A stretch of 64,000 bases of DNA. Source: Bacteroidia bacterium (lineage in GTDB: Bacteria; Bacteroidota; Bacteroidia; Chitinophagales; UBA2359). Position 1 is the first letter of the stretch, and each line of letters begins with the position of its first letter. The stretch covers positions 1-64,000 of the forward strand of contig JAUHXA010000010.1 in NCBI GenBank assembly GCA_030427245.1, given 5' to 3'. Shown here in pieces: positions 1 to 64,000 of this stretch. The position numbers were made by a program, and so were the translations under genes. Under the pieces are notes generated by a model. That model ran no database searches, was not told the DNA's origin, and was given only the letters and a program-made list of their open reading frames with translations.

Positions 1-1
1 T

Positions 2-192
2 TCAGTAATTCTTTTTGATTATCTTTGGTCACGGGATATTAATTTGAAGTTGTTTTATGAATTAGGAATCACAAAATACAACTTCTTTTTCTATCCCTTT
101 TTTAGTTTTGTCCTGTACTGAGAGAATTGCCGATTTCGAGAGGTCAATTCAATGCTTTGGTGGAAAAGATTAGGGTTTTGAAGAGGAAATGA
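2..192 (+). pseudogene. Possible broken 3' end of a gene cut by the window edge
   Basis: Two short open stretches run to the right from the window edge. One frame is open from base 2 to a stop at 119-121. Another is open from 106 to a TGA at 190-192 and ends in a peptide like FNALVEKIRVLKRK. That ending resembles the C-terminal tails of adenine-specific (TaqI/Eco57I-like) DNA methylases, where a phrase such as ALVEKIL-K is common. The frame change between the two stretches suggests a degraded gene end, but the piece is too short to be sure. It could also be non-coding. Confidence 0.2.
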
Positions 193-285
193 TATAGAAT
201 AAACCAATCCATTATATTTTGATTATCAATTATTTATTGTGAAAAATTCACAATTCTTAAAAATACATGTAGGATAATTCAATAC

Positions 286-1365
286 TTACTTTACACCAAA
301 ACTTTTTAATGAAATAAAATTTATCTTATTATGATTGATTATTGCGTCTCCTTCAATTCTTACCACCGTTTTCATCTTATGATAATCAATAGCTAATTTA
401 TATTCTTCGCTATGTAGTCTTTTTATTGTGGCTGTGGAAGGTAATTTTTCATATAGTCCTACGACTTTCACTACATTTTTTTCACTATCAGGATTATCTG
501 AATTCAAAGCAGTAATTCTACCTTCAAATACAACTGGCTTAATTTCAGATAATTTATCTTTTATTTTTTTTGTTAACTCTCTTAAAGAATTGATTTCTTT
601 ACTTCCAATATCTTTTGATTCAATTGTATGAGTTTTTTTAATGCTTAAAAAATTAAATCCTATTGTTTTAAATTCTGTTTTAGAAAAAAGACTTTCTACT
701 TCTTTAAAAATTTCCAGATTAAGTAATTCCTTATTTTCAATTAAAAAATCATCACTTATATAAGGTGTTTTATCATTAAATATATCGTTAATAAATAATA
801 GAATATTTTGCATTTTAGTAGTAACATCTTCTGAAATAACAGGGTTTTCTTGGAAAAGATTTTTTGGTACTAATATTTCCTTAGATGGTAGCTCAATCTT
901 TGCAACAAAACTGCCAGTTTCTGTTTGGAGAAACTTACAAAGATTGAGGTATTTGTGAGCTTCAGCAGGAGGCTTAACCAATGATATAGTTGTATGAAGT
1001 GTAAAGGTCGCTGTATCTATAATAATATTTTTTAATTTTTGAATTAAATCTTCAAATTTGGAAAAGGGGATTGAGCCTTTCTCTGTTTCTTCATCAACAA
1101 CTCTAATTGAGAAAATTGTTTTCTCATCTCGGACTACCTGTAATAAATCATCAATCTTACGCTCATATATTTGACTTACTACATTTAATGTTTTTTCAAA
1201 AAAGCGGTCAAAATCAACTGTTTTATGGTCTACAGGAATAGAAATGTAGTAATCAATAGGTAAGCCTAATTCTTTAGGAGGACTTAATTTTGAAAATTTT
1301 TCTCCTTTTGAAAATTCATTCCAACCACGATTTGTTAAAAATAAAATTAGATTTTGACTAATCAT
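286..1365 (-). CDS. Hypothetical protein, partner of the DUF4365 gene
   Basis: I do not recognise this 359-residue protein. The start at MISQN (1365) is preferred over the longer reading at 1410, because the longer one would run back into the end of the upstream DUF4365 gene; with MISQN the two genes are 10 bases apart on the same strand. It has no signal peptide or membrane segment. The last 90 residues look like a beta-rich, OB- or barrel-like domain (PVVFEGRITAL through VVRIEGDAII). The middle is mixed alpha/beta. It is AT-rich like its neighbour. The tight pairing suggests the two proteins act together, perhaps with this one sensing or inhibiting the predicted nuclease. That is inference. 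Confidence 0.7.
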   Translation of the reverse strand: MISQNLILFLTNRGWNEFSKGEKFSKLSPPKELGLPIDYYISIPVDHKTVDFDRFFEKTLNVVSQIYERKIDDLLQVVRDEKTIFSIRVVDEETEKGSIPFSKFEDLIQKLKNIIIDTATFTLHTTISLVKPPAEAHKYLNLCKFLQTETGSFVAKIELPSKEILVPKNLFQENPVISEDVTTKMQNILLFINDIFNDKTPYISDDFLIENKELLNLEIFKEVESLFSKTEFKTIGFNFLSIKKTHTIESKDIGSKEINSLRELTKKIKDKLSEIKPVVFEGRITALNSDNPDSEKNVVKVVGLYEKLPSTATIKRLHSEEYKLAIDYHKMKTVVRIEGDAIINHNKINFISLKSFGVK

Positions 1366-1375
1366 AATAACAAAA

Positions 1376-1900
1376 CTATTTACAAAAATCATTAAAAAAA
1401 TTAGGCACACATTCTATATCAAGCCTATTATCAATAGGAATTTTTATTCTTTTTCTACCATCATTATTAGCATGAACATCATTGTCATTTGGATAAAACC
1501 AATAAGCACATTTTTTAATTGAGAGTTTTGATTTTTTAACCGTAACCCACTTAGAAATATTGTTAGGCAAAACAAATAAGACCAATATTAAAGGAGCATT
1601 TCCCATTTTTTTCCTATCAATTAAATCATTATATGCTTTTGACTCTAAATCATATTTTACTTCCGATTCCGTGATTGTAATTAGACTAGAACCTTTAGTA
1701 GTAGCTTTAAGTTGTAAATCAACATACTTCCCTGACTCTATAAATCGTGACTTCCCATTTCTTTTCATCTCTACGTCATAGGTGATAGAAAAGTCTACTC
1801 CTCCCGTATCTTTTGGCTTATTTAATTTATATTTTTTAATACTTGCTAATATTTGTATAAAACTATTTGATAATTCTTCTTTTACGTCATTTATTGTCAT
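1376..1900 (-). CDS. DUF4365-like protein, predicted PD-(D/E)XK nuclease fold
   Basis: This 174-residue protein matches the layout of DUF4365: a GVDFSIT strand with D36, then VDLQLKAT with Q63 and K65, then a YDL segment and a strand-rich APLILVLFVLP core followed by WVT. D...QxK is the usual active-site pattern of Mrr-like and related PD-(D/E)XK nucleases, so DNA cleavage is a fair prediction. The helix before the first strand carries E8/E9, which could supply the extra acidic residue. DUF4365 proteins often sit in phage-defence loci. It is the first gene of a two-gene minus-strand unit with a good promoter just upstream. The family assignment is from memory of the motif pattern and not from a search. 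Confidence 0.65.
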   Translation of the reverse strand: MTINDVKEELSNSFIQILASIKKYKLNKPKDTGGVDFSITYDVEMKRNGKSRFIESGKYVDLQLKATTKGSSLITITESEVKYDLESKAYNDLIDRKKMGNAPLILVLFVLPNNISKWVTVKKSKLSIKKCAYWFYPNDNDVHANNDGRKRIKIPIDNRLDIECVPNFFNDFCK

Positions 1901-1937
1901 ATCATAATATTAATTAAGTTTCCGTTTGATAGTAGAA

Positions 1938-1965
1938 CAAATGTAAAGAAAAAATCTTCTTCAAA
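1938..1965 (-). promoter_or_regulatory. Bacteroidota-type promoter for the DUF4365 operon
   Basis: Read on the minus strand, TTTG (1965-1962) is followed about 19 bases later by TACATTTG (1945-1938). This fits the Bacteroidota sigma-A pattern TTTG then TAnnTTTG. The start codon is at 1900, which leaves a short leader of about 30 bases. Confidence 0.6.
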
Positions 1966-2145
1966 AAATATTATTCACTAAATAATTAAATATTAACTAT
2001 CATTACGAAAACCTCTCCAAAAAATCTCTAAGTCTTAAATAAAACACAAAAAACACACTTTTTTGCTAATTTTTTTAACATTTCAAAACAACATTCAAAA
2101 AATTATAGTAGGTTTGTAAAAGAAAATTAAATGAGCCAGCCCACC

Positions 2146-2176
2146 AGTTCCTTTTTATCTAACAGTTCATGTTCAC
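2146..2176 (+). repeat. Copy 1 of a dispersed 31-bp repeat
   Basis: A 31-base sequence beginning AGTTCCTTT and ending GTTCAC matches the stretch at 16869-16899 at about 27 of 31 positions and is related to both arms of the dyad at 36504-36607. Here it lies just upstream of the HSP90-like gene, in its probable 5' leader. Confidence 0.55.
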
Positions 2177-2191
2177 AAACTTCCTACACTT

Positions 2192-5100
2192 ATGATTATC
2201 AAAGACATTTCCCAATTCCGCACCAACTGGAAAAACCAACAAGGCTATGAAATGAACACTTGGGACGAACATTTCATCGGTAGCACACACGGAGAGACCA
2301 ACGGTTTCTACAAAATGGTCAACGGCATCGTCAACAACATCAAAGCCGACCTCAAACCCAAACTCCAAAACGCACAAGACACCCAGGCGATTTACGAGTT
2401 TCTGCAAAACGCCGCCGACAGTCACTCCACCGAATGTGCGGTCATTTACGACGAAGATTACTTTATGGTAGTCAACAACGGCAAACCCTTCAGTTTGGAT
2501 GACATCAAAGCCATTCTCAACTCTTTTCAAGGCACAAAAGCCGACAAAACCAAAGCCGAAAACTGCCACAAAATCGGGCGTTATGGTATCGGCTTCAAAT
2601 TGGCGTACCGACTCACGGGCAAGTCCGACGGCGTGGACGAACTATTTGAAAAAATGGCGGGACCTATCCTATTCAGTTGGCACAACCAAAATCAATTCAA
2701 CGACTTATACAGTCACCAAGCAGCAAACGAACTGCAATACAACAAGGACTTCAACACCCCCGCAGCCGCACCGTGGTTGATGAAAATCGTCCTCGCCTGT
2801 TTCCCAAGTGCGCCCAACGAAACGGTCAAAAATTTGGGATATGAAGACAAAGTAGTGTTTCCCAAAGAAGAATTGGGCGACTTAGTTGGATTTCTGCACA
2901 AACACAAAGACCAAATCGAAGCCCTCGACCTACACAAAGGTTCGCTCTTTTTCCTCAAATTTGGAGAACGCAAACACGAAAAACTCAAAAATTCGCTCGA
3001 AAACATCAAATCGGGCATCGGCTACTCTATGAACACCCTCAAAACCCTCAACAAAGTCGTCCTACAAGACGACATCGTAGAGGAATTGGAGATTGACTAT
3101 GAGGAATTTACCATCCAACCCAATACCCCTGAATTCAAACAAATTGACCCCGAATTTCCATTTTGTCCCATTCGCATGGTTTTTGGCTACCAAACCGAAA
3201 CACGACAAGCCAAAAAATTGAAGGAAGCCCCCAACCTCTACCAGTTTTTCCCGATGCGAAACGAGCGACACAATTTGGCATTTTTTGTCCATTCCACTTC
3301 TTTCGCCAAAGTCACCGACCGCACCCGTTTGGATGATTTGGGAGAAGCCAATTTTGAAACCTTCAAATACTTGATAGCTGCCCTTCAAAAAAATCTTACT
3401 GCTCACAAATCCAAGAACCTCAAACGTTTTGCAGACATCTTTAAGGTCATTTTGTTATCGGATAGGTCGGACAACGGCACGCTCATCAACGAATATTTGT
3501 ACGAACCTTTGCTCAACTATATCCGCTTCAACATCCCGACCAACAAAGGCAATTTCTACCCCAAAGACATCGTAGTTGTCAAAAATACCCGATTGCCTGT
3601 CGAACCGATGGCGCTCGGAATCGGAAAGGAATGGTTTTATTGGGCAGACCCAAGCACCGATAAAGCTGTCACCAACGAAGCCATAAAGGTCAAAAAACTA
3701 AATTTGACGGCATGGGGTTTGAAGGATTTGTTATTGGAGGGAAATGTGGCATTGATTAACAACTGGATTGCACAATTGTCGAGCGAAGACTACGATACCT
3801 TTGTAGCAGAATTGAAGGAAATCGAATTTGACAAAGCCTTTGCAGATAAGTTCCACCAAATCAAGTGTTTCAAATTCACTGATAGTCAAATCCACAACTC
3901 CTTTTATGCCATTGATGACTTCAAAGACAATGAAGATGTGCTGCTCGTCAATGATACAATTGCACCTACCAAAGACCTCATGCGAGAGTTGGGATATTCG
4001 GTTTTGGAGTTTGACCTCAGCGATTACAACGCCATTCTCAAAGGTTTAGAAGGACAAGAATACCTTCACAATCAACGCCTACTGTTTGAAAAAATCGTGC
4101 AAAGAACGGCAGACAACCAATTGACACACGAACAACGCAAAACCTTATTTGACTTTTTAAGCCATTTGAAGGGAGTCAAAAAAGAGCAATTGCGGGAAGT
4201 TGCTTTGTTTAGCGACAAAAATGGAGTCGTGCGCCCATTGAAGTCCTTGCTGCCCAAAGGAGTAGCCAGCACTTCTTGGCTCAAAAGCTATGAAATGCAC
4301 GAGCAAGAATTTGATGAATCCTTGACGCACTTTCTCGCCAACGAAGAGAGCATTTACACCGATTTTATTGCAGCTTATTGGGAACAATTGATTGAAAACA
4401 AAGCCATTCAATCAAATATTGTAGATTTTTACCAAACCGTACAAGACTACTACAAGGTGGGTAAAAGTCGTGCTTCAATCGCCAAGTTACCTTACATTTA
4501 CATCAATAAAAAACAAGGTTTTGCAGCAGCCGATGAAGTGTTTTTCCACAAAGCCTTTTTGGAAGCCGACAACTACGATGACCTGCAAAGCGCACTTCAA
4601 ATGGTCGGCAACTTCCAAACGCCTCACCCCGATGTGTTGCCGTTTTTAAACGATGCCCCTTTCCGAACCGCCCCCGTTAATAGCCGTTCTTCGTGGAAAA
4701 AAGAGGTAGTTCATATTTTTGCACAATCGGCTACGGCAGAACTCAATCCCAACGAAAAACTGGGTTTGTTTCAGTTGTTATTGAAGGTCGGAGTGCCGCA
4801 AAAACAGATGGAAGAAATCACCTTGTTTACCAACAATCAAGGCGAACACAAACCCCTGAATACCCTCTTAGCATCTGATACAGAGGTAGAAGAATGGCTC
4901 GAAAGCTACAAAATCCATGTAGAAGAGGAGGATGAAGTGCTGCAAAAATTTCTACTTCCCGCAGCCGAAATCTACGCCCAAATCATTTTCCCGAATTGGA
5001 GCGAACTCACTGAACATCCCAAAGTTTTGGCAGACATTCCTGCTTTTTATCAATCCGTTCAAACGCACTACGAAAACAGCCGAAGCAATAGAGCCTTGAC

Positions 5101-7861
5101 GCATTTGAACTATGTTTTTGCAGATGAGAAACAAGGCTTTTTAGAACGCAGAGCCATCTTTTTCCACAAAACCTTACAGCAAAATGAGGACTATGCAGCA
5201 TTGGAAAACGCTTTGCAGAAATTGACCGAATTGGCAACTCCACAAGCCGAAGTATTGCCGTTTTTGAACGATGCGCCCTTCAAAACGAGCGAAAACCGAT
5301 TGCAGCAAGCCATCAAACCCAATCCTGTCTTGTTATCCGAAAGCGAATTGAAGGCATTATTGGAGTTTGTGAAAGCACAAAAAATGGGCTTTTTCAGCTT
5401 CTTATACATGGAAGAAAGCGAGGAAAAAGGCATGTATTTTGTGGGCAAAAAAGGCAGTTTTGTGCAGTGTTTTGCAGGCGACAAACGCTCCAAACTCTAC
5501 CAAACCGCCACCGCCCAACTTCCCGAACGCTACAAATTTTTGCCGCCCAAATTTTACAATCCCGATGCCAACAACAAGGGGCTATTGGAAGGCAAACAAC
5601 TCTACAATGAATTGATTAAGAGTGTGGATGCAGAAGCATTGTCTGCAATTGTTGCCGAAAGTGGCGACACCAAAATACAAGCCCAATTCCTCAAACGCTT
5701 GCCCGAATTGACCCTTAAGGCGGGGCAGGCTTACGACAAAAGCAGTGCGGAGTGCAATACCTTGCAGCTTTTTAGAAACAAAGAAGTGGATGCGGTGGAT
5801 TTGCGTAAAAAAATCACTCTGGAGGATGCGGAGGGCAATACCTACAATTTGGCGGAGGTGTGTTATCCCGATTCGCTGAGCTTCAAAGTTGAACAATTGG
5901 GGCAGTTCAAATTGTCGCTTTCGCAGGTCCTGCCGAGGTTTGCGCCCGTTTTTGCTTTGATGGAACAATTGACCGAGCAGTTCCCCAATTCGGAATCTGC
6001 TTTGCTCCGAAAAATGGTCTTCAATGCGGGTGAAGAATTGCCGCAGAATGTGATTTTGGGCGAGCTTCGCAAGGACTATCGAACCCTCGAAAATGCCTCA
6101 CAACTGGCATTTGCGGTCTTGACCAATCGAGCTAACAACATCAATGTTTCTCGAAACTTCAAGGTCAAAACTCGTGGCGAACAAACGCCTTTCTTGTACG
6201 AACATCCCGCTTTTTACTTGACGCAACATACTTTCCTTCAAGACAGTGCGGTGTTGGCGGAAGACTATTCTGACATTGTTGATTTGTTGAAATTGGACGA
6301 CGAAAAACGCCCTGCTTTTGCCTTCAATGGACAACATTTGTTCATCGAGCCTTTCTTGTGGAAAAACACTTTTTACCTTTCTTCTCTGCAAAAAACGACA
6401 GGCGAAGACCTTCAAAATCAACGCAAAACGCTCATAGAGTATGTCTATCAAAAATGGGTAGCCAATCCGACAGATAGCATTGATTTGCAAGACTTTGAAA
6501 CTGTTTTTGGCTTCGATTCAGTGGCGTGTGTCCATCCGCAAACGTATGCTTTGGAAATTGAAACGCTTCCAGAATGGGTGCTGCAATGGGCAAACGAAAA
6601 CGAGCAACGCATTGCGTTTTTGGCTGCAATGGGTGTGAATACAGCCGATTCTGCACTAGTGAATTTCCGTCAATTCCTTCAATCAGGAGAAGGCGACATC
6701 AGCCGCAAAGACCTCAACAGCTTCAACAATTTGGAGCGCAATTTCCACCTACAAACCCTCGAATGGGCAGCCCAAAAAGATTTGGTTTTTGAAGGAGATG
6801 CCGACAATACGCACTGGCTGCGAATCCTTTACAATACGGTTGAAGGTTTTGAAGCCGATACGCCACTGCCTTATGTGGTGGGATTGAAAGAGGAAAATTT
6901 TGCTTACAAGCTGCAAAGTTTTGAAGGGAAAACGCTGTACGCTTTGCAGAAGTACAAGCTGGATTTGCTGCAAGAAAAATACGGGATTGGTTTGGCAGAT
7001 ATTTTTGAGCAAATGCAAGCGGCAGAACGCTGTTTTGTGGATTGGGACATCAAAAATTTGGACTTGACAACGACCAAGGTGACAGAGGAATTGGACTGGG
7101 AACAGTTGCAGGCGGAGAGCGAAGAATGGGCGGTGAATTATTACCGTGAATGGAAACAGGATGTACCTTTCCAAATCTTTTTGTTCGATGGAGAAATGCC
7201 ACATGAGGTGCAATATCTCGACACAACGATGCAGCATTTTGCGAGTGGAAATGCAGTTTTGCATGAGAATGAAATATTTGTAAATCGCAACGCTGCCAAT
7301 ATCGAAGAAGAACTTTTGGGTATCTCCAAAACCACAACGGGCTTGACCCAACAACACCTACTCGAACTTCTACGCCTCAAAAACGAGGTGTCGCTGCAAA
7401 ATCTTTCGGAGGATTTGGTGCATACGCCTATCCAAAGAGTCATTCAACAAACGACTGCCCCCGAATGGTCGGCTGCTTACAAGGCTTTGGTGCAACATCT
7501 GAGCAGTGAGGAAAATGCGGATTTGTACGCTATTGAAGGAATGGATTTGGATGAAACGGACAATATTTTGACGCATATTTCTAAGGACAGTGAACCTTTA
7601 GTAATTGTGTTGAAGAGTATTTTGCGCCCCAATTTATCGCTGACTTTGGGGGAATTGAGGGTCTTACAAACGGCTGATTTTCAGAGTGAGTTGTTTGTTT
7701 TTGATGGGGTGAGTTTGGAGGAGGTTGTTTTATCTTCTGCGCTTCGTGGTAGTGGTAATTTGAGGGTTCAATTGGAGTTGAGTGGATTGGGGGAAGCGGA
7801 ATTGGGGAGTTTGATGGAGAGGGTTGTTTTGAGAGAGGAAGAGGTTTTGGTGGAGCGATAA
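2192..7861 (+). CDS. Giant HSP90/sacsin-type (GHKL) ATPase-domain protein
   Basis: This 1889-residue protein opens with a GHKL ATP-binding domain of the HSP90/sacsin type. The N-box is YEFLQNAADS (residues 68-77, E69 and N73), the G1 box is VVNNGKPF (93-100) and the G2 loop is IGRYGIGF (128-135). The remaining 1700 residues are not recognisable by eye. They contain an internal duplication: a stretch with KQGF, FFHK and VLPFLNDAPF recurs about 206 residues later (around 765-830 and 971-1036). There is no signal peptide or membrane segment, so it is cytoplasmic. Large sacsin-like ATPases of this kind are common in prokaryotic defence islands. Base composition is far less AT-rich than in the two genes that follow, suggesting separate acquisition. 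A TAGGTTTG box at 2109-2116 may be its promoter. Target and partners are unknown. Confidence 0.75.
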   Translation: MIIKDISQFRTNWKNQQGYEMNTWDEHFIGSTHGETNGFYKMVNGIVNNIKADLKPKLQNAQDTQAIYEFLQNAADSHSTECAVIYDEDYFMVVNNGKPFSLDDIKAILNSFQGTKADKTKAENCHKIGRYGIGFKLAYRLTGKSDGVDELFEKMAGPILFSWHNQNQFNDLYSHQAANELQYNKDFNTPAAAPWLMKIVLACFPSAPNETVKNLGYEDKVVFPKEELGDLVGFLHKHKDQIEALDLHKGSLFFLKFGERKHEKLKNSLENIKSGIGYSMNTLKTLNKVVLQDDIVEELEIDYEEFTIQPNTPEFKQIDPEFPFCPIRMVFGYQTETRQAKKLKEAPNLYQFFPMRNERHNLAFFVHSTSFAKVTDRTRLDDLGEANFETFKYLIAALQKNLTAHKSKNLKRFADIFKVILLSDRSDNGTLINEYLYEPLLNYIRFNIPTNKGNFYPKDIVVVKNTRLPVEPMALGIGKEWFYWADPSTDKAVTNEAIKVKKLNLTAWGLKDLLLEGNVALINNWIAQLSSEDYDTFVAELKEIEFDKAFADKFHQIKCFKFTDSQIHNSFYAIDDFKDNEDVLLVNDTIAPTKDLMRELGYSVLEFDLSDYNAILKGLEGQEYLHNQRLLFEKIVQRTADNQLTHEQRKTLFDFLSHLKGVKKEQLREVALFSDKNGVVRPLKSLLPKGVASTSWLKSYEMHEQEFDESLTHFLANEESIYTDFIAAYWEQLIENKAIQSNIVDFYQTVQDYYKVGKSRASIAKLPYIYINKKQGFAAADEVFFHKAFLEADNYDDLQSALQMVGNFQTPHPDVLPFLNDAPFRTAPVNSRSSWKKEVVHIFAQSATAELNPNEKLGLFQLLLKVGVPQKQMEEITLFTNNQGEHKPLNTLLASDTEVEEWLESYKIHVEEEDEVLQKFLLPAAEIYAQIIFPNWSELTEHPKVLADIPAFYQSVQTHYENSRSNRALTHLNYVFADEKQGFLERRAIFFHKTLQQNEDYAALENALQKLTELATPQAEVLPFLNDAPFKTSENRLQQAIKPNPVLLSESELKALLEFVKAQKMGFFSFLYMEESEEKGMYFVGKKGSFVQCFAGDKRSKLYQTATAQLPERYKFLPPKFYNPDANNKGLLEGKQLYNELIKSVDAEALSAIVAESGDTKIQAQFLKRLPELTLKAGQAYDKSSAECNTLQLFRNKEVDAVDLRKKITLEDAEGNTYNLAEVCYPDSLSFKVEQLGQFKLSLSQVLPRFAPVFALMEQLTEQFPNSESALLRKMVFNAGEELPQNVILGELRKDYRTLENASQLAFAVLTNRANNINVSRNFKVKTRGEQTPFLYEHPAFYLTQHTFLQDSAVLAEDYSDIVDLLKLDDEKRPAFAFNGQHLFIEPFLWKNTFYLSSLQKTTGEDLQNQRKTLIEYVYQKWVANPTDSIDLQDFETVFGFDSVACVHPQTYALEIETLPEWVLQWANENEQRIAFLAAMGVNTADSALVNFRQFLQSGEGDISRKDLNSFNNLERNFHLQTLEWAAQKDLVFEGDADNTHWLRILYNTVEGFEADTPLPYVVGLKEENFAYKLQSFEGKTLYALQKYKLDLLQEKYGIGLADIFEQMQAAERCFVDWDIKNLDLTTTKVTEELDWEQLQAESEEWAVNYYREWKQDVPFQIFLFDGEMPHEVQYLDTTMQHFASGNAVLHENEIFVNRNAANIEEELLGISKTTTGLTQQHLLELLRLKNEVSLQNLSEDLVHTPIQRVIQQTTAPEWSAAYKALVQHLSSEENADLYAIEGMDLDETDNILTHISKDSEPLVIVLKSILRPNLSLTLGELRVLQTADFQSELFVFDGVSLEEVVLSSALRGSGNLRVQLELSGLGEAELGSLMERVVLREEEVLVER

Positions 7862-7935
7862 ATTGAGGTTTTCTTATTTTAGTTCAGTTCAAGACTTTTT
7901 GTTATTTCTAATGCAATACCATTGTTACTTTTTTG

Positions 7936-7943
7936 TATATTTG
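7936..7943 (+). promoter_or_regulatory. -7 box upstream of the nuclease-caspase unit
   Basis: TATATTTG matches TAnnTTTG and lies 22 bases before the start codon at 7965. No clear TTTG lies at the usual -33 distance. The box suggests the nuclease-caspase pair is transcribed separately from the HSP90-like gene upstream. Confidence 0.45.
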
Positions 7944-7964
7944 ACATAACATTTATAACAAGTC

Positions 7965-8915
7965 ATGAAAAAATCACAACAGTATTTTAATACTTTCAAA
8001 AAATCATATAAACTCAAAGATTGGCTTGCCTATTTTTCTGCTTTAACTTGGGAAAAATATATGAAGGTTAAGAATTATCCTACGATTATAAATATTGGTG
8101 AAGTATGCATTAATCAACTATTGGTAGAAACTATGCTAGATGCTCTACTAGAGTTCCCTCTACCTATACGTTTCTTTCATTCTATTGACGAAACTGCAAA
8201 TGGAAATGATTTTGAAATATTATTACCCATTAATAAATCTCAATTCATCCTTTTTCCCTGCCAAGCAAAACGAATCTTTCCACAAAAAGATAAGTATGAA
8301 TCTATTTCTCATATGGTAAAACATAAAAAGACAAGAAAAGAATATGAACAAATAACCTACCTTTTAAATTATGCAGACCAAGTCAAAGGTTTTCCTATTT
8401 ACTTTTTCTACAATTATACTCCTGATAATTTTCACCCTAAAAAACATCAAGGTTATTCCAAGTTAGACAAAGAATTATTTGGATGCACTATGATAAGTGC
8501 TAAATATATATTTAAAGAATACTTTAACAAAAGTAAAAAACTAAGTACATTTTCTTTCAATGATATACATCCACCTGCTCAACCCATTGTAAAACTAGCA
8601 GATTTATACAAAAAGGATTTTGTAAGTAATGATAAAATTAAGACTATTTTTGGTGAAACAGATGTTCAAGATGATGAATTAGAAGGTTACGATTTAAATA
8701 CATTGGTTACCATGAATGTCATCAAAAATAAAAAATGGGTTGAGATTCATTCTAGAGATAAAAAAAGACGTGTCGAAGTCGAAACAAATTTTTTAAAAAA
8801 TTTACTTAATGTCGAAAAAGGAGAATATACATTCAATCCTAAATATAGAATTATGTTTACTCCTGAAATTATTGACCCTAAAAAACGATATAATAGCTTT
8901 GAAGACATAAACTAA
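7965..8915 (+). CDS. Predicted PD-(D/E)XK-like nuclease (QAK motif) paired with a caspase
   Basis: This 316-residue cytoplasmic protein has an N-terminal pattern seen in restriction-endonuclease folds: IGE (E46) at the start of a helix, then GNDFEI (D82, E84) and, one strand later, FPCQAKRI (Q100, K102). E...D...QxK is the classic active-site spacing. The arrangement recalls the DUF6615-type family, where a DWEW strand is followed by QAK; that link is tentative. The C-terminal half has charged, mixed alpha/beta sequence that I do not recognise. The gene is very AT-rich and ends 12 bases before the caspase gene, so the two are probably co-transcribed. A reasonable guess is an effector whose activity is controlled by the caspase, or a sensor arm of the same device. 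Neither is shown by the sequence. Confidence 0.55.
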   Translation: MKKSQQYFNTFKKSYKLKDWLAYFSALTWEKYMKVKNYPTIINIGEVCINQLLVETMLDALLEFPLPIRFFHSIDETANGNDFEILLPINKSQFILFPCQAKRIFPQKDKYESISHMVKHKKTRKEYEQITYLLNYADQVKGFPIYFFYNYTPDNFHPKKHQGYSKLDKELFGCTMISAKYIFKEYFNKSKKLSTFSFNDIHPPAQPIVKLADLYKKDFVSNDKIKTIFGETDVQDDELEGYDLNTLVTMNVIKNKKWVEIHSRDKKRRVEVETNFLKNLLNVEKGEYTFNPKYRIMFTPEIIDPKKRYNSFEDIN

Positions 8916-8927
8916 AACCATATTCAA

Positions 8928-11516
8928 ATGCCTACTCTTTCTTCAAATAAAACCAGAGCCCGTAAAGGAACAAACTATATCTTAGCTATTGCTATTGATG
9001 AATATAAAAAAGATGATTTTTTGCAATTAGATAATGCAAAAAACGATGCAGAAGCCTTTATAAAAATATTGACTACAAAATACAGGTTTGAAGATAACGA
9101 GATTCAGACAAAAAGGCTTTATGATGCTAAGGCGACTAGAGGTGAAATTCTTCGCACATTTAGAAGTTATAATCGACTAAATGAAAATGATTCATTAATA
9201 CTATTTTATAGTGGTCATGCACATAAAATTGAAGAAACAGAAGAAGGATATATTATTCCCGTCGATGTAAAAAAGAACAATATAGATGCTAACAGAATAA
9301 TGTATTCTGAAATCACTCAAATACTCAAAAAAATAATTACGCCAAAGCACATTATATTGTTTCTAAATTGTTGCTATGCAGGCAACTTCTTTACAAAAAC
9401 TCGTAGTATAATTCCAACATATAAGGATAAAAGATTTTTGCAAAAATCTAGATGGGCTTTCGCTGCTGGGGAAAAGGATCAAGAAGTATTGGACGAAAGT
9501 AATAATGATTCTAATAAAAGTCCTTTTGTTGAGTATATTGTTAAATTTTTAGAACATAATTATAATGATAGTATTAGCATTACAGAATTAATCTCTAATG
9601 TTACAGACAGAGTAGCGGATAATTATATATCTCAAATTCCATTGGGTAGAAGTATTCAAGACGCAGGTGATGAAGGAGGAGAATTTAGTTTTCAATTAAA
9701 AGACAATGAAGAAGATGTATGGAAAGCTGCATTTGAGAAAGACACAGTAGAAAGTTTATCAGAAGCAATTAAACGGTTCCCAGAGAGCCAATTAAATAGG
9801 CTAAAAGCTGAAAAACGGTTAGAGTTACTTCTAAAAGAAAGAGGGGAATGGATTGAATTCTTAAAAATAGCGAAATGTAAACTTAGCAATATAGTTTCAA
9901 ATCACGGTAAAACATCATCCTATTATGATTTAGCGAAAAAAAATCTAAACTTATATAATGATAATTATAAAAAACTCACCTACAAAGAACGAGCACAAAC
10001 CAAATGGAAAGATATTCAAGATAGTGTTAGGGTAGAAGATAAAATAAGCCATTGCAAAGAATTTATATACGAATTTAAAAAAAGCGAATATTATCCTTAT
10101 GTAAAACAACTTAAAATACGTTTAGAAAATGAAGAAGGGCGAAGAAAGGCTTGGATAGATTGTCAAAATGAAGCAAAAAAAATCCATACGCCTAAAAAAC
10201 GTTTACATGTTTTTAAAGCTTTCTTATTAGATTATTCTGCTGGATATGAAACTAAAGCAGCAGAGATAGCAGTAGAAGATATTATGTTTTGTATTCAGGC
10301 TTTTGAGGAATATAATAAAACAAGAAATTATACCCTGCTGCAAAAATACAAAGATAAATATGGGAATAAAGCACAACATTATAGAATTGTAAATGCAAAG
10401 TTAACTCAAATAGACAATGAAAGAAAGTTAGAAAGTGAAAAAGAAAAATTTGTTAGTATAGCAGATTCAAAGTCTGTAACCAAGTTATTAAACTTTATAA
10501 ATGATGAAGAAACTAGTAGTGAATTAAGAAAGGAAGCTATAGATTTTTTAGAAAGCCTAAAAATTGAAATTCAACATAAATTTTCCAAAGCAGTTAATCA
10601 AGAAGGAGTTAAAATGATTTACGATTTTATCAACACTTATCCTGATTGCTCAGAAGTTGTAGAGGCAAAAAAACTCTTTGAAGAGAGGCAAGAACAGGCT
10701 CTTAAAAACGCAATAATAGAAGTAAGGAATAGCAAGAAACTTGACGCTTTAGAAAATCATATTTCAGAATTTGAGACTTATAAAGGTTTTGATGTCAAAT
10801 TGGCAAGAAGAAAAAAAGATGATTTCCAAAAAGATATTTTGGCTTATGCAAAAGCTATGGAAACTAAAGATTTTAAAAGTTATATTGAGAATAATGAATA
10901 CGGTTTATTTGTAGAAGATGCTAAACGAGAAATAGATAAAATAGAAAATTCTACACAAGAGGCAATTCTTCGTAAAAAATGCTTTGAACATCACAAACTT
11001 TCTGATTTAAAGAGATATGTACGTCAATTTAAGGAAACTGAATACTATGATGAAATTAATGCCCTTTTAATAAAAGAAGAAACAACTATAAACGCCAAAG
11101 CTTTATTTACGCAAATAAAAGAGTTAATGGTAAAAGATGAGAGGGATTTTGCTCTTGATAAAATATCTATGTATGAAAGACATTTTCCCGAAGAAGAAGA
11201 TTATCCTAAACTTGCAAAATTTGAAGCGCAAATAGAATTATATAATAGGGAAGACGAAGCATTTGAAGATATTTTAAAACATCCAAATGATGAAGATAGA
11301 TGTTACAGTTTTTTAGCTACGTCTGAATTTCAGCGAAAAGACCAAGATGTTAAAAACATTTTGAATAAAATAATGAAACACAACTCATCTTCACTCAATA
11401 ATACTGTTGAAAATGCTAATCAAAAGCAAAATAAATTCTTTGGAGATGTTAAGATAACAGATATACTCATTGTACTGCTTTTGATTATATTGATTGCTTT
11501 GTTTCTTTTCAAATAG
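8928..11516 (+). CDS. Caspase-like (peptidase C14) protease with C-terminal membrane anchor
   Basis: The first 240 residues form a caspase domain: NYILAIAIDEY, a DNAKNDAEAF helix, then the catalytic histidine in YSGHAH (H97) and the catalytic cysteine in LNCCYAG (C149). This is the bacterial metacaspase/orthocaspase pattern, which usually cuts after Arg or Lys. Residues 260-800 are highly charged and helical, with repeated short helical units like WKDIQDSVRVEDKISHCKEF and FKETEYY, probably a scaffold or sensor. A single membrane segment (ITDILIVLLLIILIALFLF) closes the protein with almost no tail. With no signal peptide, the protease should face the cytoplasm on a tail anchor. It follows the predicted nuclease by 12 bases. 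Bacterial caspases in such pairs are known to drive cell death in phage defence; that role here is inference. Confidence 0.8.
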   Translation: MPTLSSNKTRARKGTNYILAIAIDEYKKDDFLQLDNAKNDAEAFIKILTTKYRFEDNEIQTKRLYDAKATRGEILRTFRSYNRLNENDSLILFYSGHAHKIEETEEGYIIPVDVKKNNIDANRIMYSEITQILKKIITPKHIILFLNCCYAGNFFTKTRSIIPTYKDKRFLQKSRWAFAAGEKDQEVLDESNNDSNKSPFVEYIVKFLEHNYNDSISITELISNVTDRVADNYISQIPLGRSIQDAGDEGGEFSFQLKDNEEDVWKAAFEKDTVESLSEAIKRFPESQLNRLKAEKRLELLLKERGEWIEFLKIAKCKLSNIVSNHGKTSSYYDLAKKNLNLYNDNYKKLTYKERAQTKWKDIQDSVRVEDKISHCKEFIYEFKKSEYYPYVKQLKIRLENEEGRRKAWIDCQNEAKKIHTPKKRLHVFKAFLLDYSAGYETKAAEIAVEDIMFCIQAFEEYNKTRNYTLLQKYKDKYGNKAQHYRIVNAKLTQIDNERKLESEKEKFVSIADSKSVTKLLNFINDEETSSELRKEAIDFLESLKIEIQHKFSKAVNQEGVKMIYDFINTYPDCSEVVEAKKLFEERQEQALKNAIIEVRNSKKLDALENHISEFETYKGFDVKLARRKKDDFQKDILAYAKAMETKDFKSYIENNEYGLFVEDAKREIDKIENSTQEAILRKKCFEHHKLSDLKRYVRQFKETEYYDEINALLIKEETTINAKALFTQIKELMVKDERDFALDKISMYERHFPEEEDYPKLAKFEAQIELYNREDEAFEDILKHPNDEDRCYSFLATSEFQRKDQDVKNILNKIMKHNSSSLNNTVENANQKQNKFFGDVKITDILIVLLLIILIALFLFK

Positions 11517-11674
11517 TTGCTATCAGAATATTTGATAATAGAGTTTAATCATTAGAACTATAAAGAGCGAATCCTTTTTTTTGCAGGAATTTGGAAGGAA
11601 ATGGATGATGGTTTTCAAAAATAGAACCAACCGATAGCTTCTTTTGTTCCCTTAATAAAAACATACAATACAAC

Positions 11675-11932
11675 ATGAGATTAGACATCACCGTAGCCAA
11701 TCATGAAGTTGACGAACAACTTTGGCAGAAAATCAAATCCTTCATTGAAGCAGAAGAAGGGAGTTTCAAAATATCCATTGAAATTGAAAAAGAGGAAGCG
11801 GAAGATGAAACGACTTTTTTGTTGAAAAACAAGAAAAATAGAGAGCGATTATTAGAAGCCATTGAAGATGTAAAACAAGGTAAGAATTTGACTACTTTTA
11901 CTTCATTGGAAGAATTGAAAAAAAGCCTATAA
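11675..11932 (+). CDS. Antitoxin of the YoeB-type toxin
   Basis: This 85-residue acidic protein directly precedes the toxin gene. The C-terminal segment with NRERLLEAIEDVKQGKN and ELKKSL resembles the toxin-binding tail of YefM/Phd-family antitoxins. The N-terminal part (LDITVANHEVDEQLWQKIKSF) is not a typical YefM fold, so it may belong to another antitoxin group found in Bacteroidota. It is expected to bind and block the toxin and to repress its own operon. The pair is identified mainly by its neighbour. Confidence 0.7.
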   Translation: MRLDITVANHEVDEQLWQKIKSFIEAEEGSFKISIEIEKEEAEDETTFLLKNKKNRERLLEAIEDVKQGKNLTTFTSLEELKKSL

Positions 11933-11938
11933 TTGTAT

Positions 11939-12205
11939 ATGTATCAACTTCAACTGCATGAAAGGGCAACAGAGGACATGATATTTTGGGCGAAAAACGA
12001 TGCCAAAATGTTAGCCAAAATTTTTCGATTGATTGAAAGTGCATTGAAAACTCCTTTCAATGGCATAGGCAAACCCGAAGCCTTGAAATATGAATTGACA
12101 GGATATTGGTCAAGAAGAATCAATCAAGAACATCGCCTCGTATATCAAGTTACAGATGCCCACGTCATTGTTGTTCAATGTCGTGGGCATTATGACGATA
12201 AGTAG
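11939..12205 (+). CDS. yoeB: YoeB-family mRNA-interferase toxin
   Basis: This 88-residue protein follows the YoeB/Txe pattern closely: a WAKNDAKMLAKIFRLIESALKTPF helix region, GKPEALK, GYWSRRI, EHRLVYQV, and a C-terminal CRGHY. The residues matching the E. coli YoeB catalytic set are present (Glu in GKPE, Arg in EHR, His in GHY), so the toxin should be active. YoeB enzymes cut mRNA in the ribosomal A site. The ATG at 11939 is preferred over a TTG at 11933 and lies 6 bases after the antitoxin stop, as is usual for this operon type. Confidence 0.88.
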   Translation: MYQLQLHERATEDMIFWAKNDAKMLAKIFRLIESALKTPFNGIGKPEALKYELTGYWSRRINQEHRLVYQVTDAHVIVVQCRGHYDDK

Positions 12206-12234
12206 GTTTTGTTCCTCCAATAAAACACAACTCC

Positions 12235-12473
12235 ATGACTACTTTAAGTTTAAAAGCCATATTGCATCAGAAAATAGCACAAATTGAATGGAAGATGTAG
12301 AATTATTGGCAGCATCGCAGGTGATAATTGACAGTTCGCTACCCAAATCCAAACAAGTCAATTCAAATAAATCAAAGAAACGAAAGTTTGGTTTTGGGAA
12401 AGGGACATTTATTGAGGTTGCAGATGATTTTGATGCACCATTAGAAGATTTTAAAGATTATAGGCAGAAGTAA
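12235..12473 (+). pseudogene. DUF2281-type small protein gene with a frameshift
   Basis: The ATG at 12235 starts a typical DUF2281 N-terminus (MTTLSLKAILHQKIAQIE) but the frame stops at a TAG 22 codons in. The rest of the family pattern (ELLAASQVIIDSSL and then GFGKGTFIEVADDFDAPLEDFKDY) continues in another frame from about 12288 to 12473. One indel near 12287 would join them. DUF2281 proteins are small, antitoxin-like partners of PIN toxins. No toxin gene follows; the next gene is an AAA/PD-(D/E)XK protein. Translation could restart at the ATG at 12288 to give a 61-residue product. A sequencing error would also explain the break. Confidence 0.6.
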
Positions 12474-12500
12474 AACTCCATTTTTCCTTATCTTCAAACC

Positions 12501-14108
12501 ATGAAAACAAAAGTATTACCCATAGGAGAATCTGATTTCGTAAAAATTCGGAAAAGAAATTATCTCTACATAGACAAAACCCAACACATTCACCGAATTA
12601 TGGGTGGAAGTACGCCCAATTTCCTCTCTCGTCCACGTCGTTTCGGGAAATCCCTATTGGTTTCTACTATGGAACAAATCTTTTTTGGTAACAAAGAATT
12701 GTTCAAAGATTTGTGGATTTACGACAAGATAGACTGGCAGACAAGACCTGTTATTCGTTTGTCTATGACTGAAATAGACTACAAAAACCAAGATTTAGAA
12801 ACTGCTCTTTCTCGCTACTTGGATAAATTGGCAGCAAAACACGAGGTAGCACTAAAAAACAAAACCTCCAAAGAAAAATTTTCTGAATTAATTGAGTTAC
12901 TTTCTACTGAGCAAAATGTAGCGATTTTGATTGACGAATACGACAAGCCGATTATAGACTTTATCGAAGATTTCAAAAAAGCAGAAGCCAATCGAGATAC
13001 GCTTAGGAATTTTTATGGAGCATTGAAGGATGGGGTGGTAGATGCTCATGTCCATTTTTTGTTCATTACAGGCATTAGCAAATTCTCCAAAACTTCCATT
13101 TTCTCGGAGTTAAACAATCCTACTGACTTAACGATAGACCCCTTAGCATTGGATTTGTGTGGAATCACACAAGAAGAATTGCAGAAAAATTTTGCTCCTT
13201 ACATTGAGGAAGTTGCTTCGAATTTGGGGTTGCAGGAAAAAACGCTATTGAAGGAATTGAAGCGTTGGTACAATGGTTATTCTTGGGATGGAAATACTTT
13301 TGTTTACAATCCTTTTTCTTTGTTGAATTTTTTCAGGAAAGGAGAGTTTGGTAACTTTTGGTTTGCAAGCGGCACACCGACCCTTTTATTGAAGGTTATC
13401 AAAAAACAAAGAATAGATGTTGAGAAAGTAGCTACTGCCAAATGGAGTTCACGTTCATTCGATAAGTTTTCGCTTAGGAATTTAGACCTCAAACATTTAC
13501 TGTTCCAAACGGGCTATCTCACAATTAAGAAGAAAACACTGAATCGAGGGCGACCTACTTATACTTTGGGCTACCCCAATCAAGAAGTCGAGGAATCCTT
13601 TACCCAAAATTTGATTGAACTCAAGTCTCACTTGCCAGATAGCACAGTGGATGAGTCCTTGATACTCATTGAAGAAGCCTTGAAGGAAAATGATATGGAG
13701 GCTTTCATCGAACAACTCAAAATCCTATTCTCCGACATCGCTTACCAACTTCATCCCAAAATCAACAAAAAAGAACCAACTGCTGAAGACGAAGCCAAAT
13801 TGTTCAAGGCTTGGGAAGGCTACTTTCACAGCATCATCTATTTGGTTGTCAAATTCTTGGGTATTCACATTGATGTAGAAATGAGCAAACATCAAGGGCG
13901 GATTGATGCCAAAATTGAAGTAGAGGATTATCTGTATATCATGGAATTTAAGTTGGATGCTTCTGTCGAAAAAGCGATTGACCAAATCAAAACACAACAA
14001 TATGCAGAGGCTTTCAAGAATACTTCAAAGCAGATTGTTTTGGTAGGCATTGGTTTTAGTAGCAAAGAATACAATGTGAAAGATTGGGAAGTGGAAATTT
14101 TGAAGTAA
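12501..14108 (+). CDS. AAA-ATPase-like protein with C-terminal PD-(D/E)XK nuclease domain (copy 1)
   Basis: This 535-residue protein has the AAA-ATPase-like (PF09820) N-terminus: LPIGESDF, YIDKT, then the P-loop variant RPRRFGKS (44-51) and the Walker B strand NVAILIDEYD. The C-terminal domain (PF08011 type) carries GRIDAKIEV (D469) and IMEFKLD (E482, K484), a complete D...ExK nuclease motif. The family is widespread in Bacteroidota, in many copies per genome, and its role is unproven; mobile-element or defence links have been suggested. The second copy at 33577-35184 has exactly the same length and very high identity. It begins 27 bases after the DUF2281 remnant. Confidence 0.85.
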   Translation: MKTKVLPIGESDFVKIRKRNYLYIDKTQHIHRIMGGSTPNFLSRPRRFGKSLLVSTMEQIFFGNKELFKDLWIYDKIDWQTRPVIRLSMTEIDYKNQDLETALSRYLDKLAAKHEVALKNKTSKEKFSELIELLSTEQNVAILIDEYDKPIIDFIEDFKKAEANRDTLRNFYGALKDGVVDAHVHFLFITGISKFSKTSIFSELNNPTDLTIDPLALDLCGITQEELQKNFAPYIEEVASNLGLQEKTLLKELKRWYNGYSWDGNTFVYNPFSLLNFFRKGEFGNFWFASGTPTLLLKVIKKQRIDVEKVATAKWSSRSFDKFSLRNLDLKHLLFQTGYLTIKKKTLNRGRPTYTLGYPNQEVEESFTQNLIELKSHLPDSTVDESLILIEEALKENDMEAFIEQLKILFSDIAYQLHPKINKKEPTAEDEAKLFKAWEGYFHSIIYLVVKFLGIHIDVEMSKHQGRIDAKIEVEDYLYIMEFKLDASVEKAIDQIKTQQYAEAFKNTSKQIVLVGIGFSSKEYNVKDWEVEILK

Positions 14109-14360
14109 AAACTTCCCTTCCACGGAACTTTTACTTTCTACAATCAGTTTATAAAACATCTTTAACGACAAAACAGCAATTGGCGCAAACGACAACAATA
14201 CATTTTATTATACAAGTCGCCAATCTCCTGTTTAAATACACAACAATGAGAATTTCCTAATTCCCCTCCCCTCTTTTTGATTTTTATTAATTGACTTGGT
14301 TTTCGGCTCAACCAAAACCAACCTTCTTTCTCATTTATCACCTTTTACTCATTGTTTATT

Positions 14361-15977
14361 ATGTCGTTAGAAAACATCTCTTTGGTGCATGGCAGCCAAA
14401 TACACTATACATTACCCTCTGACAGAACACTTTTTCACAACCTTCAATTTTCGATTCTGACAGGCGATAAAATCGGTTTGATTGGTGCAAACGGTACTGG
14501 AAAAAGTACCTTGCTCAAAATGATTGACCAACAATTGAAGCCTCAAAAGGGACACATCAGCCGCTTAAAAAAAGGGTATTATTTGCCACAAATTGACCTC
14601 GAAAACTACCAAAAAAGCACACCTCTATTTGAATACCTCGCTCAAAAAATAGAAAATTGGTGGGACGTTTTTGTACTACTTGAAAGCCGTTTTGACACCT
14701 TTTTAGACGAAAATCTACCGCTAAAAGCTTTGAGCGGAGGGGAATTGATGAAAGTACATTTGGTATTGGGTGTGCTGCAACAACCCGATTTGATGCTACT
14801 GGATGAACCAACCAATCACCTCGATTTGAGTGCATTGGCTCAGTTGCAGCAGTTTTTATTGGAGGAATACAAAGGCACGTACCTCATCGTTTCGCACAAT
14901 GTTCATTTTCTCAATCAAACCGTTGAAACGATTTGGGAATTGGAGGATGGAAATTTGCAAGTTTTTGATGGCAATTATTCAAGCTATCGGCAACAAAAGG
15001 CGGATTTGGTCAATGCCCAACAGCGACAATACGAAAGCGCACGAAAGGAATACAAAAAAGCTGTTCACAATATTGAAAAAGAACAAAAGCGTGCAGCTCG
15101 TTCTCGCAGCGTGTTTTATGAAAAAAAATTGGAGGATAGAAAGTCCAAAAGTTACTTCAAAAACAAAATCCAAAAAACAGCTACCAAAAACAAGGACTTG
15201 AATCAACAACAGCTTCAAAAAGCCCAACAAAAAATGGATGCCCATAAATCTCGCTCTGAATTAACCGTTTTTTGGAAGCCCCAAACCTCGGATAATCACA
15301 AAAAACGCCTCCTTTTAGATTTCAAAAATGCTCAACTAACCCTACCCAACGGCGAGAACTTGGTATCAGATATTGAACTACAATTGTATTTTGGTGAACG
15401 TATATTGTTGAGTGGTAAAAATGGAAGCGGTAAAACTTCTTTGATACGAAATCTGCAAAATCTGAATACACCAAATCCTGTCCAACTTACAGGAAACCTG
15501 CAATTTGCGAAGGAATTGAAGGTGGCGTTCATTGACCAAAAATACGATTTGGTCAATCCTAAAAAAACATTGTTGGAGAATATGGAAATTGCCAATCCTC
15601 TGTTGAACTTCAATGGGATTCGACAACAGTTAGGTCGTTTTTTGTTTCGGGGTGATAGTGTGGACAAATTGGCGGGATGCCTGAGTGGAGGAGAATTGGC
15701 GAGGTTGACTTTTGCGATGGCAACAGCTGCGGAAGTAGATTTGCTGGTTTTGGACGAACCGACCAATAATTTGGATGTTCAAACCATCGAAATCATTACC
15801 AATGCACTTCAATCCTATTCGGGTTCAATTGTTGCTATTTCGCACGATGTGGAGTTTTTGGGGCAAATCGGAATCACCAAAGCCTATTTGATTGTGCATC
15901 AATCTTTGAAGCGATTGTATGTGGATACGGAGGATTCAGAAGCATTATTTGAAGCGATTTTGTCTTTGAGTGCTTAA
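14361..15977 (+). CDS. ABC-F family ATPase
   Basis: Two ABC domains sit in one 538-residue soluble protein with no membrane segments, which defines ABC-F. The first has GANGTGKST, LSGGE and DEPTNHLDLS; the second has GKNGSGKTS, LSGGELARL and DEPTNNLDV. The charged linker between them (around residues 215-310, rich in Lys, Gln and Arg) is the P-site tRNA interaction motif region. ABC-F proteins bind the ribosomal E site and either help translation or protect against antibiotics. Which type this is cannot be told by eye. The ATG at 14361 is chosen over a TTG at 14352. It ends tail to tail with the cyclase gene, overlapping by 4 bases. Confidence 0.9.
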   Translation: MSLENISLVHGSQIHYTLPSDRTLFHNLQFSILTGDKIGLIGANGTGKSTLLKMIDQQLKPQKGHISRLKKGYYLPQIDLENYQKSTPLFEYLAQKIENWWDVFVLLESRFDTFLDENLPLKALSGGELMKVHLVLGVLQQPDLMLLDEPTNHLDLSALAQLQQFLLEEYKGTYLIVSHNVHFLNQTVETIWELEDGNLQVFDGNYSSYRQQKADLVNAQQRQYESARKEYKKAVHNIEKEQKRAARSRSVFYEKKLEDRKSKSYFKNKIQKTATKNKDLNQQQLQKAQQKMDAHKSRSELTVFWKPQTSDNHKKRLLLDFKNAQLTLPNGENLVSDIELQLYFGERILLSGKNGSGKTSLIRNLQNLNTPNPVQLTGNLQFAKELKVAFIDQKYDLVNPKKTLLENMEIANPLLNFNGIRQQLGRFLFRGDSVDKLAGCLSGGELARLTFAMATAAEVDLLVLDEPTNNLDVQTIEIITNALQSYSGSIVAISHDVEFLGQIGITKAYLIVHQSLKRLYVDTEDSEALFEAILSLSA

Positions 15978-16735
15978 TCCATCATCGCCACAACCCTTGC
16001 AGGAGCAGCCGATGCGCCCACAATCTTCAATGGAAAAACCGCCACCTTGAAGCCCGTCAAAGGCAAGGCATCGAGATTGGTCAATTGTTCGATGTGGCAA
16101 TATTCCTTTTCACGCCCCACCAAATGCGCTTCCCAAAACAAATCGGGGTCATTCGTTTCTTTTGCTTTTTGGATGAGGTAAGGAAGCGGCAAATCCCAGC
16201 CCCATTGGTCAATGCCCATTACTTTGATGCCTTGGTCAATCAGCCATTCAGTCGCCTCCGCACTCATGCCCGTTCCTTTTTTGAAGAAATCCTTTGTCCC
16301 CATGTGTTTGTCACGTCCCGTTTTAATCAAGACAATCATCCCTTTTTGGAGGGTCAAATCATTTTCCTTCAAAAAGTCTTCAATGTCTTTTTGCGTAATC
16401 GCTTCAAAATCGGCTTTGTGCTTCATATCAATCACCACCCCTTCCCCAAAACACCATTCCAAAGGCACTTCGTCAATGGTTTTGGCAGGTTTGCCTTCGC
16501 AGGTTGGGGCATAGTGCCAAGGTGCATCGAGGTGAGTCGTGGAGTGAACGCCCATTTTTTGGATGCTGTCATCCGCCCAGCCAATGAATCCTTTAGGAAA
16601 CAGTTTGAAGGGCAAACCAAACAAGCGAATCAGCCATTTAGCCTTTCGATGTGGTTTGTGCTTGATTTTTACCTTCATAAAAAAAGGGTCACCACTGTTG
16701 TACTGTATTGGTTTGGAAAGGTCAATGATTTTCAT
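15974..16735 (-). CDS. Cyclase-family (kynurenine formamidase-like) metal hydrolase
   Basis: The 253-residue protein has the metal-binding motif of the cyclase family (PF04199), HSTTHLDAPWH, near residues 66-76. Other family marks are the initial MKIIDLSKP and an IDQWGWD segment. Members hydrolyse N-formylkynurenine or act on other amide or ester substrates. The substrate here is not shown by context, because no tryptophan-catabolism genes are adjacent. There is no signal peptide. The gene is transcribed alone or with the flavin-binding gene 146 bases upstream. Confidence 0.85.
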   Translation of the reverse strand: MKIIDLSKPIQYNSGDPFFMKVKIKHKPHRKAKWLIRLFGLPFKLFPKGFIGWADDSIQKMGVHSTTHLDAPWHYAPTCEGKPAKTIDEVPLEWCFGEGVVIDMKHKADFEAITQKDIEDFLKENDLTLQKGMIVLIKTGRDKHMGTKDFFKKGTGMSAEATEWLIDQGIKVMGIDQWGWDLPLPYLIQKAKETNDPDLFWEAHLVGREKEYCHIEQLTNLDALPLTGFKVAVFPLKIVGASAAPARVVAMMD

Positions 16736-16868
16736 ATTTCTTCAAATTATATTGCTTCAATAATCATACATCACCTATCGAAATTCATAAATCCACCAGT
16801 TATGAGCCCAATTTTAAAAGCACACTTTGCGTGGATTTAAGATTATATGATTGGTGATTTTCAAAGTG

Positions 16869-16899
16869 AGTTCCTTTCTATCTAGAAGTTCTTGTTCAC
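16869..16899 (+). repeat. Copy 2 of a dispersed 31-bp repeat
   Basis: This stretch matches the copy at 2146-2176 at about 27 of 31 bases. It overlaps the 3' end of the flavin-binding protein gene, so it encodes that protein's last residues and stop codon. Confidence 0.55.
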
Positions 16900-17538
16900 C
16901 TCCACAAACCGCTTCACACTCTCACTCATTTCCACCCCTTCTTTATTCAAGGGGTCAGGAATAGGCGTTTGATAGACCTTTTTGATAGGCACAACACCCG
17001 CCCAAATATCCAACTCATAGTCCTCCTTATCGTCCGCTGGCCCACCTGTTCGGATTTTGGCAGAAGCCTCATCAATCGGAATCTTGAAAACATGAGTCGC
17101 TTTGAGTTCATTGTCTTTTGTGGGACGCACTTCTTCCCAACGTCCTGCAATGATGTGGTCAGAAACCGCCTTCAATGCCGCCTCTTTTTCGGCTTTGTCT
17201 TCGATGAGTTGCGCCTTACCAAAGACGACTACTGAACGGTAATTAGCAGAATGATGAAAACCCGACCTCGCCAACACCAAACCATCTGTAAGTGTGACTG
17301 TAAGGCAGATATCGAGTTCCTTGTTCAATTCGCCCAACATTCGGCTCGTTGATGCGCCGTGAATGAGGAGGTAATTGTCTTTTCTGCCGTACAAAGTCGG
17401 AATCACTACGGGACTGCCATGATGCACAAAGCCGATGTGACAGACAAATTCATCGTCCAAAATCGAATAAATCGTTTCTAAATCATAATGCCCTCTTTTG
17501 GGGATTCGCTTTACTTTCGTTCTGTCCGTGATGTTCAT
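16882..17538 (-). CDS. Pyridoxamine 5'-phosphate oxidase-family flavin-binding protein
   Basis: This 218-residue protein fits the Pyridox_ox_2 (NimA-like/FMN-binding split barrel) group: RGHYDLETIYSILDD, then CHIGFVHHGSPVVIPTLYGR, then LLIHGASTSRML and a later NYRSVVVFGKAQLI. These proteins bind FMN or related flavins and are often of unknown substrate. Its start lies 2 bases after the HD-hydrolase stop, so the two form one minus-strand operon. The final residues come from the dispersed repeat at 16869-16899, suggesting the C-terminus has been replaced or extended. Confidence 0.85.
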   Translation of the reverse strand: MNITDRTKVKRIPKRGHYDLETIYSILDDEFVCHIGFVHHGSPVVIPTLYGRKDNYLLIHGASTSRMLGELNKELDICLTVTLTDGLVLARSGFHHSANYRSVVVFGKAQLIEDKAEKEAALKAVSDHIIAGRWEEVRPTKDNELKATHVFKIPIDEASAKIRTGGPADDKEDYELDIWAGVVPIKKVYQTPIPDPLNKEGVEMSESVKRFVEVNKNF

Positions 17539-17540
17539 AT

Positions 17541-18251
17541 CTATTTGTTGTTTGATGAATTTTCTTCATCTCTGGATAACAACGACCAAATTAACGGAAA
17601 TTTTGCGTCATTTTCACCAATCCAAGTCAATAAATCCTGCAAATAGTGATTACTCACCCGAATCGTTCCTACTTCCTCAGTTAGCCGAATCAATAGCCAT
17701 GCTTCTTCAATCAATTGACTCCGAACAGCTTTGTCCGCTTTTGCAGTAGAAGAAAGTAAAATATCTTTGTGGCTCAAAAAACACAATCTTTCTTCTTCAA
17801 ATTGTTCCTTTCCTTTGGGCGTATTACAGAACAAACGCATGTACTCCAAAACATCTGCATCATACACGATTTGCCCCCAACTATGTGCCTCTGATTTTTG
17901 AGAAATGAAGTTCGCTACTTCTCTGCAATAAGACTCTTCCTGTCCTTTTCGCTGCAAATAGTGAAAACACAATTCTGCACTTTCCGCTTCCCAAACATCC
18001 CGACCATTTCCCTCTCGTGCTGCATCGTGAAAAGCTATCGCAGTACGAACAGCTTCAAAATCAACTGATAAATTGAAGGCAGTCACATAATATCGAGCCA
18101 GACATTCTCCAAAAATCAATGCCCTTGAAATGTGCTTTCTACCATGAATTCCGATGAAATCAAAATCGTTTTCGTGGGTTTCGTACAATGGAGCAATGAG
18201 TACTTCAAAATCATTTTGGAAGGCATTGAAGGAAGAGGAAATATTTGTCAT
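17541..18251 (-). CDS. HD-domain hydrolase
   Basis: The 236-residue protein has an HD metal-binding pattern: GIHGRKH (H36/H40), AFHDAARE (H75-D76) and a later YDADVLEY aspartate. HD proteins are metal-dependent phosphohydrolases that act on nucleotides or cyclic nucleotides; the substrate is not evident here. It is soluble with no other domain. It is the first gene of a two-gene unit with the flavin-binding protein. The MITE-like element lies just upstream (18310-18442) and could affect its promoter. Confidence 0.8.
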   Translation of the reverse strand: MTNISSSFNAFQNDFEVLIAPLYETHENDFDFIGIHGRKHISRALIFGECLARYYVTAFNLSVDFEAVRTAIAFHDAAREGNGRDVWEAESAELCFHYLQRKGQEESYCREVANFISQKSEAHSWGQIVYDADVLEYMRLFCNTPKGKEQFEEERLCFLSHKDILLSSTAKADKAVRSQLIEEAWLLIRLTEEVGTIRVSNHYLQDLLTWIGENDAKFPLIWSLLSRDEENSSNNK

Positions 18252-18309
18252 AATTTTGAAGAATCTGAATAAAAAATAAATCTTTGACTTTGATACATAC
18301 GTGCTGTAT

Positions 18310-18442
18310 CATACTACTGTACATTTTTAATTTAACCACAAAAGACACAAAGAAAACAAAAGTAAAGAACTGAAATTCAACCATCTCTTTTGTGCTCTTT
18401 TGATACTTTTGTGGTTCAAAAATCATTTTGTACAGTAGTATG
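18310..18442. mobile_element. MITE-like element, 133 bp, with terminal inverted repeats and a 9-bp target duplication
   Basis: A perfect 14-base inverted repeat bounds the element: CATACTACTGTACA at 18310-18323 and its reverse complement at 18429-18442. A 9-base direct repeat, GTGCTGTAT, flanks it on both sides (18301-18309 and 18443-18451), exactly as a target-site duplication should. Inside, AACCACAAAAG and CTTTTGTGGTT form a second, subterminal inverted pair, so the single strand could fold into a long hairpin. There is no reading frame for a transposase, so movement would depend on one supplied elsewhere. It sits between the agmatinase-family and HD-hydrolase genes. Confidence 0.8.
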
Positions 18443-18484
18443 GTGCTGTATATTGAATTTGAATTTGTACTTTGAATTTGAAGT

Positions 18485-19282
18485 TTACCCAAGCATCTTC
18501 CCAGCTATTTCCTTCAATAACTTTGCAGCCAAAGCAGCCGTCACAAAGTTCACATCTCGATGCGGATTGTACTCCACAATGTCTGCCCCAATAATCGGCA
18601 CATCAATTTTTTGAATCAAATCAATCACCTGTCGACTCGTCAAACCGCCCGCTTCGTGATGCGAAACACCTGGCGCAAAAGCAGGGTCTAAACCATCCAA
18701 ATCCAGTGAGATGTACAAGGGATGTTGAAATTGAAGGTCTTTGATTTGTTCGATGTTTCGCATTTCAATAACGTGTACGCCAAACTTTGCAGCTTGTTCT
18801 CGCTGATGCGGATTGATGGCTCGAATGCCCACTTGCGTCAATTTTGCAGTCAAACCTTCCTCCATAATTCTCGCAAAAGGGCAAGCATGAGAGTATTTAT
18901 CACCTTCGTATTCATGGTACAAATCTCCATGAGCATCAATTTGAAGGATTTCGAAAGGCTCGGAAAAATGTTGGGCGTGTGCTCGAATGATGGGATAGGC
19001 AATCGAATGGTCGCCTCCTAAAGTTAAAATGCGGGTGTCACTTTGAAGGATTGCTTTGTATTTCGCTTCAATGTCAAAATACGTTTTTACTTCAATGTCA
19101 CCTTTGTCTTCAAAAGAAGGATGTTCCAAGATATGTACATCCAATTCCGACCAATAGTTAGCAGCTCCATTGTGCAAAGCAGCACGAATTTGCGTTGGAG
19201 CAAGAGCTGGACCCTGCAAAAAACTGGATTTTTGGTCGAAAGGAACACCAACGAGACTGACTTTTGAAGGAAAAGGCGACAT
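18485..19282 (-). CDS. speB: Agmatinase/arginase-family ureohydrolase
   Basis: This 265-residue enzyme has the manganese-binding motifs of the ureohydrolase family: LGGDHSIAYP, QIDAHGDLY and SLDLDGLDPAFAPG. It should remove urea from agmatine (to putrescine) or from a related guanidino compound. Agmatinase is the likelier call from length and the VSHHEAGGLTSRQ segment, but arginase cannot be excluded. The ATG at 19282 (MSPFPSK) is chosen over the longer reading at 19315. No other polyamine gene is adjacent in the window. Confidence 0.82.
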   Translation of the reverse strand: MSPFPSKVSLVGVPFDQKSSFLQGPALAPTQIRAALHNGAANYWSELDVHILEHPSFEDKGDIEVKTYFDIEAKYKAILQSDTRILTLGGDHSIAYPIIRAHAQHFSEPFEILQIDAHGDLYHEYEGDKYSHACPFARIMEEGLTAKLTQVGIRAINPHQREQAAKFGVHVIEMRNIEQIKDLQFQHPLYISLDLDGLDPAFAPGVSHHEAGGLTSRQVIDLIQKIDVPIIGADIVEYNPHRDVNFVTAALAAKLLKEIAGKMLG

Positions 19283-19421
19283 AGTGAGAAGTTTTTTGGT
19301 AAATGAATGATGCAAAAGCCAAAAATCTTTAATTTATCTGACAAAACAGGAGAAAAAATAATTTTCTACCAAAAATGATTAAACTAACTAGCAAGTGTTA
19401 GTGTTTATCATAAGAAGGCAT

Positions 19422-19429
19422 TATATTTG
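19422..19429 (+). promoter_or_regulatory. -7 box upstream of paaA
   Basis: TATATTTG matches the Bacteroidota TAnnTTTG element, 54 bases before the paaA start. A weak TTTA lies 19 bases further upstream. Confidence 0.45.
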
Positions 19430-19482
19430 TCTTCGCAAAACTTGCAAACCTATTTTTTCATCATTTCTAATCAGCACATACT

Positions 19483-20472
19483 ATGTACGGAGGCGGATTT
19501 ATTCCTCAAGGGGACAAACACAAACGAGCCATTCAAGACGAAGACCCTGAAAAGTTGGCAGCTTTTGAAGCCTGTATAGAACGGGGTGAAAAAATTGAGC
19601 CAACCGATTGGATGCCTTACGAATATCGTCGACAATTGACCCGGATGATTGAGCAACATGCTCACTCCGAAATCATGGGCGCATTGCCCGAAGGAACTTG
19701 GATTACCCGTGCGCCCAATTTCAAACGAAAATTGGCATTAATCGCCAAGGTTCAAGACGAAATTGGTCATGCACAATTGCTCTATTCGGCTGCCGAAACC
19801 TTGGGTAAACCTCGTGAGCAAATGATTAACGACCTTCTTAGCGGCAAATCCAAATACTCCAATGTGTTTAATTATCCCGCCGAAACATGGGCAGATGTAG
19901 CAGTGATTGGTTTTTTGATTGATGCGGCTGCAATTGTGAATCAACTTGCCAATGCCAAAGGTTCTTATGGCCCTTATGCACGAGCATTGAAGCGAATATG
20001 TGCTGAAGAATCTTTCCATTTGAAGCAAGGTTATGAGGCATTTGTGTATTTGGCGACAGGCTCAGAAACACAACGAGCGATGCTTCAAGATGCGGTAAAT
20101 CGTTGGTGGAAACCGATTATTCACTTTTTTGGACCTCCAGACAAACAATCTATTCACAGCGAAAAACTGATGAAATGGAAGGTCAAAATGGCTTCAAATG
20201 ACGATATGCGAAACCAGTTTTTCGACCAATACATCCCAAAAATTTTGGAATTGGGTATTACGATTCCCGACCCTAACTTTCGCAAAAATGAAGAAACGGG
20301 AGAATGGGAATTTAGCGACCCTGATTGGGATGAATTTTACAGAGTTATTAGAGGAGACGGGCCCTGCAATGCAGAACGCATAGCCGTTAGACGTTGGGCA
20401 GAAGAACATGGGGAATGGGTGCGAACTGCACTGATGAAGCCCGATGAAAAATATGCCATTCCTATGGCCTAA
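19483..20472 (+). CDS. paaA: 1,2-phenylacetyl-CoA epoxidase subunit A
   Basis: The 329-residue sequence is a clear Paa[19 protein letters not shown], then [12 protein letters not shown], then [15 protein letters not shown]. These E..H and E..H motifs hold the di-iron centre of the ferritin-like fold. PaaA is the catalytic subunit that epoxidises the ring of phenylacetyl-CoA, normally in a PaaABCE complex with PaaC. In this window it stands alone: no paaB, paaC, paaD or paaE follows, a terminator lies 120 bases downstream and the next gene faces it. The other subunits must be elsewhere, or the protein has another role. Confidence 0.92.
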
Positions 20473-20591
20473 AACAATGTTAAATAGTTAGTACAGAACC
20501 AAAAGTTAAGGCTATTGAAGAAAGAGTTTCCTTTTCTCTTTTGGATAGATGCCTTCCACTTGATTCCAAATACGCAGGGATTATACAAATG

Positions 20592-20620
20592 GGTTCAAGC
20601 AGTGAGCTTGAACCTTTTTT
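20592..20620 (+). terminator. Rho-independent terminator after paaA
   Basis: Perfect 9-base arms GGTTCAAGC (20592-20600) and GCTTGAACC (20606-20614) with a 5-base loop are followed by six T. It closes paaA just before the convergent transporter gene. Confidence 0.85.
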
Positions 20621-20627
20621 GATTTAT

Positions 20628-22322
20628 TTATTTCAGCCCCGCAATCGCCTCATTGACATTCACTACATGATCGCCCACTTTTTCGGCATCGTTCACACAA
20701 TTCAAAAAAGCAATGCTCTCCCGAATACCGTACTTTGCCTTTTCGACACGCTTATAGTAAGCAGCGACCAATTCATCTCGCAATTGATTGATTTGTTCCT
20801 CTCGATCATAGACATTCTTCAGAGACACCTCTTCAAAAGAACTGCTGATATTCACATTCATTTGACGAATAGCTGCATGAACCAATTCCAATAAACCTTT
20901 AATTTTGAAGCGAAACTCTTCTGGAAACTCCAAATCTCGCTTGTTCATGCTCTCCAGTTGTAGGGTCATTTGGTAAAAAATATCTCCTATTCGCTCCAAA
21001 TCGTTCACTACTTTGAGCATTGCCCTAACCCTCAATGAAGCTTTGTTGCTGATATCCGATGCCCCAATCTGCGCTAAAAAATCGCTTATTTTTTCCTGTA
21101 GCAAATCCGTAGCTTCCTCTCTTTCCTTCAATTTCTGCATCAATCTTTTGGGTCTTTTCACCTTCTGAAACAAGAGGGACTGAATGTTACCACTCATTTT
21201 TTCAATCAGTTTCCCAAATTCCTGAACTTCCATCAAGGCCTCATTGATTGCCAATTCCGAAATCGGGACATAACCACTATTGATGTATTTCAGACTGTAA
21301 GTCGTCTTGCCTTTTTCGGGCATCAAATAAACCATCAAACGTTCAAATAATGGCACAAAGCCCACCAAAATCAAGACATTGCAGATATTGAAAGCGGTAT
21401 GAAAGAGGGTAATTCCAGTTGTTGCATTTATCAAGTTTTCGGGCGTAGGAATGGTAACATTCACAATTTTTTCTCCAAAAAGATAGAAGTGCAAGGTGTC
21501 TATTCCACCTAAAAAAAATGGAAAAATAAGCAGCATCCAAGCTACTCCTATTAAATTGAAGAGTAGGTGGAAACGGGCTGCTCTACGTGCATGAACATTG
21601 CAAACCATCGCTGCGATATTGGCGGTAATCGTTGTGCCAATATTGCCTCCTAAAACCATGGCGGCAGCCAAATTGAAGCCTATCCATCCTTCTGCGACCA
21701 TAACCATTGTAAAAGTGATAAAGGCACTCGAAGACTGCAATACGATTGTTACCAAAGCCCCAACACCTACAAATGTAAGCACCGAAAGAAAACCAGAATC
21801 GGTAAAATTGTTGAGAAAAGCGAGCATTTCTGGGTTTTCGCCAATATTGGGAAATCCATCTTTGAGTAGTTCTAAACCGACAAACAAAATTCCGAAGCCC
21901 ATCACAAATTCTGCAATGTTGCGCCATTTGTCTTTGGAAGAAAATAAAAAAGGAAAAAACAATCCTATCAATACAATTGCAAGGGGTTTTATGGAAACTT
22001 TGAAACTAAAAAGTGTAATCCATGCAGTGATGGTCGTGCCGATATTTGCTCCCATAATGATTCCTATTGCCCCTGCAAGGGTCAACAGACCTGCATTGAC
22101 AAAGCTCACCACCATTACTGTAATGGCGGAAGAGGATTGTACAGTCATGGTTGTCAACAACCCTGTAAAAATACCGCTTAAACGATTGGTGGTCATTGAT
22201 TTGAGAACACGCCGAAGGTTGCCTCCCGCAGCTTTTTGAAGTCCTTCGCTCATGATTTTCATACCATATAGGAAGACCCCAATTGAACCCACAATTTGAA
22301 GGAGGTCAAATATATAGCTCAT
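20628..22322 (-). CDS. Na+/phosphate cotransporter family protein with PhoU-like tail
   Basis: This 564-residue protein has the two inverted Na/Pi cotransporter repeats (PF02690), each with a QSSSA signature: TMTVQSSSAIT and TIVLQSSSAF, along with GANIGTTITA and GGNIGTTITA. About eight to ten membrane segments fill residues 1-330. The C-terminal 230 residues are helical and charged, as in the PhoU-like regulatory domain of YjbB/NptA-type proteins. It should move phosphate across the inner membrane, possibly as an exporter like E. coli YjbB. No phosphate-regulon genes lie beside it. Confidence 0.9.
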   Translation of the reverse strand: MSYIFDLLQIVGSIGVFLYGMKIMSEGLQKAAGGNLRRVLKSMTTNRLSGIFTGLLTTMTVQSSSAITVMVVSFVNAGLLTLAGAIGIIMGANIGTTITAWITLFSFKVSIKPLAIVLIGLFFPFLFSSKDKWRNIAEFVMGFGILFVGLELLKDGFPNIGENPEMLAFLNNFTDSGFLSVLTFVGVGALVTIVLQSSSAFITFTMVMVAEGWIGFNLAAAMVLGGNIGTTITANIAAMVCNVHARRAARFHLLFNLIGVAWMLLIFPFFLGGIDTLHFYLFGEKIVNVTIPTPENLINATTGITLFHTAFNICNVLILVGFVPLFERLMVYLMPEKGKTTYSLKYINSGYVPISELAINEALMEVQEFGKLIEKMSGNIQSLLFQKVKRPKRLMQKLKEREEATDLLQEKISDFLAQIGASDISNKASLRVRAMLKVVNDLERIGDIFYQMTLQLESMNKRDLEFPEEFRFKIKGLLELVHAAIRQMNVNISSSFEEVSLKNVYDREEQINQLRDELVAAYYKRVEKAKYGIRESIAFLNCVNDAEKVGDHVVNVNEAIAGLK

Positions 22323-22392
22323 TTTACAAAAGTAGGAAAACTATATAGAACACGTTTGGAGCTAGCCGTTAAGTTTATGTTAAGATTCTTTT

Positions 22393-22444
22393 AAACAAAC
22401 AGTCACCTTTTCTGGATTGCTCTTAAAAAGGGAACTGTTTGTTT
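22393..22444. terminator. Inverted repeat between the transporter and glycosyltransferase genes
   Basis: AAACAAACAGT (22393-22403) and its perfect reverse complement at 22434-22444 enclose 30 bases that carry a further weak complement (CCTTTT with AAAAAGG). Both neighbours are on the minus strand, so it lies downstream of the glycosyltransferase start side and upstream of no start; it may be a processing or attenuation site. There is no clear T-run. Confidence 0.4.
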
Positions 22445-22477
22445 GAAGTAGCGGTTATGATTTGAAAATAATTGATT

Positions 22478-23695
22478 TTAAAATAGACTCATTTTTTTTG
22501 AAATTACTCTTTCATAAAACTCCACCAACCCCTCTACCAAAACCCTCGTATCATGCTCCTTCGCCACAAAATTCCTCGCATTCCCTCCAATTTTCTCTGC
22601 AAAATCCTCTGAATCTACACACTCCAACAAAGCCTCCGCAAAATCTTTAGGTGAATCGGCAATCATAATATTTTCTTCCGAACTACAATTAATTCCCTCT
22701 GCTGCAATGCTCGTAGCCACAATCGGTTTCGCCAAAGCCATCGCTTCAATGATTTTGATACGCATCCCACTGCCCGAAAAAAGCGGACAAATCATCACTG
22801 CCTTTGACTGTATAAAGTCAATCGCATTGGGAACTTCTCCTTCAAAAACCACATTTGGAATCTCTTGCTTCAAAAACCAATCAGGTGCATTTCGCCCTGC
22901 AATATAACATTGCAGTCTTGGAAAAACTTCAATAACTTTTACCCACACTTTTTCAAAAAACCATTGCAGCCCTTCAATATTCGGCATCCAATCCAACGAG
23001 CCAATAAAAAATACTGAAGGAAAATCCGCCCCCGATTCATCCAAAGGATAATCCGCCAATTCAATGCTTCCTGCCATCGTCCAACATGGTTTTGAAAATC
23101 CCAATTCCTTCCATTGCCGTTCATCAACTACCGAAATCGGCACCAATCCATCGTACAATTGTAGGCTCTCCACTTCAAACTTTTTCATACGCCTTGCCAA
23201 CAGTGTCATATACCACCGCTTCAAAAAATTCGTCTGTTCGTTCGCCAAACGCTCCCAAATCTCAAACTCCAAATTGTGCGCTCGCATGACGATGGGCGAA
23301 TTACAGTGCTGCCGAATTGCAGGAATATAAGTCGCCAAATAAACACCTTCTAAATGCACTACATCAAAATCCGTTTGCTGCAAATAATGGATGATTTTGG
23401 CTTCAAAATCAGTGCTGTAAAAGCGTTGGATATTGTAGGACTTTGAAGAAAAGAGGTTCACAAAAGCTGCAATGGGAGAAAGTTGTGTATTCACGAAAGT
23501 GCTGTCAAAATGAGCGATTTTTTGGAGGGAAGCGGGCAGTTTTTCTTTGTCAAAAGGATGCTTTTCAGTGGCTATAGTTAAGACTGTCACCTTATGTCCA
23601 GCATTGTATAAACCTTTGGTAATCGTCCGAATAGCAATGGCTTCACCATCTTTTGCAGGGTGTAAAGCCTTTTTGCAGATTTGTAGAATTTTCAT
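22478..23695 (-). CDS. Glycosyltransferase, GT4-like
   Basis: The 405-residue protein has a GT-B layout. The N-terminal half carries KKALHPAKDGEAIAIRTI and a FDVVHLEGVYLATYIPAI strand. The C-terminal half has VFFIGSLDWMPNIEGLQWFFEKV, then ICPLFSGSGMRIKIIEAMALAKPIVAT, the nucleotide-sugar-binding E...E motif of GT4 enzymes. It should transfer a sugar in surface polysaccharide or glycolipid synthesis; donor and acceptor are not evident. The ATG at 23695 is used instead of an upstream TTG. It is not within a visible polysaccharide cluster. Confidence 0.85.
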   Translation of the reverse strand: MKILQICKKALHPAKDGEAIAIRTITKGLYNAGHKVTVLTIATEKHPFDKEKLPASLQKIAHFDSTFVNTQLSPIAAFVNLFSSKSYNIQRFYSTDFEAKIIHYLQQTDFDVVHLEGVYLATYIPAIRQHCNSPIVMRAHNLEFEIWERLANEQTNFLKRWYMTLLARRMKKFEVESLQLYDGLVPISVVDERQWKELGFSKPCWTMAGSIELADYPLDESGADFPSVFFIGSLDWMPNIEGLQWFFEKVWVKVIEVFPRLQCYIAGRNAPDWFLKQEIPNVVFEGEVPNAIDFIQSKAVMICPLFSGSGMRIKIIEAMALAKPIVATSIAAEGINCSSEENIMIADSPKDFAEALLECVDSEDFAEKIGGNARNFVAKEHDTRVLVEGLVEFYERVISKKMSLF

Positions 23696-23802
23696 CCTCA
23701 AAAATACTAAAAAACCGTTTTTGAAAGCAAAAAAATGGGGAACTTTGCCAAACCCTCACCCTAAAAGAGGTGTTCACTTATTACAAACAGAGGTCTTAAA
23801 AA

Positions 23803-24087
23803 ATGAGCGAATTAGAGAATTGGCAAAAAAAATGTGATGTATGTGGCGAATGGACAGACGGCAACAAATATGTGTGCAGTCATTGTGGGGAAATTATGGA
23901 GGAAGAACGCTTAAAGAAAAAAGCCAAACGAGAAAAACAAACGGTATTTGATGTGGCTTGGGTTACGATTCGCCCCACTGACCATTTGATTATCAAAGCA
24001 GTAAAACGGGTAATACTAGCTGTTCAAGTTGTTTATTTTGGTTTGTTATCCTTTTTTATATGGATGATTGCGATGATTTCGTCGTAG
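23803..24087 (+). CDS. Small zinc-ribbon protein with one membrane segment
   Basis: This 94-residue protein starts with two CxxC pairs (CDVCG and CSHCG, residues 11-29) that form a zinc ribbon. A charged stretch follows, then a hydrophobic segment (VILAVQVVYFGLLSFFIWMIAMI) that should cross the membrane. I do not recognise the family. It probably presents the zinc ribbon to the cytoplasm. Confidence 0.65.
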   Translation: MSELENWQKKCDVCGEWTDGNKYVCSHCGEIMEEERLKKKAKREKQTVFDVAWVTIRPTDHLIIKAVKRVILAVQVVYFGLLSFFIWMIAMISS

Positions 24088-24184
24088 AGTGGTGATGCGT
24101 AATTCGTGACTGGTTAAATTAGTAATTTGCTTTTAAGCCAAATAAATTATATGACATAATAAAATTGTAACAGCCTGTAAAACA

Positions 24185-24529
24185 ATGAAATATCTCCTCC
24201 GCCCTCTATTTATCCTCGCCTGTACTTTATTTATAATCAATCAATTATCCGAATCTCAACAAATCTTCCTACCTTACATCCACGCCTATTTAGACGACCT
24301 TCTTTGTTTCCCAATCGTCCTTACCCTCATCCTATTTCTCCTCCGCAAAATTTACCGAAATCCACATTACCGTTTTACTACTACCCAAATCGTCTTTGCC
24401 GTTGCTTACTTCAGCCTTGTATTTGAAGTATTTTTGCCTTATTTTTCAGCGAATTATAGAGGGGATGTTTGGGATGTAGTCGCTTATGGATTGGGGGCAT
24501 GGGTGTTTTGGAAGTGGATGCAACCATAA
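24185..24529 (+). CDS. Small integral membrane protein
   Basis: The 114-residue protein has about four hydrophobic segments separated by short loops, with YLDDLLCFPIVLTLILFLLRK and AVAYFSLVFEVFLPYF. Similar short proteins recur in Bacteroidota without an established function. There is no catalytic motif visible. Confidence 0.65.
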   Translation: MKYLLRPLFILACTLFIINQLSESQQIFLPYIHAYLDDLLCFPIVLTLILFLLRKIYRNPHYRFTTTQIVFAVAYFSLVFEVFLPYFSANYRGDVWDVVAYGLGAWVFWKWMQP

Positions 24530-24621
24530 AAAAACTTCTGTGTCTCAGTGACTTTGTGTTTTTTTCTAAATCAAGTAAGTAGAAAAACTCTCTAAAATGC
24601 TTATATTCCTTCTTCCCAACC

Positions 24622-27600
24622 ATGAAAAATGCCATGTGTACAAAAATATACTTACTTCTAATCAGTGTCTTTGTTTTTCACTCCTTACAAACTCTGCAAG
24701 CCAACAATTGCTACGAAATATGTCTTGACGACCAAATTGTTAAATCTAACTGGTGTCCTCTCGCTGCAATTAACCCACCCCTGACCCCTCCCAAGAAGGG
24801 AATTTATACTTCAAGTAGGGAAAATTCCCCCTTTGAAGGGGGCAAGGGGGATGTATCACAGTGGGTCAAAGGTGAACTCCTCCTCAAATTGAAGCAAAAA
24901 GAAAACCTCACCCAACTTAGACAAGCACTCTCCTTCAAAAAATACAACATTGCAGCCATCGAATCCGCTTTTCCAAGACTCCAAAAAATGGAAAAAGTCT
25001 ACCGAGTTTACTTCAAAAAAACCGAATTTACTTCAAAACTCCTTACCGACATTCCAGCCCTTCCCTACATCGAGTATGTCGAACAAATCCCTATTTACCA
25101 AACCTTCTACACCCCTAATGACCTCCATTCTTCGCAGTGGAATCTCACCCAAATACAAGCCGAAACCGCTTGGGATTTCGTGCAGGGAAGTGAAAATACT
25201 GTAGTAGCGATAGTAGATGATGCGGTAGAATTGACACATGAAGATTTGGCAGCAAATATTTGGCAAAATCAAGGTGAAGTCCCCAACAATGGCGTGGATG
25301 ATGACGGAAATGGATATGTTGATGATATACAGGGCTACGATGTGGCAGATGATGACAACAATCCAAATCCTCCCTCCAATGCCGATGCCCATCATTTTTC
25401 GCACGGAACACACTGTGCTGGAATTATTTCGGCAGTGACGGACAACAACAAAGGCATTGCAGCGATTGGCGGAAATGTGGAATTGATGGTCGTCAAAACC
25501 AAAGAAAGTACAACGAGTGGCAGTTCTTTACAAGCGGGAATGGAAGGCGTAGAATATGCGATTGCAGCAGGGGCAGATGTCATCAGTATGTCTTGGGGTG
25601 GGCCAGCCTATTCTCAGACTTTGCAGGATTTGATGACAATTGCCCACGAAAAAGGCATTGTTTTGGTAGCCGCTGCGGGAAACAGCGACACCAATGCACC
25701 AATGTATCCCGCTTCTTATGAGCATGTTATCAGCGTAGGCGCAACGAATCAAGAGGATGAAAAGGCATTCTTTTCCAATTATGGCGACAAGATTGATGTG
25801 ATGGCTCCAGGGTTTGAGATTTGGAGTACAGTGGCAGGAAACAGCTATGACTTCAAAAACGGTACTTCGATGGCTTGTCCTTTGGTGGCCGGTTTGGCGG
25901 GTTTGATGCTGTCCTATGATGCGAATATTTCACCTAATGATATAGAAGAATGTTTGAAGAGCAGTAGCGAAAATATTGACACTCAAAATTCAGCTTATCT
26001 GGGGCAAATTGGAGCAGGTCGCATCAATGCTTTTGACGCTCTTGCCTGTTTGCGAGTGCCTCCTACGGCATTTTTTGAAGCCAATTTGGAAACCGCTTGT
26101 GCGGGAGAAGCTGTACAGTTTTTCGACCGAAGTTTAGGCGCAGACATTGATTCTTGGGCGTGGACTTTTGAGAATGCTACACCTGCTGTTTCCAATCTAA
26201 AAAACCCAATTGTAAGCTTCAATGACAACGGAATTTTTGAAGTGGAGTTGACGGTAACAAATCCTTTGGGAAGTCATACTACTTCAAAAACTATACAAAT
26301 TCAGCCACCTACAGCAATAATTAGTGGCAACTCCATTATACATGAAGGAGAAAACACTGCCTTCAAAATCACCTTCACAGGCTCACCACCTTTTTACATC
26401 ACCTATACCGACGGCGAAACCGAACAGAGCGTTGGCGAAATTACCGAAAATCCGTTTTACGTGGTGTTCGCTCCCGAAAAAACAGCAACATATAGCTTGG
26501 TGAACATGAGCAGCACCATATGCGAAGGAATGGTTGAAGGAGTAGCAGAAGTAAGTGTTTTGCCTCCGCCTACATATGCTGACGCTACTGGTTCAGGATT
26601 GCCTATTTGGCCTTTTGTATCAAGTCAAGAGAATACTTGCGAGGTTTTTACATGGTATCCAGAAGAAAATTGGGAGTTGATGGATTGCCCTTTCAATAGC
26701 ACTGCCGTAGCATCAGCTGTGGGTTTAACTCCTTGTGGCGAGGCTTTATTTTACGTCTATCATACAGGAGAAGATGCACCTAATCAATTGTTTGTGACAG
26801 ATGTAAATACCCAACCTTTGCACATTGAAGGGATGAATGCCTTGATGTTTGACAAAGAATTGCAGTTGGTGTCTGTTCCCGAAGCCTTCAATGAATGGTA
26901 TTTAATTTACAGCATCTATACAGATGAAATTTTGGCGGGCGGTCGAACGGCTTACACACCAACCAACATCGTCTATTCTCGCTTTTTCTACGATGGTAAC
27001 ATCTTCTATTTCATCGAAAAAGATATTGTATTGGAGGCAAGTGGGCAGCTCCGAACTTATACGCATGGCAAGGCGATTTCGCAGCGAATGGGAGCGGACG
27101 AAGACTTTCACTACCTCTATGCTTGTCGCCGCAAATCGAACAGTAATACGCTTTCACTCGACCGATTTGTCATTGACAATCAAAATATTCGGTGGGACAA
27201 AGGCACCAATTCGACCCAAGAAGATTTTTGGAATTTGACCATCTCAGGTTCGCCCATCGAAATCAGCCCAAAAGGAGACAAAATGGTTGTCGTAAGCCGC
27301 AATCAATCCTATACGGCAGCCGATTTGTTGATTTTTGATTTAGAGCCATTTGGGCTTTCTACCATGCAGAAAATATCTTTGGGAAAGCTCACGCTGATGC
27401 CCGACTTTGAAAATTTGTTTGAACCGATGAAATTAGAAGATGTGGCAGAAAACATTGAAGGATTGGGCTTTTTGAAGAACATGCCCCGCAAAATATTTGA
27501 TACAGAATTTAGCCCTTCAGGAGATTTCTTGTACTTCTCCAATGGAGGTTTTGTAAGTTCTAACTATACGAATGTCACCTATTTAGGGCAAATTGATTTG

Positions 27601-30600
27601 ACCACACCTTATCCCTATCAAATGCGCTTGCAGGTGCAAACAACACCCGATAATAACTACGATGTGGAAACAGGGCGAGGTTGTGTTTATACGTCTTCGT
27701 GCCTCAACAAATATACCCCAATCAACAACATAGAGTTGGGCTATGATGGGCGACTGTATTTTCAAAAACAAACCACCAACAAGTTATACGTTGTCCCAGA
27801 AACCAACCTGCCAATGCCACAACGTTTGATACCTGGCGATGTGGATTTGAGTACACCCGACTCTCCAAATCTTCCTGTAAGTGGCGCAATTAGTGCCTTT
27901 CCACAGTCCATTGATGGCTACCAATACCTTCCTCCAAATTTTGCCAAATTCAATATCCCTGTCCAAATCGAAGACTGTCATGGTTGTTTGGATGCCGAAG
28001 AATTTCCTGTGACGGTCGAACTGCAAACGGCAGAAGGCGAATTGATAAAAGCAGAGCTAATTTCAGAATGTCCCGCTGCCATCGAAGTTTGTTTGGATAT
28101 CAGTCTTCAATACCGTTTGTTTTACAATGGAATGTACATCGAAGATATTTTGAAGGCAGGAAAATTGTGGGACGAACTGCCCTATACTTTTCGGCAAAAT
28201 ACGGACATAGATTTGGTCTTGGAGGAGTTCCCTCCTCTGTGTTTGGGAGAAGAAGCGAGAATTTTACAAGCGACTCCTATTGGTGGTGAATTTTCAGGAA
28301 ATGGCGTAGAAAATGGCATTTTTTACCCTTCCATTGCAGGCTTGGGAACGCACACGATTTACTACGAATATACCGACCCCGAAACCGAATGTGTCGCTTT
28401 GGAGAGTATGAAAATTGAAGTAGTCGGCATAGAGATAGATGCTGGTGAAGCCCAAACGATTTGCCCTACCCAAAGTGTTCAATTGCAGGCTTCAGTTGCG
28501 CCTAATTACCTATGGACTCCTTCAATGGGTCTCGACCAAACCGACATCGCCAATCCAATAGCCAGCCCCATCGAAACCACCACTTATCGAGTCGAAGCTG
28601 TGGATGCAAATGGCTGCATGGCTTTTGATGAAGTGACCGTTTATGTCGCTCCTCTTCCCGTTTACTCAGTAATTGTAGTTGATACAAGTATTTGTAAAGG
28701 TGATACAGTGGCGATAGATATGTCCACTATTCTTTCTCCAATCTCGAACTATACCTATACTTGGAGTCCAACAGAAAGTTTGTCAAATCCCAATATTGCC
28801 AACCCCATTTTCCATCTCAGCGAGAGCCAACACTATTCCTTGAATATTCGGAATGAGATTGGATGCGGAGTAATTGTTCCTGCCTTTTTTCAAGTAGAAA
28901 TTTTGGAGGCAGAGCTGGATTTGGGCGAAAACCTGCAAAGCAAATGTGGCGAAAGCGTCACCTTAAATGCGCCCGAAGGAAATGTTTACAATTGGTTTCC
29001 AACAACAAATCTAAGCTGCAATGACTGCCAAAACCCAACTGCTATTTTAAATGAAAATACAACATTTCATTTAGTTTACGAAGACTTCAATGGTTGTGTG
29101 GCGGAGGATTCGATTACCGTTGAAGTGATGGAAGCGACTTTGGATTTGGGCGAAAACCTGCAAAGCAAATGTGGCGAAAGCATCACCTTAAATGCGCCAG
29201 AAGGAAATATTTACAATTGGTTTCCTTCAACAAATCTTAGCTGCAATGACTGCCAAAACCCAACGGCAATACTCAATGAAACCACCACTTTTCATTTAAT
29301 TTTTGAAGACTTCACTGGCTGTGTGGCGGAGGATTCAATTACCGTTGAAGTGGTCGCTGCCACTTTGGATTTGGGCGAAAACCTGCAAAGCAAATGTGGC
29401 GAAAGCATCACCTTAAATGCGGCCGAAGGAAACAGCTACAATTGGTTTCCTTCAATGAATCTAAGCTGCAATGACTGCCAAAACCCTACGGCAATACTCA
29501 ATGAAACCACCACTTTTCATTTAATTTTTGAAGACTTCAATGGTTGTGGGGCGGAAGATTCGATTACCGTTGAAGTGGTCGCTGCCACTTTGGATTTGGG
29601 CGAAAACCTGCAAGTCACTTGTAGTGAAAGCATCACTTTGAATGCACCCGAAGGAAATACCTACAATTGGTTTCCTTCAACAAATCTTAGCTGCAATGAT
29701 TGTCAAAACCCTACGGCAATACTCAATGAAACCACCACTTTTCATTTAATTTTTGAAGACTTCAATGGTTGTGTGGCGGAAGATTCGATTACCATCGAAG
29801 TGGTGGAAGCGACTTTGGATATAGGTGAAAACTTGCAAGTAGGTTGTGGTGAAAGCATCACCTTAAATGCGCCCGAAGGAAATATTTACAATTGGTTTCC
29901 TTCAACAAATCTTAGCTGCAATGATTGTCAAAATCCTACGGCTACACTGAATGAAACGACTACTGTGTATTTGATTTTTGAAGACTTCAATGGCTGTGTG
30001 GCGGAAGATTCGATTACCATTGAAGTGGTTGAAGAAGTAGAAACGGTTTTGGAGGAATATGCTTTTTGCGAAGTTGGAAATGTAGTTTTGGAGGCAGGGA
30101 ATTTTGATGTTTACGAATGGTCGAATGGTTCGAGTATGGCTTCTATTGAAGTGGAAAATGAAGGGGTTTATTCGGTTACTTTGACCAATGCAGAGGGCTG
30201 CAAATTGGTGAAAAAAATGCACGTTTTGGAGTACGAACAGCCACAGGCAACGATTGAAGGAGAAGCAGAAATATTGGAGGGGGAAACAACGGTTTTGACT
30301 GTTTTACCCAAATTTGAATTGTATGAATGGTCAAATTCCACTACCAATCAAACCATTGCTGTTTCTTCATCTGGCATTTATGCGGTAACAGTGACGAATA
30401 CAAACAACTGTACCGCAACAACTTCTTTTGCTTTTCATGTTTTGCCCATTGACACCTTACCAACCGATACACTCCCCACAGACACGATTCCCGAACTACC
30501 GACTGATACGATTCCCGATCCACCTATTGAAGTGGATTTGGAAAACAAATTGGTTGTTCCTACTGCTTTTTCTCCGAATGGTGATGGCATCAACGATGTG

Positions 30601-30816
30601 TTTTTGATTCGTGGTCAAAACATCGTAGATATTCACTACTCGATTTACAACCGTTGGGGGCAGAAGGTGTTTGAAGCAGGGAATTTATTGGCTGTTTGGG
30701 ATGGAAGATTCAAAGGGCAAGATTTGGATTTGGGAACTTATGTGGTGGATGTTTGGGTGCGATTTGAGGACGGAAGGGAAGAAATTAGAAGGAGTTGGGT
30801 GGTTTTGATTAGGTGA
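24622..30816 (+). CDS. Giant secreted subtilase (S8) with Ig/PKD-like repeats and T9SS type B sorting domain
   Basis: The protein has 2064 residues. A signal peptide covers residues 1-27. Residues 52-77 are encoded by an inserted dyad repeat. The peptidase S8 domain follows (about 170-475) with D199 in VAIVDDAV, H261 in HGTHCAG, N354 in AAAGN and S416 in NGTSMACP. Next come a PKD-like domain (ACAGEAVQFFD), a large unassigned beta-rich part, and five nearly identical 75-residue repeats (about 1432-1806). Another two Ig-like units and a TDT-P linker precede the C-terminal domain (VPTAFSPNGDGINDVF, YNRWGQKVFE, WDG), which is the gliding-motility-associated type B signal for the type IX secretion system. 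It should be exported and cell-attached or released as a protease or adhesin. It is probably monocistronic. Confidence 0.92.
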   Translation: MKNAMCTKIYLLLISVFVFHSLQTLQANNCYEICLDDQIVKSNWCPLAAINPPLTPPKKGIYTSSRENSPFEGGKGDVSQWVKGELLLKLKQKENLTQLRQALSFKKYNIAAIESAFPRLQKMEKVYRVYFKKTEFTSKLLTDIPALPYIEYVEQIPIYQTFYTPNDLHSSQWNLTQIQAETAWDFVQGSENTVVAIVDDAVELTHEDLAANIWQNQGEVPNNGVDDDGNGYVDDIQGYDVADDDNNPNPPSNADAHHFSHGTHCAGIISAVTDNNKGIAAIGGNVELMVVKTKESTTSGSSLQAGMEGVEYAIAAGADVISMSWGGPAYSQTLQDLMTIAHEKGIVLVAAAGNSDTNAPMYPASYEHVISVGATNQEDEKAFFSNYGDKIDVMAPGFEIWSTVAGNSYDFKNGTSMACPLVAGLAGLMLSYDANISPNDIEECLKSSSENIDTQNSAYLGQIGAGRINAFDALACLRVPPTAFFEANLETACAGEAVQFFDRSLGADIDSWAWTFENATPAVSNLKNPIVSFNDNGIFEVELTVTNPLGSHTTSKTIQIQPPTAIISGNSIIHEGENTAFKITFTGSPPFYITYTDGETEQSVGEITENPFYVVFAPEKTATYSLVNMSSTICEGMVEGVAEVSVLPPPTYADATGSGLPIWPFVSSQENTCEVFTWYPEENWELMDCPFNSTAVASAVGLTPCGEALFYVYHTGEDAPNQLFVTDVNTQPLHIEGMNALMFDKELQLVSVPEAFNEWYLIYSIYTDEILAGGRTAYTPTNIVYSRFFYDGNIFYFIEKDIVLEASGQLRTYTHGKAISQRMGADEDFHYLYACRRKSNSNTLSLDRFVIDNQNIRWDKGTNSTQEDFWNLTISGSPIEISPKGDKMVVVSRNQSYTAADLLIFDLEPFGLSTMQKISLGKLTLMPDFENLFEPMKLEDVAENIEGLGFLKNMPRKIFDTEFSPSGDFLYFSNGGFVSSNYTNVTYLGQIDLTTPYPYQMRLQVQTTPDNNYDVETGRGCVYTSSCLNKYTPINNIELGYDGRLYFQKQTTNKLYVVPETNLPMPQRLIPGDVDLSTPDSPNLPVSGAISAFPQSIDGYQYLPPNFAKFNIPVQIEDCHGCLDAEEFPVTVELQTAEGELIKAELISECPAAIEVCLDISLQYRLFYNGMYIEDILKAGKLWDELPYTFRQNTDIDLVLEEFPPLCLGEEARILQATPIGGEFSGNGVENGIFYPSIAGLGTHTIYYEYTDPETECVALESMKIEVVGIEIDAGEAQTICPTQSVQLQASVAPNYLWTPSMGLDQTDIANPIASPIETTTYRVEAVDANGCMAFDEVTVYVAPLPVYSVIVVDTSICKGDTVAIDMSTILSPISNYTYTWSPTESLSNPNIANPIFHLSESQHYSLNIRNEIGCGVIVPAFFQVEILEAELDLGENLQSKCGESVTLNAPEGNVYNWFPTTNLSCNDCQNPTAILNENTTFHLVYEDFNGCVAEDSITVEVMEATLDLGENLQSKCGESITLNAPEGNIYNWFPSTNLSCNDCQNPTAILNETTTFHLIFEDFTGCVAEDSITVEVVAATLDLGENLQSKCGESITLNAAEGNSYNWFPSMNLSCNDCQNPTAILNETTTFHLIFEDFNGCGAEDSITVEVVAATLDLGENLQVTCSESITLNAPEGNTYNWFPSTNLSCNDCQNPTAILNETTTFHLIFEDFNGCVAEDSITIEVVEATLDIGENLQVGCGESITLNAPEGNIYNWFPSTNLSCNDCQNPTATLNETTTVYLIFEDFNGCVAEDSITIEVVEEVETVLEEYAFCEVGNVVLEAGNFDVYEWSNGSSMASIEVENEGVYSVTLTNAEGCKLVKKMHVLEYEQPQATIEGEAEILEGETTVLTVLPKFELYEWSNSTTNQTIAVSSSGIYAVTVTNTNNCTATTSFAFHVLPIDTLPTDTLPTDTIPELPTDTIPDPPIEVDLENKLVVPTAFSPNGDGINDVFLIRGQNIVDIHYSIYNRWGQKVFEAGNLLAVWDGRFKGQDLDLGTYVVDVWVRFEDGREEIRRSWVVLIR
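24774..24850. repeat. Imperfect palindromic repeat inserted in frame in the subtilase gene
   Basis: The segment starts with CCCACCCCTGACCCC and ends with GGGGGCAAGGGGG. Its halves are imperfect reverse complements of about 30 bases each, joined at GGGAATTT and AAATTCCC. It encodes PPLTPPKKG and NSPFEGGKGD. Elements with these ends are a familiar dispersed dyad type in bacteria such as cyanobacteria and Bacteroidota. Here it lies between the signal peptide and the propeptide-like region and keeps the frame. Confidence 0.75.
28915..30039 (+). repeat. Five tandem 225-bp repeats in the subtilase gene
   Basis: Units start at 28915, 29140, 29365, 29590 and 29815, all exactly 225 bases apart. Each encodes LDLGENL, a Cys-Gly-Glu-Ser motif, YNWFP, LSCNDCQNPTA and AEDSIT: an Ig-like beta sandwich with paired cysteines. 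The units differ by only a few bases, so duplication or gene conversion is recent. Confidence 0.95.
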
Positions 30817-30895
30817 ATGAGTTAATGTGAAAAAGCTAACAAACATTAATTTTGTTAAATTTTGTCAAGAGATAAAAATATGAATGATAACTGTT

Positions 30896-30903
30896 TACCT
30901 TTG
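30896..30903 (+). promoter_or_regulatory. -7 box upstream of the beta-barrel protein gene
   Basis: TACCTTTG matches TAnnTTTG. It gives a leader of roughly 110 bases before the start at 31021. The -33 element is not clear. Confidence 0.45.
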
Positions 30904-31020
30904 CGCTCGATTTTGCTCAAAGGCACAGAAACATCTAATTAACTTGCAGTAATGAATTGTTTTAGTCGCAATTTGAGCATTGAATCAAATTATGAAATTT
31001 TTTAAAACAATTAATTAGAA

Positions 31021-31815
31021 ATGACAAGATTAAATTTTTTGACAGCTATTTTATTGGTGGCTTCCTTTGTCACTATACAAGCACAAGTAGGAGTAAAACT
31101 AGGAGGAAATTTAAGTATTACAGGAGGTTATTTTCAATCAGAAGAAGGTGAAACTGCTGGCTTCAAACCAGGTTTTCAAGGTGGTTTGTTTTACAACTTG
31201 AATGTATCCGAAAAAATGGATCTCATGGTAGAGTTGAACTATGAATCAAGAGGTACGATTTCAAAAAAAGATTACACCATGAACTTTCCTGTTCAAGACC
31301 CTACAACGGGTACTGTTTTGGGAATTGGTCAATACGATGTCAGTCAGGAAGCAAATTCTGTTCAGTCTTACATCAATCTTCCGATTTTGGCTGTTTTTGG
31401 TGGCGAAAAATTGAAGTATTATGTAGGGCCCAATGTAGGTTTTTTGTTGTCAGGAAAAGCCGACTTTACCCGAACGATTGACATCACACTGGCAGACACT
31501 CCTGCTGGCACTATCGAAACAGATTTGGAAGAAGTGGACTGGCAAGATTACGATTCCTTCAAAAACATTTTTACCACTGCTCCTGCAGAAGATGGAGATT
31601 TTTTGAATTCTGTAATGGTAGGAATCAATGTAGGTGCTATGTATTCTATTTCAGAAAACATGTTCCTTGATTTGAGAGTCAGTCAAGAATTAACCGATTC
31701 TACCAATGATCATTACGACAACAGCATTTACCCTTCTGATGACTTTTCTTTTGAAAGCCGAAGTGATTCGGATAGAAATCTTAGCTTTCAGTTGAGCATT
31801 GGCTACAAATTCTAA
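31021..31815 (+). CDS. Outer-membrane beta-barrel protein (PorT/OMP_b-brl_2 type)
   Basis: The 264-residue protein has a signal peptide ending at QAQ (residue 22) and begins with VGVKLGGNLSITGG, a typical opening of the outer-membrane beta-barrel family PF13568. Alternating strands such as DLMVELNYESRG, YYVGPNVGFLLSG and LDLRVSQELTD follow. The last strand ends with NLSFQLSIGYKF, a usual BAM-recognised aromatic terminus. Its role (porin, structural or adhesin) cannot be told. It has its own promoter and terminator. Confidence 0.85.
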   Translation: MTRLNFLTAILLVASFVTIQAQVGVKLGGNLSITGGYFQSEEGETAGFKPGFQGGLFYNLNVSEKMDLMVELNYESRGTISKKDYTMNFPVQDPTTGTVLGIGQYDVSQEANSVQSYINLPILAVFGGEKLKYYVGPNVGFLLSGKADFTRTIDITLADTPAGTIETDLEEVDWQDYDSFKNIFTTAPAEDGDFLNSVMVGINVGAMYSISENMFLDLRVSQELTDSTNDHYDNSIYPSDDFSFESRSDSDRNLSFQLSIGYKF

Positions 31816-31873
31816 AAAAGTAGAAATGTTCATTTCTATGAATCAATCAGGAACATTGTAAACTTAGCAATAA

Positions 31874-31911
31874 AAAAGGGGCTAATTCCAAATCGGAGTT
31901 AGCCCCTTTTT
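31874..31911 (+). terminator. Strong Rho-independent terminator after the beta-barrel gene
   Basis: AAAAGGGGCTAATTCC (31874-31889) pairs with GGAGTTAGCCCCTTTT (from 31895), with one mismatch-type bulge, followed by a T-run. The rest of 31816-32182 shows no gene. Confidence 0.88.
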
Positions 31912-32182
31912 CTGTATTTTTTTTATTCAAACTGTATAAAGGAACTTTTCTTCCTAAAATCCAGTTGAACCAAACGACAATTCTAAATACAAACCAAACC
32001 TCAAAAAACTCAAAGCCATGTTTTTCTATTGGACATACTCCATTTCGTAAGTTTAAATCAATTTTTTAATCATTTCAAAATCTGAATGTTATGCGAGTCA
32101 CAAGCAAACATACCTGCAATTATTTGTCTGGAGGTTTCCTCCATCAAACCAATTTTACAACCTATTTTAACTTTTGTGTATC

Positions 32183-33568
32183 ATGGCTAATCGTCAAAAA
32201 AGACGACTTGCTGCCGAGCGCATTGCAGCGAAGGAGGCACAATTGCAGCAAGTCTTTCAACTATCTAATAGAAAAAAACGGCTAAAGAAAAAACCGCTTA
32301 AAACCTTAAATCACCTCAAAAAAGTAAATTTTAAATACTGCAAATTGTCCAAAGTGGAGCAAACTGATTTGGCATTGATTTTCGACAATTTTGCACAAAA
32401 TAACAAACAGCGTAATCATTGTCCAATCGACACAATCTATCATTTTTTGCGCTGCCTCATTAAAAAGAATGTCCTACATCTGCTTACCAAAGGCGATTGG
32501 GACGAAAAAGAAGCCTTACGAATCGTTTTGGAGCATCGCCGTGAGTGGGTGCGACCTATTGAAGAATGGAAAACTCCAAAAACCAAACACAAGGATGCCT
32601 TGTTTGCTCATTTGGTTCGACATTTATTTGCGAAGTATTATGTGCCTCTGTTTCTGGACGAAGCATGGTGGGGCAAACATGCTGGCAATCATTCGGGGTA
32701 CAACAAACCAAATCAGTCTCGTCCTCAAAATGAGTATTTTATTCATTGGTTTCTACACATTGCTAAGGGCAACAATATCCGAACTGCACAGCAACTCCCC
32801 TTTCCGCTTACCAAAAAAATGGCGCACTATTTCCTTCAATCTCACGAACATGTCTATATTACTGAAGCCTTTCGTCGGGCACAGGTTTTGGCAATGGGGG
32901 GTAGCAAACGACAAGCCAAGTTAATTATCCGAACTCGGTTGGGAGGTAATTTGGAACACAACGATTTTTGGGAGCAAGTCGTTCGTTTTTTGTTGCGTTA
33001 TCCCGAATTGAAGCTGCGAGAAATCAAGCAAATAGTGGATTTTATCCATTTCCAAAAATACGAAACCCCATGGATAGAAGACCTGCAAGGCGAAAAATTG
33101 GATTTTCCGCCTATTCAACCGAATTGGCAAATCAAAGGTAAAACGCTGGCATCTGTTCGACGAGAAATGCAGCGTTGGCAACAGATTCCCAATGACTATC
33201 TGCAAGCTGTTGAAAACTTGACTTGGAAGCCTTTTCCAATTGCAGATTTTGAAGTGAAGAAAGAGGACGGTACAATTTACCGCATCCAACAAATCACGCA
33301 ATTGCATCAATTGTATCGCGAAGGAATAGCTATGAATCACTGCGTTGGAACGTACTGTCAAGCGTGTAAGAACGGGGAAACTTCTATTTGGAGTTTGTGG
33401 TATGAAAAATCAGACGGAAACTGCAAACGTTTGGTAACCATTGAAGTGAATCAATACCGTAAATTGCAGCAAATGTATCAGAAGAACAATGAAGAGCCGA
33501 GCAAATTGGAGAAAAGCATCATTCGAGAATGGGCGAAAAAGGAAAAGATTCGGGTTTTGAATGAATGA
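32183..33568 (+). CDS. PcfJ-like domain protein
   Basis: The 461-residue protein has a basic N-terminus (ANRQKRRLAAERIAAKEAQ) and a C-terminal region of the PcfJ type: ITQLHQLYREGIAMNHCVGTYC, then SIWSLW, then LVTIEVNQ. PcfJ-like proteins were first noted on conjugative plasmids but are also found on chromosomes. Their function is unknown. The ATG at 32183 is used over a TTG at 32174. It ends 8 bases before the stop of the convergent AAA/PD-(D/E)XK gene. Confidence 0.75.
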   Translation: MANRQKRRLAAERIAAKEAQLQQVFQLSNRKKRLKKKPLKTLNHLKKVNFKYCKLSKVEQTDLALIFDNFAQNNKQRNHCPIDTIYHFLRCLIKKNVLHLLTKGDWDEKEALRIVLEHRREWVRPIEEWKTPKTKHKDALFAHLVRHLFAKYYVPLFLDEAWWGKHAGNHSGYNKPNQSRPQNEYFIHWFLHIAKGNNIRTAQQLPFPLTKKMAHYFLQSHEHVYITEAFRRAQVLAMGGSKRQAKLIIRTRLGGNLEHNDFWEQVVRFLLRYPELKLREIKQIVDFIHFQKYETPWIEDLQGEKLDFPPIQPNWQIKGKTLASVRREMQRWQQIPNDYLQAVENLTWKPFPIADFEVKKEDGTIYRIQQITQLHQLYREGIAMNHCVGTYCQACKNGETSIWSLWYEKSDGNCKRLVTIEVNQYRKLQQMYQKNNEEPSKLEKSIIREWAKKEKIRVLNE

Positions 33569-33576
33569 TTAGGTGC

Positions 33577-35184
33577 TTATTTCAAAACCTGCACCTCCCA
33601 ATCCTTGACATTGTATTCCTTGCTGCTAAAGCTGATACCCACCAAAACTATTTGTTTTGAAGTGTTTTTAAAGGCATCCGCATACTTTTGTTCTGCAATT
33701 TGATTTATTGCTTTTTCGGCAGAAGCATCTAATTTGAATTCCATGATGTAGAGGTAATCTTCTACTTCAATTTTGGCATCAACTCGCCCTTGATGTTTGC
33801 TCATTTCTACATCAATGTGAATGCCCAAAAATTTGATAACCAAATAAATGATACTGTGAAAATAGCCTTCCCAAGCCTTGAACAATTTGGCTTCATCTTC
33901 GGCAGTTGGCTCTTTTTTGTTGATTTTGGGATGCAGTTGGTAGGCAATATCCGAAAACAGGATTTTGAGTTGCTCAATAAAAGAATCCATATCGTTTTCC
34001 TTTAGAGCATCTTCAATGAATATCAGGGCTTCATCTACTGTGCTATCGGGAAGGTGAGATTTGAGTTCAATCAAATTTTGGGTAAATGATTCTTCGACTT
34101 CTTGATTCGGATAGCCCAAAAAATAGGTCGGTCGTCCTATTTTCAAGGTTTTCTTTTTGATGGTTAAATAACCTGTTTGAAAAAGTAGATGCTTAAAATC
34201 CAAGTGTTTGAGTGTGAATTTGTCAAAAGAACGAGAACTCCACTTGGCAGTATGGACTTTTTCTATATCTATATTTTGTTTTTTGATGACCTTCAATAAA
34301 AGCGTTGGTGTACCACTTGCAAACCAAAAATTGCCGAACTCGCCTTTTGAAAAGAAATTCAACAAAGAAAAAGGATTGTAAACAAAAGTTTTTCCGTCCC
34401 AAGAATACCCATTGTACCAACGTTTCAATTCTCGCAACAAAGTTTTTTTCTGCAAACCCAAGTCGAAGGCAATTTTTTCTATATAAGCAGCAAAATCTCG
34501 CTCCAATTCCTCTTGTGTCACGCCACACAAATCCAAACCCAAAGGGTCTATGGTTAAGTCTCTCGGATTGTTTAGCTCTGAAAAAATGGAAGTTTTAGAA
34601 AACTTACTGATACCTGTAATAAATAAAAAATGAACATGGGAGTCGACAACTCCGTCCTTCAATGCCCCATAAAAATTTCTAAGCGTATCTCTATTCGTTT
34701 CTGCTTTTTTGAAATCTTCAATAAAGTCAATAATAGGTTTGTCGTATTCATCAATCAAAATCGCCACATTCCGTTCAGTAGAAAGAGTTTTGATGAGTTC
34801 AGCAAATTTTTCTTTGGAAGTATCTTTTTGTAAACTCACTTGATTCTTCTTTCCCAAATCATCTAAATACCTACAAAGAGATTTTTCCAAATCTTGATTT
34901 TTATAGTCTATCTCTGTCATAGACAGACGAATAACAGGACGTGGTTGCCAATCTATTTTGTCATAAATCCACAATCCTTTGAACAATTCTTTGTTTCCCA
35001 AAAAGATTTGTTCCATTGTCGAAACCAATAGTGATTTGCCAAAACGGCGTGGACGAGAAAGGAAATTGGGCTTACTTCCTGTAATTATTCGGTAAATTTG
35101 CTGCGTCTTATCAACATACAGCGCATTTTTTTTGACGATGCCTGGAAAATCCGACTCTCCTATGGGTAATGCTTTTAGTGTCAT
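33577..35184 (-). CDS. AAA-ATPase-like protein with C-terminal PD-(D/E)XK nuclease domain (copy 2)
   Basis: This is a same-length (535-residue) close relative of the gene at 12501-14108, with the same RPRRFGKS P-loop, NVAILIDEYD Walker B and C-terminal GRVDAKIEV and IMEFKLD nuclease motifs. Identity is highest in the C-terminal third and lower in the first 20 residues and around residues 95-110. It starts only 23 bases from the divergent MATE gene, leaving no room for two ordinary promoters. Function is unknown, as for copy 1. Confidence 0.85.
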   Translation of the reverse strand: MTLKALPIGESDFPGIVKKNALYVDKTQQIYRIITGSKPNFLSRPRRFGKSLLVSTMEQIFLGNKELFKGLWIYDKIDWQPRPVIRLSMTEIDYKNQDLEKSLCRYLDDLGKKNQVSLQKDTSKEKFAELIKTLSTERNVAILIDEYDKPIIDFIEDFKKAETNRDTLRNFYGALKDGVVDSHVHFLFITGISKFSKTSIFSELNNPRDLTIDPLGLDLCGVTQEELERDFAAYIEKIAFDLGLQKKTLLRELKRWYNGYSWDGKTFVYNPFSLLNFFSKGEFGNFWFASGTPTLLLKVIKKQNIDIEKVHTAKWSSRSFDKFTLKHLDFKHLLFQTGYLTIKKKTLKIGRPTYFLGYPNQEVEESFTQNLIELKSHLPDSTVDEALIFIEDALKENDMDSFIEQLKILFSDIAYQLHPKINKKEPTAEDEAKLFKAWEGYFHSIIYLVIKFLGIHIDVEMSKHQGRVDAKIEVEDYLYIMEFKLDASAEKAINQIAEQKYADAFKNTSKQIVLVGISFSSKEYNVKDWEVQVLK

Positions 35185-35207
35185 ATCTCGAAGATAATAA
35201 ATAATCC

Positions 35208-36500
35208 ATGAACAAAGAAATTCTCCGTCTCGCCATTCCCAACATCATTAGTAATGTTTCGGTGCCGCTTTTGAGCAGTGTCGACACGGCTTTGATGGGG
35301 CGATTTTCGGAAATACATATTGGGGCAGTAGGTGTGGGTGCAATGATTTTCAACTTTTTGTACTGGAGTTTTGGTTTTTTGAGGATGGGTACGACGGGCA
35401 TCACCGCACAAGCCTACGGCAAATCCGCCCCTTCCGAAATGATGCAAACTTTGGGCAGGGCGATGTTGGTAGGGTTGATTGGAGCAGTGGTTGTTTTTTT
35501 GCTGCAAGTTCCCTTTGCCGCAGTTGTTTTTCCGTTGATGAACATTGAAGGGGAACAGTTGGCTTTGGTGGAACGCTATTTTTATATCCGAATATGGGAT
35601 GCACCCGCTACTTTGGGCTTGTTCGCCATGATGGGTTGGTTTTTCGGGATGCAAAATGCGGTTTTTCCGATGGTGCTGACCATTGCCATCAATTGGGTCA
35701 ATATAGTGGCAAGTTATGTGCTGATTTACTCTTACGGATTGGACATTGAAGGAGTGGCTTGGGGAACGGTGATTGCCCAATATTTCGGTTTGTTGTTCGC
35801 TGTTGGGATGTTCATTTTTCGCTACCGTCAATTGTGGACACATCTTTCTCAAAAAGCCCTCTTAGAAATCAAAGCCTTCAAATCTTTCCTCAACATTAAT
35901 AGCGACATTTTCATCAGAACTTTGTGTCTGACCTTTGCCTTTGGCTTTTTCTACAGTCAGTCTGCAAAAGGCGGCGATATGGTCTTAGCGGTCAATGTGA
36001 TTTTGCTGCAATTTGTGAATTGGATGTCGTATGCGGTGGATGGTTTTGCCTTTGCTTCGGAGAGCTTGGTCGGCAAGTACAAGGGCGCAAACAAGCCCGA
36101 TGAACTTCGCCAAACGATTTTATTGAATTTTGCTTGGGGAATGGGTTTTGCGCTGTTGTTCAGTATCGTATATGCACTTCAAGGTGAATATCTGCTGTCT
36201 TTTTTCACCAATCAAACGGACGTTTTCAATGCAACTTTGCCTTATTTGTTTTGGATGGTGGTTTTTCCTTTGTTGAGTACGCCTTGTTATATCTGGGATG
36301 GCATTTTAATTGGTCTAACGGCTTCTAAAAGCCTCAAAAATACCATGCTACTTTCACTTGCTTTTTACCTTGCCGTTTTTTATGCTTTTGATATGGGCTC
36401 GACTAATGACCTGCTTTGGCTGTCATTGCTGATTTTGATGGTGGTGAGAGGGGTGATTCAGACGGGGTATTATTGGTGGTTTGGGAGTGAGATTAGGTGA
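35208..36500 (+). CDS. MATE-family efflux transporter (DinF-like)
   Basis: The 430-residue membrane protein has about twelve hydrophobic segments and a MATE N-terminus: LRLAIPNIISNVSVPLLSSVDTALMGRFSE, with the QAYGKS and AWGTVIAQY segments later. DinF-like MATE proteins export cationic drugs or other metabolites in exchange for H+ or Na+. The start is 23 bases from the oppositely oriented AAA/PD-(D/E)XK gene, so its promoter must lie inside that gene's 5' end. Confidence 0.9.
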   Translation: MNKEILRLAIPNIISNVSVPLLSSVDTALMGRFSEIHIGAVGVGAMIFNFLYWSFGFLRMGTTGITAQAYGKSAPSEMMQTLGRAMLVGLIGAVVVFLLQVPFAAVVFPLMNIEGEQLALVERYFYIRIWDAPATLGLFAMMGWFFGMQNAVFPMVLTIAINWVNIVASYVLIYSYGLDIEGVAWGTVIAQYFGLLFAVGMFIFRYRQLWTHLSQKALLEIKAFKSFLNINSDIFIRTLCLTFAFGFFYSQSAKGGDMVLAVNVILLQFVNWMSYAVDGFAFASESLVGKYKGANKPDELRQTILLNFAWGMGFALLFSIVYALQGEYLLSFFTNQTDVFNATLPYLFWMVVFPLLSTPCYIWDGILIGLTASKSLKNTMLLSLAFYLAVFYAFDMGSTNDLLWLSLLILMVVRGVIQTGYYWWFGSEIR

Positions 36501-36503
36501 GGG

Positions 36504-36607
36504 TTTTGAACAGGAACTTTTAGATGGAAAGGAAGCTTGTATTGGGTGGTGAAAGGAAACCTTAAATCAAGTGGGCTTCCTTTCTATTATTTCTTCTTGT
36601 TCAAAGC
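36504..36607. repeat. Dyad made of two inverted copies of the dispersed 31-bp repeat
   Basis: The left arm (36504-36535) is the reverse complement, with several mismatches, of the right arm (36575-36607). Both are versions of the repeat at 2146-2176 and 16869-16899. The arms carry GGAAAGGAAGC and GCTTCCTTTC at the inner ends, and TTTTGAAC and GTTCAAA at the outer ends. The whole could fold as a hairpin after the MATE gene. Confidence 0.6.
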
Positions 36608-36663
36608 TGGTTGTAGGAGAACGGAATAGTCATTTTTTGTGTTTTAGATAAAATATTTACCTT

Positions 36664-36864
36664 ATGAAAACAATCACCATTCCAGAAACGGAATATTTTG
36701 AGATGAAATCTACTATTCAGCGATTGGAAGAACAGTATCAGCAACTTCGGAACAAAATAGAGGTTATGCAGGGTATTAGAGAGGGGCTTTTAGAGGTTAA
36801 AAAAGCTAAGAAAACGGGTATTCCTTTGCAGTCACTAAATGATTTTCTCAGTTCTGTTGTTTAG
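36664..36864 (+). CDS. Small coiled-coil protein, antitoxin-like
   Basis: The 66-residue protein starts with KTITIPETEYFEMKSTIQRLEEQY, which is the opening typical of small antitoxin-like proteins with a beta strand followed by a coiled coil. A toxin gene should follow, but the next gene is on the other strand, so it stands alone. It could be an orphan antitoxin or the remains of a toxin-antitoxin pair. Confidence 0.55.
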   Translation: MKTITIPETEYFEMKSTIQRLEEQYQQLRNKIEVMQGIREGLLEVKKAKKTGIPLQSLNDFLSSVV

Positions 36865-36879
36865 ACCAAATATTGGGTT

Positions 36880-39681
36880 TTAGAGTTTTTTGTTGAAGTG
36901 ATGTTCCAAATAATAAACCATTTTGGGGTAATCTTCTTTTTTGAATTGACCTTTGAGTAGAGCGATATGCCATGCTTTGGCGAGGAAGTTTAGTTTATTT
37001 TCTATAAAAACTATACCTCTTAGCTTACAATTGTAATTTTCCAAATACATAACATGAACAAAAAAACCTAAAAAATATAATGCCCATGGTATAAACATAT
37101 TAAAGCACAACTCAATGATATAAAAAGGATTGATATGAAAAAACATGCCTAAAATCCATCCTAAAATTATTAATATAATAAGTGGTCCAAAAAGCAATAA
37201 GTAGTTTAATTGACTTACATTTGATACTCTTACGTATTTCTTATTACCATTAAAAAATATAGATAAGGTTAAGCCAATGAAAAAGCCTATTAACCCTCCA
37301 AATATCCATATTATATATAGGATTCGTTGATCGACATGAATTCTTTCCACCTTGAAATTATATGCGATTTTACTACTCATAAACATTGTTATGAAAAATA
37401 ATATGATAGCAATAATCCCTATAATTTTAAAAAGATTTTTTGAAAAACCCTTGCTTTTATCCCAATAGTATAATTGGGATATTTTTTTAAACGTCCAATT
37501 TTTTACATTTGCTTTTAAGTCTACCCATTTTTGATAAGGTTTTAAAGGTAAGCGATCTTCTATATCTTTCGTCACCTCCAATAACAAAGGCATATTACTT
37601 TTACTTTTTTTGATTTCCATACTAAGGTAAACAAAATCAATAATCTCTAATGTCCAATCCTTTTCCAAAATCAAAGGATGTTTAAAATCCTTTTTTTCAA
37701 TTAATTGCAGTATTTTCTGTGCCACCAAATATTCCTTAAAAGATTTATGAACAAACTTAAATTCATCACTTCGCCTTTCAATCAAAAAACCATTCAACAT
37801 TTCGTTTTGAAGTCCTTCGATTTCTTCAATACGCTCCAATTGAAGCACTTGCATTTTTTCCTTCAATAGCTCCAAAATCGTTTCGGCAGGCATTTGTTCC
37901 ACCTCTTTTTCATAATAGAGAGCTGCCAAGTCGGTGAAGAAATTTAGGACAAATTTTTCTTTTCTTTTATCTTCAACAGCACTGACAATTTTTTTGCTGA
38001 TTTGCCTTTCTATCCAACGATTGAGATAGAGTTTCATCAATTCGCTTGCATTCAGCTTTTCCTGCTCGTGATTAGCCAAGAGTTCAGGCAACATATCCCT
38101 GACCAAGTGCATCAATTGTGGACGGCGACACAAATCCAAAATGCTGCGGTTGCTTTGGATGAAAGCCATGTATTTTGAAGTGAGTTCTTCGTCCTTGTAG
38201 TATTTTTGAATAGAGGCTTCAATCGCTTCGATTTCAAGTAACTGCAAGGTCAGTCTTTCAAAATAGGGATTTTCAGTTGGAGCATTGTAGGTTTCGTCTT
38301 CTTTGACATTGAAGGCTTCTTTGAGTTCTTCCTCTTTGAAGAAATAAGAAGGGCGCCCCGAAATGACCACTTTATTGTTTTTTTGAGGCAGTTGCCAAAT
38401 TTCGTTGAGTTGTTTGATGCGTTGGTCGAGTGTTCCCAAATAGCCCATTTCGTCGAAACCATCCAACAAAAAAACTACTTTTCCCCTTCTCACCAATTCA
38501 TCGAAAACTTCCTTTTTCACCCCAATGTTTTTGGACAAAAAATCGCCAATAGACTTGTCTATACCACCATGTCGCAAGGAGGTATTCGTCAGTGAAATCA
38601 AGACAGGAAAACGCCTCATTTTGCCGTCCTTCAAAATATCTGCCGCCAATTTTGCGGCATAGTGTCGCATAAAAGAGGTTTTGCCCATGCCATAATCGCC
38701 CAATAAAACCAAATGTTTTTGACTGTCTTGAGTGAGCCAATTGTCTATATAAACGTCCAAGCCTTTTTGGATGTTTTCTTTGTCGCTGCCGAGTGTATAA
38801 GTCGGAGGAACAAAGGTTTGGGCGAGGGTGGGTTTTTCGGATTCTTTTTGGCGGATAGAGAATAGGCGGTCGTTTTCGTAGGCGTATATCAGTTTTTTGA
38901 GATAGGGTTTGAAGTCTATCAATTCATTCAACCAACTATCTTCTGTGAAGGTTTGAAGTCCATGAACAGTTGAGGTAAAACTACCTCTGTCCAATACATA
39001 GTAGGCATCCAAAAAAGTAGTTCCGTTTGTTTTGAATTGTTGAAACTGTTCGTTCATGTGTCTATGTACAAACTTCAAAGTAGCTTCATCCACCTTTTTC
39101 CCGTTCACGCTTTCATCGCAATAAATCATTTTGACATAATGCCGAAACCCATCCTTGTACTTTCCAAATAGAATATTCCTTTTGCTATCGTATTCAAGTT
39201 GAAGGTTTTGGGCTTGGAATTTCAGTTCAAATAATTCTTTGATGCGCTCATGGAAAACGGGGTTGATGGGTTTGGGGTCTTTGGGAAATTGAATTTTGAC
39301 TTGCTCTTTTTCATAATCTACTGCCCCTCCTTCCATCAAATTGGAACGGCGCAAATCGCTCCAAGTATAAAAACCTACAATCCCCAAAACTGCCAACAAA
39401 AAAGTTGCATCTGCTACTATGTTTGTCCACCCTTCGTTCGGTGGTGGCACAGCTAATTCTGTCCAACCCATATTGTGCAAAGTGCTGACCACCAATTGCA
39501 GCAGTTGGTCGCCTATGCCATAGCGAATCGTAAAGAAAACGAGAATGGCGGTAAGTGCTTTTCCAAAGATGTAATTGCGGGATTGTCGGTAGCTTTTTCG
39601 GGAATCGAAGAATAGGCGAGCAATTCCATAGAACAGGAGCATTGCAAGTATGGCGAGGGAATAGAGGTAGAGTAACTTCAT
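36880..39681 (-). CDS. Membrane-anchored NACHT/STAND ATPase
   Basis: The 933-residue protein begins with two to three membrane segments (residues 3-25, 39-57 and 85-107). A cytoplasmic region follows that I do not recognise (about 125-290). Then comes a NACHT NTPase: Walker A LLGDYGMGKTSF (about 325) and Walker B VVFLLDGFDEMG (about 400), followed by the helical winged region and FKFVHKSFKEYLVAQKIL, a phrase common at the end of NACHT modules. The C-terminal 170 residues contain about four more membrane segments. Bacterial NACHT proteins are known to act as NLR-like phage sensors. The membrane-at-both-ends layout suggests a membrane effector, but no partner gene is evident. GAT, LRR or TPR repeats are not visible. 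Confidence 0.8.
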   Translation of the reverse strand: MKLLYLYSLAILAMLLFYGIARLFFDSRKSYRQSRNYIFGKALTAILVFFTIRYGIGDQLLQLVVSTLHNMGWTELAVPPPNEGWTNIVADATFLLAVLGIVGFYTWSDLRRSNLMEGGAVDYEKEQVKIQFPKDPKPINPVFHERIKELFELKFQAQNLQLEYDSKRNILFGKYKDGFRHYVKMIYCDESVNGKKVDEATLKFVHRHMNEQFQQFKTNGTTFLDAYYVLDRGSFTSTVHGLQTFTEDSWLNELIDFKPYLKKLIYAYENDRLFSIRQKESEKPTLAQTFVPPTYTLGSDKENIQKGLDVYIDNWLTQDSQKHLVLLGDYGMGKTSFMRHYAAKLAADILKDGKMRRFPVLISLTNTSLRHGGIDKSIGDFLSKNIGVKKEVFDELVRRGKVVFLLDGFDEMGYLGTLDQRIKQLNEIWQLPQKNNKVVISGRPSYFFKEEELKEAFNVKEDETYNAPTENPYFERLTLQLLEIEAIEASIQKYYKDEELTSKYMAFIQSNRSILDLCRRPQLMHLVRDMLPELLANHEQEKLNASELMKLYLNRWIERQISKKIVSAVEDKRKEKFVLNFFTDLAALYYEKEVEQMPAETILELLKEKMQVLQLERIEEIEGLQNEMLNGFLIERRSDEFKFVHKSFKEYLVAQKILQLIEKKDFKHPLILEKDWTLEIIDFVYLSMEIKKSKSNMPLLLEVTKDIEDRLPLKPYQKWVDLKANVKNWTFKKISQLYYWDKSKGFSKNLFKIIGIIAIILFFITMFMSSKIAYNFKVERIHVDQRILYIIWIFGGLIGFFIGLTLSIFFNGNKKYVRVSNVSQLNYLLLFGPLIILIILGWILGMFFHINPFYIIELCFNMFIPWALYFLGFFVHVMYLENYNCKLRGIVFIENKLNFLAKAWHIALLKGQFKKEDYPKMVYYLEHHFNKKL

Positions 39682-39741
39682 GCGGTCAATGGCTTTTGAG
39701 GTTCAATATCCTTAAAAATCCGTTGTTATGCAAGAAAAAAC

Positions 39742-40695
39742 TCATTTTCGTGAATCCTTCACCCGTAGCTTCCATGCAAAATCCAAGCTAATCAAATGTT
39801 CGTATTGCCCCGTTCCTTTGGGTCTCAATCGGATAAAAGTAGGGCGATAAATCAAGCCAATATTGAAGTGAGCACCTGTTTGGTAATAAGCGGTGAAAAT
39901 CAAGCCCAAGTTTTCGGATACTTTTCTTACAGGCTCTCGACTGGGAGGAATAGAATCAAATCCAGCAGAATAGTTCAAATCCCATATATTTTCTCCATAC
40001 GTGACACCATAACCAACAGAAAATCGGTTGATTTTGTGATTGTTTGACAAAGCAAAAAACAAAGTACTCATAGACTCGTACTCCCCTTCTCGATAGACCG
40101 CAGCAGGAACAGGCACAAAAAAATTGGTAGCCGTATTAGCCGAAAAATGCAGGTATTGGTTGTTGGTGTGGTAATAATCTACCCCTAAGCTAAAGCCCCA
40201 AAAACCCAGACTTTTCTTTGTACTCGTTTCATCAGGCGGATTTAGGTAAAAATGATTCATATAAGGCAAAGAGAGGTGAATGAACATTTCACCTTTTTGG
40301 TAAGATGGGCGAAAACGTGAGTAGGTCGGTAAGGTATCGAGTGAATTGATGTAAATCAATTGAGGATAGGTGTAACGTTTGGGCTTGTTTTTTTCGACCA
40401 ACATGCCAACACCACCATTGTATAGAAGATTGCTCCAATATGCAACTGAGTTTTTGGATGGAAGCAAAATGGTTTTGCTGAGATTATCTGTTCGAATAGT
40501 TATCTCAACATCCTCTTTCGACCTCTTAAGCGTGATGTCGGCTGTATTGTTGACAGTCAGAACCGAATCCTCCTCTACTAAAATCGTTGAGGGTTCGCTG
40601 GTATGAAGAGTTATCTTGGTTTGAGATGAATTGAACAAAGTTGCACAAGAACTTAAACAAGCGCAAATCATCAATAGTGGAAAGAGCTGTTTCAT
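39742..40695 (-). CDS. Lipoprotein, beta-rich
   Basis: The 317-residue protein starts with a lipoprotein signal (LMICACLSSC, cysteine about residue 17). The N-terminal 90 residues contain a short PEGA-like beta domain (TKITLHTSEPSTILVEED). The rest has alternating strand patterns (LGFWGFSLGVDYYHTNNQYLHFSANT) that suggest an outer-membrane beta barrel or an associated fold. The family is not recognised. Confidence 0.65.
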   Translation of the reverse strand: MKQLFPLLMICACLSSCATLFNSSQTKITLHTSEPSTILVEEDSVLTVNNTADITLKRSKEDVEITIRTDNLSKTILLPSKNSVAYWSNLLYNGGVGMLVEKNKPKRYTYPQLIYINSLDTLPTYSRFRPSYQKGEMFIHLSLPYMNHFYLNPPDETSTKKSLGFWGFSLGVDYYHTNNQYLHFSANTATNFFVPVPAAVYREGEYESMSTLFFALSNNHKINRFSVGYGVTYGENIWDLNYSAGFDSIPPSREPVRKVSENLGLIFTAYYQTGAHFNIGLIYRPTFIRLRPKGTGQYEHLISLDFAWKLRVKDSRK

Positions 40696-40931
40696 GGTGC
40701 TGTTTTCTTTCTAAAACGAATGAGCAAGACAAAAGGCTGTTTCTATTTTAGAAAAATAATGACTCATGTACAACTCTTTTGGAAGAGCCAAAGACTGTTA
40801 TTCCTTTTATGACGATATTTCGCTAATGGGCTACGAATAGGGTTATAATCAAACAGTTATTTGGTTTTTAAAAATAGTGTTTTATCACCAAAAAGGGAAT
40901 AATATTATCAAACTTCTTTGGTACTTACACG

Positions 40932-40968
40932 AAAATAGCCTGCAATGGAAATCATTGCAGGCTATTTT
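40932..40968. terminator. Perfect 16-bp hairpin terminator for hemD
   Basis: AAAATAGCCTGCAATG (40932-40947) pairs perfectly with CATTGCAGGCTATTTT (40953-40968) across a 5-base loop. It lies 40 bases after hemD on the minus strand and gives a T-run in both directions. The surrounding 40696-41007 holds no gene. Confidence 0.85.
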
Positions 40969-41007
40969 TATTTCATCATTGAAGTGAAAGGGATGTTTAG
41001 ATTTCCC

Positions 41008-41799
41008 TTAAACTCTCGTTTGTCCAACTTCTTTCAGGTACTTTTCGATTGCCATGGTCATAGAAGTAATCCCAGGGGCAGGAGCTTTTACATCCAATCG
41101 AAGGTCATAATCCTCTGCGACCCTAGCTGTTGTAGGACCAAAAGCAGCAATGCGTGTTTTATTCTGTTTGAAATCGGGGAAGTTTACATAAAGTGAATTC
41201 AAGCCAAGAGGACTAAAAAACACAATCATGTCGTAGAAGATGTTCTCTAAATCTGACAAGTCAGAGGCAACAGTCCGATAAATAGGCACTTCTGAATATT
41301 TAAAGGTGTTGTCTTTCAAGAAAGTAGGCAGGTCTTCCTTTCTATTTTCGGCACAAGGCAGCAAGAAATTCTCTTTGGTACGATGTTTTTTCAAGATGTC
41401 TTTCAGTGCCATCTGTCGCCCCGTTTTGGGGTAGAAGACTTTACGTTTTCGATACAAAATAAACTTTTGTAAATACAGAGCAATCGCTTCAGATGCACAA
41501 AAGTATTTTGTTTCTTGAGGCATTTTCACCCTTGTTTCTTCACAAAGTTTGAAAAAATGCCTGATAGCATTTCGGCTTGTAAAAATAATAGCCGAATAAT
41601 CCAAAGGATTAATTCTGTACTTTCTAAATTCCTTGCTCGTGACTCCCTCTACTTCAATAAAGGGACGAAAATCAACCTGAATACCGTACTTTTCTGCCAA
41701 GGCATAGTAAGGGGATTTATCCGACTTTGGTTTAGGTTGCGAAATAAGTATAGAACTAACCTTGTTGCGTAGCGTATCTCCATCCATTGATGAACTCAT
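41008..41799 (-). CDS. hemD: Uroporphyrinogen-III synthase-like protein
   Basis: The 263-residue protein has the alternating beta-alpha pattern of HemD: SSILISQPKP, YSAIIFTSRNAIRHFF, VFYPKTGR, NFLLPCAENRKEDLP, VPIYRT, IVFFSPLGLNSL and IAAFGPTTARVAEDYDL. HemD closes and inverts ring D to make uroporphyrinogen III for haem. Sequence conservation in this family is low, and the match rests on these signature positions. It lies 34 bases after the DUF4271 gene, an arrangement seen in many Bacteroidota. Confidence 0.8.
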   Translation of the reverse strand: MSSSMDGDTLRNKVSSILISQPKPKSDKSPYYALAEKYGIQVDFRPFIEVEGVTSKEFRKYRINPLDYSAIIFTSRNAIRHFFKLCEETRVKMPQETKYFCASEAIALYLQKFILYRKRKVFYPKTGRQMALKDILKKHRTKENFLLPCAENRKEDLPTFLKDNTFKYSEVPIYRTVASDLSDLENIFYDMIVFFSPLGLNSLYVNFPDFKQNKTRIAAFGPTTARVAEDYDLRLDVKAPAPGITSMTMAIEKYLKEVGQTRV

Positions 41800-41832
41800 A
41801 TTTTAGGCAAATATATTAAATAAAAGTTACTT

Positions 41833-42702
41833 TTAAACCAGTAATAACTTGGTTACTTTATATAAAATAAGTATAGGTGCTATTTCAAAGGTGCAAAGGT
41901 ACACAAAAAAATGAAATTTACTTACCTTCATTACTTCTTCTCCTATCAAAAAGCCTCTGTAACAGCGATATATTGCAAAAGATAAAATAACAAAAAATAT
42001 CAGCCAGATGGTTCCTTGCAAAAAAATATTGTCTGCAAAAGCAAGAATCAACAAAAAGGGTATAAGAGCTCCACTCATTACATAATTCAATATTCTTATA
42101 TTAAACAAATAAAACATTAAGGTCTTTTCTATAGGTAAGATATATGCAGCCATCCTATAAGCCCAATAACGTGACAACCCTACTGCCAATACGACTCCTA
42201 AGACAATGCCTATCAAAGACATGTCTCCCACCCCCTCCAGCTTACCGAAATAACGCAAGGATAAAAAAATTAGCAAAGTATAGACCAGAATAGTATTGAG
42301 GTTCAGAAAAAAACTGGCTGGGGAAACGCTGTAAATGTGTTCTTCAAAAAACTGTTGACTTAGATTAATATTAAAGAACGATTGTTTTACTGCATATAAA
42401 TAGGAAAAAAAATGGAAGCGCACATATCCAAATACTCCAATAATAAATAGCAAGAGATAAAAGGGAAGGCTATCGTCCGACTCTTTCTTAATAGGCTGAA
42501 TGTCAAATTCTTGCCTCAAACTATCTATTGGTAAATCTTCAAGCGCAACCCGCACTAAGGTATCATATATAGAAGGTAATAATTCCTGAATACTATCTTT
42601 TGTGATTCTACTTGAATCTTGCAAAAGGATAATGTTAGAAGTTGTGATAGTGTCTTGCCCCTGCAAAAATGTGGCAAAAAGAAAACTTCCCAAAAGTGTC
42701 AT
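41833..42702 (-). CDS. DUF4271-family membrane protein
   Basis: The 289-residue protein has a signal-like N-terminus, a 60-residue periplasmic stretch, then about six to seven membrane segments, with YAVKQSFFNINLSQQF between the first two. That phrase and the position next to hemD match DUF4271, a Bacteroidota family of unknown function. The ATG at 42702 is preferred over a GTG at 42720. A CAAAATTA box (minus strand TAATTTTG) lies 23 bases upstream. Confidence 0.8.
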   Translation of the reverse strand: MTLLGSFLFATFLQGQDTITTSNIILLQDSSRITKDSIQELLPSIYDTLVRVALEDLPIDSLRQEFDIQPIKKESDDSLPFYLLLFIIGVFGYVRFHFFSYLYAVKQSFFNINLSQQFFEEHIYSVSPASFFLNLNTILVYTLLIFLSLRYFGKLEGVGDMSLIGIVLGVVLAVGLSRYWAYRMAAYILPIEKTLMFYLFNIRILNYVMSGALIPFLLILAFADNIFLQGTIWLIFFVILSFAIYRCYRGFLIGEEVMKVSKFHFFVYLCTFEIAPILILYKVTKLLLV

Positions 42703-42724
42703 TATGAAAAATATCCGCACTTTG

Positions 42725-42732
42725 CAAAATTA
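42725..42732 (-). promoter_or_regulatory. -7 box for the DUF4271-hemD unit
   Basis: On the minus strand this reads TAATTTTG, a match to TAnnTTTG just ahead of the start at 42702. Confidence 0.4.
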
Positions 42733-42745
42733 ACAAAAAAACGAT

Positions 42746-44932
42746 TCATTTCTTCAATCTCAAAGAATTTCCGACTACCATGATACTAGATAGAGACATG
42801 GCTCCTGCTGCCAACATCGGATTCAACATACCCATTGCAGCCAAAGGAATCATGAGAACATTGTAGAAAAAAGCCCAGAAAAGATTTTGTTGGATAATTT
42901 TTAGTATTCGCTGACTGATTTGAATAGTTTTGGTCAACAAGCTAAGATTTCCCTTCAACAATACGACCTGTGCCGACTGAATCGCTATTTGTGTTGCATT
43001 ACTCATCGAAATCCCGACGTGAGCCTTTGCCAAAGCAGGCGCATCATTGATACCATCACCCGCCATTGCGACATTTGACTGTTCTGATAAATTAGCTACA
43101 ATCTCCAATTTTTCTTGAGGCAATTTTTCAGCATACACTGTTTGAATTTCCAATTTTTGTGCAACTTCGTTCACTTTCACTGCCCTATCACCACTCAACA
43201 ATATGGATTGAATCCCTATTTTCTGTAGGTCTTCTATGACAGTGTTTGCCCCTTCTTTTAGTTCGTCTTCCAAGTCAATCGTAGCCACCAATTGTTTGTT
43301 TTCTAATAAATACAATTGATGTGAGTCGTCCTTAGTCACTTCCTTTGCCATTCGATAAGACCCCAATTCATAATAATTCCCGTCCAAATCTTGCCCGCTG
43401 ACTCCAGCCCCTTTGTGTTCTTGAATATTTATGAGTAGCTTTTTTGGAGCTTCCTTCAATGCCTCCGTCAAGGAGACTGCAATAGGATGAGAAGAATGTT
43501 TTTCTAGACTCCGAACGATGGCTTTTATTGCAGTATCGTCTTTATCACTCAAGTTGCGGATCTTTTTGATTTTGAAGTTTCCAGTGGTAAGCGTACCTGT
43601 TTTGTCAAATACGATTTTTTGGATATTCGCCAATTTTTCAATCGTACTACCCCCCTTTATCAAAATACCGTTTTTCGCCACTTCACCCATTCCAACCATC
43701 ATAGCAGTAGGTGTTGCCAAGCCCATTGCGCAGGGACAAGCAACTACCAAAACGGCAATGCTATTCATCAAAGCAGTTGAAAAAGGTAGATGAAAACCAA
43801 AAAAAGCTATCAAAAAGGTAAGTATGGCAATCGCAATGACTATTGGTACAAAAATGGCACTTACTTTGTCTGCTAATCGCTGAATCGGCGGCTGATCCGC
43901 TTGTGCAGACCTGACCAACTCAATGATCTGGGCTAAAGTTGTTTGATTGCCTGCTGCAGTTACCTGCATTTTGATGCTGCCCTGCTGCAATATTGTACCA
44001 CCTATCACCTTCTCCCCCATTGCTTTTTCGATAGGTAAACTTTCGCCTGAAATCATGGATTCGTCTATCATCGCTTCTCCCCAAAAAACCTTTCCATCGG
44101 CGGGTATATTGTCCCCGGTATTAATTAACACTCTATCTCCTTTTTTTAGCAAATCCGCTTCTACCAGTTCTATAACCTCCTCACTGTCCATCTCCAAAAT
44201 TCGTTTTGCCTTGACTTTTTGAAGTTGAGTTAGTTCTTTTATGGCCGTTGTTGTTTGTTGAACAGCTCTGTGTTCCAAATATTTGCCCAATAATACGAAG
44301 GTGATGATGATGGATGCCGTTTCAAAATACAATCCTTGCCCTAAAGTCTCGCTGAATAGGCTTACCAAACTGAATCCAAAGGCAGCCGTTGCACCCAATA
44401 TCACCAATACGTCCATGTTCGGAATACCTGATTGCAAGGAATGAAAGGCACTTCGTCCAAAATATAGCACTCCTATAAGATAAACAGGGCTTGCTAATGC
44501 TAACTGCACGAAAGGATTGTGTAAAAAAGCAAAAGGTAAAAACATTCCCAAAAAAAGCGGAACACTCAGTATTCCACTGATGAGGAGTAAGTTTTGTGTA
44601 GTAAATAGAGAAGTAAAGGTTGGGGTTGGTTTTGAAGCAGAGGTTGTATCTTTGGCAGAAATGTAGGAATTTGAAACACCTTTTGGAGTTTCTACTGATA
44701 CCACATGATAGCCCAATTTTTCGACGTTTGTCTTGACTTCCTCAATTCCTGCTTCTCCTTCAATGTCTATTTGTACAATGCCTGTCGCAAAATTCACTTG
44801 CACTTCTTCAAAGCCCTTTTTTTCTAAAAACTTGGAAATACCCAGCGCACAATTGGTACAACTCATCCCTTCAATATGAAATTTAACCTTCTGCTCTTGG
44901 TTTTTGGTTCTATCAACCGTCCTCATGTTCAT
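42746..44932 (-). CDS. copA: Copper-type heavy-metal P-type ATPase
   Basis: The 728-residue pump has one N-terminal heavy-metal domain with GMSCTNCALG, then the P1B core: actuator SGESLPI, membrane metal site VVACPCAMG, phosphorylation site DKTGTLT, HP locus SSHPIA and GDGINDAP in the hinge. CPC with a CxxC N-terminal domain is the mark of Cu+ exporters, and the final membrane pair contains the usual YN and MxxSS residues (FYNVLMIPLAA, MSLSSIMV). It should export copper from the cytoplasm. A lipoprotein and a Fur-type regulator lie upstream on the same strand. Confidence 0.93.
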   Translation of the reverse strand: MNMRTVDRTKNQEQKVKFHIEGMSCTNCALGISKFLEKKGFEEVQVNFATGIVQIDIEGEAGIEEVKTNVEKLGYHVVSVETPKGVSNSYISAKDTTSASKPTPTFTSLFTTQNLLLISGILSVPLFLGMFLPFAFLHNPFVQLALASPVYLIGVLYFGRSAFHSLQSGIPNMDVLVILGATAAFGFSLVSLFSETLGQGLYFETASIIITFVLLGKYLEHRAVQQTTTAIKELTQLQKVKAKRILEMDSEEVIELVEADLLKKGDRVLINTGDNIPADGKVFWGEAMIDESMISGESLPIEKAMGEKVIGGTILQQGSIKMQVTAAGNQTTLAQIIELVRSAQADQPPIQRLADKVSAIFVPIVIAIAILTFLIAFFGFHLPFSTALMNSIAVLVVACPCAMGLATPTAMMVGMGEVAKNGILIKGGSTIEKLANIQKIVFDKTGTLTTGNFKIKKIRNLSDKDDTAIKAIVRSLEKHSSHPIAVSLTEALKEAPKKLLINIQEHKGAGVSGQDLDGNYYELGSYRMAKEVTKDDSHQLYLLENKQLVATIDLEDELKEGANTVIEDLQKIGIQSILLSGDRAVKVNEVAQKLEIQTVYAEKLPQEKLEIVANLSEQSNVAMAGDGINDAPALAKAHVGISMSNATQIAIQSAQVVLLKGNLSLLTKTIQISQRILKIIQQNLFWAFFYNVLMIPLAAMGMLNPMLAAGAMSLSSIMVVGNSLRLKK

Positions 44933-45053
44933 TTATTTTATTTAAAACTAAAACACCCCTATTAAACAAATCAAAGAGTTAATTGGACGTATGTTATTAC
45001 TTCAAAAAGTTGTATAATTTGCAGAGGCGAGAAAAATCAATAAAATTATTTCC

Positions 45054-45530
45054 CTATTCTCCCTGCCGCATTTTAATGATTTCTTTGAAGAGGTCTATCC
45101 CTTTATCGCTGAATACTTGATGATAGGTTTTGTTGTTGAGGTTAAACACTACTTGTTTACATTCGGGAAGAATATTGAGTTCCATTGCCATTTTAATGTC
45201 GCCTTCTATATCCTTGAAGACCACTCCCCCATCATATTTTGAAGGGCAATTTTTGGTATCTGCAATCTCTAATTGAATGAAATTAAAAAACCGCTGCATT
45301 TCGTTTACACTTTGTGTCTCAAAAGTGATTCCATATTCATATAAGACGTATTCTACTTTTTGGCATTGAGATAATATCTTTGCAAGATCGAGTAATACAG
45401 ATGAATCTATTTTTGCAGAAGTTGTACTTGTTGCTGCTTTTGTTGCTGTATCAGAAACACCTGATTGACAACTAATAACCATGAATACAAAAAGTAGGCT
45501 ACACAGTAGGATGGAGGAGAAATATTTCAT
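45054..45530 (-). CDS. Small lipoprotein
   Basis: The 158-residue protein has a lipoprotein signal (FVFMVISC, cysteine about residue 21), a Ser/Thr-rich spacer and a folded domain with three further cysteines (SQCQKVEYVLYEYG, NCPSKYDG, LPECKQVVF). I do not recognise the family. It lies between copA and the Fur-family gene, so a role in metal handling is possible. Confidence 0.65.
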   Translation of the reverse strand: MKYFSSILLCSLLFVFMVISCQSGVSDTATKAATSTTSAKIDSSVLLDLAKILSQCQKVEYVLYEYGITFETQSVNEMQRFFNFIQLEIADTKNCPSKYDGGVVFKDIEGDIKMAMELNILPECKQVVFNLNNKTYHQVFSDKGIDLFKEIIKMRQGE

Positions 45531-45611
45531 GTTTGGGATTGTTAAATAGATGTATAACTATTTTAAATTGAACTTCAAAAGTAAAACATTCCATTCAATC
45601 GTTGAAGGAAA

Positions 45612-46034
45612 TTAGCGACATTTGACACAAATACCCTTCAATAGCAGGTTTGCTTCTTTTACTTCATAACCTTGTGGTAAATCAACTTTAGGAATCGATA
45701 ATTCCTCCATACAGGTCGTACTGCCACACGCCAAACAATTGAAGTGTATGTGGTCATCGTGATGTTGGTGTTCGTCACACTTTGCCGAGCAAAGAGCAAA
45801 TTTGCCTATTCCAGAGCCATCCATTACCTTGTGAATGATTCCTTTGTCCAAAAAAGTATTGATGGTTCGGTAAATCGTCACTCTGTCAAATTCGTCTTCT
45901 ATCAATTCGTCTTCTAGCTCGGCATGACCGATTGCAGTGTGGGCAGCACAAAATACATCAATCACTGCACTGCGACAATTGGTTAATCGCAATCCATTCC
46001 TCTTCAAAATTTCGGTTCCTTTTGTTGTCAACAT
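45612..46034 (-). CDS. Fur-family metal-dependent repressor
   Basis: The 140-residue protein has a Fur winged helix (LRLTNCRSAVIDVFCAA, FDRVTIYRTINTFLDKGIIHKV) and a His/Cys-rich C-terminal domain: CDEHQHHDDHIHFNCLACGSTTCMEE and a final CVKC. The paired CxxC motifs bind structural zinc. It could be Fur, Zur or a peroxide sensor; the specificity cannot be read. A TATTTTTG box lies 35 bases upstream (46069-46076, minus strand). Confidence 0.87.
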   Translation of the reverse strand: MLTTKGTEILKRNGLRLTNCRSAVIDVFCAAHTAIGHAELEDELIEDEFDRVTIYRTINTFLDKGIIHKVMDGSGIGKFALCSAKCDEHQHHDDHIHFNCLACGSTTCMEELSIPKVDLPQGYEVKEANLLLKGICVKCR

Positions 46035-46068
46035 TGTAATTTAGATATTTGGATTGTTCTCGAAAATG

Positions 46069-46076
46069 CAAAAATA
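46069..46076 (-). promoter_or_regulatory. -7 box for the Fur-family gene
   Basis: On the minus strand it reads TATTTTTG, which fits TAnnTTTG, 35 bases before the start codon at 46034. Confidence 0.45.
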
Positions 46077-46289
46077 CTTCAAAAAAGAATTCTTATATTC
46101 ATAGAACTTATTTACGAAAACTTAGTTTTAATTTCTTCGTATTTTTTCTTCTTTTGAAAGATCTGATGACCTATAATTAACGTATGTGAATTATGCAAAA
46201 GTTACATAAAGAAGCTGCCATTAAATTTTGTTTAATCTTTTTAATTTTTCATCAAACAATAAAGCATCATCTCTGTTCTACTACTTACT

Positions 46290-47774
46290 ATGAGTAAAAA
46301 AGTACACATCATTGGGTCTGGTTTTGCAGGGCTGTCTGCGGCTTGTTCGCTGGCACAAAAAGGCTTTGAAGTGACCATTTTAGAAAAAAATGAGTCTGCG
46401 GGAGGTCGTGCGTCACAGTTTGAAGCGGAGGGTTTTACCTTCGATATGGGGCCTAGTTGGTATTGGATGCCAAATGTTTTTGAAGATTTCTTTCAACAAT
46501 TTGGATACAAATCCTCCGATTTTTATGATTTGATTCAGTTAGATCCTGGATATAAGGTTTTCTTTGGCAAAAACGATACACTTCAAATTCCTGCCAATCA
46601 AGAAAAACTGTACCAACTGTTTGAATATTTAGAGCCAGGAAGTGGCACACAATTGAAAAAGTTTTTGGAAGAAGCCAAATATAAGTACGAAGTGGGCATC
46701 AATGATTTGGTGTACAAACCCTCACGTTCTATTTGGGAGTTTGCAGATATGCGGTTGCTTACAGGATTGTTCAAAATGCAATTGTTTAGTTCTGTCCGAA
46801 AGCAGGTTCATCAGATGTTTAGGAACGATAAGTTAAGAAAAATTTTGGAGTTTCCTGTTTACTTTTTGGGAGCCTTACCAGAAAATACGCCTGCCCTATA
46901 CAGCCTAATGAACTATGCCGATTTGGTATTGGGTACGTGGTATCCTATGGGAGGCATGTACAAAATCATTGAAGGGATGGTCAAAGTTGCCGAAAACTTA
47001 GGGGTAACAATACTTTATAATCAAAATGTTCTTCGGATTGATATTCAAAAAAATAGCGCTCAAAAAATCATTACTGACACACATACGTTTCACACAGATT
47101 TGGTCGTTGCGGCGGCAGATTACCACCATGTAGAGCAGCAACTGATTGCTCCCGATTATAGATCCTACACTGAGACTTATTGGGACAAACGGGTATTGGC
47201 GCCTTCTTCTTTGATTTTTTATTTGGGTATCAATAAAAAACTCAAGAACCTTACACATCACAACTTGTTTTTTGACCAATCTTTCGAGCTTTTTGGTAAA
47301 GAAATTTACGAGAGCCCAAAGTGGCCTAGTCACCCATTATTTTATGTCTGTGCTCCGTCAAAGACAGACAAAAGCGTGGCACCAGAGGGTTGTGAGAATT
47401 TGTTTGTACTAATACCCGTAGCTCCTAATTTAGAGGACAATGAAGCTATTCGTGAAGAATACTATGAACGCATTTTGAAGCGATTGGAGGTACTGACAGG
47501 ACAAGACATCCGACCGCACGTTGTTTACAAGCGCAGTTTTGCACACAATGACTTCAAAAAACGCTACAATGCTTATAAAGGCAATGCGTATGGCTTGGCA
47601 AATACGCTTAAACAAACGGCACTATTGAAGCCTTCTCTGAAAAGTAAGAAGGTCAATAATCTGTTTTATACGGGTCAATTAACAGTTCCAGGGCCTGGTG
47701 TTCCTCCTTCTATCATATCCGGACGAGTGGTTGCGAAGGAGGTATTCAAAGAGTTTGGAAGCGAACTGAAATAA
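46290..47774 (+). CDS. crtI: Phytoene desaturase
   Basis: The 494-residue flavoenzyme starts with the dinucleotide-binding motif IIGSGFAGLSAACSLAQKGFEVTILEKNESAGGRA and the family phrase FDMGPSWYWMP. The C-terminal FAD contact is in FYTGQLTVPGPGVPPSIISGRVVAKE. It should desaturate phytoene to lycopene or neurosporene. crtB follows on the same strand. Confidence 0.93.
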   Translation: MSKKVHIIGSGFAGLSAACSLAQKGFEVTILEKNESAGGRASQFEAEGFTFDMGPSWYWMPNVFEDFFQQFGYKSSDFYDLIQLDPGYKVFFGKNDTLQIPANQEKLYQLFEYLEPGSGTQLKKFLEEAKYKYEVGINDLVYKPSRSIWEFADMRLLTGLFKMQLFSSVRKQVHQMFRNDKLRKILEFPVYFLGALPENTPALYSLMNYADLVLGTWYPMGGMYKIIEGMVKVAENLGVTILYNQNVLRIDIQKNSAQKIITDTHTFHTDLVVAAADYHHVEQQLIAPDYRSYTETYWDKRVLAPSSLIFYLGINKKLKNLTHHNLFFDQSFELFGKEIYESPKWPSHPLFYVCAPSKTDKSVAPEGCENLFVLIPVAPNLEDNEAIREEYYERILKRLEVLTGQDIRPHVVYKRSFAHNDFKKRYNAYKGNAYGLANTLKQTALLKPSLKSKKVNNLFYTGQLTVPGPGVPPSIISGRVVAKEVFKEFGSELK

Positions 47775-47915
47775 AAAGTCCGTGCTTTGAAGGTACGTAT
47801 TGGGTACTTTAGATGCTTAAACTTATTATTTTTCATAAAAATCAAAGTACCCTATACCTTACAGCCTTCTAAGTGCTTGATACTGTTTATTCCTAATGCA
47901 TTATTTACTTTAGCT

Positions 47916-48752
47916 ATGTTATCTCTATTTCATAAAACCACCTTTGATTGTAGTCGCTTGATCACACAAGCATACAGCACTTCTTTTACCTTGGGAATCA
48001 AGGCACTTGACAGCAAATTGCATGAAGCGATTTATGGCATTTATGCTTTTGTGCGTTATGCAGACGAAATTGTAGATACTTTTCACGATTTCGACAAGGC
48101 TACCTTGCTCACCGAATTCAAGGCAAATACTTATACAGCTATCGAAAGAGGTATCAGCACCAATCCTGTGATTCATTCTTATCAGATGGTGGTGAATAAA
48201 TACCATATTGAAAGAGAATTGACGGAGGCTTTTTTCAATAGTATGGAAATGGATTTGCATCCATCTGACTATTCTTCTGATAGCTACAAAGAGTACATTT
48301 ATGGTTCGGCGGAAGTGGTGGGATTGATGTGCCTGCGGGTATTTTGTGAAGGGGATAAGGCAGCATACAATCGCCTCAAAGAGCCTGCTCGAAGACTGGG
48401 TTCAGCTTTTCAAAAGGTTAATTTTTTAAGGGACATCCGAAACGATTACCAAAACTTGGGTCGGGTGTATTTTCCGAATGTAGATTTCACCAATTTTCAG
48501 GTGAGTGCCAAAAAAGCGATTGAAGCCGATATAGAAGCCGATTTTGAAGCTGCTTACAAAGGCATTTTAGAATTGCCAAAAAGTGCAAGGTTTGGAGTCT
48601 ATTTGGCATACCGATATTACAAAGCTCTTTTTCTAAAAATAAAAAATGTGACTCCAGAAGTCATCAAAAAAGAACGCCTACGAATTCCCAATCCTACAAA
48701 AGCCTACATTCTGCTGAAATCTGCTATTCGGAATTATGCAAATGTGATGTAA
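47916..48752 (+). CDS. crtB: Phytoene synthase
   Basis: The 278-residue enzyme has the two aspartate-rich motifs of squalene/phytoene synthases: RYADEIVDTFHDFD and DIRNDYQNLGRVYFP. It joins two geranylgeranyl diphosphates to make phytoene, the substrate of CrtI upstream. The ATG at 47916 is chosen because the 43 residues of the longer frame have no conserved pattern. No crtE, crtY or crtZ is seen in the window, so the pathway is completed elsewhere. Confidence 0.93.
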   Translation: MLSLFHKTTFDCSRLITQAYSTSFTLGIKALDSKLHEAIYGIYAFVRYADEIVDTFHDFDKATLLTEFKANTYTAIERGISTNPVIHSYQMVVNKYHIERELTEAFFNSMEMDLHPSDYSSDSYKEYIYGSAEVVGLMCLRVFCEGDKAAYNRLKEPARRLGSAFQKVNFLRDIRNDYQNLGRVYFPNVDFTNFQVSAKKAIEADIEADFEAAYKGILELPKSARFGVYLAYRYYKALFLKIKNVTPEVIKKERLRIPNPTKAYILLKSAIRNYANVM

Positions 48753-48860
48753 GTGTTTGTATCTTGATGAGAAGAAAATAACTAATTCTTATCTGTCAGA
48801 ACATATTTTCCCCATCATGTGTTGAAGTATTAATTAAGTAAAACACTAAACCAAATAGCT

Positions 48861-49181
48861 GTGACGCAAATAACTACAAACACAACTTGCATTGAAGTGA
48901 AGAAGCTGGAACGGATGGCTTTTATCCTAAAAACAGTAGCTCACCCTATTCGATTGGGCGTTGTGAAGGTTTTGGATAAGTATAAAAAACTCTCGGTGGG
49001 AGAAATTTGCGATAAGCTGGGAACGGAACAGTCGCTGACCTCACATCACTTGGCAAGCATGAAGCTGAAAGGAATGTTGAAAGCCAAAAGAGAAGGCAAG
49101 AGTGTCTATTATATGATAAAAGAAACGGAAATCACAAAAATATTCAGTTGTTTGGAGCGTTGTAACTGTAACATGGGTTAA
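48861..49181 (+). CDS. ArsR/SmtB-family transcriptional regulator
   Basis: This 106-residue protein has an ArsR winged helix: LKTVAHPIRLGVVKVLDKYKKLSVGEICDKLGTEQSLTSHHLASMKLKGMLKAKREGKSVYYMI, given here only as the start and end phrases AHPIRLGVV and SVYYMI. The start is a GTG at 48861. Its C-terminal CLERCNCNM cluster is a possible metal or redox site. It is transcribed after crtB but with a 108-base gap, so a separate promoter is likely. Confidence 0.87.
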   Translation: MTQITTNTTCIEVKKLERMAFILKTVAHPIRLGVVKVLDKYKKLSVGEICDKLGTEQSLTSHHLASMKLKGMLKAKREGKSVYYMIKETEITKIFSCLERCNCNMG

Positions 49182-49211
49182 AAAAAAGTAAAAACCCACT
49201 AAACTAATTCG

Positions 49212-49238
49212 TTGTAAAATTGTTTTTTTGTAACTTTG
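49212..49238 (+). promoter_or_regulatory. Promoter of the candidate ncRNA
   Basis: TAACTTTG (49231-49238) fits TAnnTTTG, and TTG lies 19 bases upstream (49212-49214), the normal Bacteroidota spacing. Transcription should start near 49245. Confidence 0.6.
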
Positions 49239-49244
49239 CCTCTT

Positions 49245-49451
49245 CATTGTAAGAAATGATACAATACAAAATATAAACATCTAATCTTCAGTGACTTACT
49301 CAACTCGGCAAATTTTTCACATTTTTTTTAAAAAAAATAATTAAGGATGTGACGTTTCCAAAATAGTTGCGTCTTAATGTCGAGTTGAGTGTAGTGATTT
49401 AAAGATTTTTGAGGGTAGGTCATTAGCTTTTTAGCTTGTCCTACCTTTTTT
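49245..49451 (+). ncRNA. Candidate structured non-coding RNA
   Basis: A promoter, no plausible reading frame and a closing terminator bound about 207 bases. A 13-base helix pairs ACTCAACTCGGCA (49298-49310) with TGTCGAGTTGAGT (49378-49390), with one G-U pair. Outside it, AATCTT (49283-49288) pairs with AAGATT (49402-49407). Inside it, TCACAT (49317-49322) pairs with ATGTGA (49347-49352) around a T-run/A-run stem. The long, internally interrupted rod recalls 6S-type RNAs, but I cannot assign a family. It lies between the ArsR gene and a convergent gene, so it does not look like a leader. Confidence 0.5.
49414..49451 (+). terminator. Terminator of the candidate ncRNA
   Basis: GGTAGG with TAGCT pairs with AGCT and CCTACC across a short T-rich loop, followed by seven T. 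It ends the structured region. Confidence 0.6.
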
Positions 49452-49496
49452 TATGCCCTCAAATGAAGGGAAGGAAGATAATTTGAACATTATAGA

Positions 49497-49542
49497 AAAC
49501 ACAAAAGGGCTTATCTTAAAAAAGATAAGCCCTTTTGTGTTT
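49497..49542. terminator. Bidirectional terminator with 21-bp perfect arms
   Basis: AAACACAAAAGGGCTTATCTT (49497-49517) pairs without mismatch with 49522-49542, loop AAAA. It serves the minus-strand gene ending at 49590 and may also stop read-through from the left. Confidence 0.85.
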
Positions 49543-49589
49543 ATAGAATGAATGTAAGACTAGAAGTACTTCCTTCCGTTCTTCCTCAT

Positions 49590-50900
49590 TTATTTATTGT
49601 AACTCAAATGCACCGATCCATTTCTAGTTTTAATCCGCACATCCGTTCCTTTTCCGCCATTTTGAGAAGCAGTATAGCTCTCTTTGGTGCTTGTCATTCG
49701 CCCGTCAATGTGTCTCATGCCTTCTCCCGAAACATTGTCTATATCTACTTTGGCCTGTTTTTCAGGAAAATAGAAATTGTCATCATCTTTTAGGCTGATA
49801 TTGAAGTCATAACTGACAGAGGGATGAAAACCCAATGAATAGTCCGTATAATTTCCATACAAATTTACATTTTTAACCTTTGGTTCTATACGAGCCACAT
49901 CCACGCTACCGTATTTGGAAGTAAGGTCAATAGATTGGGTCAGCTTTCGGACCCGCAAATCCGTAGAAACCTGCGAACCATTTACGCTTTCCGCCGAACC
50001 AATGTACCACTCATCGTAGTGCGCATCTACTTCAATGTTTTCGACCTCCTCCAAATTGATATTTGATGAACGGCTTTCGACCTGCAAATTGCCGCCCGAT
50101 TCTATCACTGCATCCACAAAACTCAAATTCAAATTACCCTGATGAATGTTTTTAACATCCAATTTGCCATATTTGGCCGTCACATTTCGAGCATTCCAAA
50201 TCTCTTTTGCCCGCAAATCGCCATGTTCGATATCCATCCGTAAAGCTCCTTTCACCGTTGGTAATATCACATCACCAAACTTGTTTTCGATGGTCAGTTT
50301 CACCGATTCGGGTAGGTATAGATGGTAATCCACCGTCACATTTTGGGTGTTGAGCAAGCTGTTGGTCAAGTCGGAGGTGTCATCCCATAAGTCTTGAAAA
50401 AAACCCAAAATTCCTCCTCCACGTTTGTTGTTACCTATTTCGGTGCGAAAAATCATAAAATCTTCGGATTCTGTATTCATATCAATGTTGATTCGATCCA
50501 TGATTCGCTCCACCTTGTCAAAGTTCTTGGCTTGTGCGGTGATGCTCACTTCAATGAATAGGCTATCTTTATCCCATGTATCAATCTGTATTCGACCGTA
50601 TTTGTTGGTGATTTCTACCGTTGCAGCATTCGAAATCGCTACGGTTTCTTCAATCGTTTTGGAACGATGCATCCAACTATGCACCTCTGCCATTGCTGAA
50701 TTTGAAGCCAAAAAACTTATTATTGTGAGGAGGTAGGAAGTAAGAAGTAGGAAGTAAGATTTTGTATTGGTCAAGAGCCAAAAGTTCTTCCCTCTCCTCT
50801 CTTTCCTTTTCCCACTCCCTACTTCTTGCTTCTTGCTTCTCACTTCTTGCTTCCCGCTTCCCGCTTCTCTCTTCCTTTTATAAAAATATATTGTCCTCAT
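49590..50900 (-). CDS. DUF4097-like beta-helical cell-surface protein
   Basis: The 436-residue frame has a body of short repeating strands: VEITNKYGRIQIDTWDKDSLFIEV, LTIENKFGDVILPTVKGALRMD, LDVKNIHQGNLNLSFVDAV and SKYGSVDVAR. This is the DUF4097/putative adhesin right-handed helix common in sigma/anti-sigma operons of Bacteroidota. The start at 50900 follows AGGAGG by a good distance and overlaps the anti-sigma stop by 23 bases. The first 65 residues are odd: they are encoded partly by heptamer repeats (50729-50873), with a Lys/Arg/Gly-rich lead, then a hydrophobic stretch (YFLLLTSYLLTIISFLAS) that could serve as the signal peptide. An original shorter start may have been displaced. Confidence 0.75.
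   Translation of the reverse strand: MRTIYFYKRKREAGSGKQEVRSKKQEVGSGKRKERRGKNFWLLTNTKSYFLLLTSYLLTIISFLASNSAMAEVHSWMHRSKTIEETVAISNAATVEITNKYGRIQIDTWDKDSLFIEVSITAQAKNFDKVERIMDRINIDMNTESEDFMIFRTEIGNNKRGGGILGFFQDLWDDTSDLTNSLLNTQNVTVDYHLYLPESVKLTIENKFGDVILPTVKGALRMDIEHGDLRAKEIWNARNVTAKYGKLDVKNIHQGNLNLSFVDAVIESGGNLQVESRSSNINLEEVENIEVDAHYDEWYIGSAESVNGSQVSTDLRVRKLTQSIDLTSKYGSVDVARIEPKVKNVNLYGNYTDYSLGFHPSVSYDFNISLKDDDNFYFPEKQAKVDIDNVSGEGMRHIDGRMTSTKESYTASQNGGKGTDVRIKTRNGSVHLSYNK
50729..50873. repeat. Two inverted clusters of degenerate 7-bp repeats in the DUF4097-like gene
   Basis: On the plus strand 50729-50759 is a run of GTAGGAA and GTAAGAA units. 50815-50873 is a run of CTTCTTG, CTTCCCG and related units, the reverse complement type. 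The two face each other across 55 bases and could form a hairpin. They lie inside the coding frame and encode the protein's N-terminal tail and the hydrophobic core of its signal. Confidence 0.75.
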
Positions 50901-51480
50901 GATTGTCCTCCTTTTCTGATTTTAAATCTGATTCTGATTCCTTTTGAATTTGTTGAAGCATTTTCTCCAAGATCTTCAAGCGTAGCCTGTAGTTTTGAAT
51001 CATTGCTTCAATGACTTTTTCTTTATCCAAACTGTTTCTCAGCTCTTTTTTCAATTCTTCATAGTCCTTGTCCAAGGCTTCCATTTCGTGTATGAGCGAT
51101 TGGTAATCCGCCCCGTTTAGTATATTGGAGGATTTTAATGTTACCAATTTTGCCGCAATCAAAGCAATGTAATGCTGTTCTACTTCCGCCAATTCAGGTG
51201 AAATATCGTGTAGAGCAATGGAGCGTCCCTTCAATCGAATTTCGGAGTTGTCGGATGCTTGAAAAAAAAGCAGTAGCGCTGCCCCTAATACCACGATTAC
51301 CATTGCTGCTATTCGCAATACAAGTTGGAGCGACACCATCCTTGGAGCAGATTTTTCCTTATCAGGAGGTAAATTATCGGCTATTTGTTCCCAAAGTTTG
51401 GAACTCGGCTCCTTCAAGTCGAATTCGTCTCGATGCTGCTGAACAAATAATTCTAATGGATCTTTATTAAAATCGTTCAT
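50878..51480 (-). CDS. Anti-sigma factor-like membrane protein
   Basis: The 200-residue protein has a soluble N-terminus (FDLKEPSSKLWEQIADNLP), one membrane segment (LVLRIAAMVIVVLGAALLLFF, about residues 53-73) and a long charged coiled coil outside. The N-terminal pattern is that of Bacteroidota anti-sigma factors paired with ECF sigma genes. It follows the sigma gene by 127 bases and overlaps the next gene. It should hold the sigma factor at the membrane until an envelope signal arrives. Confidence 0.8.
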   Translation of the reverse strand: MNDFNKDPLELFVQQHRDEFDLKEPSSKLWEQIADNLPPDKEKSAPRMVSLQLVLRIAAMVIVVLGAALLLFFQASDNSEIRLKGRSIALHDISPELAEVEQHYIALIAAKLVTLKSSNILNGADYQSLIHEMEALDKDYEELKKELRNSLDKEKVIEAMIQNYRLRLKILEKMLQQIQKESESDLKSEKEDNHEDNIFL

Positions 51481-51606
51481 GTCTTTATTGATTGCTAAAT
51501 GGTTGTATTGCTATATTGCAATACTGTTTTATTTTTCAATAAAAAAATATCTATATTGATTGAATGTCCTCTTTATTATTAATGAATAATTCTCAACTAT
51601 TCATTA

Positions 51607-52176
51607 TCAATTATTAACCCTTCTTTGCTTCAATAATATATCGCGAACTTTCCTTTTGGCTCGGCTGTATTGCGACTTTGAAGTAGATTCACTGATGCCT
51701 AATTCCGAAGCAATTTCTTGGTGACTGTACCCTTCAAACATGAACAAACTCATCACCACACGATAACCGTCAGGTAAGCCTTCAATAGCTGCTTGAATGT
51801 CTGCAACGGTAAATTGAGGCGTTTCTCCTTCTTCATAGTTTGGATAATCGCTGACAAATTTTTGCCTTTCTACTGTTTCAATATCTGTCACAATTAGTTT
51901 TTTCTTCTTGACTGCATTGAGTGATTTATTGATAACAATTCGCTTAATCCATGCGCCAATTGCAGCCTCTCCTCTAAAGGAATTTATTTTAGTAAACACA
52001 TCAATAAAAGCGTCTTGCAATACATCCTCTGCATCTTCGGGCTTGCCCATAATTCGCAGGGTGATGTTGTACATAGCCTTTGCATACAACTGATAAAGCT
52101 GTTGTTGTGCTTGACGATTGCCTTTTTGACAGCGTTCGACTATATCTTTGTGAATGTTTTGGTATTGAAGTCGCAA
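51607..52176 (-). CDS. ECF RNA polymerase sigma factor
   Basis: The 189-residue protein has sigma region 2 (LYQLYAKAMYNITLRIMGKPEDAEDVLQDAFIDVF) and region 4 (LPDGYRVVMSLFMFEGYSHQEIASELGISESTSKSQYSRAKRKVRDIL), the standard ECF set. It is the first gene of the unit with the anti-sigma and DUF4097-like genes, and probably controls its own operon. Confidence 0.93.
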   Translation of the reverse strand: MRLQYQNIHKDIVERCQKGNRQAQQQLYQLYAKAMYNITLRIMGKPEDAEDVLQDAFIDVFTKINSFRGEAAIGAWIKRIVINKSLNAVKKKKLIVTDIETVERQKFVSDYPNYEEGETPQFTVADIQAAIEGLPDGYRVVMSLFMFEGYSHQEIASELGISESTSKSQYSRAKRKVRDILLKQRRVNN

Positions 52177-52307
52177 ACCGAATAAAATTAGATTTCAAGT
52201 AGCTCAAGTAGCTGGACAAAAATGGTTTTTTAGTGCGTTCTCTACAGAATACTTGCAATTAAAAAATTGAAGTCTGATATATCGCTTTTCCAATTCCTCC
52301 TTCCTAC

Positions 52308-53003
52308 TTAGAACCAGCCCAATTTAAAAGTAATGTTTCCACTCAGTCCGCTCATATCTGCATCTGTTGTGTTGGTAAAGTTGGCATCGCCCAAATAACG
52401 ATAGCCCATTCCAAAGCCTATTCGTGCAATCTTCCAAATATTGACTTCCACATTCACGCTTGGTTCTACGACCCAGAATACATCTGATTCAACTACATCG
52501 TGATCATAGTTAAAACCCGATTCGTAAAATCGTTCGTCGGTCACACCAGCCCAACCGCCGCCTAAGATAACGGGGAAAGAAAGGTGTACCAGTTTGTGAG
52601 GACGAATCACAGGTTCAACCAATAAGCCTCCATAGCCCATTTCAAAAAAGTATTTCTTTCCTGCAATGTCTATTCGATTGGCATTCACATCTGTTACTAA
52701 ACCGTACCCTACCAATCCAACATTCAAGGAGTGATTCAATACAACTGCCAACTGTCCACCTGTCAACAAAGCCGTCTGACCATTCACATCTGCTACTTTG
52801 CTGCTCAATGCGCCAAAACCTCCAAAAGCTTTGCCTCGACGAAATAAGGTTTCCATTTCAGGCTTTTGCCTTGATTCATCAGTTCTTATTTCCGTTTCGG
52901 GTGTTTCGTCTGTATAAACAGGATCTTGTGCTTGTAAATAATTTGTTGTCGTTCCGATAATTAGCAGCGTTACTGCAATTAATAAAGTTGAGATTTTTTT
53001 CAT
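52308..53003 (-). CDS. Outer-membrane beta-barrel protein, Bacteroidota type
   Basis: The 231-residue protein has a signal peptide ending QAQ (about residue 26) and an acidic linker. Then come alternating strand segments: LFRRGKAFGGFGALSSK, LAVVLNHSLNVGLVGYGLV, HLSFPVILGGGWAG and IARIGFGMGYRYLG, ending in the aromatic FKLGWF. It is typical of the small barrels downstream of Bacteroidota stress sigma factors. Function unknown. Confidence 0.75.
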   Translation of the reverse strand: MKKISTLLIAVTLLIIGTTTNYLQAQDPVYTDETPETEIRTDESRQKPEMETLFRRGKAFGGFGALSSKVADVNGQTALLTGGQLAVVLNHSLNVGLVGYGLVTDVNANRIDIAGKKYFFEMGYGGLLVEPVIRPHKLVHLSFPVILGGGWAGVTDERFYESGFNYDHDVVESDVFWVVEPSVNVEVNIWKIARIGFGMGYRYLGDANFTNTTDADMSGLSGNITFKLGWF

Positions 53004-53175
53004 TTTTGGTTGTTATTTATTTTTAGGAGTGAGAAATTAGGTGCGAGAAGTCAGATTTAATTTGGTAATCAAGCACCTGAAAAAATAGCATATTTCATTT
53101 GAAATTAGAAAATAAAACAAGGAGTAAGGATTTAGAGAACTTTGATTTTTACATTACCTTTCATAGGTTTTGGGC

Positions 53176-53895
53176 TTATCTCTTATCTACATTCCCTGAA
53201 CCCGATATGCTTTTATTTACATTAGAAGGGTTGCCTTTGTATAAAACATTGCCACTTCCATTGATTTTTACCTCTAAAGATTCGCTTACATTGACTTGAC
53301 AGTCACCTGAACCTGCAATTTTGATTTCACAATGCTTGCTATTCAACCCAAAAGCTTCAACATTGCCGCTTCCTGCAATAGAAATATCAAAATCCCCAGT
53401 ACTTCCTCTCAATTCCATATCCCCCGACCCTGCAATTTTCGCTTCGATGTTTCGAGCGTCCACTTCAACATCCATATCCCCCGACCCTGCAATAGAAGCT
53501 TTGAAATTCTTAGCAGTAATTCCGCTTCCTACCACATCACCCGAACCACTCAAATACAAACCTTCTAAGTTTCTAACCGACACATATACCTTTATTTGAT
53601 TCTTACCATCTTTCCAATTCCAGTTGTTTTTTCTGCCTTTCTCAGTTTTGTAACCAACAATCAATTCTCCATTTTCTACAGTTGTAATAATGTTTCTCAT
53701 TTTGTCGGCAGGAGCTTCTACCCGCACTTCGTAGTCCCCACTTTGGGTAATAAATACGTCCATAAAACCTTTGACATGCAGCACGTCAAATTGTCCCACA
53801 TTTCGGTCTTCTACATCTGCGAAAATGGTGGTGGTCAATGAAAAACAAAAAAGCAATAAGAGGGTTTGAAACGAAAAATAAGTTTGAGATTGCAT
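53176..53895 (-). CDS. DUF2807 (head GIN) secreted protein
   Basis: The 239-residue protein has a signal peptide ending at about IFA (residue 26). The body is a right-handed beta-helix of short repeats built around GSGD and AGSGN: DVVGSGITAKNFKASIAGSGDMDVEVDARN, the mark of DUF2807. These proteins are periplasmic or surface proteins of unknown function. It is linked in the same module as the sigma/anti-sigma genes. Confidence 0.88.
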   Translation of the reverse strand: MQSQTYFSFQTLLLLFCFSLTTTIFADVEDRNVGQFDVLHVKGFMDVFITQSGDYEVRVEAPADKMRNIITTVENGELIVGYKTEKGRKNNWNWKDGKNQIKVYVSVRNLEGLYLSGSGDVVGSGITAKNFKASIAGSGDMDVEVDARNIEAKIAGSGDMELRGSTGDFDISIAGSGNVEAFGLNSKHCEIKIAGSGDCQVNVSESLEVKINGSGNVLYKGNPSNVNKSISGSGNVDKR

Positions 53896-54004
53896 AGAGT
53901 TACTAAATTTTGGATTTGAAAACTTTGTTCTTTTGAACTGTCGCTGTTAATGACTTTCTGATTTGGAAAGGTTGCATGAGAGTTTTTGAAAATAGGCAAA
54001 AAAA

Positions 54005-54034
54005 AACGGTTTGACCTTACAAGATCAAACCGTT
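54005..54034 (-). terminator. Terminator for the small minus-strand gene
   Basis: AACGGTTTGA (54005-54014) and TCAAACCGTT (54025-54034) form a perfect 10-base stem. On the minus strand a run of T follows. Confidence 0.75.
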
Positions 54035-54082
54035 ATACTAACAATTTCAGTACTTCCAGTTCTGAAAACGATGCTATATTAA

Positions 54083-54340
54083 TTAGCTCAATAAATATTT
54101 TTCAAATTTGCCGCCGAGGTCAATCAAATAACCACGTTCGCCAGCATCAGTTCTCAAAGCAAACACTTTAGAGAAACTTTCCTTCTCTTCAATATCATAG
54201 CTTTCACTGATTTTTACTTGTTCAGGATTGAGCAAAATACCGCCCATTCTCAATTTGTCACCTACCCAAGCAAGAGATTCTATATACCCTCTGCTCTCTA
54301 ATGTATCCATGATTTGTTCCAATGATTTTATGTTGTCCAT
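54083..54340 (-). CDS. Small conserved hypothetical protein
   Basis: The 85-residue protein (SLEQIMDTLESRGYIESLAWVGDKLRMGG) has no signal peptide or membrane segment. Its even composition and the nearby terminator and TATCTTTG-type box (54392-54399, minus strand) support a real gene. The family is not recognised. Confidence 0.65.
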   Translation of the reverse strand: MDNIKSLEQIMDTLESRGYIESLAWVGDKLRMGGILLNPEQVKISESYDIEEKESFSKVFALRTDAGERGYLIDLGGKFEKYLLS

Positions 54341-54491
54341 TTTACAATGATGTTTAGTTTAATAAAAAATGCCATTTAAGGTGTAATTTTTCAAAGATAA
54401 TACAAAAATCACAAAAAACTACTATCACTTTTGATAAAACAAACATAAAAGGACACAATAATTACCATTTTGTCAAAAACAAGGCATTTTG

Positions 54492-55211
54492 TTATCGGTT
54501 TACTCTGATGGACCAATAGGCCTGTGTATTGTTGGCAAGCGACAAAGCATCGTATTCTATTCGCCCCAATGTCTGTAGGTTGTTATAACTTGGCCAAGGA
54601 TCTCTGACAATAATGGTTTGGACTTGCGGACCATAAACAGTAGGGTAATAACTAAGAGCAGTGACTACCACCGCATGACCGCCTTGACCAGTATTATAGC
54701 CCAAAATAAGGGGCCTTCCATTTGACAGTTCTTCTACCAAAAAAGCAGGGGAAGGAGTTCCCATGCCCATATTTGCGCTGACCTCATAGTACTGTCCATT
54801 GTTGTCTATGCTCCAATTATTGAGGTTGGCATGTATAGTTCTGAAGCTTGCAGGCCAATCAGGAAGATTTCCTCTATAGTCTGTGCCATAAGTACGAGAT
54901 ACTATTTGAGATTGGGTAATGTCTACTCCATAATAGCCAAAAACCATTTGAATAGATGCCGCCCAACACCATTGAGAATTTTCTTGGGCAGAGGCGATAT
55001 AGTTCAACTGCTCACTTGAAATACCTACATATTGAAGGGTAGCATTATTGGAATGACTTTGTTGTTCTGTTTCGTAGTAGTCATTGTAGGGGTATTCTTC
55101 TTCTTGAAGCTCGAAAAAATCAAGGAGATCAAAGATATCAACCTGTGCGTGAAGAGAATGAAAACTGATTAGAAGGGTGAAAAAATACCAAAATCGAAAA
55201 AATGAACTCAT
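54492..55211 (-). CDS. Secreted papain-like cysteine protease
   Basis: The 239-residue protein has a signal peptide ending HAQ (about residue 23), an acidic spacer and a papain-like (C39/C70-type) domain: C82 in QWCWAAS, H179 in GGHAVVV and D204 in VRDPWPS. The N-terminal segment ISSEQLNYIASAQ precedes the active-site helix in the usual way. The ATG at 55211 is used because it directly precedes a good signal peptide; the longer frame adds 25 residues without pattern. It faces away from the exported-protease cluster to the right, with a 765-base gap between. Confidence 0.82.
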   Translation of the reverse strand: MSSFFRFWYFFTLLISFHSLHAQVDIFDLLDFFELQEEEYPYNDYYETEQQSHSNNATLQYVGISSEQLNYIASAQENSQWCWAASIQMVFGYYGVDITQSQIVSRTYGTDYRGNLPDWPASFRTIHANLNNWSIDNNGQYYEVSANMGMGTPSPAFLVEELSNGRPLILGYNTGQGGHAVVVTALSYYPTVYGPQVQTIIVRDPWPSYNNLQTLGRIEYDALSLANNTQAYWSIRVNR

Positions 55212-55976
55212 AACGGTAGGATTTTGATTGTTAATAAAAAAAGTTCTTCTAAAGAAAAACTCCAAAAACGACTTAAAAATTCTCATTAATAGTTTTTCTT
55301 TTGCTAAAATGTCAAAAAATGCTTATTTTACTGATTGCTATGAAGTGAAAATAAAAATCTGCCCTAAGCGGTAACTTTCTTGGAAAAGAACGCATTAATA
55401 GATAAAACAAACCTTTTCTAATTACTATGACAAAACAAACTTCAATGCATTGTTTGTAAACATCTTATATCCATTGAAGTGTTTTTAGACTGCAATATTT
55501 TTAAAATCTTTGGTTTGACTAAATATCTAAAATGTGGTAATTTCGTTGATATAATATGGATGTTCTTTGAAGATGATACAACCTCTACACTACTAAAAAA
55601 TAGCAATTATTGAAAAGTATTTTTTATTCAAAAAAATGTATTTCAACAATAAAAAAAGAGGTTTTAATGGTTTAATAAAAGTAGGAGTTGGCTTTTTTAT
55701 GTGAAGAAATCCAACTATTTCGATGCATAGCAACCACTCCTACTTACTTTTAAATCGTTGAAGATTTCTTTTAGAAACTTATTTTTTAACCTTTTTAAAT
55801 TTTTCTATTCTATTAAGAGTATGGACGAAGGGTTTGCCTTTATTTTTCTGATATAGGCATGTTTACCTTTTCTTTTATTTTGGTACTAATAATTTGTCCG
55901 AAATACCTACTTCAATTCGTCTAATATAGTAGAATTACTTAACAAAGCATTATTCAAACCTCAAAACCTTACAACA
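55212..55976. other. Long intergenic stretch before the exported protease cluster
   Basis: No gene is visible in 765 AT-rich bases between the divergent protease genes. A dyad with arms AAGTAGGAGT (55679-55688) and ACTCCTACTT (55736-55745) is the clearest structure, with a smaller GTTGG/CCAAC pair inside. It lacks a T-run, so it is not an obvious terminator. The region should hold promoters for genes in both directions, but no strong TAnnTTTG match stands out. Confidence 0.5.
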
Positions 55977-56717
55977 ATGAGAGCAATAATTTTTGCACTA
56001 TTCAGCTTATTTTTTGTAGCCACCCTCACTCCCAACACTGCTTATGCCCAAAACAAGAAGGTAGATGAAGCCCTCAATCAATTTTTGGACACTAAATTCA
56101 TGAAAAAATACATTGAAATGCGAAACGAGGCTGAACAGACGGTCTTGAATTTCAAACAACAAGCCAGCCTATATCCCCCTGCTGATGTAAAAACCGTAGA
56201 ACAAGGATACGCACGTACTCAGCGTGAATTTGACAAAATCTTGCTTGATATCAAACAAGATCTTACCGATCGAAAAAAGCGTAAATTCATTGAAGAATTC
56301 CCAGAGATGTATGCCAACAATATGTCTTCGCAACTGGACGATTTGAATGATTTCTACGCTGAAAACTTCCAACAGCCCCTTAGAGATGTTACAGGCGACC
56401 AAATTGACGGTAGCCCTTTATTGCTACTGATTACCGAACTTATTGGAGCTACTTCCGAATTGGTTGGCAAATACGTGGCATTAAAAATACAATCTAAGAA
56501 GTTCACCGATGGTTATCTCCAAGAAAACTTGGTAGAACCTTATGAGTTTAAGGACTGGAATGACATAGGCACAAACACTGACAATGGCGGCTTTGATAAT
56601 GGTGGTTTTGACCAAGGTGGCGGCTTCGACAATGGTGGTTTTGACCAAGGAACAGGAACAGACCAAGGCGGCAATCAAGGCGGTACAGACACCAATACAG
56701 ACGATTGGGATTGGTAA
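55977..56717 (+). CDS. Secreted protein with a Gly/Asp/Asn/Gln-rich tail
   Basis: The 246-residue protein has a signal peptide ending AYAQ (about residue 25), a helical and charged middle (residues 30-190) and a tail of repeated NGGFDNGGFDQGG units ending in DDWDW. The tail is like a calcium-binding or adhesive low-complexity region. I do not recognise the family. It leads the exported protease cluster, but a terminator follows it, so it is probably transcribed on its own. Confidence 0.7.
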   Translation: MRAIIFALFSLFFVATLTPNTAYAQNKKVDEALNQFLDTKFMKKYIEMRNEAEQTVLNFKQQASLYPPADVKTVEQGYARTQREFDKILLDIKQDLTDRKKRKFIEEFPEMYANNMSSQLDDLNDFYAENFQQPLRDVTGDQIDGSPLLLLITELIGATSELVGKYVALKIQSKKFTDGYLQENLVEPYEFKDWNDIGTNTDNGGFDNGGFDQGGGFDNGGFDQGTGTDQGGNQGGTDTNTDDWDW

Positions 56718-56737
56718 GCTAAATCAAAATAAAATCC

Positions 56738-56790
56738 AAAGCTCAACTTAAACCCAACCATTATCTGGTGAGTATCAAGTTGAGCTTTTT
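56738..56790 (+). terminator. Terminator after the Gly-rich secreted protein
   Basis: AAAGCTCAACTT (56738-56749) pairs with AAGTTGAGCTTT (from 56777) across a 27-base loop, followed by T. The stem is perfect for 12 bases. Confidence 0.7.
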
Positions 56791-56819
56791 AAGTAACCCC
56801 CTATTTGAGTTTGCCTAAA

Positions 56820-58562
56820 ATGAAAAAGATGATTCAACGACAAATATTCCGTTTACTATTGATCTTAGGCATTGTTTATTGCAGTAATGCCTTTGCTCAA
56901 GTTGAAGACGATGAAGACTTCAAAGATTTCCCGACGGGCATGATTTTGGATGAAGACGAGGATGAAAAATACGAAGCTCAACCCCGCCGACCACGCTATG
57001 ATTCTGAAAAATTCGGTGAGTTTCCACTCAAAGTGGATTTAAAACCCTATTGTCCTTTGGTTGGAAATCAAGGAGAAATCAATTCATGTGTAGGTTGGGC
57101 AACGGGTTATGGTGCATTAACGATTCAACAAGCCATCGAAAATGGTTGGACGGATAAGAAAATGATTACCAAAAACGCACATTCTGCTTTGTTTATTTAC
57201 AATCAAATAAAAGTCAGTGATTGTGCAAGTGGTTCTCGCATCAGTGATGCCATCGAATTTCTATCAAGCAACGGTGATTGTTATGCACGAGATTTTGATC
57301 GAGATGTGAACAATTGTCAGCGTAGTCCAGAGTTTACTATTCAAGAATATGCTAAAAAGTACAAAGTCTCTGACTATATGACCCTCTTTGAGTCCGATGC
57401 GGATCCTAAATCAAAAATTTATCGGATAAAAGAAAGCTTGGCACAAGGCAAGCCTGTCATTGTTGGTGTAAAAATTCGAAAGAACTTTGCCCGATTGAAG
57501 AAAGGCGATAAGTATTGGTGGCCAGACTTAGGCAACACTACCCCTATGGGCGGTCATGCTATGGTGGTTGTGGGATACAATGATGCTTTTGAAGCTTTTG
57601 AAGTAATGAATAGCTGGGGGAAAGATTGGGCAAGAGATGGTTTTGTAAAAGTGAAGTATGATGCCTTTGCAAATCATTGTAAATATGCTTATCAACTGTT
57701 CTTGAAACCTGCTGCTCAAACAAAAGTGAAAACCTTCAAAGAGAATGTTAAAAAAACTGACCTCAAGGACGAAGATATTCCTGTTCTTGCTCCCGAACCT
57801 CTTACAGAAGATGAAATAGTAAACTATGAGGAAGAAATGACCAAAATAGAAGAAGATATTCTTCCTGAAAATGATTTTGAAGAAGAACCTATGGTCGATG
57901 TTTCTGTGGAGGATATTTTTGAAGAGGAAAACATTGAGGAAGTGGATCCTTTTGAGAATATTGAACCCGAAGCAATTCCTGTGGAACTCTCAGGCAGTTT
58001 CGATTTTCGGTATTTGGCAGGCTTCAATAGGGAAACTCCTATTTTCAACAATGCAGAAGCGTATTTTGATCGCACTCACTATGAGTTGAAAAAACAAGAT
58101 TGGGAAGTTGGTCAATATTTCCAAATTTATGCCAGCAATGAATTGCAGGATATGTATGTCTATATATTTAGCATTGATGCAGACAACGAAGCACATATTC
58201 ATTGGCCCAGACAGGAAAGGTTGAATTCCAAATTTGAAGGAATCAATGAATCTGCTTTGATTACCATAAGTGATGCAGAAATTGTCATTCCTAATAAAAA
58301 CACTGCTTTAGCAATTGTTCGACCAGGTGCGGATCATTTGTGCGTGTTTTTCTCATCTGAGAAAATCAACAATTTGGGTTTCATCATTGAAAACATTAAA
58401 AACTCATCGGGCGATCTTCCTTATCGAATACAATCTGTACTTCGTGATAGGCTGATTCCTCAATCGGATATTAATTTTGCCCCAGATGCTATTCGCTTTG
58501 ATGCCAATTCGATAAGTGGAGGTACAATTGTACCGTTGATTCTTAGAGTATTAGCGGAGTAA
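56820..58562 (+). CDS. Exported C1 (papain) protease with DUF4384-like C-terminal domain
   Basis: The 580-residue protein has a signal peptide ending AFAQ (about residue 27) and an acidic linker. The C1 domain has C90 in GEINSCVGWA, H246 in MGGHAMVVVGY and N264 in VMNSWG, so the triad is complete. A second acidic linker (residues 310-395) leads to a C-terminal domain with QYFQIYASNELQDMYVYIFSIDADNEAHIHWPRQ, then NTALAIVRPGADHLCVFFSS. That pattern resembles DUF4384, which is often found with bacterial caspases. The start is an ATG at 56820, with the TTG at 56805 as a longer option. It is followed by three TPR/caspase genes. Confidence 0.8.
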   Translation: MKKMIQRQIFRLLLILGIVYCSNAFAQVEDDEDFKDFPTGMILDEDEDEKYEAQPRRPRYDSEKFGEFPLKVDLKPYCPLVGNQGEINSCVGWATGYGALTIQQAIENGWTDKKMITKNAHSALFIYNQIKVSDCASGSRISDAIEFLSSNGDCYARDFDRDVNNCQRSPEFTIQEYAKKYKVSDYMTLFESDADPKSKIYRIKESLAQGKPVIVGVKIRKNFARLKKGDKYWWPDLGNTTPMGGHAMVVVGYNDAFEAFEVMNSWGKDWARDGFVKVKYDAFANHCKYAYQLFLKPAAQTKVKTFKENVKKTDLKDEDIPVLAPEPLTEDEIVNYEEEMTKIEEDILPENDFEEEPMVDVSVEDIFEEENIEEVDPFENIEPEAIPVELSGSFDFRYLAGFNRETPIFNNAEAYFDRTHYELKKQDWEVGQYFQIYASNELQDMYVYIFSIDADNEAHIHWPRQERLNSKFEGINESALITISDAEIVIPNKNTALAIVRPGADHLCVFFSSEKINNLGFIIENIKNSSGDLPYRIQSVLRDRLIPQSDINFAPDAIRFDANSISGGTIVPLILRVLAE

Positions 58563-58620
58563 AATTAAATAGCCATAAAATTATATCCTAAAAGATTAAA
58601 ACCAACATAAACCTCCTTCA

Positions 58621-59469
58621 ATGAAAACGTTATTTGTCTCTTTTGTGGTGTTATTCATTGGATTACCTTCCATTAATTTATACGGACAGGATGCCAATGC
58701 TGAAAAACTATATAAAAAAGGCGTAGAAGCTTATGAAAAAGGTGATTATGAACAAGCAATGGCTTACTTTGTAGATGCTATTGAAGCATCAGAGGCTTTT
58801 GTTGAATCTACCTTTAGTTATCTGGGGAAATCCTATTATGCTCTGCAAAAGCAAGATTTGGGCTTATCAGAGGAAGCTGAATTGGAGGAAGAAACAACGC
58901 CAGAAAAAGAAGCGGAAGCTATTTCAGAGAAAACAGATGGAACGCCACCTGAGACTGATATAGAAGAGGATGAGGAAGCGGATGATTCTACTGTATCAAA
59001 CTTAGTCGCTGCTAACTCTGCTTATCAAGGAGGAGTAGCAGCTTATAAACAGTCTGATTTTGTAGGAGCTATTCAGTATTTTACGATTGTGATTGAAGCA
59101 GGAGAAGGGAATATCGAAAATGCCTTCAATTATCGGGGTATGAGTTACCACGCTTTGGAAGATTACAGTGCGGCGATTGCAGACTATGACAGCACTATTG
59201 CATTGGATGCGAAGAGTCATATTGCCCATCACAATCGAGGTATTGCCAAGCAGAATTTAAAGCTTTACAATGAAGCCTTGCTAGATTTCAATAAGACAAT
59301 TCGCATCAAGCCTTCTTATGCAAGGGCTTATGAAAGTAGAGCTGTTTTGTATTACAAAATGAGAGATTTAGAAAAGGCCTTGAAGGATTGTGATAAAATA
59401 TTGCAGATGGATGCAAACAATGCAAATGCACTGCGATTGAAGGAAAAGCTCGAAGAAGAAAGCAAATAA
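58621..59469 (+). CDS. Exported TPR-repeat protein
   Basis: The 282-residue protein has a signal peptide ending YGQ and about five TPR units: EKLYKKGVEAYEKGDYEQAMAYF, SAYQGGVAAYKQSDFVGAIQYF, NYRGMSYHALEDYSAAIADYD, and two more to the end. An acidic low-complexity stretch (residues 85-120) splits the first unit from the rest. TPRs bind partner proteins. It lies 26 bases before the first caspase gene, so co-transcription is likely. Confidence 0.85.
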   Translation: MKTLFVSFVVLFIGLPSINLYGQDANAEKLYKKGVEAYEKGDYEQAMAYFVDAIEASEAFVESTFSYLGKSYYALQKQDLGLSEEAELEEETTPEKEAEAISEKTDGTPPETDIEEDEEADDSTVSNLVAANSAYQGGVAAYKQSDFVGAIQYFTIVIEAGEGNIENAFNYRGMSYHALEDYSAAIADYDSTIALDAKSHIAHHNRGIAKQNLKLYNEALLDFNKTIRIKPSYARAYESRAVLYYKMRDLEKALKDCDKILQMDANNANALRLKEKLEEESK

Positions 59470-59495
59470 ATAATTGTATCAAATTAATAAAGACC

Positions 59496-61382
59496 ATGAG
59501 AAACTTACTCGCCACGCTATTTCTACTATTTTCGCTGACTCTGTTGGTGAATGCCCAAAATTTTTACCAGCAAGGCGCAAGGGCTTACAACAATGAGGAC
59601 TATAAAGATGCCATCGAATTGTTTACCAAGTCAATTGGTTCTGACAAAGAAAGAGGATTCATTGGTTTGGCATACAATTATCGAGGAAAATCTTATCAAA
59701 TATTGGGTAAAAACAATAAGGCCATTGAAGATTACAATAAAGCCATTGAAGAAAACCCCAACAATGCGACTGCCTATTTCCACCGAGCACAATTGCGGGA
59801 CTCTTATGTAAACGACAAAGAAGGCGCATTGGTGGATTATACAATAGCCATAAAACTGGATGCAAAATATGAAGAAGCCTATTTCTCACGTGCTTCATTG
59901 AAGTTTGAGATGGGAAACCTAAAAGGTGCTTTGGCAGACTACAATACCATATTGAAGTACTTCAATCCCAAAGATGAAATTGTAAAGGGCTATGTTCAAC
60001 AGATTGAAAAGAAAACAGGTGCGCTTGCTTCAAACCAAAACAATTCCTCCAGTTCTTCTTCAACCAATACCGATAGGACAAAGACAGAAAGAACTTCTTG
60101 GGTAGATACTGACAAAATTAAAAATAGTATAAATACTACCTCCACCACAAGCAGCCATACCAATACCAATACTAATTCAAGCCAAACCACAAGTACATCT
60201 GAACCAGACATAAAAGAAAATGCCAAGCTAAATGTTTTTTGGCTAAGCCCCAATATTGATGAAGTACCAGAGAAAGGACTCTATGCGGAGGATGAAATGC
60301 TAACCATCAAGCTCAAAACCTATTCTTCTCACCCACTTGCGGGCAATCATTTTACAATATATATCAACGGAGCACCTGCAAAATCTTACAAATTCGATGA
60401 GATGCAATTGTCAGGTGGCCCTCACTATTTTACCTACACCAACACCGTTAAATTGGAGCCCGAAAACAACCGAATAGAGGTAAGAGTAACGAATGGTGCA
60501 GGAACGCAGACTTCAAGAGAACTAAAGGTGATGTACAATCCTCGAAAACCTGATTTGCATGTCCTTTCTATTGGTCCTAAAGCAACCAATCTAAAATATA
60601 CCAAAAAAGATGCAGAGAACTTTGCAGATATGTTTATTGGACAAGCAGGACCAGAAGAAAATAAAATTTTTGCGAATGTGTATGTAAACAAATTAACAGG
60701 CGAAGAGGCAACAACCAATGAAATTAGGGGAATGTTGGAAGAATATTTGTATCACCAAAATGTTCAACCCAAAGATATGATGTTGTTGTTTGTAGCATCA
60801 CATGGATTCATCGACAATGGAGATTTTAGGATTCAAGGAAGCGACTACAATCCAGTTCGTCGTCGTTCTACTTCTGTTTCTTTCAAAGACGATATTACCG
60901 CACATTTGAGCAATATCAACTGCAAAAAACTAGTGTTTATTGATGCTTGTCATAGCGGAGGTGCAAGAGGGGATGTCATGGACATCAATGATGCAATTAA
61001 GCAAGTCAGCCAAAAACAAAACATCAGCTTAACCTTGACTTCAAGCAGCCAAAACCAGCTTTCGTATGAAGATGATCGCTGGAACAATGGCGCATTTACC
61101 AAAGCATTGGTGGATGGAATGCAACGAGGAAAAGCAGACACAAATGGAGATAAGGTAGTAACTGTCAAAGAACTATCCGATTATGTAGCCGCAAGCGTGA
61201 AGGAAATGGTGCACACACTCAAAAACGAACTCCAAGAGCCTGCATTTATCAATGATGGTAGCAAAGGAGTTGCAGACAACTTACCTATTTATGTAATAGG
61301 AAATTTTGCAAAAGTACAAGGAAATCAAGCTACTACAATAAAAGAGGTAGAAATAAAATCGGAAGCTATTAAAAATCATTAA
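59496..61382 (+). CDS. Exported TPR-caspase (peptidase C14), copy 1
   Basis: The 628-residue protein has a signal peptide ending NAQ (about residue 21) and three to four TPRs (residues 22-165, YNRGKSYQILGKNNKAIEDYNKAIE). A Ser/Thr/Asn-rich linker and a beta-sandwich-like domain (residues 240-350, ELKVMYNPRKPDLH at its end) follow, then a caspase domain with H436 in VASHGF and C485 in IDACHSGG. The catalytic pair is intact. As an envelope caspase it may act on cell-wall or surface targets, or in differentiation or death. It has a very similar neighbour 28 bases downstream, so the pair arose by duplication. Confidence 0.88.
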   Translation: MRNLLATLFLLFSLTLLVNAQNFYQQGARAYNNEDYKDAIELFTKSIGSDKERGFIGLAYNYRGKSYQILGKNNKAIEDYNKAIEENPNNATAYFHRAQLRDSYVNDKEGALVDYTIAIKLDAKYEEAYFSRASLKFEMGNLKGALADYNTILKYFNPKDEIVKGYVQQIEKKTGALASNQNNSSSSSSTNTDRTKTERTSWVDTDKIKNSINTTSTTSSHTNTNTNSSQTTSTSEPDIKENAKLNVFWLSPNIDEVPEKGLYAEDEMLTIKLKTYSSHPLAGNHFTIYINGAPAKSYKFDEMQLSGGPHYFTYTNTVKLEPENNRIEVRVTNGAGTQTSRELKVMYNPRKPDLHVLSIGPKATNLKYTKKDAENFADMFIGQAGPEENKIFANVYVNKLTGEEATTNEIRGMLEEYLYHQNVQPKDMMLLFVASHGFIDNGDFRIQGSDYNPVRRRSTSVSFKDDITAHLSNINCKKLVFIDACHSGGARGDVMDINDAIKQVSQKQNISLTLTSSSQNQLSYEDDRWNNGAFTKALVDGMQRGKADTNGDKVVTVKELSDYVAASVKEMVHTLKNELQEPAFINDGSKGVADNLPIYVIGNFAKVQGNQATTIKEVEIKSEAIKNH

Positions 61383-61410
61383 ATCAACCCGAAGATAAAT
61401 TTGATATGTC

Positions 61411-63420
61411 ATGAAGAATTGGATGATAACCATAGCGGTATTACTGACGAGCTTAGCAGCCCATGCCCAAAATACTTATCAAGAGGCAATGGATGCTTAT
61501 GAAAATAAAGAATATCACTTGGCGATTGGTCTATTTACGAAAGTAATTGATGCCAATGAAAAATCAGTTGACTTAGCCCACAATTTTAGAGGAGAAGCCT
61601 ATCAAATCTTAAAGGACAACGACAATGCATTTGAAGATTATAATAAAGCCATCGAACTCAATCCAGAATATGCGATGGCTTATCAAAATAGAGGGACATT
61701 GTATCAGTCTTATTGGTTTAAATATGATAAAGCAATGGACGACTACAATAAAGCCATCAAACTCAATCCAGAATTTGCATTGGCTTACTTCAATCGGGCA
61801 TCTCTGAAATGGTATATGGGAGACCTAAAAGGAGCTTTGGCAGATTACAACAAAATGTTGTCAGACTTCAATGCGGACGACCCAGAAGTAATAGGATATG
61901 TAGCACGTATTCGAACAGAATTGGGTATGGTAGAACCTATGGTCAATAATACCACTTCTAAAGAGCCAAACGAGGAACAGCCCATCGTCAATAATACCAC
62001 TTCAAAAGAACCAACCGATGAACAACCTGTCGTCAATAATACCACTTCAAAAGAGCCAACCGATGAACAACCCGTCGTCAATAATACCACTTCAAAAGAA
62101 CCAACCGATGAACAACCTGTCGTCAATAATACCACTTCAAAAGAGCCAACCGAGGAACAGCCTGTCGTCAATAATACCACTACAAAAGAGCCAACAGAAG
62201 AACAACCTGTCGTCAATAATACCACTACAAAAGAGCCAACAGAAGAACAACCTGTCGTCAATAATACCACTACAAAAGAGCCAACAGAAGAACAACCTGT
62301 CGTCAATAATACCACTACAAAAGAACCAACGGATAACTCCAGTTTGAATATTTATTGGATAAATCCAGATCCTTCCGAATTGCCTGAAGGTACATTGGTT
62401 GTAGAGAACGAACTTCTGACCATTAAGCTAAAAACTAGTTCTACTCAAGAACTTATTGCCGACAATTTTACAGTTTCCATAAATGGCTTACCTGCCAATT
62501 ACCGGTCAGATGCTCCTAAAATAATCGCTCATGCAGGTGTTGTCACCTATACCAATAAAGTCAAACTGGAGCCAGAAACCAATATTATAAAAGTCCGAAT
62601 CAGTAATTCAACAGGCTCAGTATATTCCAATGAACTGAAAGTTATATATTCCCAGCGAAAACCCGATTTACATGTGCTTTCTATTGGCCCAAAAACAATC
62701 AACTTGAAATATACCCAAAAAGATGCTGAAGATTTTGCGGATATATTTAGTGGGCAAGAAGGTGAAGGGAATAATAAAATATTTGCTAATGTATTTCCCA
62801 AAAAATTAACAGGAGAAAAAGCGACCACCAATGAAATTCGAGGAGTAATTGAAGAATATTTGTCTCAACGAGAAGTCAAACCTTCAGATATGGTCGTGTT
62901 GTTTGTCTCTTCTCACGGTTTTATGGAAAAGGATGATTTCAGGATTCACGGAAGCGATTACAACCCACTTCGTCGTCTTTCTACCTCAGTTTCCTTCAAG
63001 GATGATATCACTGCACATTTATCCTCCTTAAATTGCAAAAAAATTGTGTTTATTGATGCCTGTCATAGTGGAGGAGCAAGAGGAGATGTATTGAATATCA
63101 ACGAAGCCATCAAGCAAGTCAGTCAAAAACAAAACATCAGTCTCACCTTTACCTCAAGCAGCCAAAATCAACTTTCGTATGAAGACGAGACTTGGGACAA
63201 TGGAGCCTTTACCAAAGCCTTAATTGACGGGATGAAATATGGAAAAGCGGATGTAAATGAAGATAAAATTGTAACCGTAGAGGAACTGTCCAACTATGTC
63301 ACCACCAGTGTTAGAACGATGGTTCGTGAACTTAAAAATGAACTTCAAGAGCCTTCTTTCATCAATGATGACAACAAAGGCGTTGAACGCAGTTTACCGA
63401 TTTATGTGATTGAAGAATAA
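61411..63420 (+). CDS. Exported TPR-caspase (peptidase C14), copy 2
   Basis: The 669-residue protein has the same design as copy 1: signal peptide ending HAQ, three TPRs, a linker, a beta domain and a caspase with H502 in SSHGF and C551 in IDACHSGG. It differs by a linker of nine 15-residue repeats (VVNNTTSKEPTDEQP and close variants, residues about 177-311). Protein identity in the caspase domain is high between the two copies. No gene lies between this and the end of the cluster; the next gene faces it. Confidence 0.88.
   Translation: MKNWMITIAVLLTSLAAHAQNTYQEAMDAYENKEYHLAIGLFTKVIDANEKSVDLAHNFRGEAYQILKDNDNAFEDYNKAIELNPEYAMAYQNRGTLYQSYWFKYDKAMDDYNKAIKLNPEFALAYFNRASLKWYMGDLKGALADYNKMLSDFNADDPEVIGYVARIRTELGMVEPMVNNTTSKEPNEEQPIVNNTTSKEPTDEQPVVNNTTSKEPTDEQPVVNNTTSKEPTDEQPVVNNTTSKEPTEEQPVVNNTTTKEPTEEQPVVNNTTTKEPTEEQPVVNNTTTKEPTEEQPVVNNTTTKEPTDNSSLNIYWINPDPSELPEGTLVVENELLTIKLKTSSTQELIADNFTVSINGLPANYRSDAPKIIAHAGVVTYTNKVKLEPETNIIKVRISNSTGSVYSNELKVIYSQRKPDLHVLSIGPKTINLKYTQKDAEDFADIFSGQEGEGNNKIFANVFPKKLTGEKATTNEIRGVIEEYLSQREVKPSDMVVLFVSSHGFMEKDDFRIHGSDYNPLRRLSTSVSFKDDITAHLSSLNCKKIVFIDACHSGGARGDVLNINEAIKQVSQKQNISLTFTSSSQNQLSYEDETWDNGAFTKALIDGMKYGKADVNEDKIVTVEELSNYVTTSVRTMVRELKNELQEPSFINDDNKGVERSLPIYVIEE
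61939..62343 (+). repeat. Nine tandem 45-bp repeats in the second TPR-caspase gene
   Basis: The units are exactly 45 bases and encode VNNTT-KEPT-EQP. Units 6-9 carry TTT in place of TTS and are the most alike, so they are the newest. Copy number may vary between strains. Confidence 0.95.
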
Positions 63421-63431
63421 ATAATTGTAAA

Positions 63432-64000
63432 TCAAAATACTTGGACGTGTTTATCCAACGAAATGCCCTCTTCGATTTGAATTCGTTTGCGTAGCCGATA
63501 GCGAGTTTTTTTGACTCCTGCAGTAGATATCCCCAACATATCCGCAATCTCTTTGGTACTTAGATGAAGCTTTAAGAGCAAAAAGAGTCGTTCTTCAGCT
63601 TCGCTAAGAGTAGGATATAAAGAACGCAAACGATGTATGTATCCTGGATAACTTTTTTCAAAATTGGTTTTGAATAACTCCCAATCTGAAGGAGTTAAAA
63701 TGCGTTGGTTATAAAAACTCTCTTCTGAGTCTCTTCCATTGGAGTTAATGTTAAATTCAGCATCTTTTTCAGACGCCTTTATTTGCTGCTCCAATGCTTC
63801 TATATGAGCATTTTTTTTGACTAAAAGCTGGGTAATTGCTCCTAAGTTTTCTTGACTTTGCATCAAGGAGCGTCTTGCAAACTTGGATTGAACACGCCAT
63901 AGACTTATCCCAGCCAAAATCAAAAGCAACATAATGATTAGCAAACCAACACTTCGTTCCAAGGATTGCTGGGTTTGTTGCAGGTCCAACTCATATTTTT
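63432..64000 (-). CDS. LuxR-type helix-turn-helix regulator, partial (5' end outside the window)
   Basis: The frame is open to the window edge, reading into KYELDLQQTQQ before the last in-frame M. It has a membrane segment (VGLLIIMLLLILAGISLW), a coiled-coil stretch and a C-terminal LuxR/GerE helix-turn-helix (YPTLSEAEERLFLLLKLHLSTKEIADMLGISTAGVKKTRYRLRKR; given in part). Full-length relatives usually start with TPRs in the periplasm, which would match the TPR theme next door. It is convergent with the caspase cluster. Confidence 0.8.
   Translation of the reverse strand, partial: KYELDLQQTQQSLERSVGLLIIMLLLILAGISLWRVQSKFARRSLMQSQENLGAITQLLVKKNAHIEALEQQIKASEKDAEFNINSNGRDSEESFYNQRILTPSDWELFKTNFEKSYPGYIHRLRSLYPTLSEAEERLFLLLKLHLSTKEIADMLGISTAGVKKTRYRLRKRIQIEEGISLDKHVQVF

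Follow-up and report, generated by a model that had tools for sequence, protein, structure and literature searches.

Does the caspase encoded by the second of two closely spaced genes switch on the putative nuclease encoded by the first, or do two defence genes merely stand side by side? In the window, i.e. the whole 64,000-nucleotide stretch of DNA that was analysed, the pair and its upstream surroundings are laid out as follows:

2192-7861, + strand: Tiamat (TmtA) gene, neighbour of the pair, with a GHKL/sacsin-like ATPase domain; GC3 0.515
7936-7943, + strand: candidate Bacteroidota -7 promoter box TATATTTG, a match to the TAnnTTTG consensus
7965-8915, + strand: ORF1, 316 aa, predicted QAK-type (E-D-QAK) PD-(D/E)XK-like nuclease, DUF6615-related
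8928-11516, + strand: ORF2, 862 aa; caspase at the N-terminus, then helical region, then membrane helix at the C-terminus

ORF1 and ORF2 are co-directional, both frames are open throughout and the gap between them is 12 bases (8916-8927); with GC contents of 0.275 and 0.291, respectively, they form the compact, AT-rich two-gene unit that the first-pass annotation had described. Their GC3 values (0.202 and 0.192) are very low, nearly equal and unlike those of the genes upstream (0.515) and downstream (0.326), so that the pair resembles one acquired cassette, while the same difference indicates that the Tiamat gene, whose end lies 103 bases before ORF1 in the same orientation, is probably a separate unit. 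The TmtA profile gives E = 0 for this upstream neighbour only, and the defence island around the pair holds Tiamat and PDC-M02 genes, which supports a defence setting for the pair. Regarding the promoter that the unit had been credited with, the Bacteroidota -7 box has the consensus TAnnTTTG, and TATATTTG is indeed present, but it is a weak candidate, as a -33 TTG is absent at the spacings tested (17-23 bases upstream) and the + strand of the window contains 45 copies of TAnnTTTG; sigma-70-type and terminator-like sites are about as numerous as expected by chance.

The nuclease reading of ORF1 turns on a handful of residues:

8100-8102, + strand: E46 codon, invariant in the family alignment
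8208-8210, + strand: D82 codon, invariant, in a GxD motif
8262-8270, + strand: Q100-A101-K102 codons, invariant

These residues are where the first-pass annotation had placed them (A101 comes in addition), and the 15 rows of the family alignment A3, ORF1 among them, share E46, G80, D82, QAK, Q129 and L133 without exception. As identity of ORF1 to the other rows is 13-27%, such conservation across a divergent family argues that the motif is beyond chance. Two near copies (L011 and L023) and a 142-aa fragment (L024) were omitted from A3, and two members found afterwards (L064 and L065) are included in alignment A4. The Pfam family DUF6615 (PF20320), for which a search of the literature collection used found no paper, matches ORF1 at 6.5e-5 and 23.0 bits, just below its gathering cut-off of 23.8; since annotated members nonetheless have the invariant E, GxD, QAK and Q...L pattern in common with ORF1, the latter would be a divergent DUF6615 relative. 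In PD-(D/E)XK nucleases, E ... D ... (D/E/Q)xK typically follow one another in that order, which is also the order of E46, D82 and Q100xK102 in ORF1 (15/15 rows). The spacings between the motifs of ORF1 (36/18/27) lie inside the family range (32-38/17-19/21-38), with no gating insertion seen between them, and hydropathy indicates no transmembrane helix (highest 19-residue value 1.26).

Several relatives of ORF1 keep the company of DNA-handling enzymes, as 6 of the 19 other QAK family loci sit in a defence operon:

Spirosoma: QAK locus beside a UvrD-PDDEXK helicase, an N4/N6 methylase, a type III-like R subunit and ZorAB
Flavobacterium: two nearly identical QAK loci beside PtuA/PtuB (Septu); defence scan made on L010
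Vibrio: QAK gene overlapping the end of a type I R subunit gene
Genome G713: QAK gene after DrmMI- and DrmD/DpdE-like genes (DISARM-like)
Genome G678: type I R-M operon, with the QAK gene flanked by HsdS and a PDC-S06 ATPase

Together with the invariant motif, this presence within R-M, Septu and DISARM-like operons upholds the earlier view of the QAK protein as a nuclease, and the prediction from sequence that ORF1 is a defence-related nuclease of the PD-(D/E)XK type is well supported. It is further proposed that the QAK/DUF6615-related family may provide an extra cutting subunit taken up by unrelated defence systems; even without joint action of ORF1 and ORF2, the family would represent a modular nuclease in type I R-M, type III R-M/Zorya-type, Septu and DISARM-like loci. 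As a single-sequence query, ORF1 matched none of the 197 other relatives, nothing in phages or viral contigs, and 3 of 394 other phylum genomes at E <= 0.01, among which G505 was retained. The remaining two were dropped, namely G235 (a 72-residue match with an internal stop) and G321 (101 residues matched, inside a 593-aa frame), and the profiles recovered neither. The A1 and A3 profiles matched the same 2 of 394 other phylum genomes, A3 matched 2 of 226 genomes within the class, and A1 matched none of the viral contigs; a scan of genome contigs, which used one narrow pattern and is no census, found two nearly identical loci.

In ORF2, the following elements were delineated:

8967-9686, + strand: caspase domain, about aa 14-253
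9216-9218, + strand: H97 codon of the catalytic dyad
9366-9374, + strand: N147-C148-C149 codons, C149 being the dyad residue
9687-11447, + strand: predicted all-helical region, from a low-confidence model
11448-11513, + strand: C-terminal membrane helix (tail anchor), from hydropathy

The intact H97/C149 pair and the C-terminal membrane anchor initially described are thus in place, the Kyte-Doolittle hydropathy of residues 843-861 being 3.2. ORF2 is matched by the PADLOC 'caspase' profile (8.5e-8) and by NCBIfam NF047832 (3.6e-15, 56 bits for a cut-off of 140), while Pfam Peptidase_C14 is not listed at E <= 1, which marks it as a divergent caspase. Besides, at each of two positions it departs from 41 of the 43 caspase domains in the alignment (N147 in place of Asp, A98 in place of Gly), which may affect its activity or specificity. 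The AlphaFold2 model of ORF2 as a single sequence has a mean pLDDT of 41.6, too low to be of use. A search of 148 other genomes gave nothing at E <= 0.001 for residues 251-862; among plasmids, 19 records matched the caspase part only, none of them across 80% of the length, and viral contigs gave no ORF2 match. Within the same bacterial order, a 580-aa caspase of genome G169 (L080), 31% identical over about 270 aa, and Haliscomenobacter caspase-SUMF1 proteins (L013) resemble ORF2, their caspase domain and first helical repeat being ~30-31% identical to it. The G169 protein has the tail anchor in common with ORF2 and is encoded among EAD11, VWA and FHA proteins, a company known from conflict systems, whereas the C-terminal parts of all these caspases are unlike that of ORF2 and no nuclease was present among the neighbours examined.

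The reading tentatively preferred here, at slightly less than an even chance, is that ORF1-ORF2 is an acquired anti-phage cassette in which the caspase switches on the nuclease. Following horizontal acquisition of the pair, ORF1 would act as a soluble DNA nuclease of the PD-(D/E)XK type, from the DUF6615-related QAK family, and the ORF2 caspase would be tethered at the membrane through its C-terminal tail anchor, with its long helical region most likely binding an infection signal or a partner. Infection would turn the caspase on, the nuclease would be released or activated via its own cleavage or the removal of an inhibitor, and activated ORF1 would then cut phage and/or host DNA. In this scheme, we infer the nuclease activity, the DNA target, the trigger, the side of the membrane and the functional link between nuclease and caspase. 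The case for the cassette draws on the invariant motif, the six defence loci out of 19, the GC3, the dyad combined with a tail anchor, the precedent of canu (see below) and the G169 caspase, while it is weakened by the pairing recurring at none of 19 loci, the missing gating insertion, N147 and A98, the Pfam caspase model not listing ORF2, and structure models of both proteins too poor to use. A bolder version, which appears rather unlikely, pictures a caspase-controlled restriction-type nuclease, i.e. a QAK effector silent until the tail-anchored caspase acts, as an independent invention of a canu-like design; the caspase would here have an unusual specificity stemming from the Asn that replaces Asp two residues ahead of the catalytic cysteine.

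The co-occurrence check named in the first-pass annotation went, within the sample examined, against a recurring two-gene system: none of the 19 other QAK loci contained a match to the caspase profile, nor was the QAK profile matched in 35 stretches around caspases or in 5 further ones. In two of the four QAK-bearing genomes tested, there was no ORF2 match at all, and the pairing of this nuclease with a tail-anchored caspase is seen once, at the present locus. Given the small sample and the rarity of the family, this absence weakens but does not kill the idea of a joint system; with ORF2 residues 251-862 unmatched in the 148 genomes searched, the coupling is without evolutionary support, and a single device including the caspase is a guess from adjacency and composition.

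It is a real possibility, if on balance a somewhat doubtful one, that the two genes are neighbours and not partners, with ORF1 as a stand-alone (type IV-like) or Tiamat-assisted nuclease and ORF2 as an independent caspase in an island that stacks defence genes. Several plasmid-borne DUF6615-type genes, e.g. L017, L018, L022 and L023, lack an evident operon partner in the annotation, the six defence operons carry ATPases, helicases, methylases and R-M subunits but no caspase, the GHKL ATPase gene lies close by on the same strand, and caspases are common in this order, with a match at E <= 1e-6 in 50 of 228 genomes (own genome included) and two further caspases inside the window. Mere proximity accounts less readily for the 12-base gap and the near-identical, distinctive GC3 of the pair, from which the Tiamat gene departs, or for the Priestia plasmid locus, where the DUF6615 gene is followed, after 573 bases, by an ImmA/IrrE family peptidase gene; no Tiamat relative at 1e-10 was present in the plasmid collection. 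The roles could also be reversed, ORF1 being a sensor or switch that binds or nicks phage DNA and thereby frees the caspase to kill by cleaving membrane-side cell proteins. While the tail anchor and long helical region would suit a signalling protease, the DNA-handling company of the nuclease family in six other loci fits a cutting subunit better than a sensor, and such a reversal is improbable.

Very improbable, finally, is that ORF1 is no nuclease and retains the QAK motif for another role, e.g. nucleic-acid binding only, a view fostered by the fold comparisons. The AlphaFold2 model of ORF1, for which two of the three input sequences are nearly identical, has a mean pLDDT of only 32.9, too low to be of use, although the order of its first elements would fit an alpha-beta-beta-beta-alpha-beta core, and solved structures searched by sequence with ORF1, ORF2 and the family profile gave no usable match. 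Mrr-like type IV restriction nucleases, in which the motif order is of the PD-(D/E)XK type as in ORF1, also have the QAKR motif in common with it, but hhalign of the family to the single E. coli Mrr sequence is weak (P 0.041), against 0.63 for one DUF4365 protein and 0.53 for an unrelated caspase protein used as negative control, each of them a weak test with a single-sequence partner. Yet the family QAK falls on the QAK of Mrr in that alignment, and E, D and QxK are invariant in nuclease order.

Activation of nucleases by proteases is known from several systems, which include caspase-nuclease loci, and canu (CanABC) designates published caspase-activated nuclease anti-phage loci found in defence islands (PMC12799240). 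The claim that the present pairing is not a named system is therefore half right: caspase-nuclease defence has been published as canu, but with another nuclease fold. In both cases, a caspase-family protease is encoded beside a nuclease (here a putative one) in a defence island; activation of the nuclease by the caspase complex was tested for canu, whereas for ORF1-ORF2 it is a proposal. The canu nuclease is of the metallo-beta-lactamase type, is encoded downstream of the caspase gene and has gating insertions, KaeCanA has an Ig-like fold and KaeCanABC carries a third gene (PMC12799240), whereas ORF1 is QAK/PD-(D/E)XK-like (searches of Pfam, PADLOC, NCBIfam and PHROGs at E <= 1 gave no metallo-beta-lactamase match), lies upstream of ORF2 and shows no insertion between its motifs, although a gate might sit elsewhere in it, and the unit has two genes. 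For ORF2, Pfam yielded no Ig match, and its low-confidence model says little about such a fold. It is plausible that ORF1-ORF2 is a variant of the known caspase-nuclease defence; should the pair act jointly, caspase control of nucleases would have evolved for two or more nuclease folds unrelated to each other, which, if true, would make this design a general principle of bacterial immunity. Another point of comparison is EACC1-caspase, a two-gene membrane system in which EACC1 has a single TM helix (PMC7159879; NF047832). ORF1 differs from EACC1 in having no such helix, Pfam lists no EACC1 domain for it at E <= 1, and ORF2 stays under the NF047832 cut-off, with 56 of 140 bits; the layout is nevertheless alike, a small 5' gene being followed by a membrane-associated protein with an N-terminal caspase and a variable C-terminal part.

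Within an island that can soundly be regarded as a defence island, a candidate PD-(D/E)XK-like nuclease gene (ORF1) and a caspase gene with a C-terminal membrane helix (ORF2) lie in the same direction, 12 bases apart:

286-1900, - strand: DUF4365 gene and its partner, matching the candidate defence pair PDC-M02A/B
2192-7861: Tiamat (TmtA) gene, 1889 aa, upstream of the pair (PADLOC, E = 0)
7965-8915: ORF1, 316 aa, uninterrupted reading frame
8928-11516: ORF2, 862 aa, uninterrupted reading frame

Since both genes have a low GC3 (0.202 for ORF1, 0.192 for ORF2) compared with the adjoining genes (0.515 upstream; 0.326 and 0.363 for the two downstream), ORF1-ORF2 looks like a single acquired piece. 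Among the 14 genes measured, equal AT-richness was found elsewhere only in the two genes at 286-1900 on the other strand, i.e. the DUF4365 gene and its partner. Regarding the Tiamat gene, its best profile, 1552 long, was matched in two stretches, and no plasmid relatives were found at 1e-10. Downstream of the pair, the two small genes at 11675-12205 resemble by eye a RelB/RelE-type pair, the first having no Pfam match at 0.001. The residues named in the first-pass annotation for both proteins were confirmed at their positions; the promoter of its own granted to the pair, a -7 box, proved weak, as TATATTTG, ending 21 bases 5' of the ORF1 start codon, lacks a partner box at the spacing checked, and the strand concerned carries 45 copies of its motif across the window.

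Judging from conserved residues, ORF1 very probably encodes a nuclease. Pfam returned DUF6615 (6.5e-5; 23.0 bits for a cut-off of 23.8), and of the relatives found, a gene on a plasmid of Spirosoma linguale is the closest (27.7% identity, 91% of ORF1 covered, 3e-22). Across 15 of 15 aligned rows, ORF1 among them, E46, E76, G80, D82, Q100, A101, K102, Q129 and L133 are invariant; a second alignment, taking in two later-found members (from genomes G713 and G678), keeps E46, G80, D82, QAK, Q129 and L133 (ORF1 numbering) in 10 of 10 rows and E76 in at least nine. These invariant residues show the E...D...QxK order of PD-(D/E)XK nucleases. Against E. coli Mrr, the family profile aligned QAK with QAK, albeit weakly (P 0.041). 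The structure predicted for ORF1 was of low quality (mean pLDDT 32.9).

Besides the window, 19 loci of this QAK family were considered, namely 13 plasmid records, the Spirosoma plasmid, two almost identical Flavobacterium contigs and the genomes G225, G713 and G678. The 13 plasmid loci were drawn from 24 records, the 11 omitted being copies or near copies by listing, and flanks spanned about 3.5 to 10 kb per side in most loci, with less than 0.5 kb on one side in L024 and L025. In six of the 19, the QAK gene lies inside a defence operon: with a UvrD-PDDEXK helicase, a methylase, a type III-like R subunit, ZorA and ZorB in Spirosoma; with PtuA and PtuB of Septu in both Flavobacterium loci; overlapping, at its start, the 3' end of a gene for a type I R subunit in Vibrio gigantis; 39 bases 3' of a DrmMI-like methylase gene, in the company of a DrmD/DpdE-like helicase, in G713; and between HsdS (7 bases) and the PDC-S06 ATPase (34 bases) in G678. 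For the remaining 13, annotation shows either no clear partner or putative ones. A role in defence is likely. The sole peptidase gene seen near the family encodes an ImmA/IrrE-family peptidase, 573 bases downstream in Priestia. On two Rhodococcus plasmids (L022, L023), the DUF6615 gene is convergent with a gene set including a 'RAMP superfamily CRISPR-associated protein'.

The caspase domain of ORF2 covers residues ~14-253; Pfam's Peptidase_C14 is unlisted for ORF2 at E <= 1 and matches its relatives well. H97 and C149 are each kept in 42 of 43 aligned caspase domains (ORF2 included), whereas ORF2 has Asn at residue 147, where 41 of the 43 have Asp, and Ala at residue 98, where 41 have Gly. 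In metacaspases, the S1 pocket is lined by an Asp two residues before the cysteine; with Asn in its place, the substrate choice of ORF2 may differ from the usual. Residues 251-862 had no match at E <= 0.001 among 148 other genomes; the first helical repeat (to ~residue 285) is common to ORF2 and a protein of 580 aa from G169, whose genome belongs to the same order (31% identity, ~270 residues). Two of the 46 proteins listed, namely these, terminate in a membrane helix. The neighbours of the G169 caspase carry EAD11, VWA and FHA domains, part of the conflict-system vocabulary set out in PMC7159879. Besides the tail-anchored caspase, this locus (L080, 3936-11810) encodes a VWA/FHA protein and another caspase-related protein, which carries EAD11; it is possibly a conflict system.

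The pair had been read as a possible death or antiviral device; in the sample taken from other genomes, the two kinds of gene did not occur side by side. A caspase profile built from ORF2 relatives matched none of the 19 other QAK loci. Conversely, the QAK profile matched none of 35 caspase-holding stretches (L067-L101, representing 39 of 102 caspase-match places plus two more) and none of five stretches around the G713 and G225 caspases. Of four QAK-bearing genomes tested whole, G713 and G225 have caspases elsewhere, and G678 and G505 gave no ORF2 match. The pairing is unique within the loci and stretches examined. As the QAK family is rare (2/394 other genomes of the phylum; 2/226 of the class), this single occurrence is not strong evidence against function. 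According to PMC12799240, Hachiman and AVAST nucleases are switched on by partner proteases, the caspase-nuclease loci named canu lose protection against T4 in E. coli when either active site is altered, and its authors suggest that further protease-activated enzymes may exist; the canu results thus provide experimental precedent for a caspase switching on a nuclease. The ORF1-ORF2 locus differs from canu in nuclease type, gene order and the lack of an obvious gate, the motif spacings of ORF1 being ordinary for the QAK family. A functional pairing of nuclease with caspase can only be proposed tentatively.

A second caspase cluster, with tandem genes, occurs in the same window:

58621-59469: TPR gene, preceding the tandem genes
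59496-61382: TPR repeats and C-terminal caspase (Peptidase_C14, 2.6e-16)
61411-63420: TPR repeats and C-terminal caspase (Peptidase_C14, 7.2e-17)
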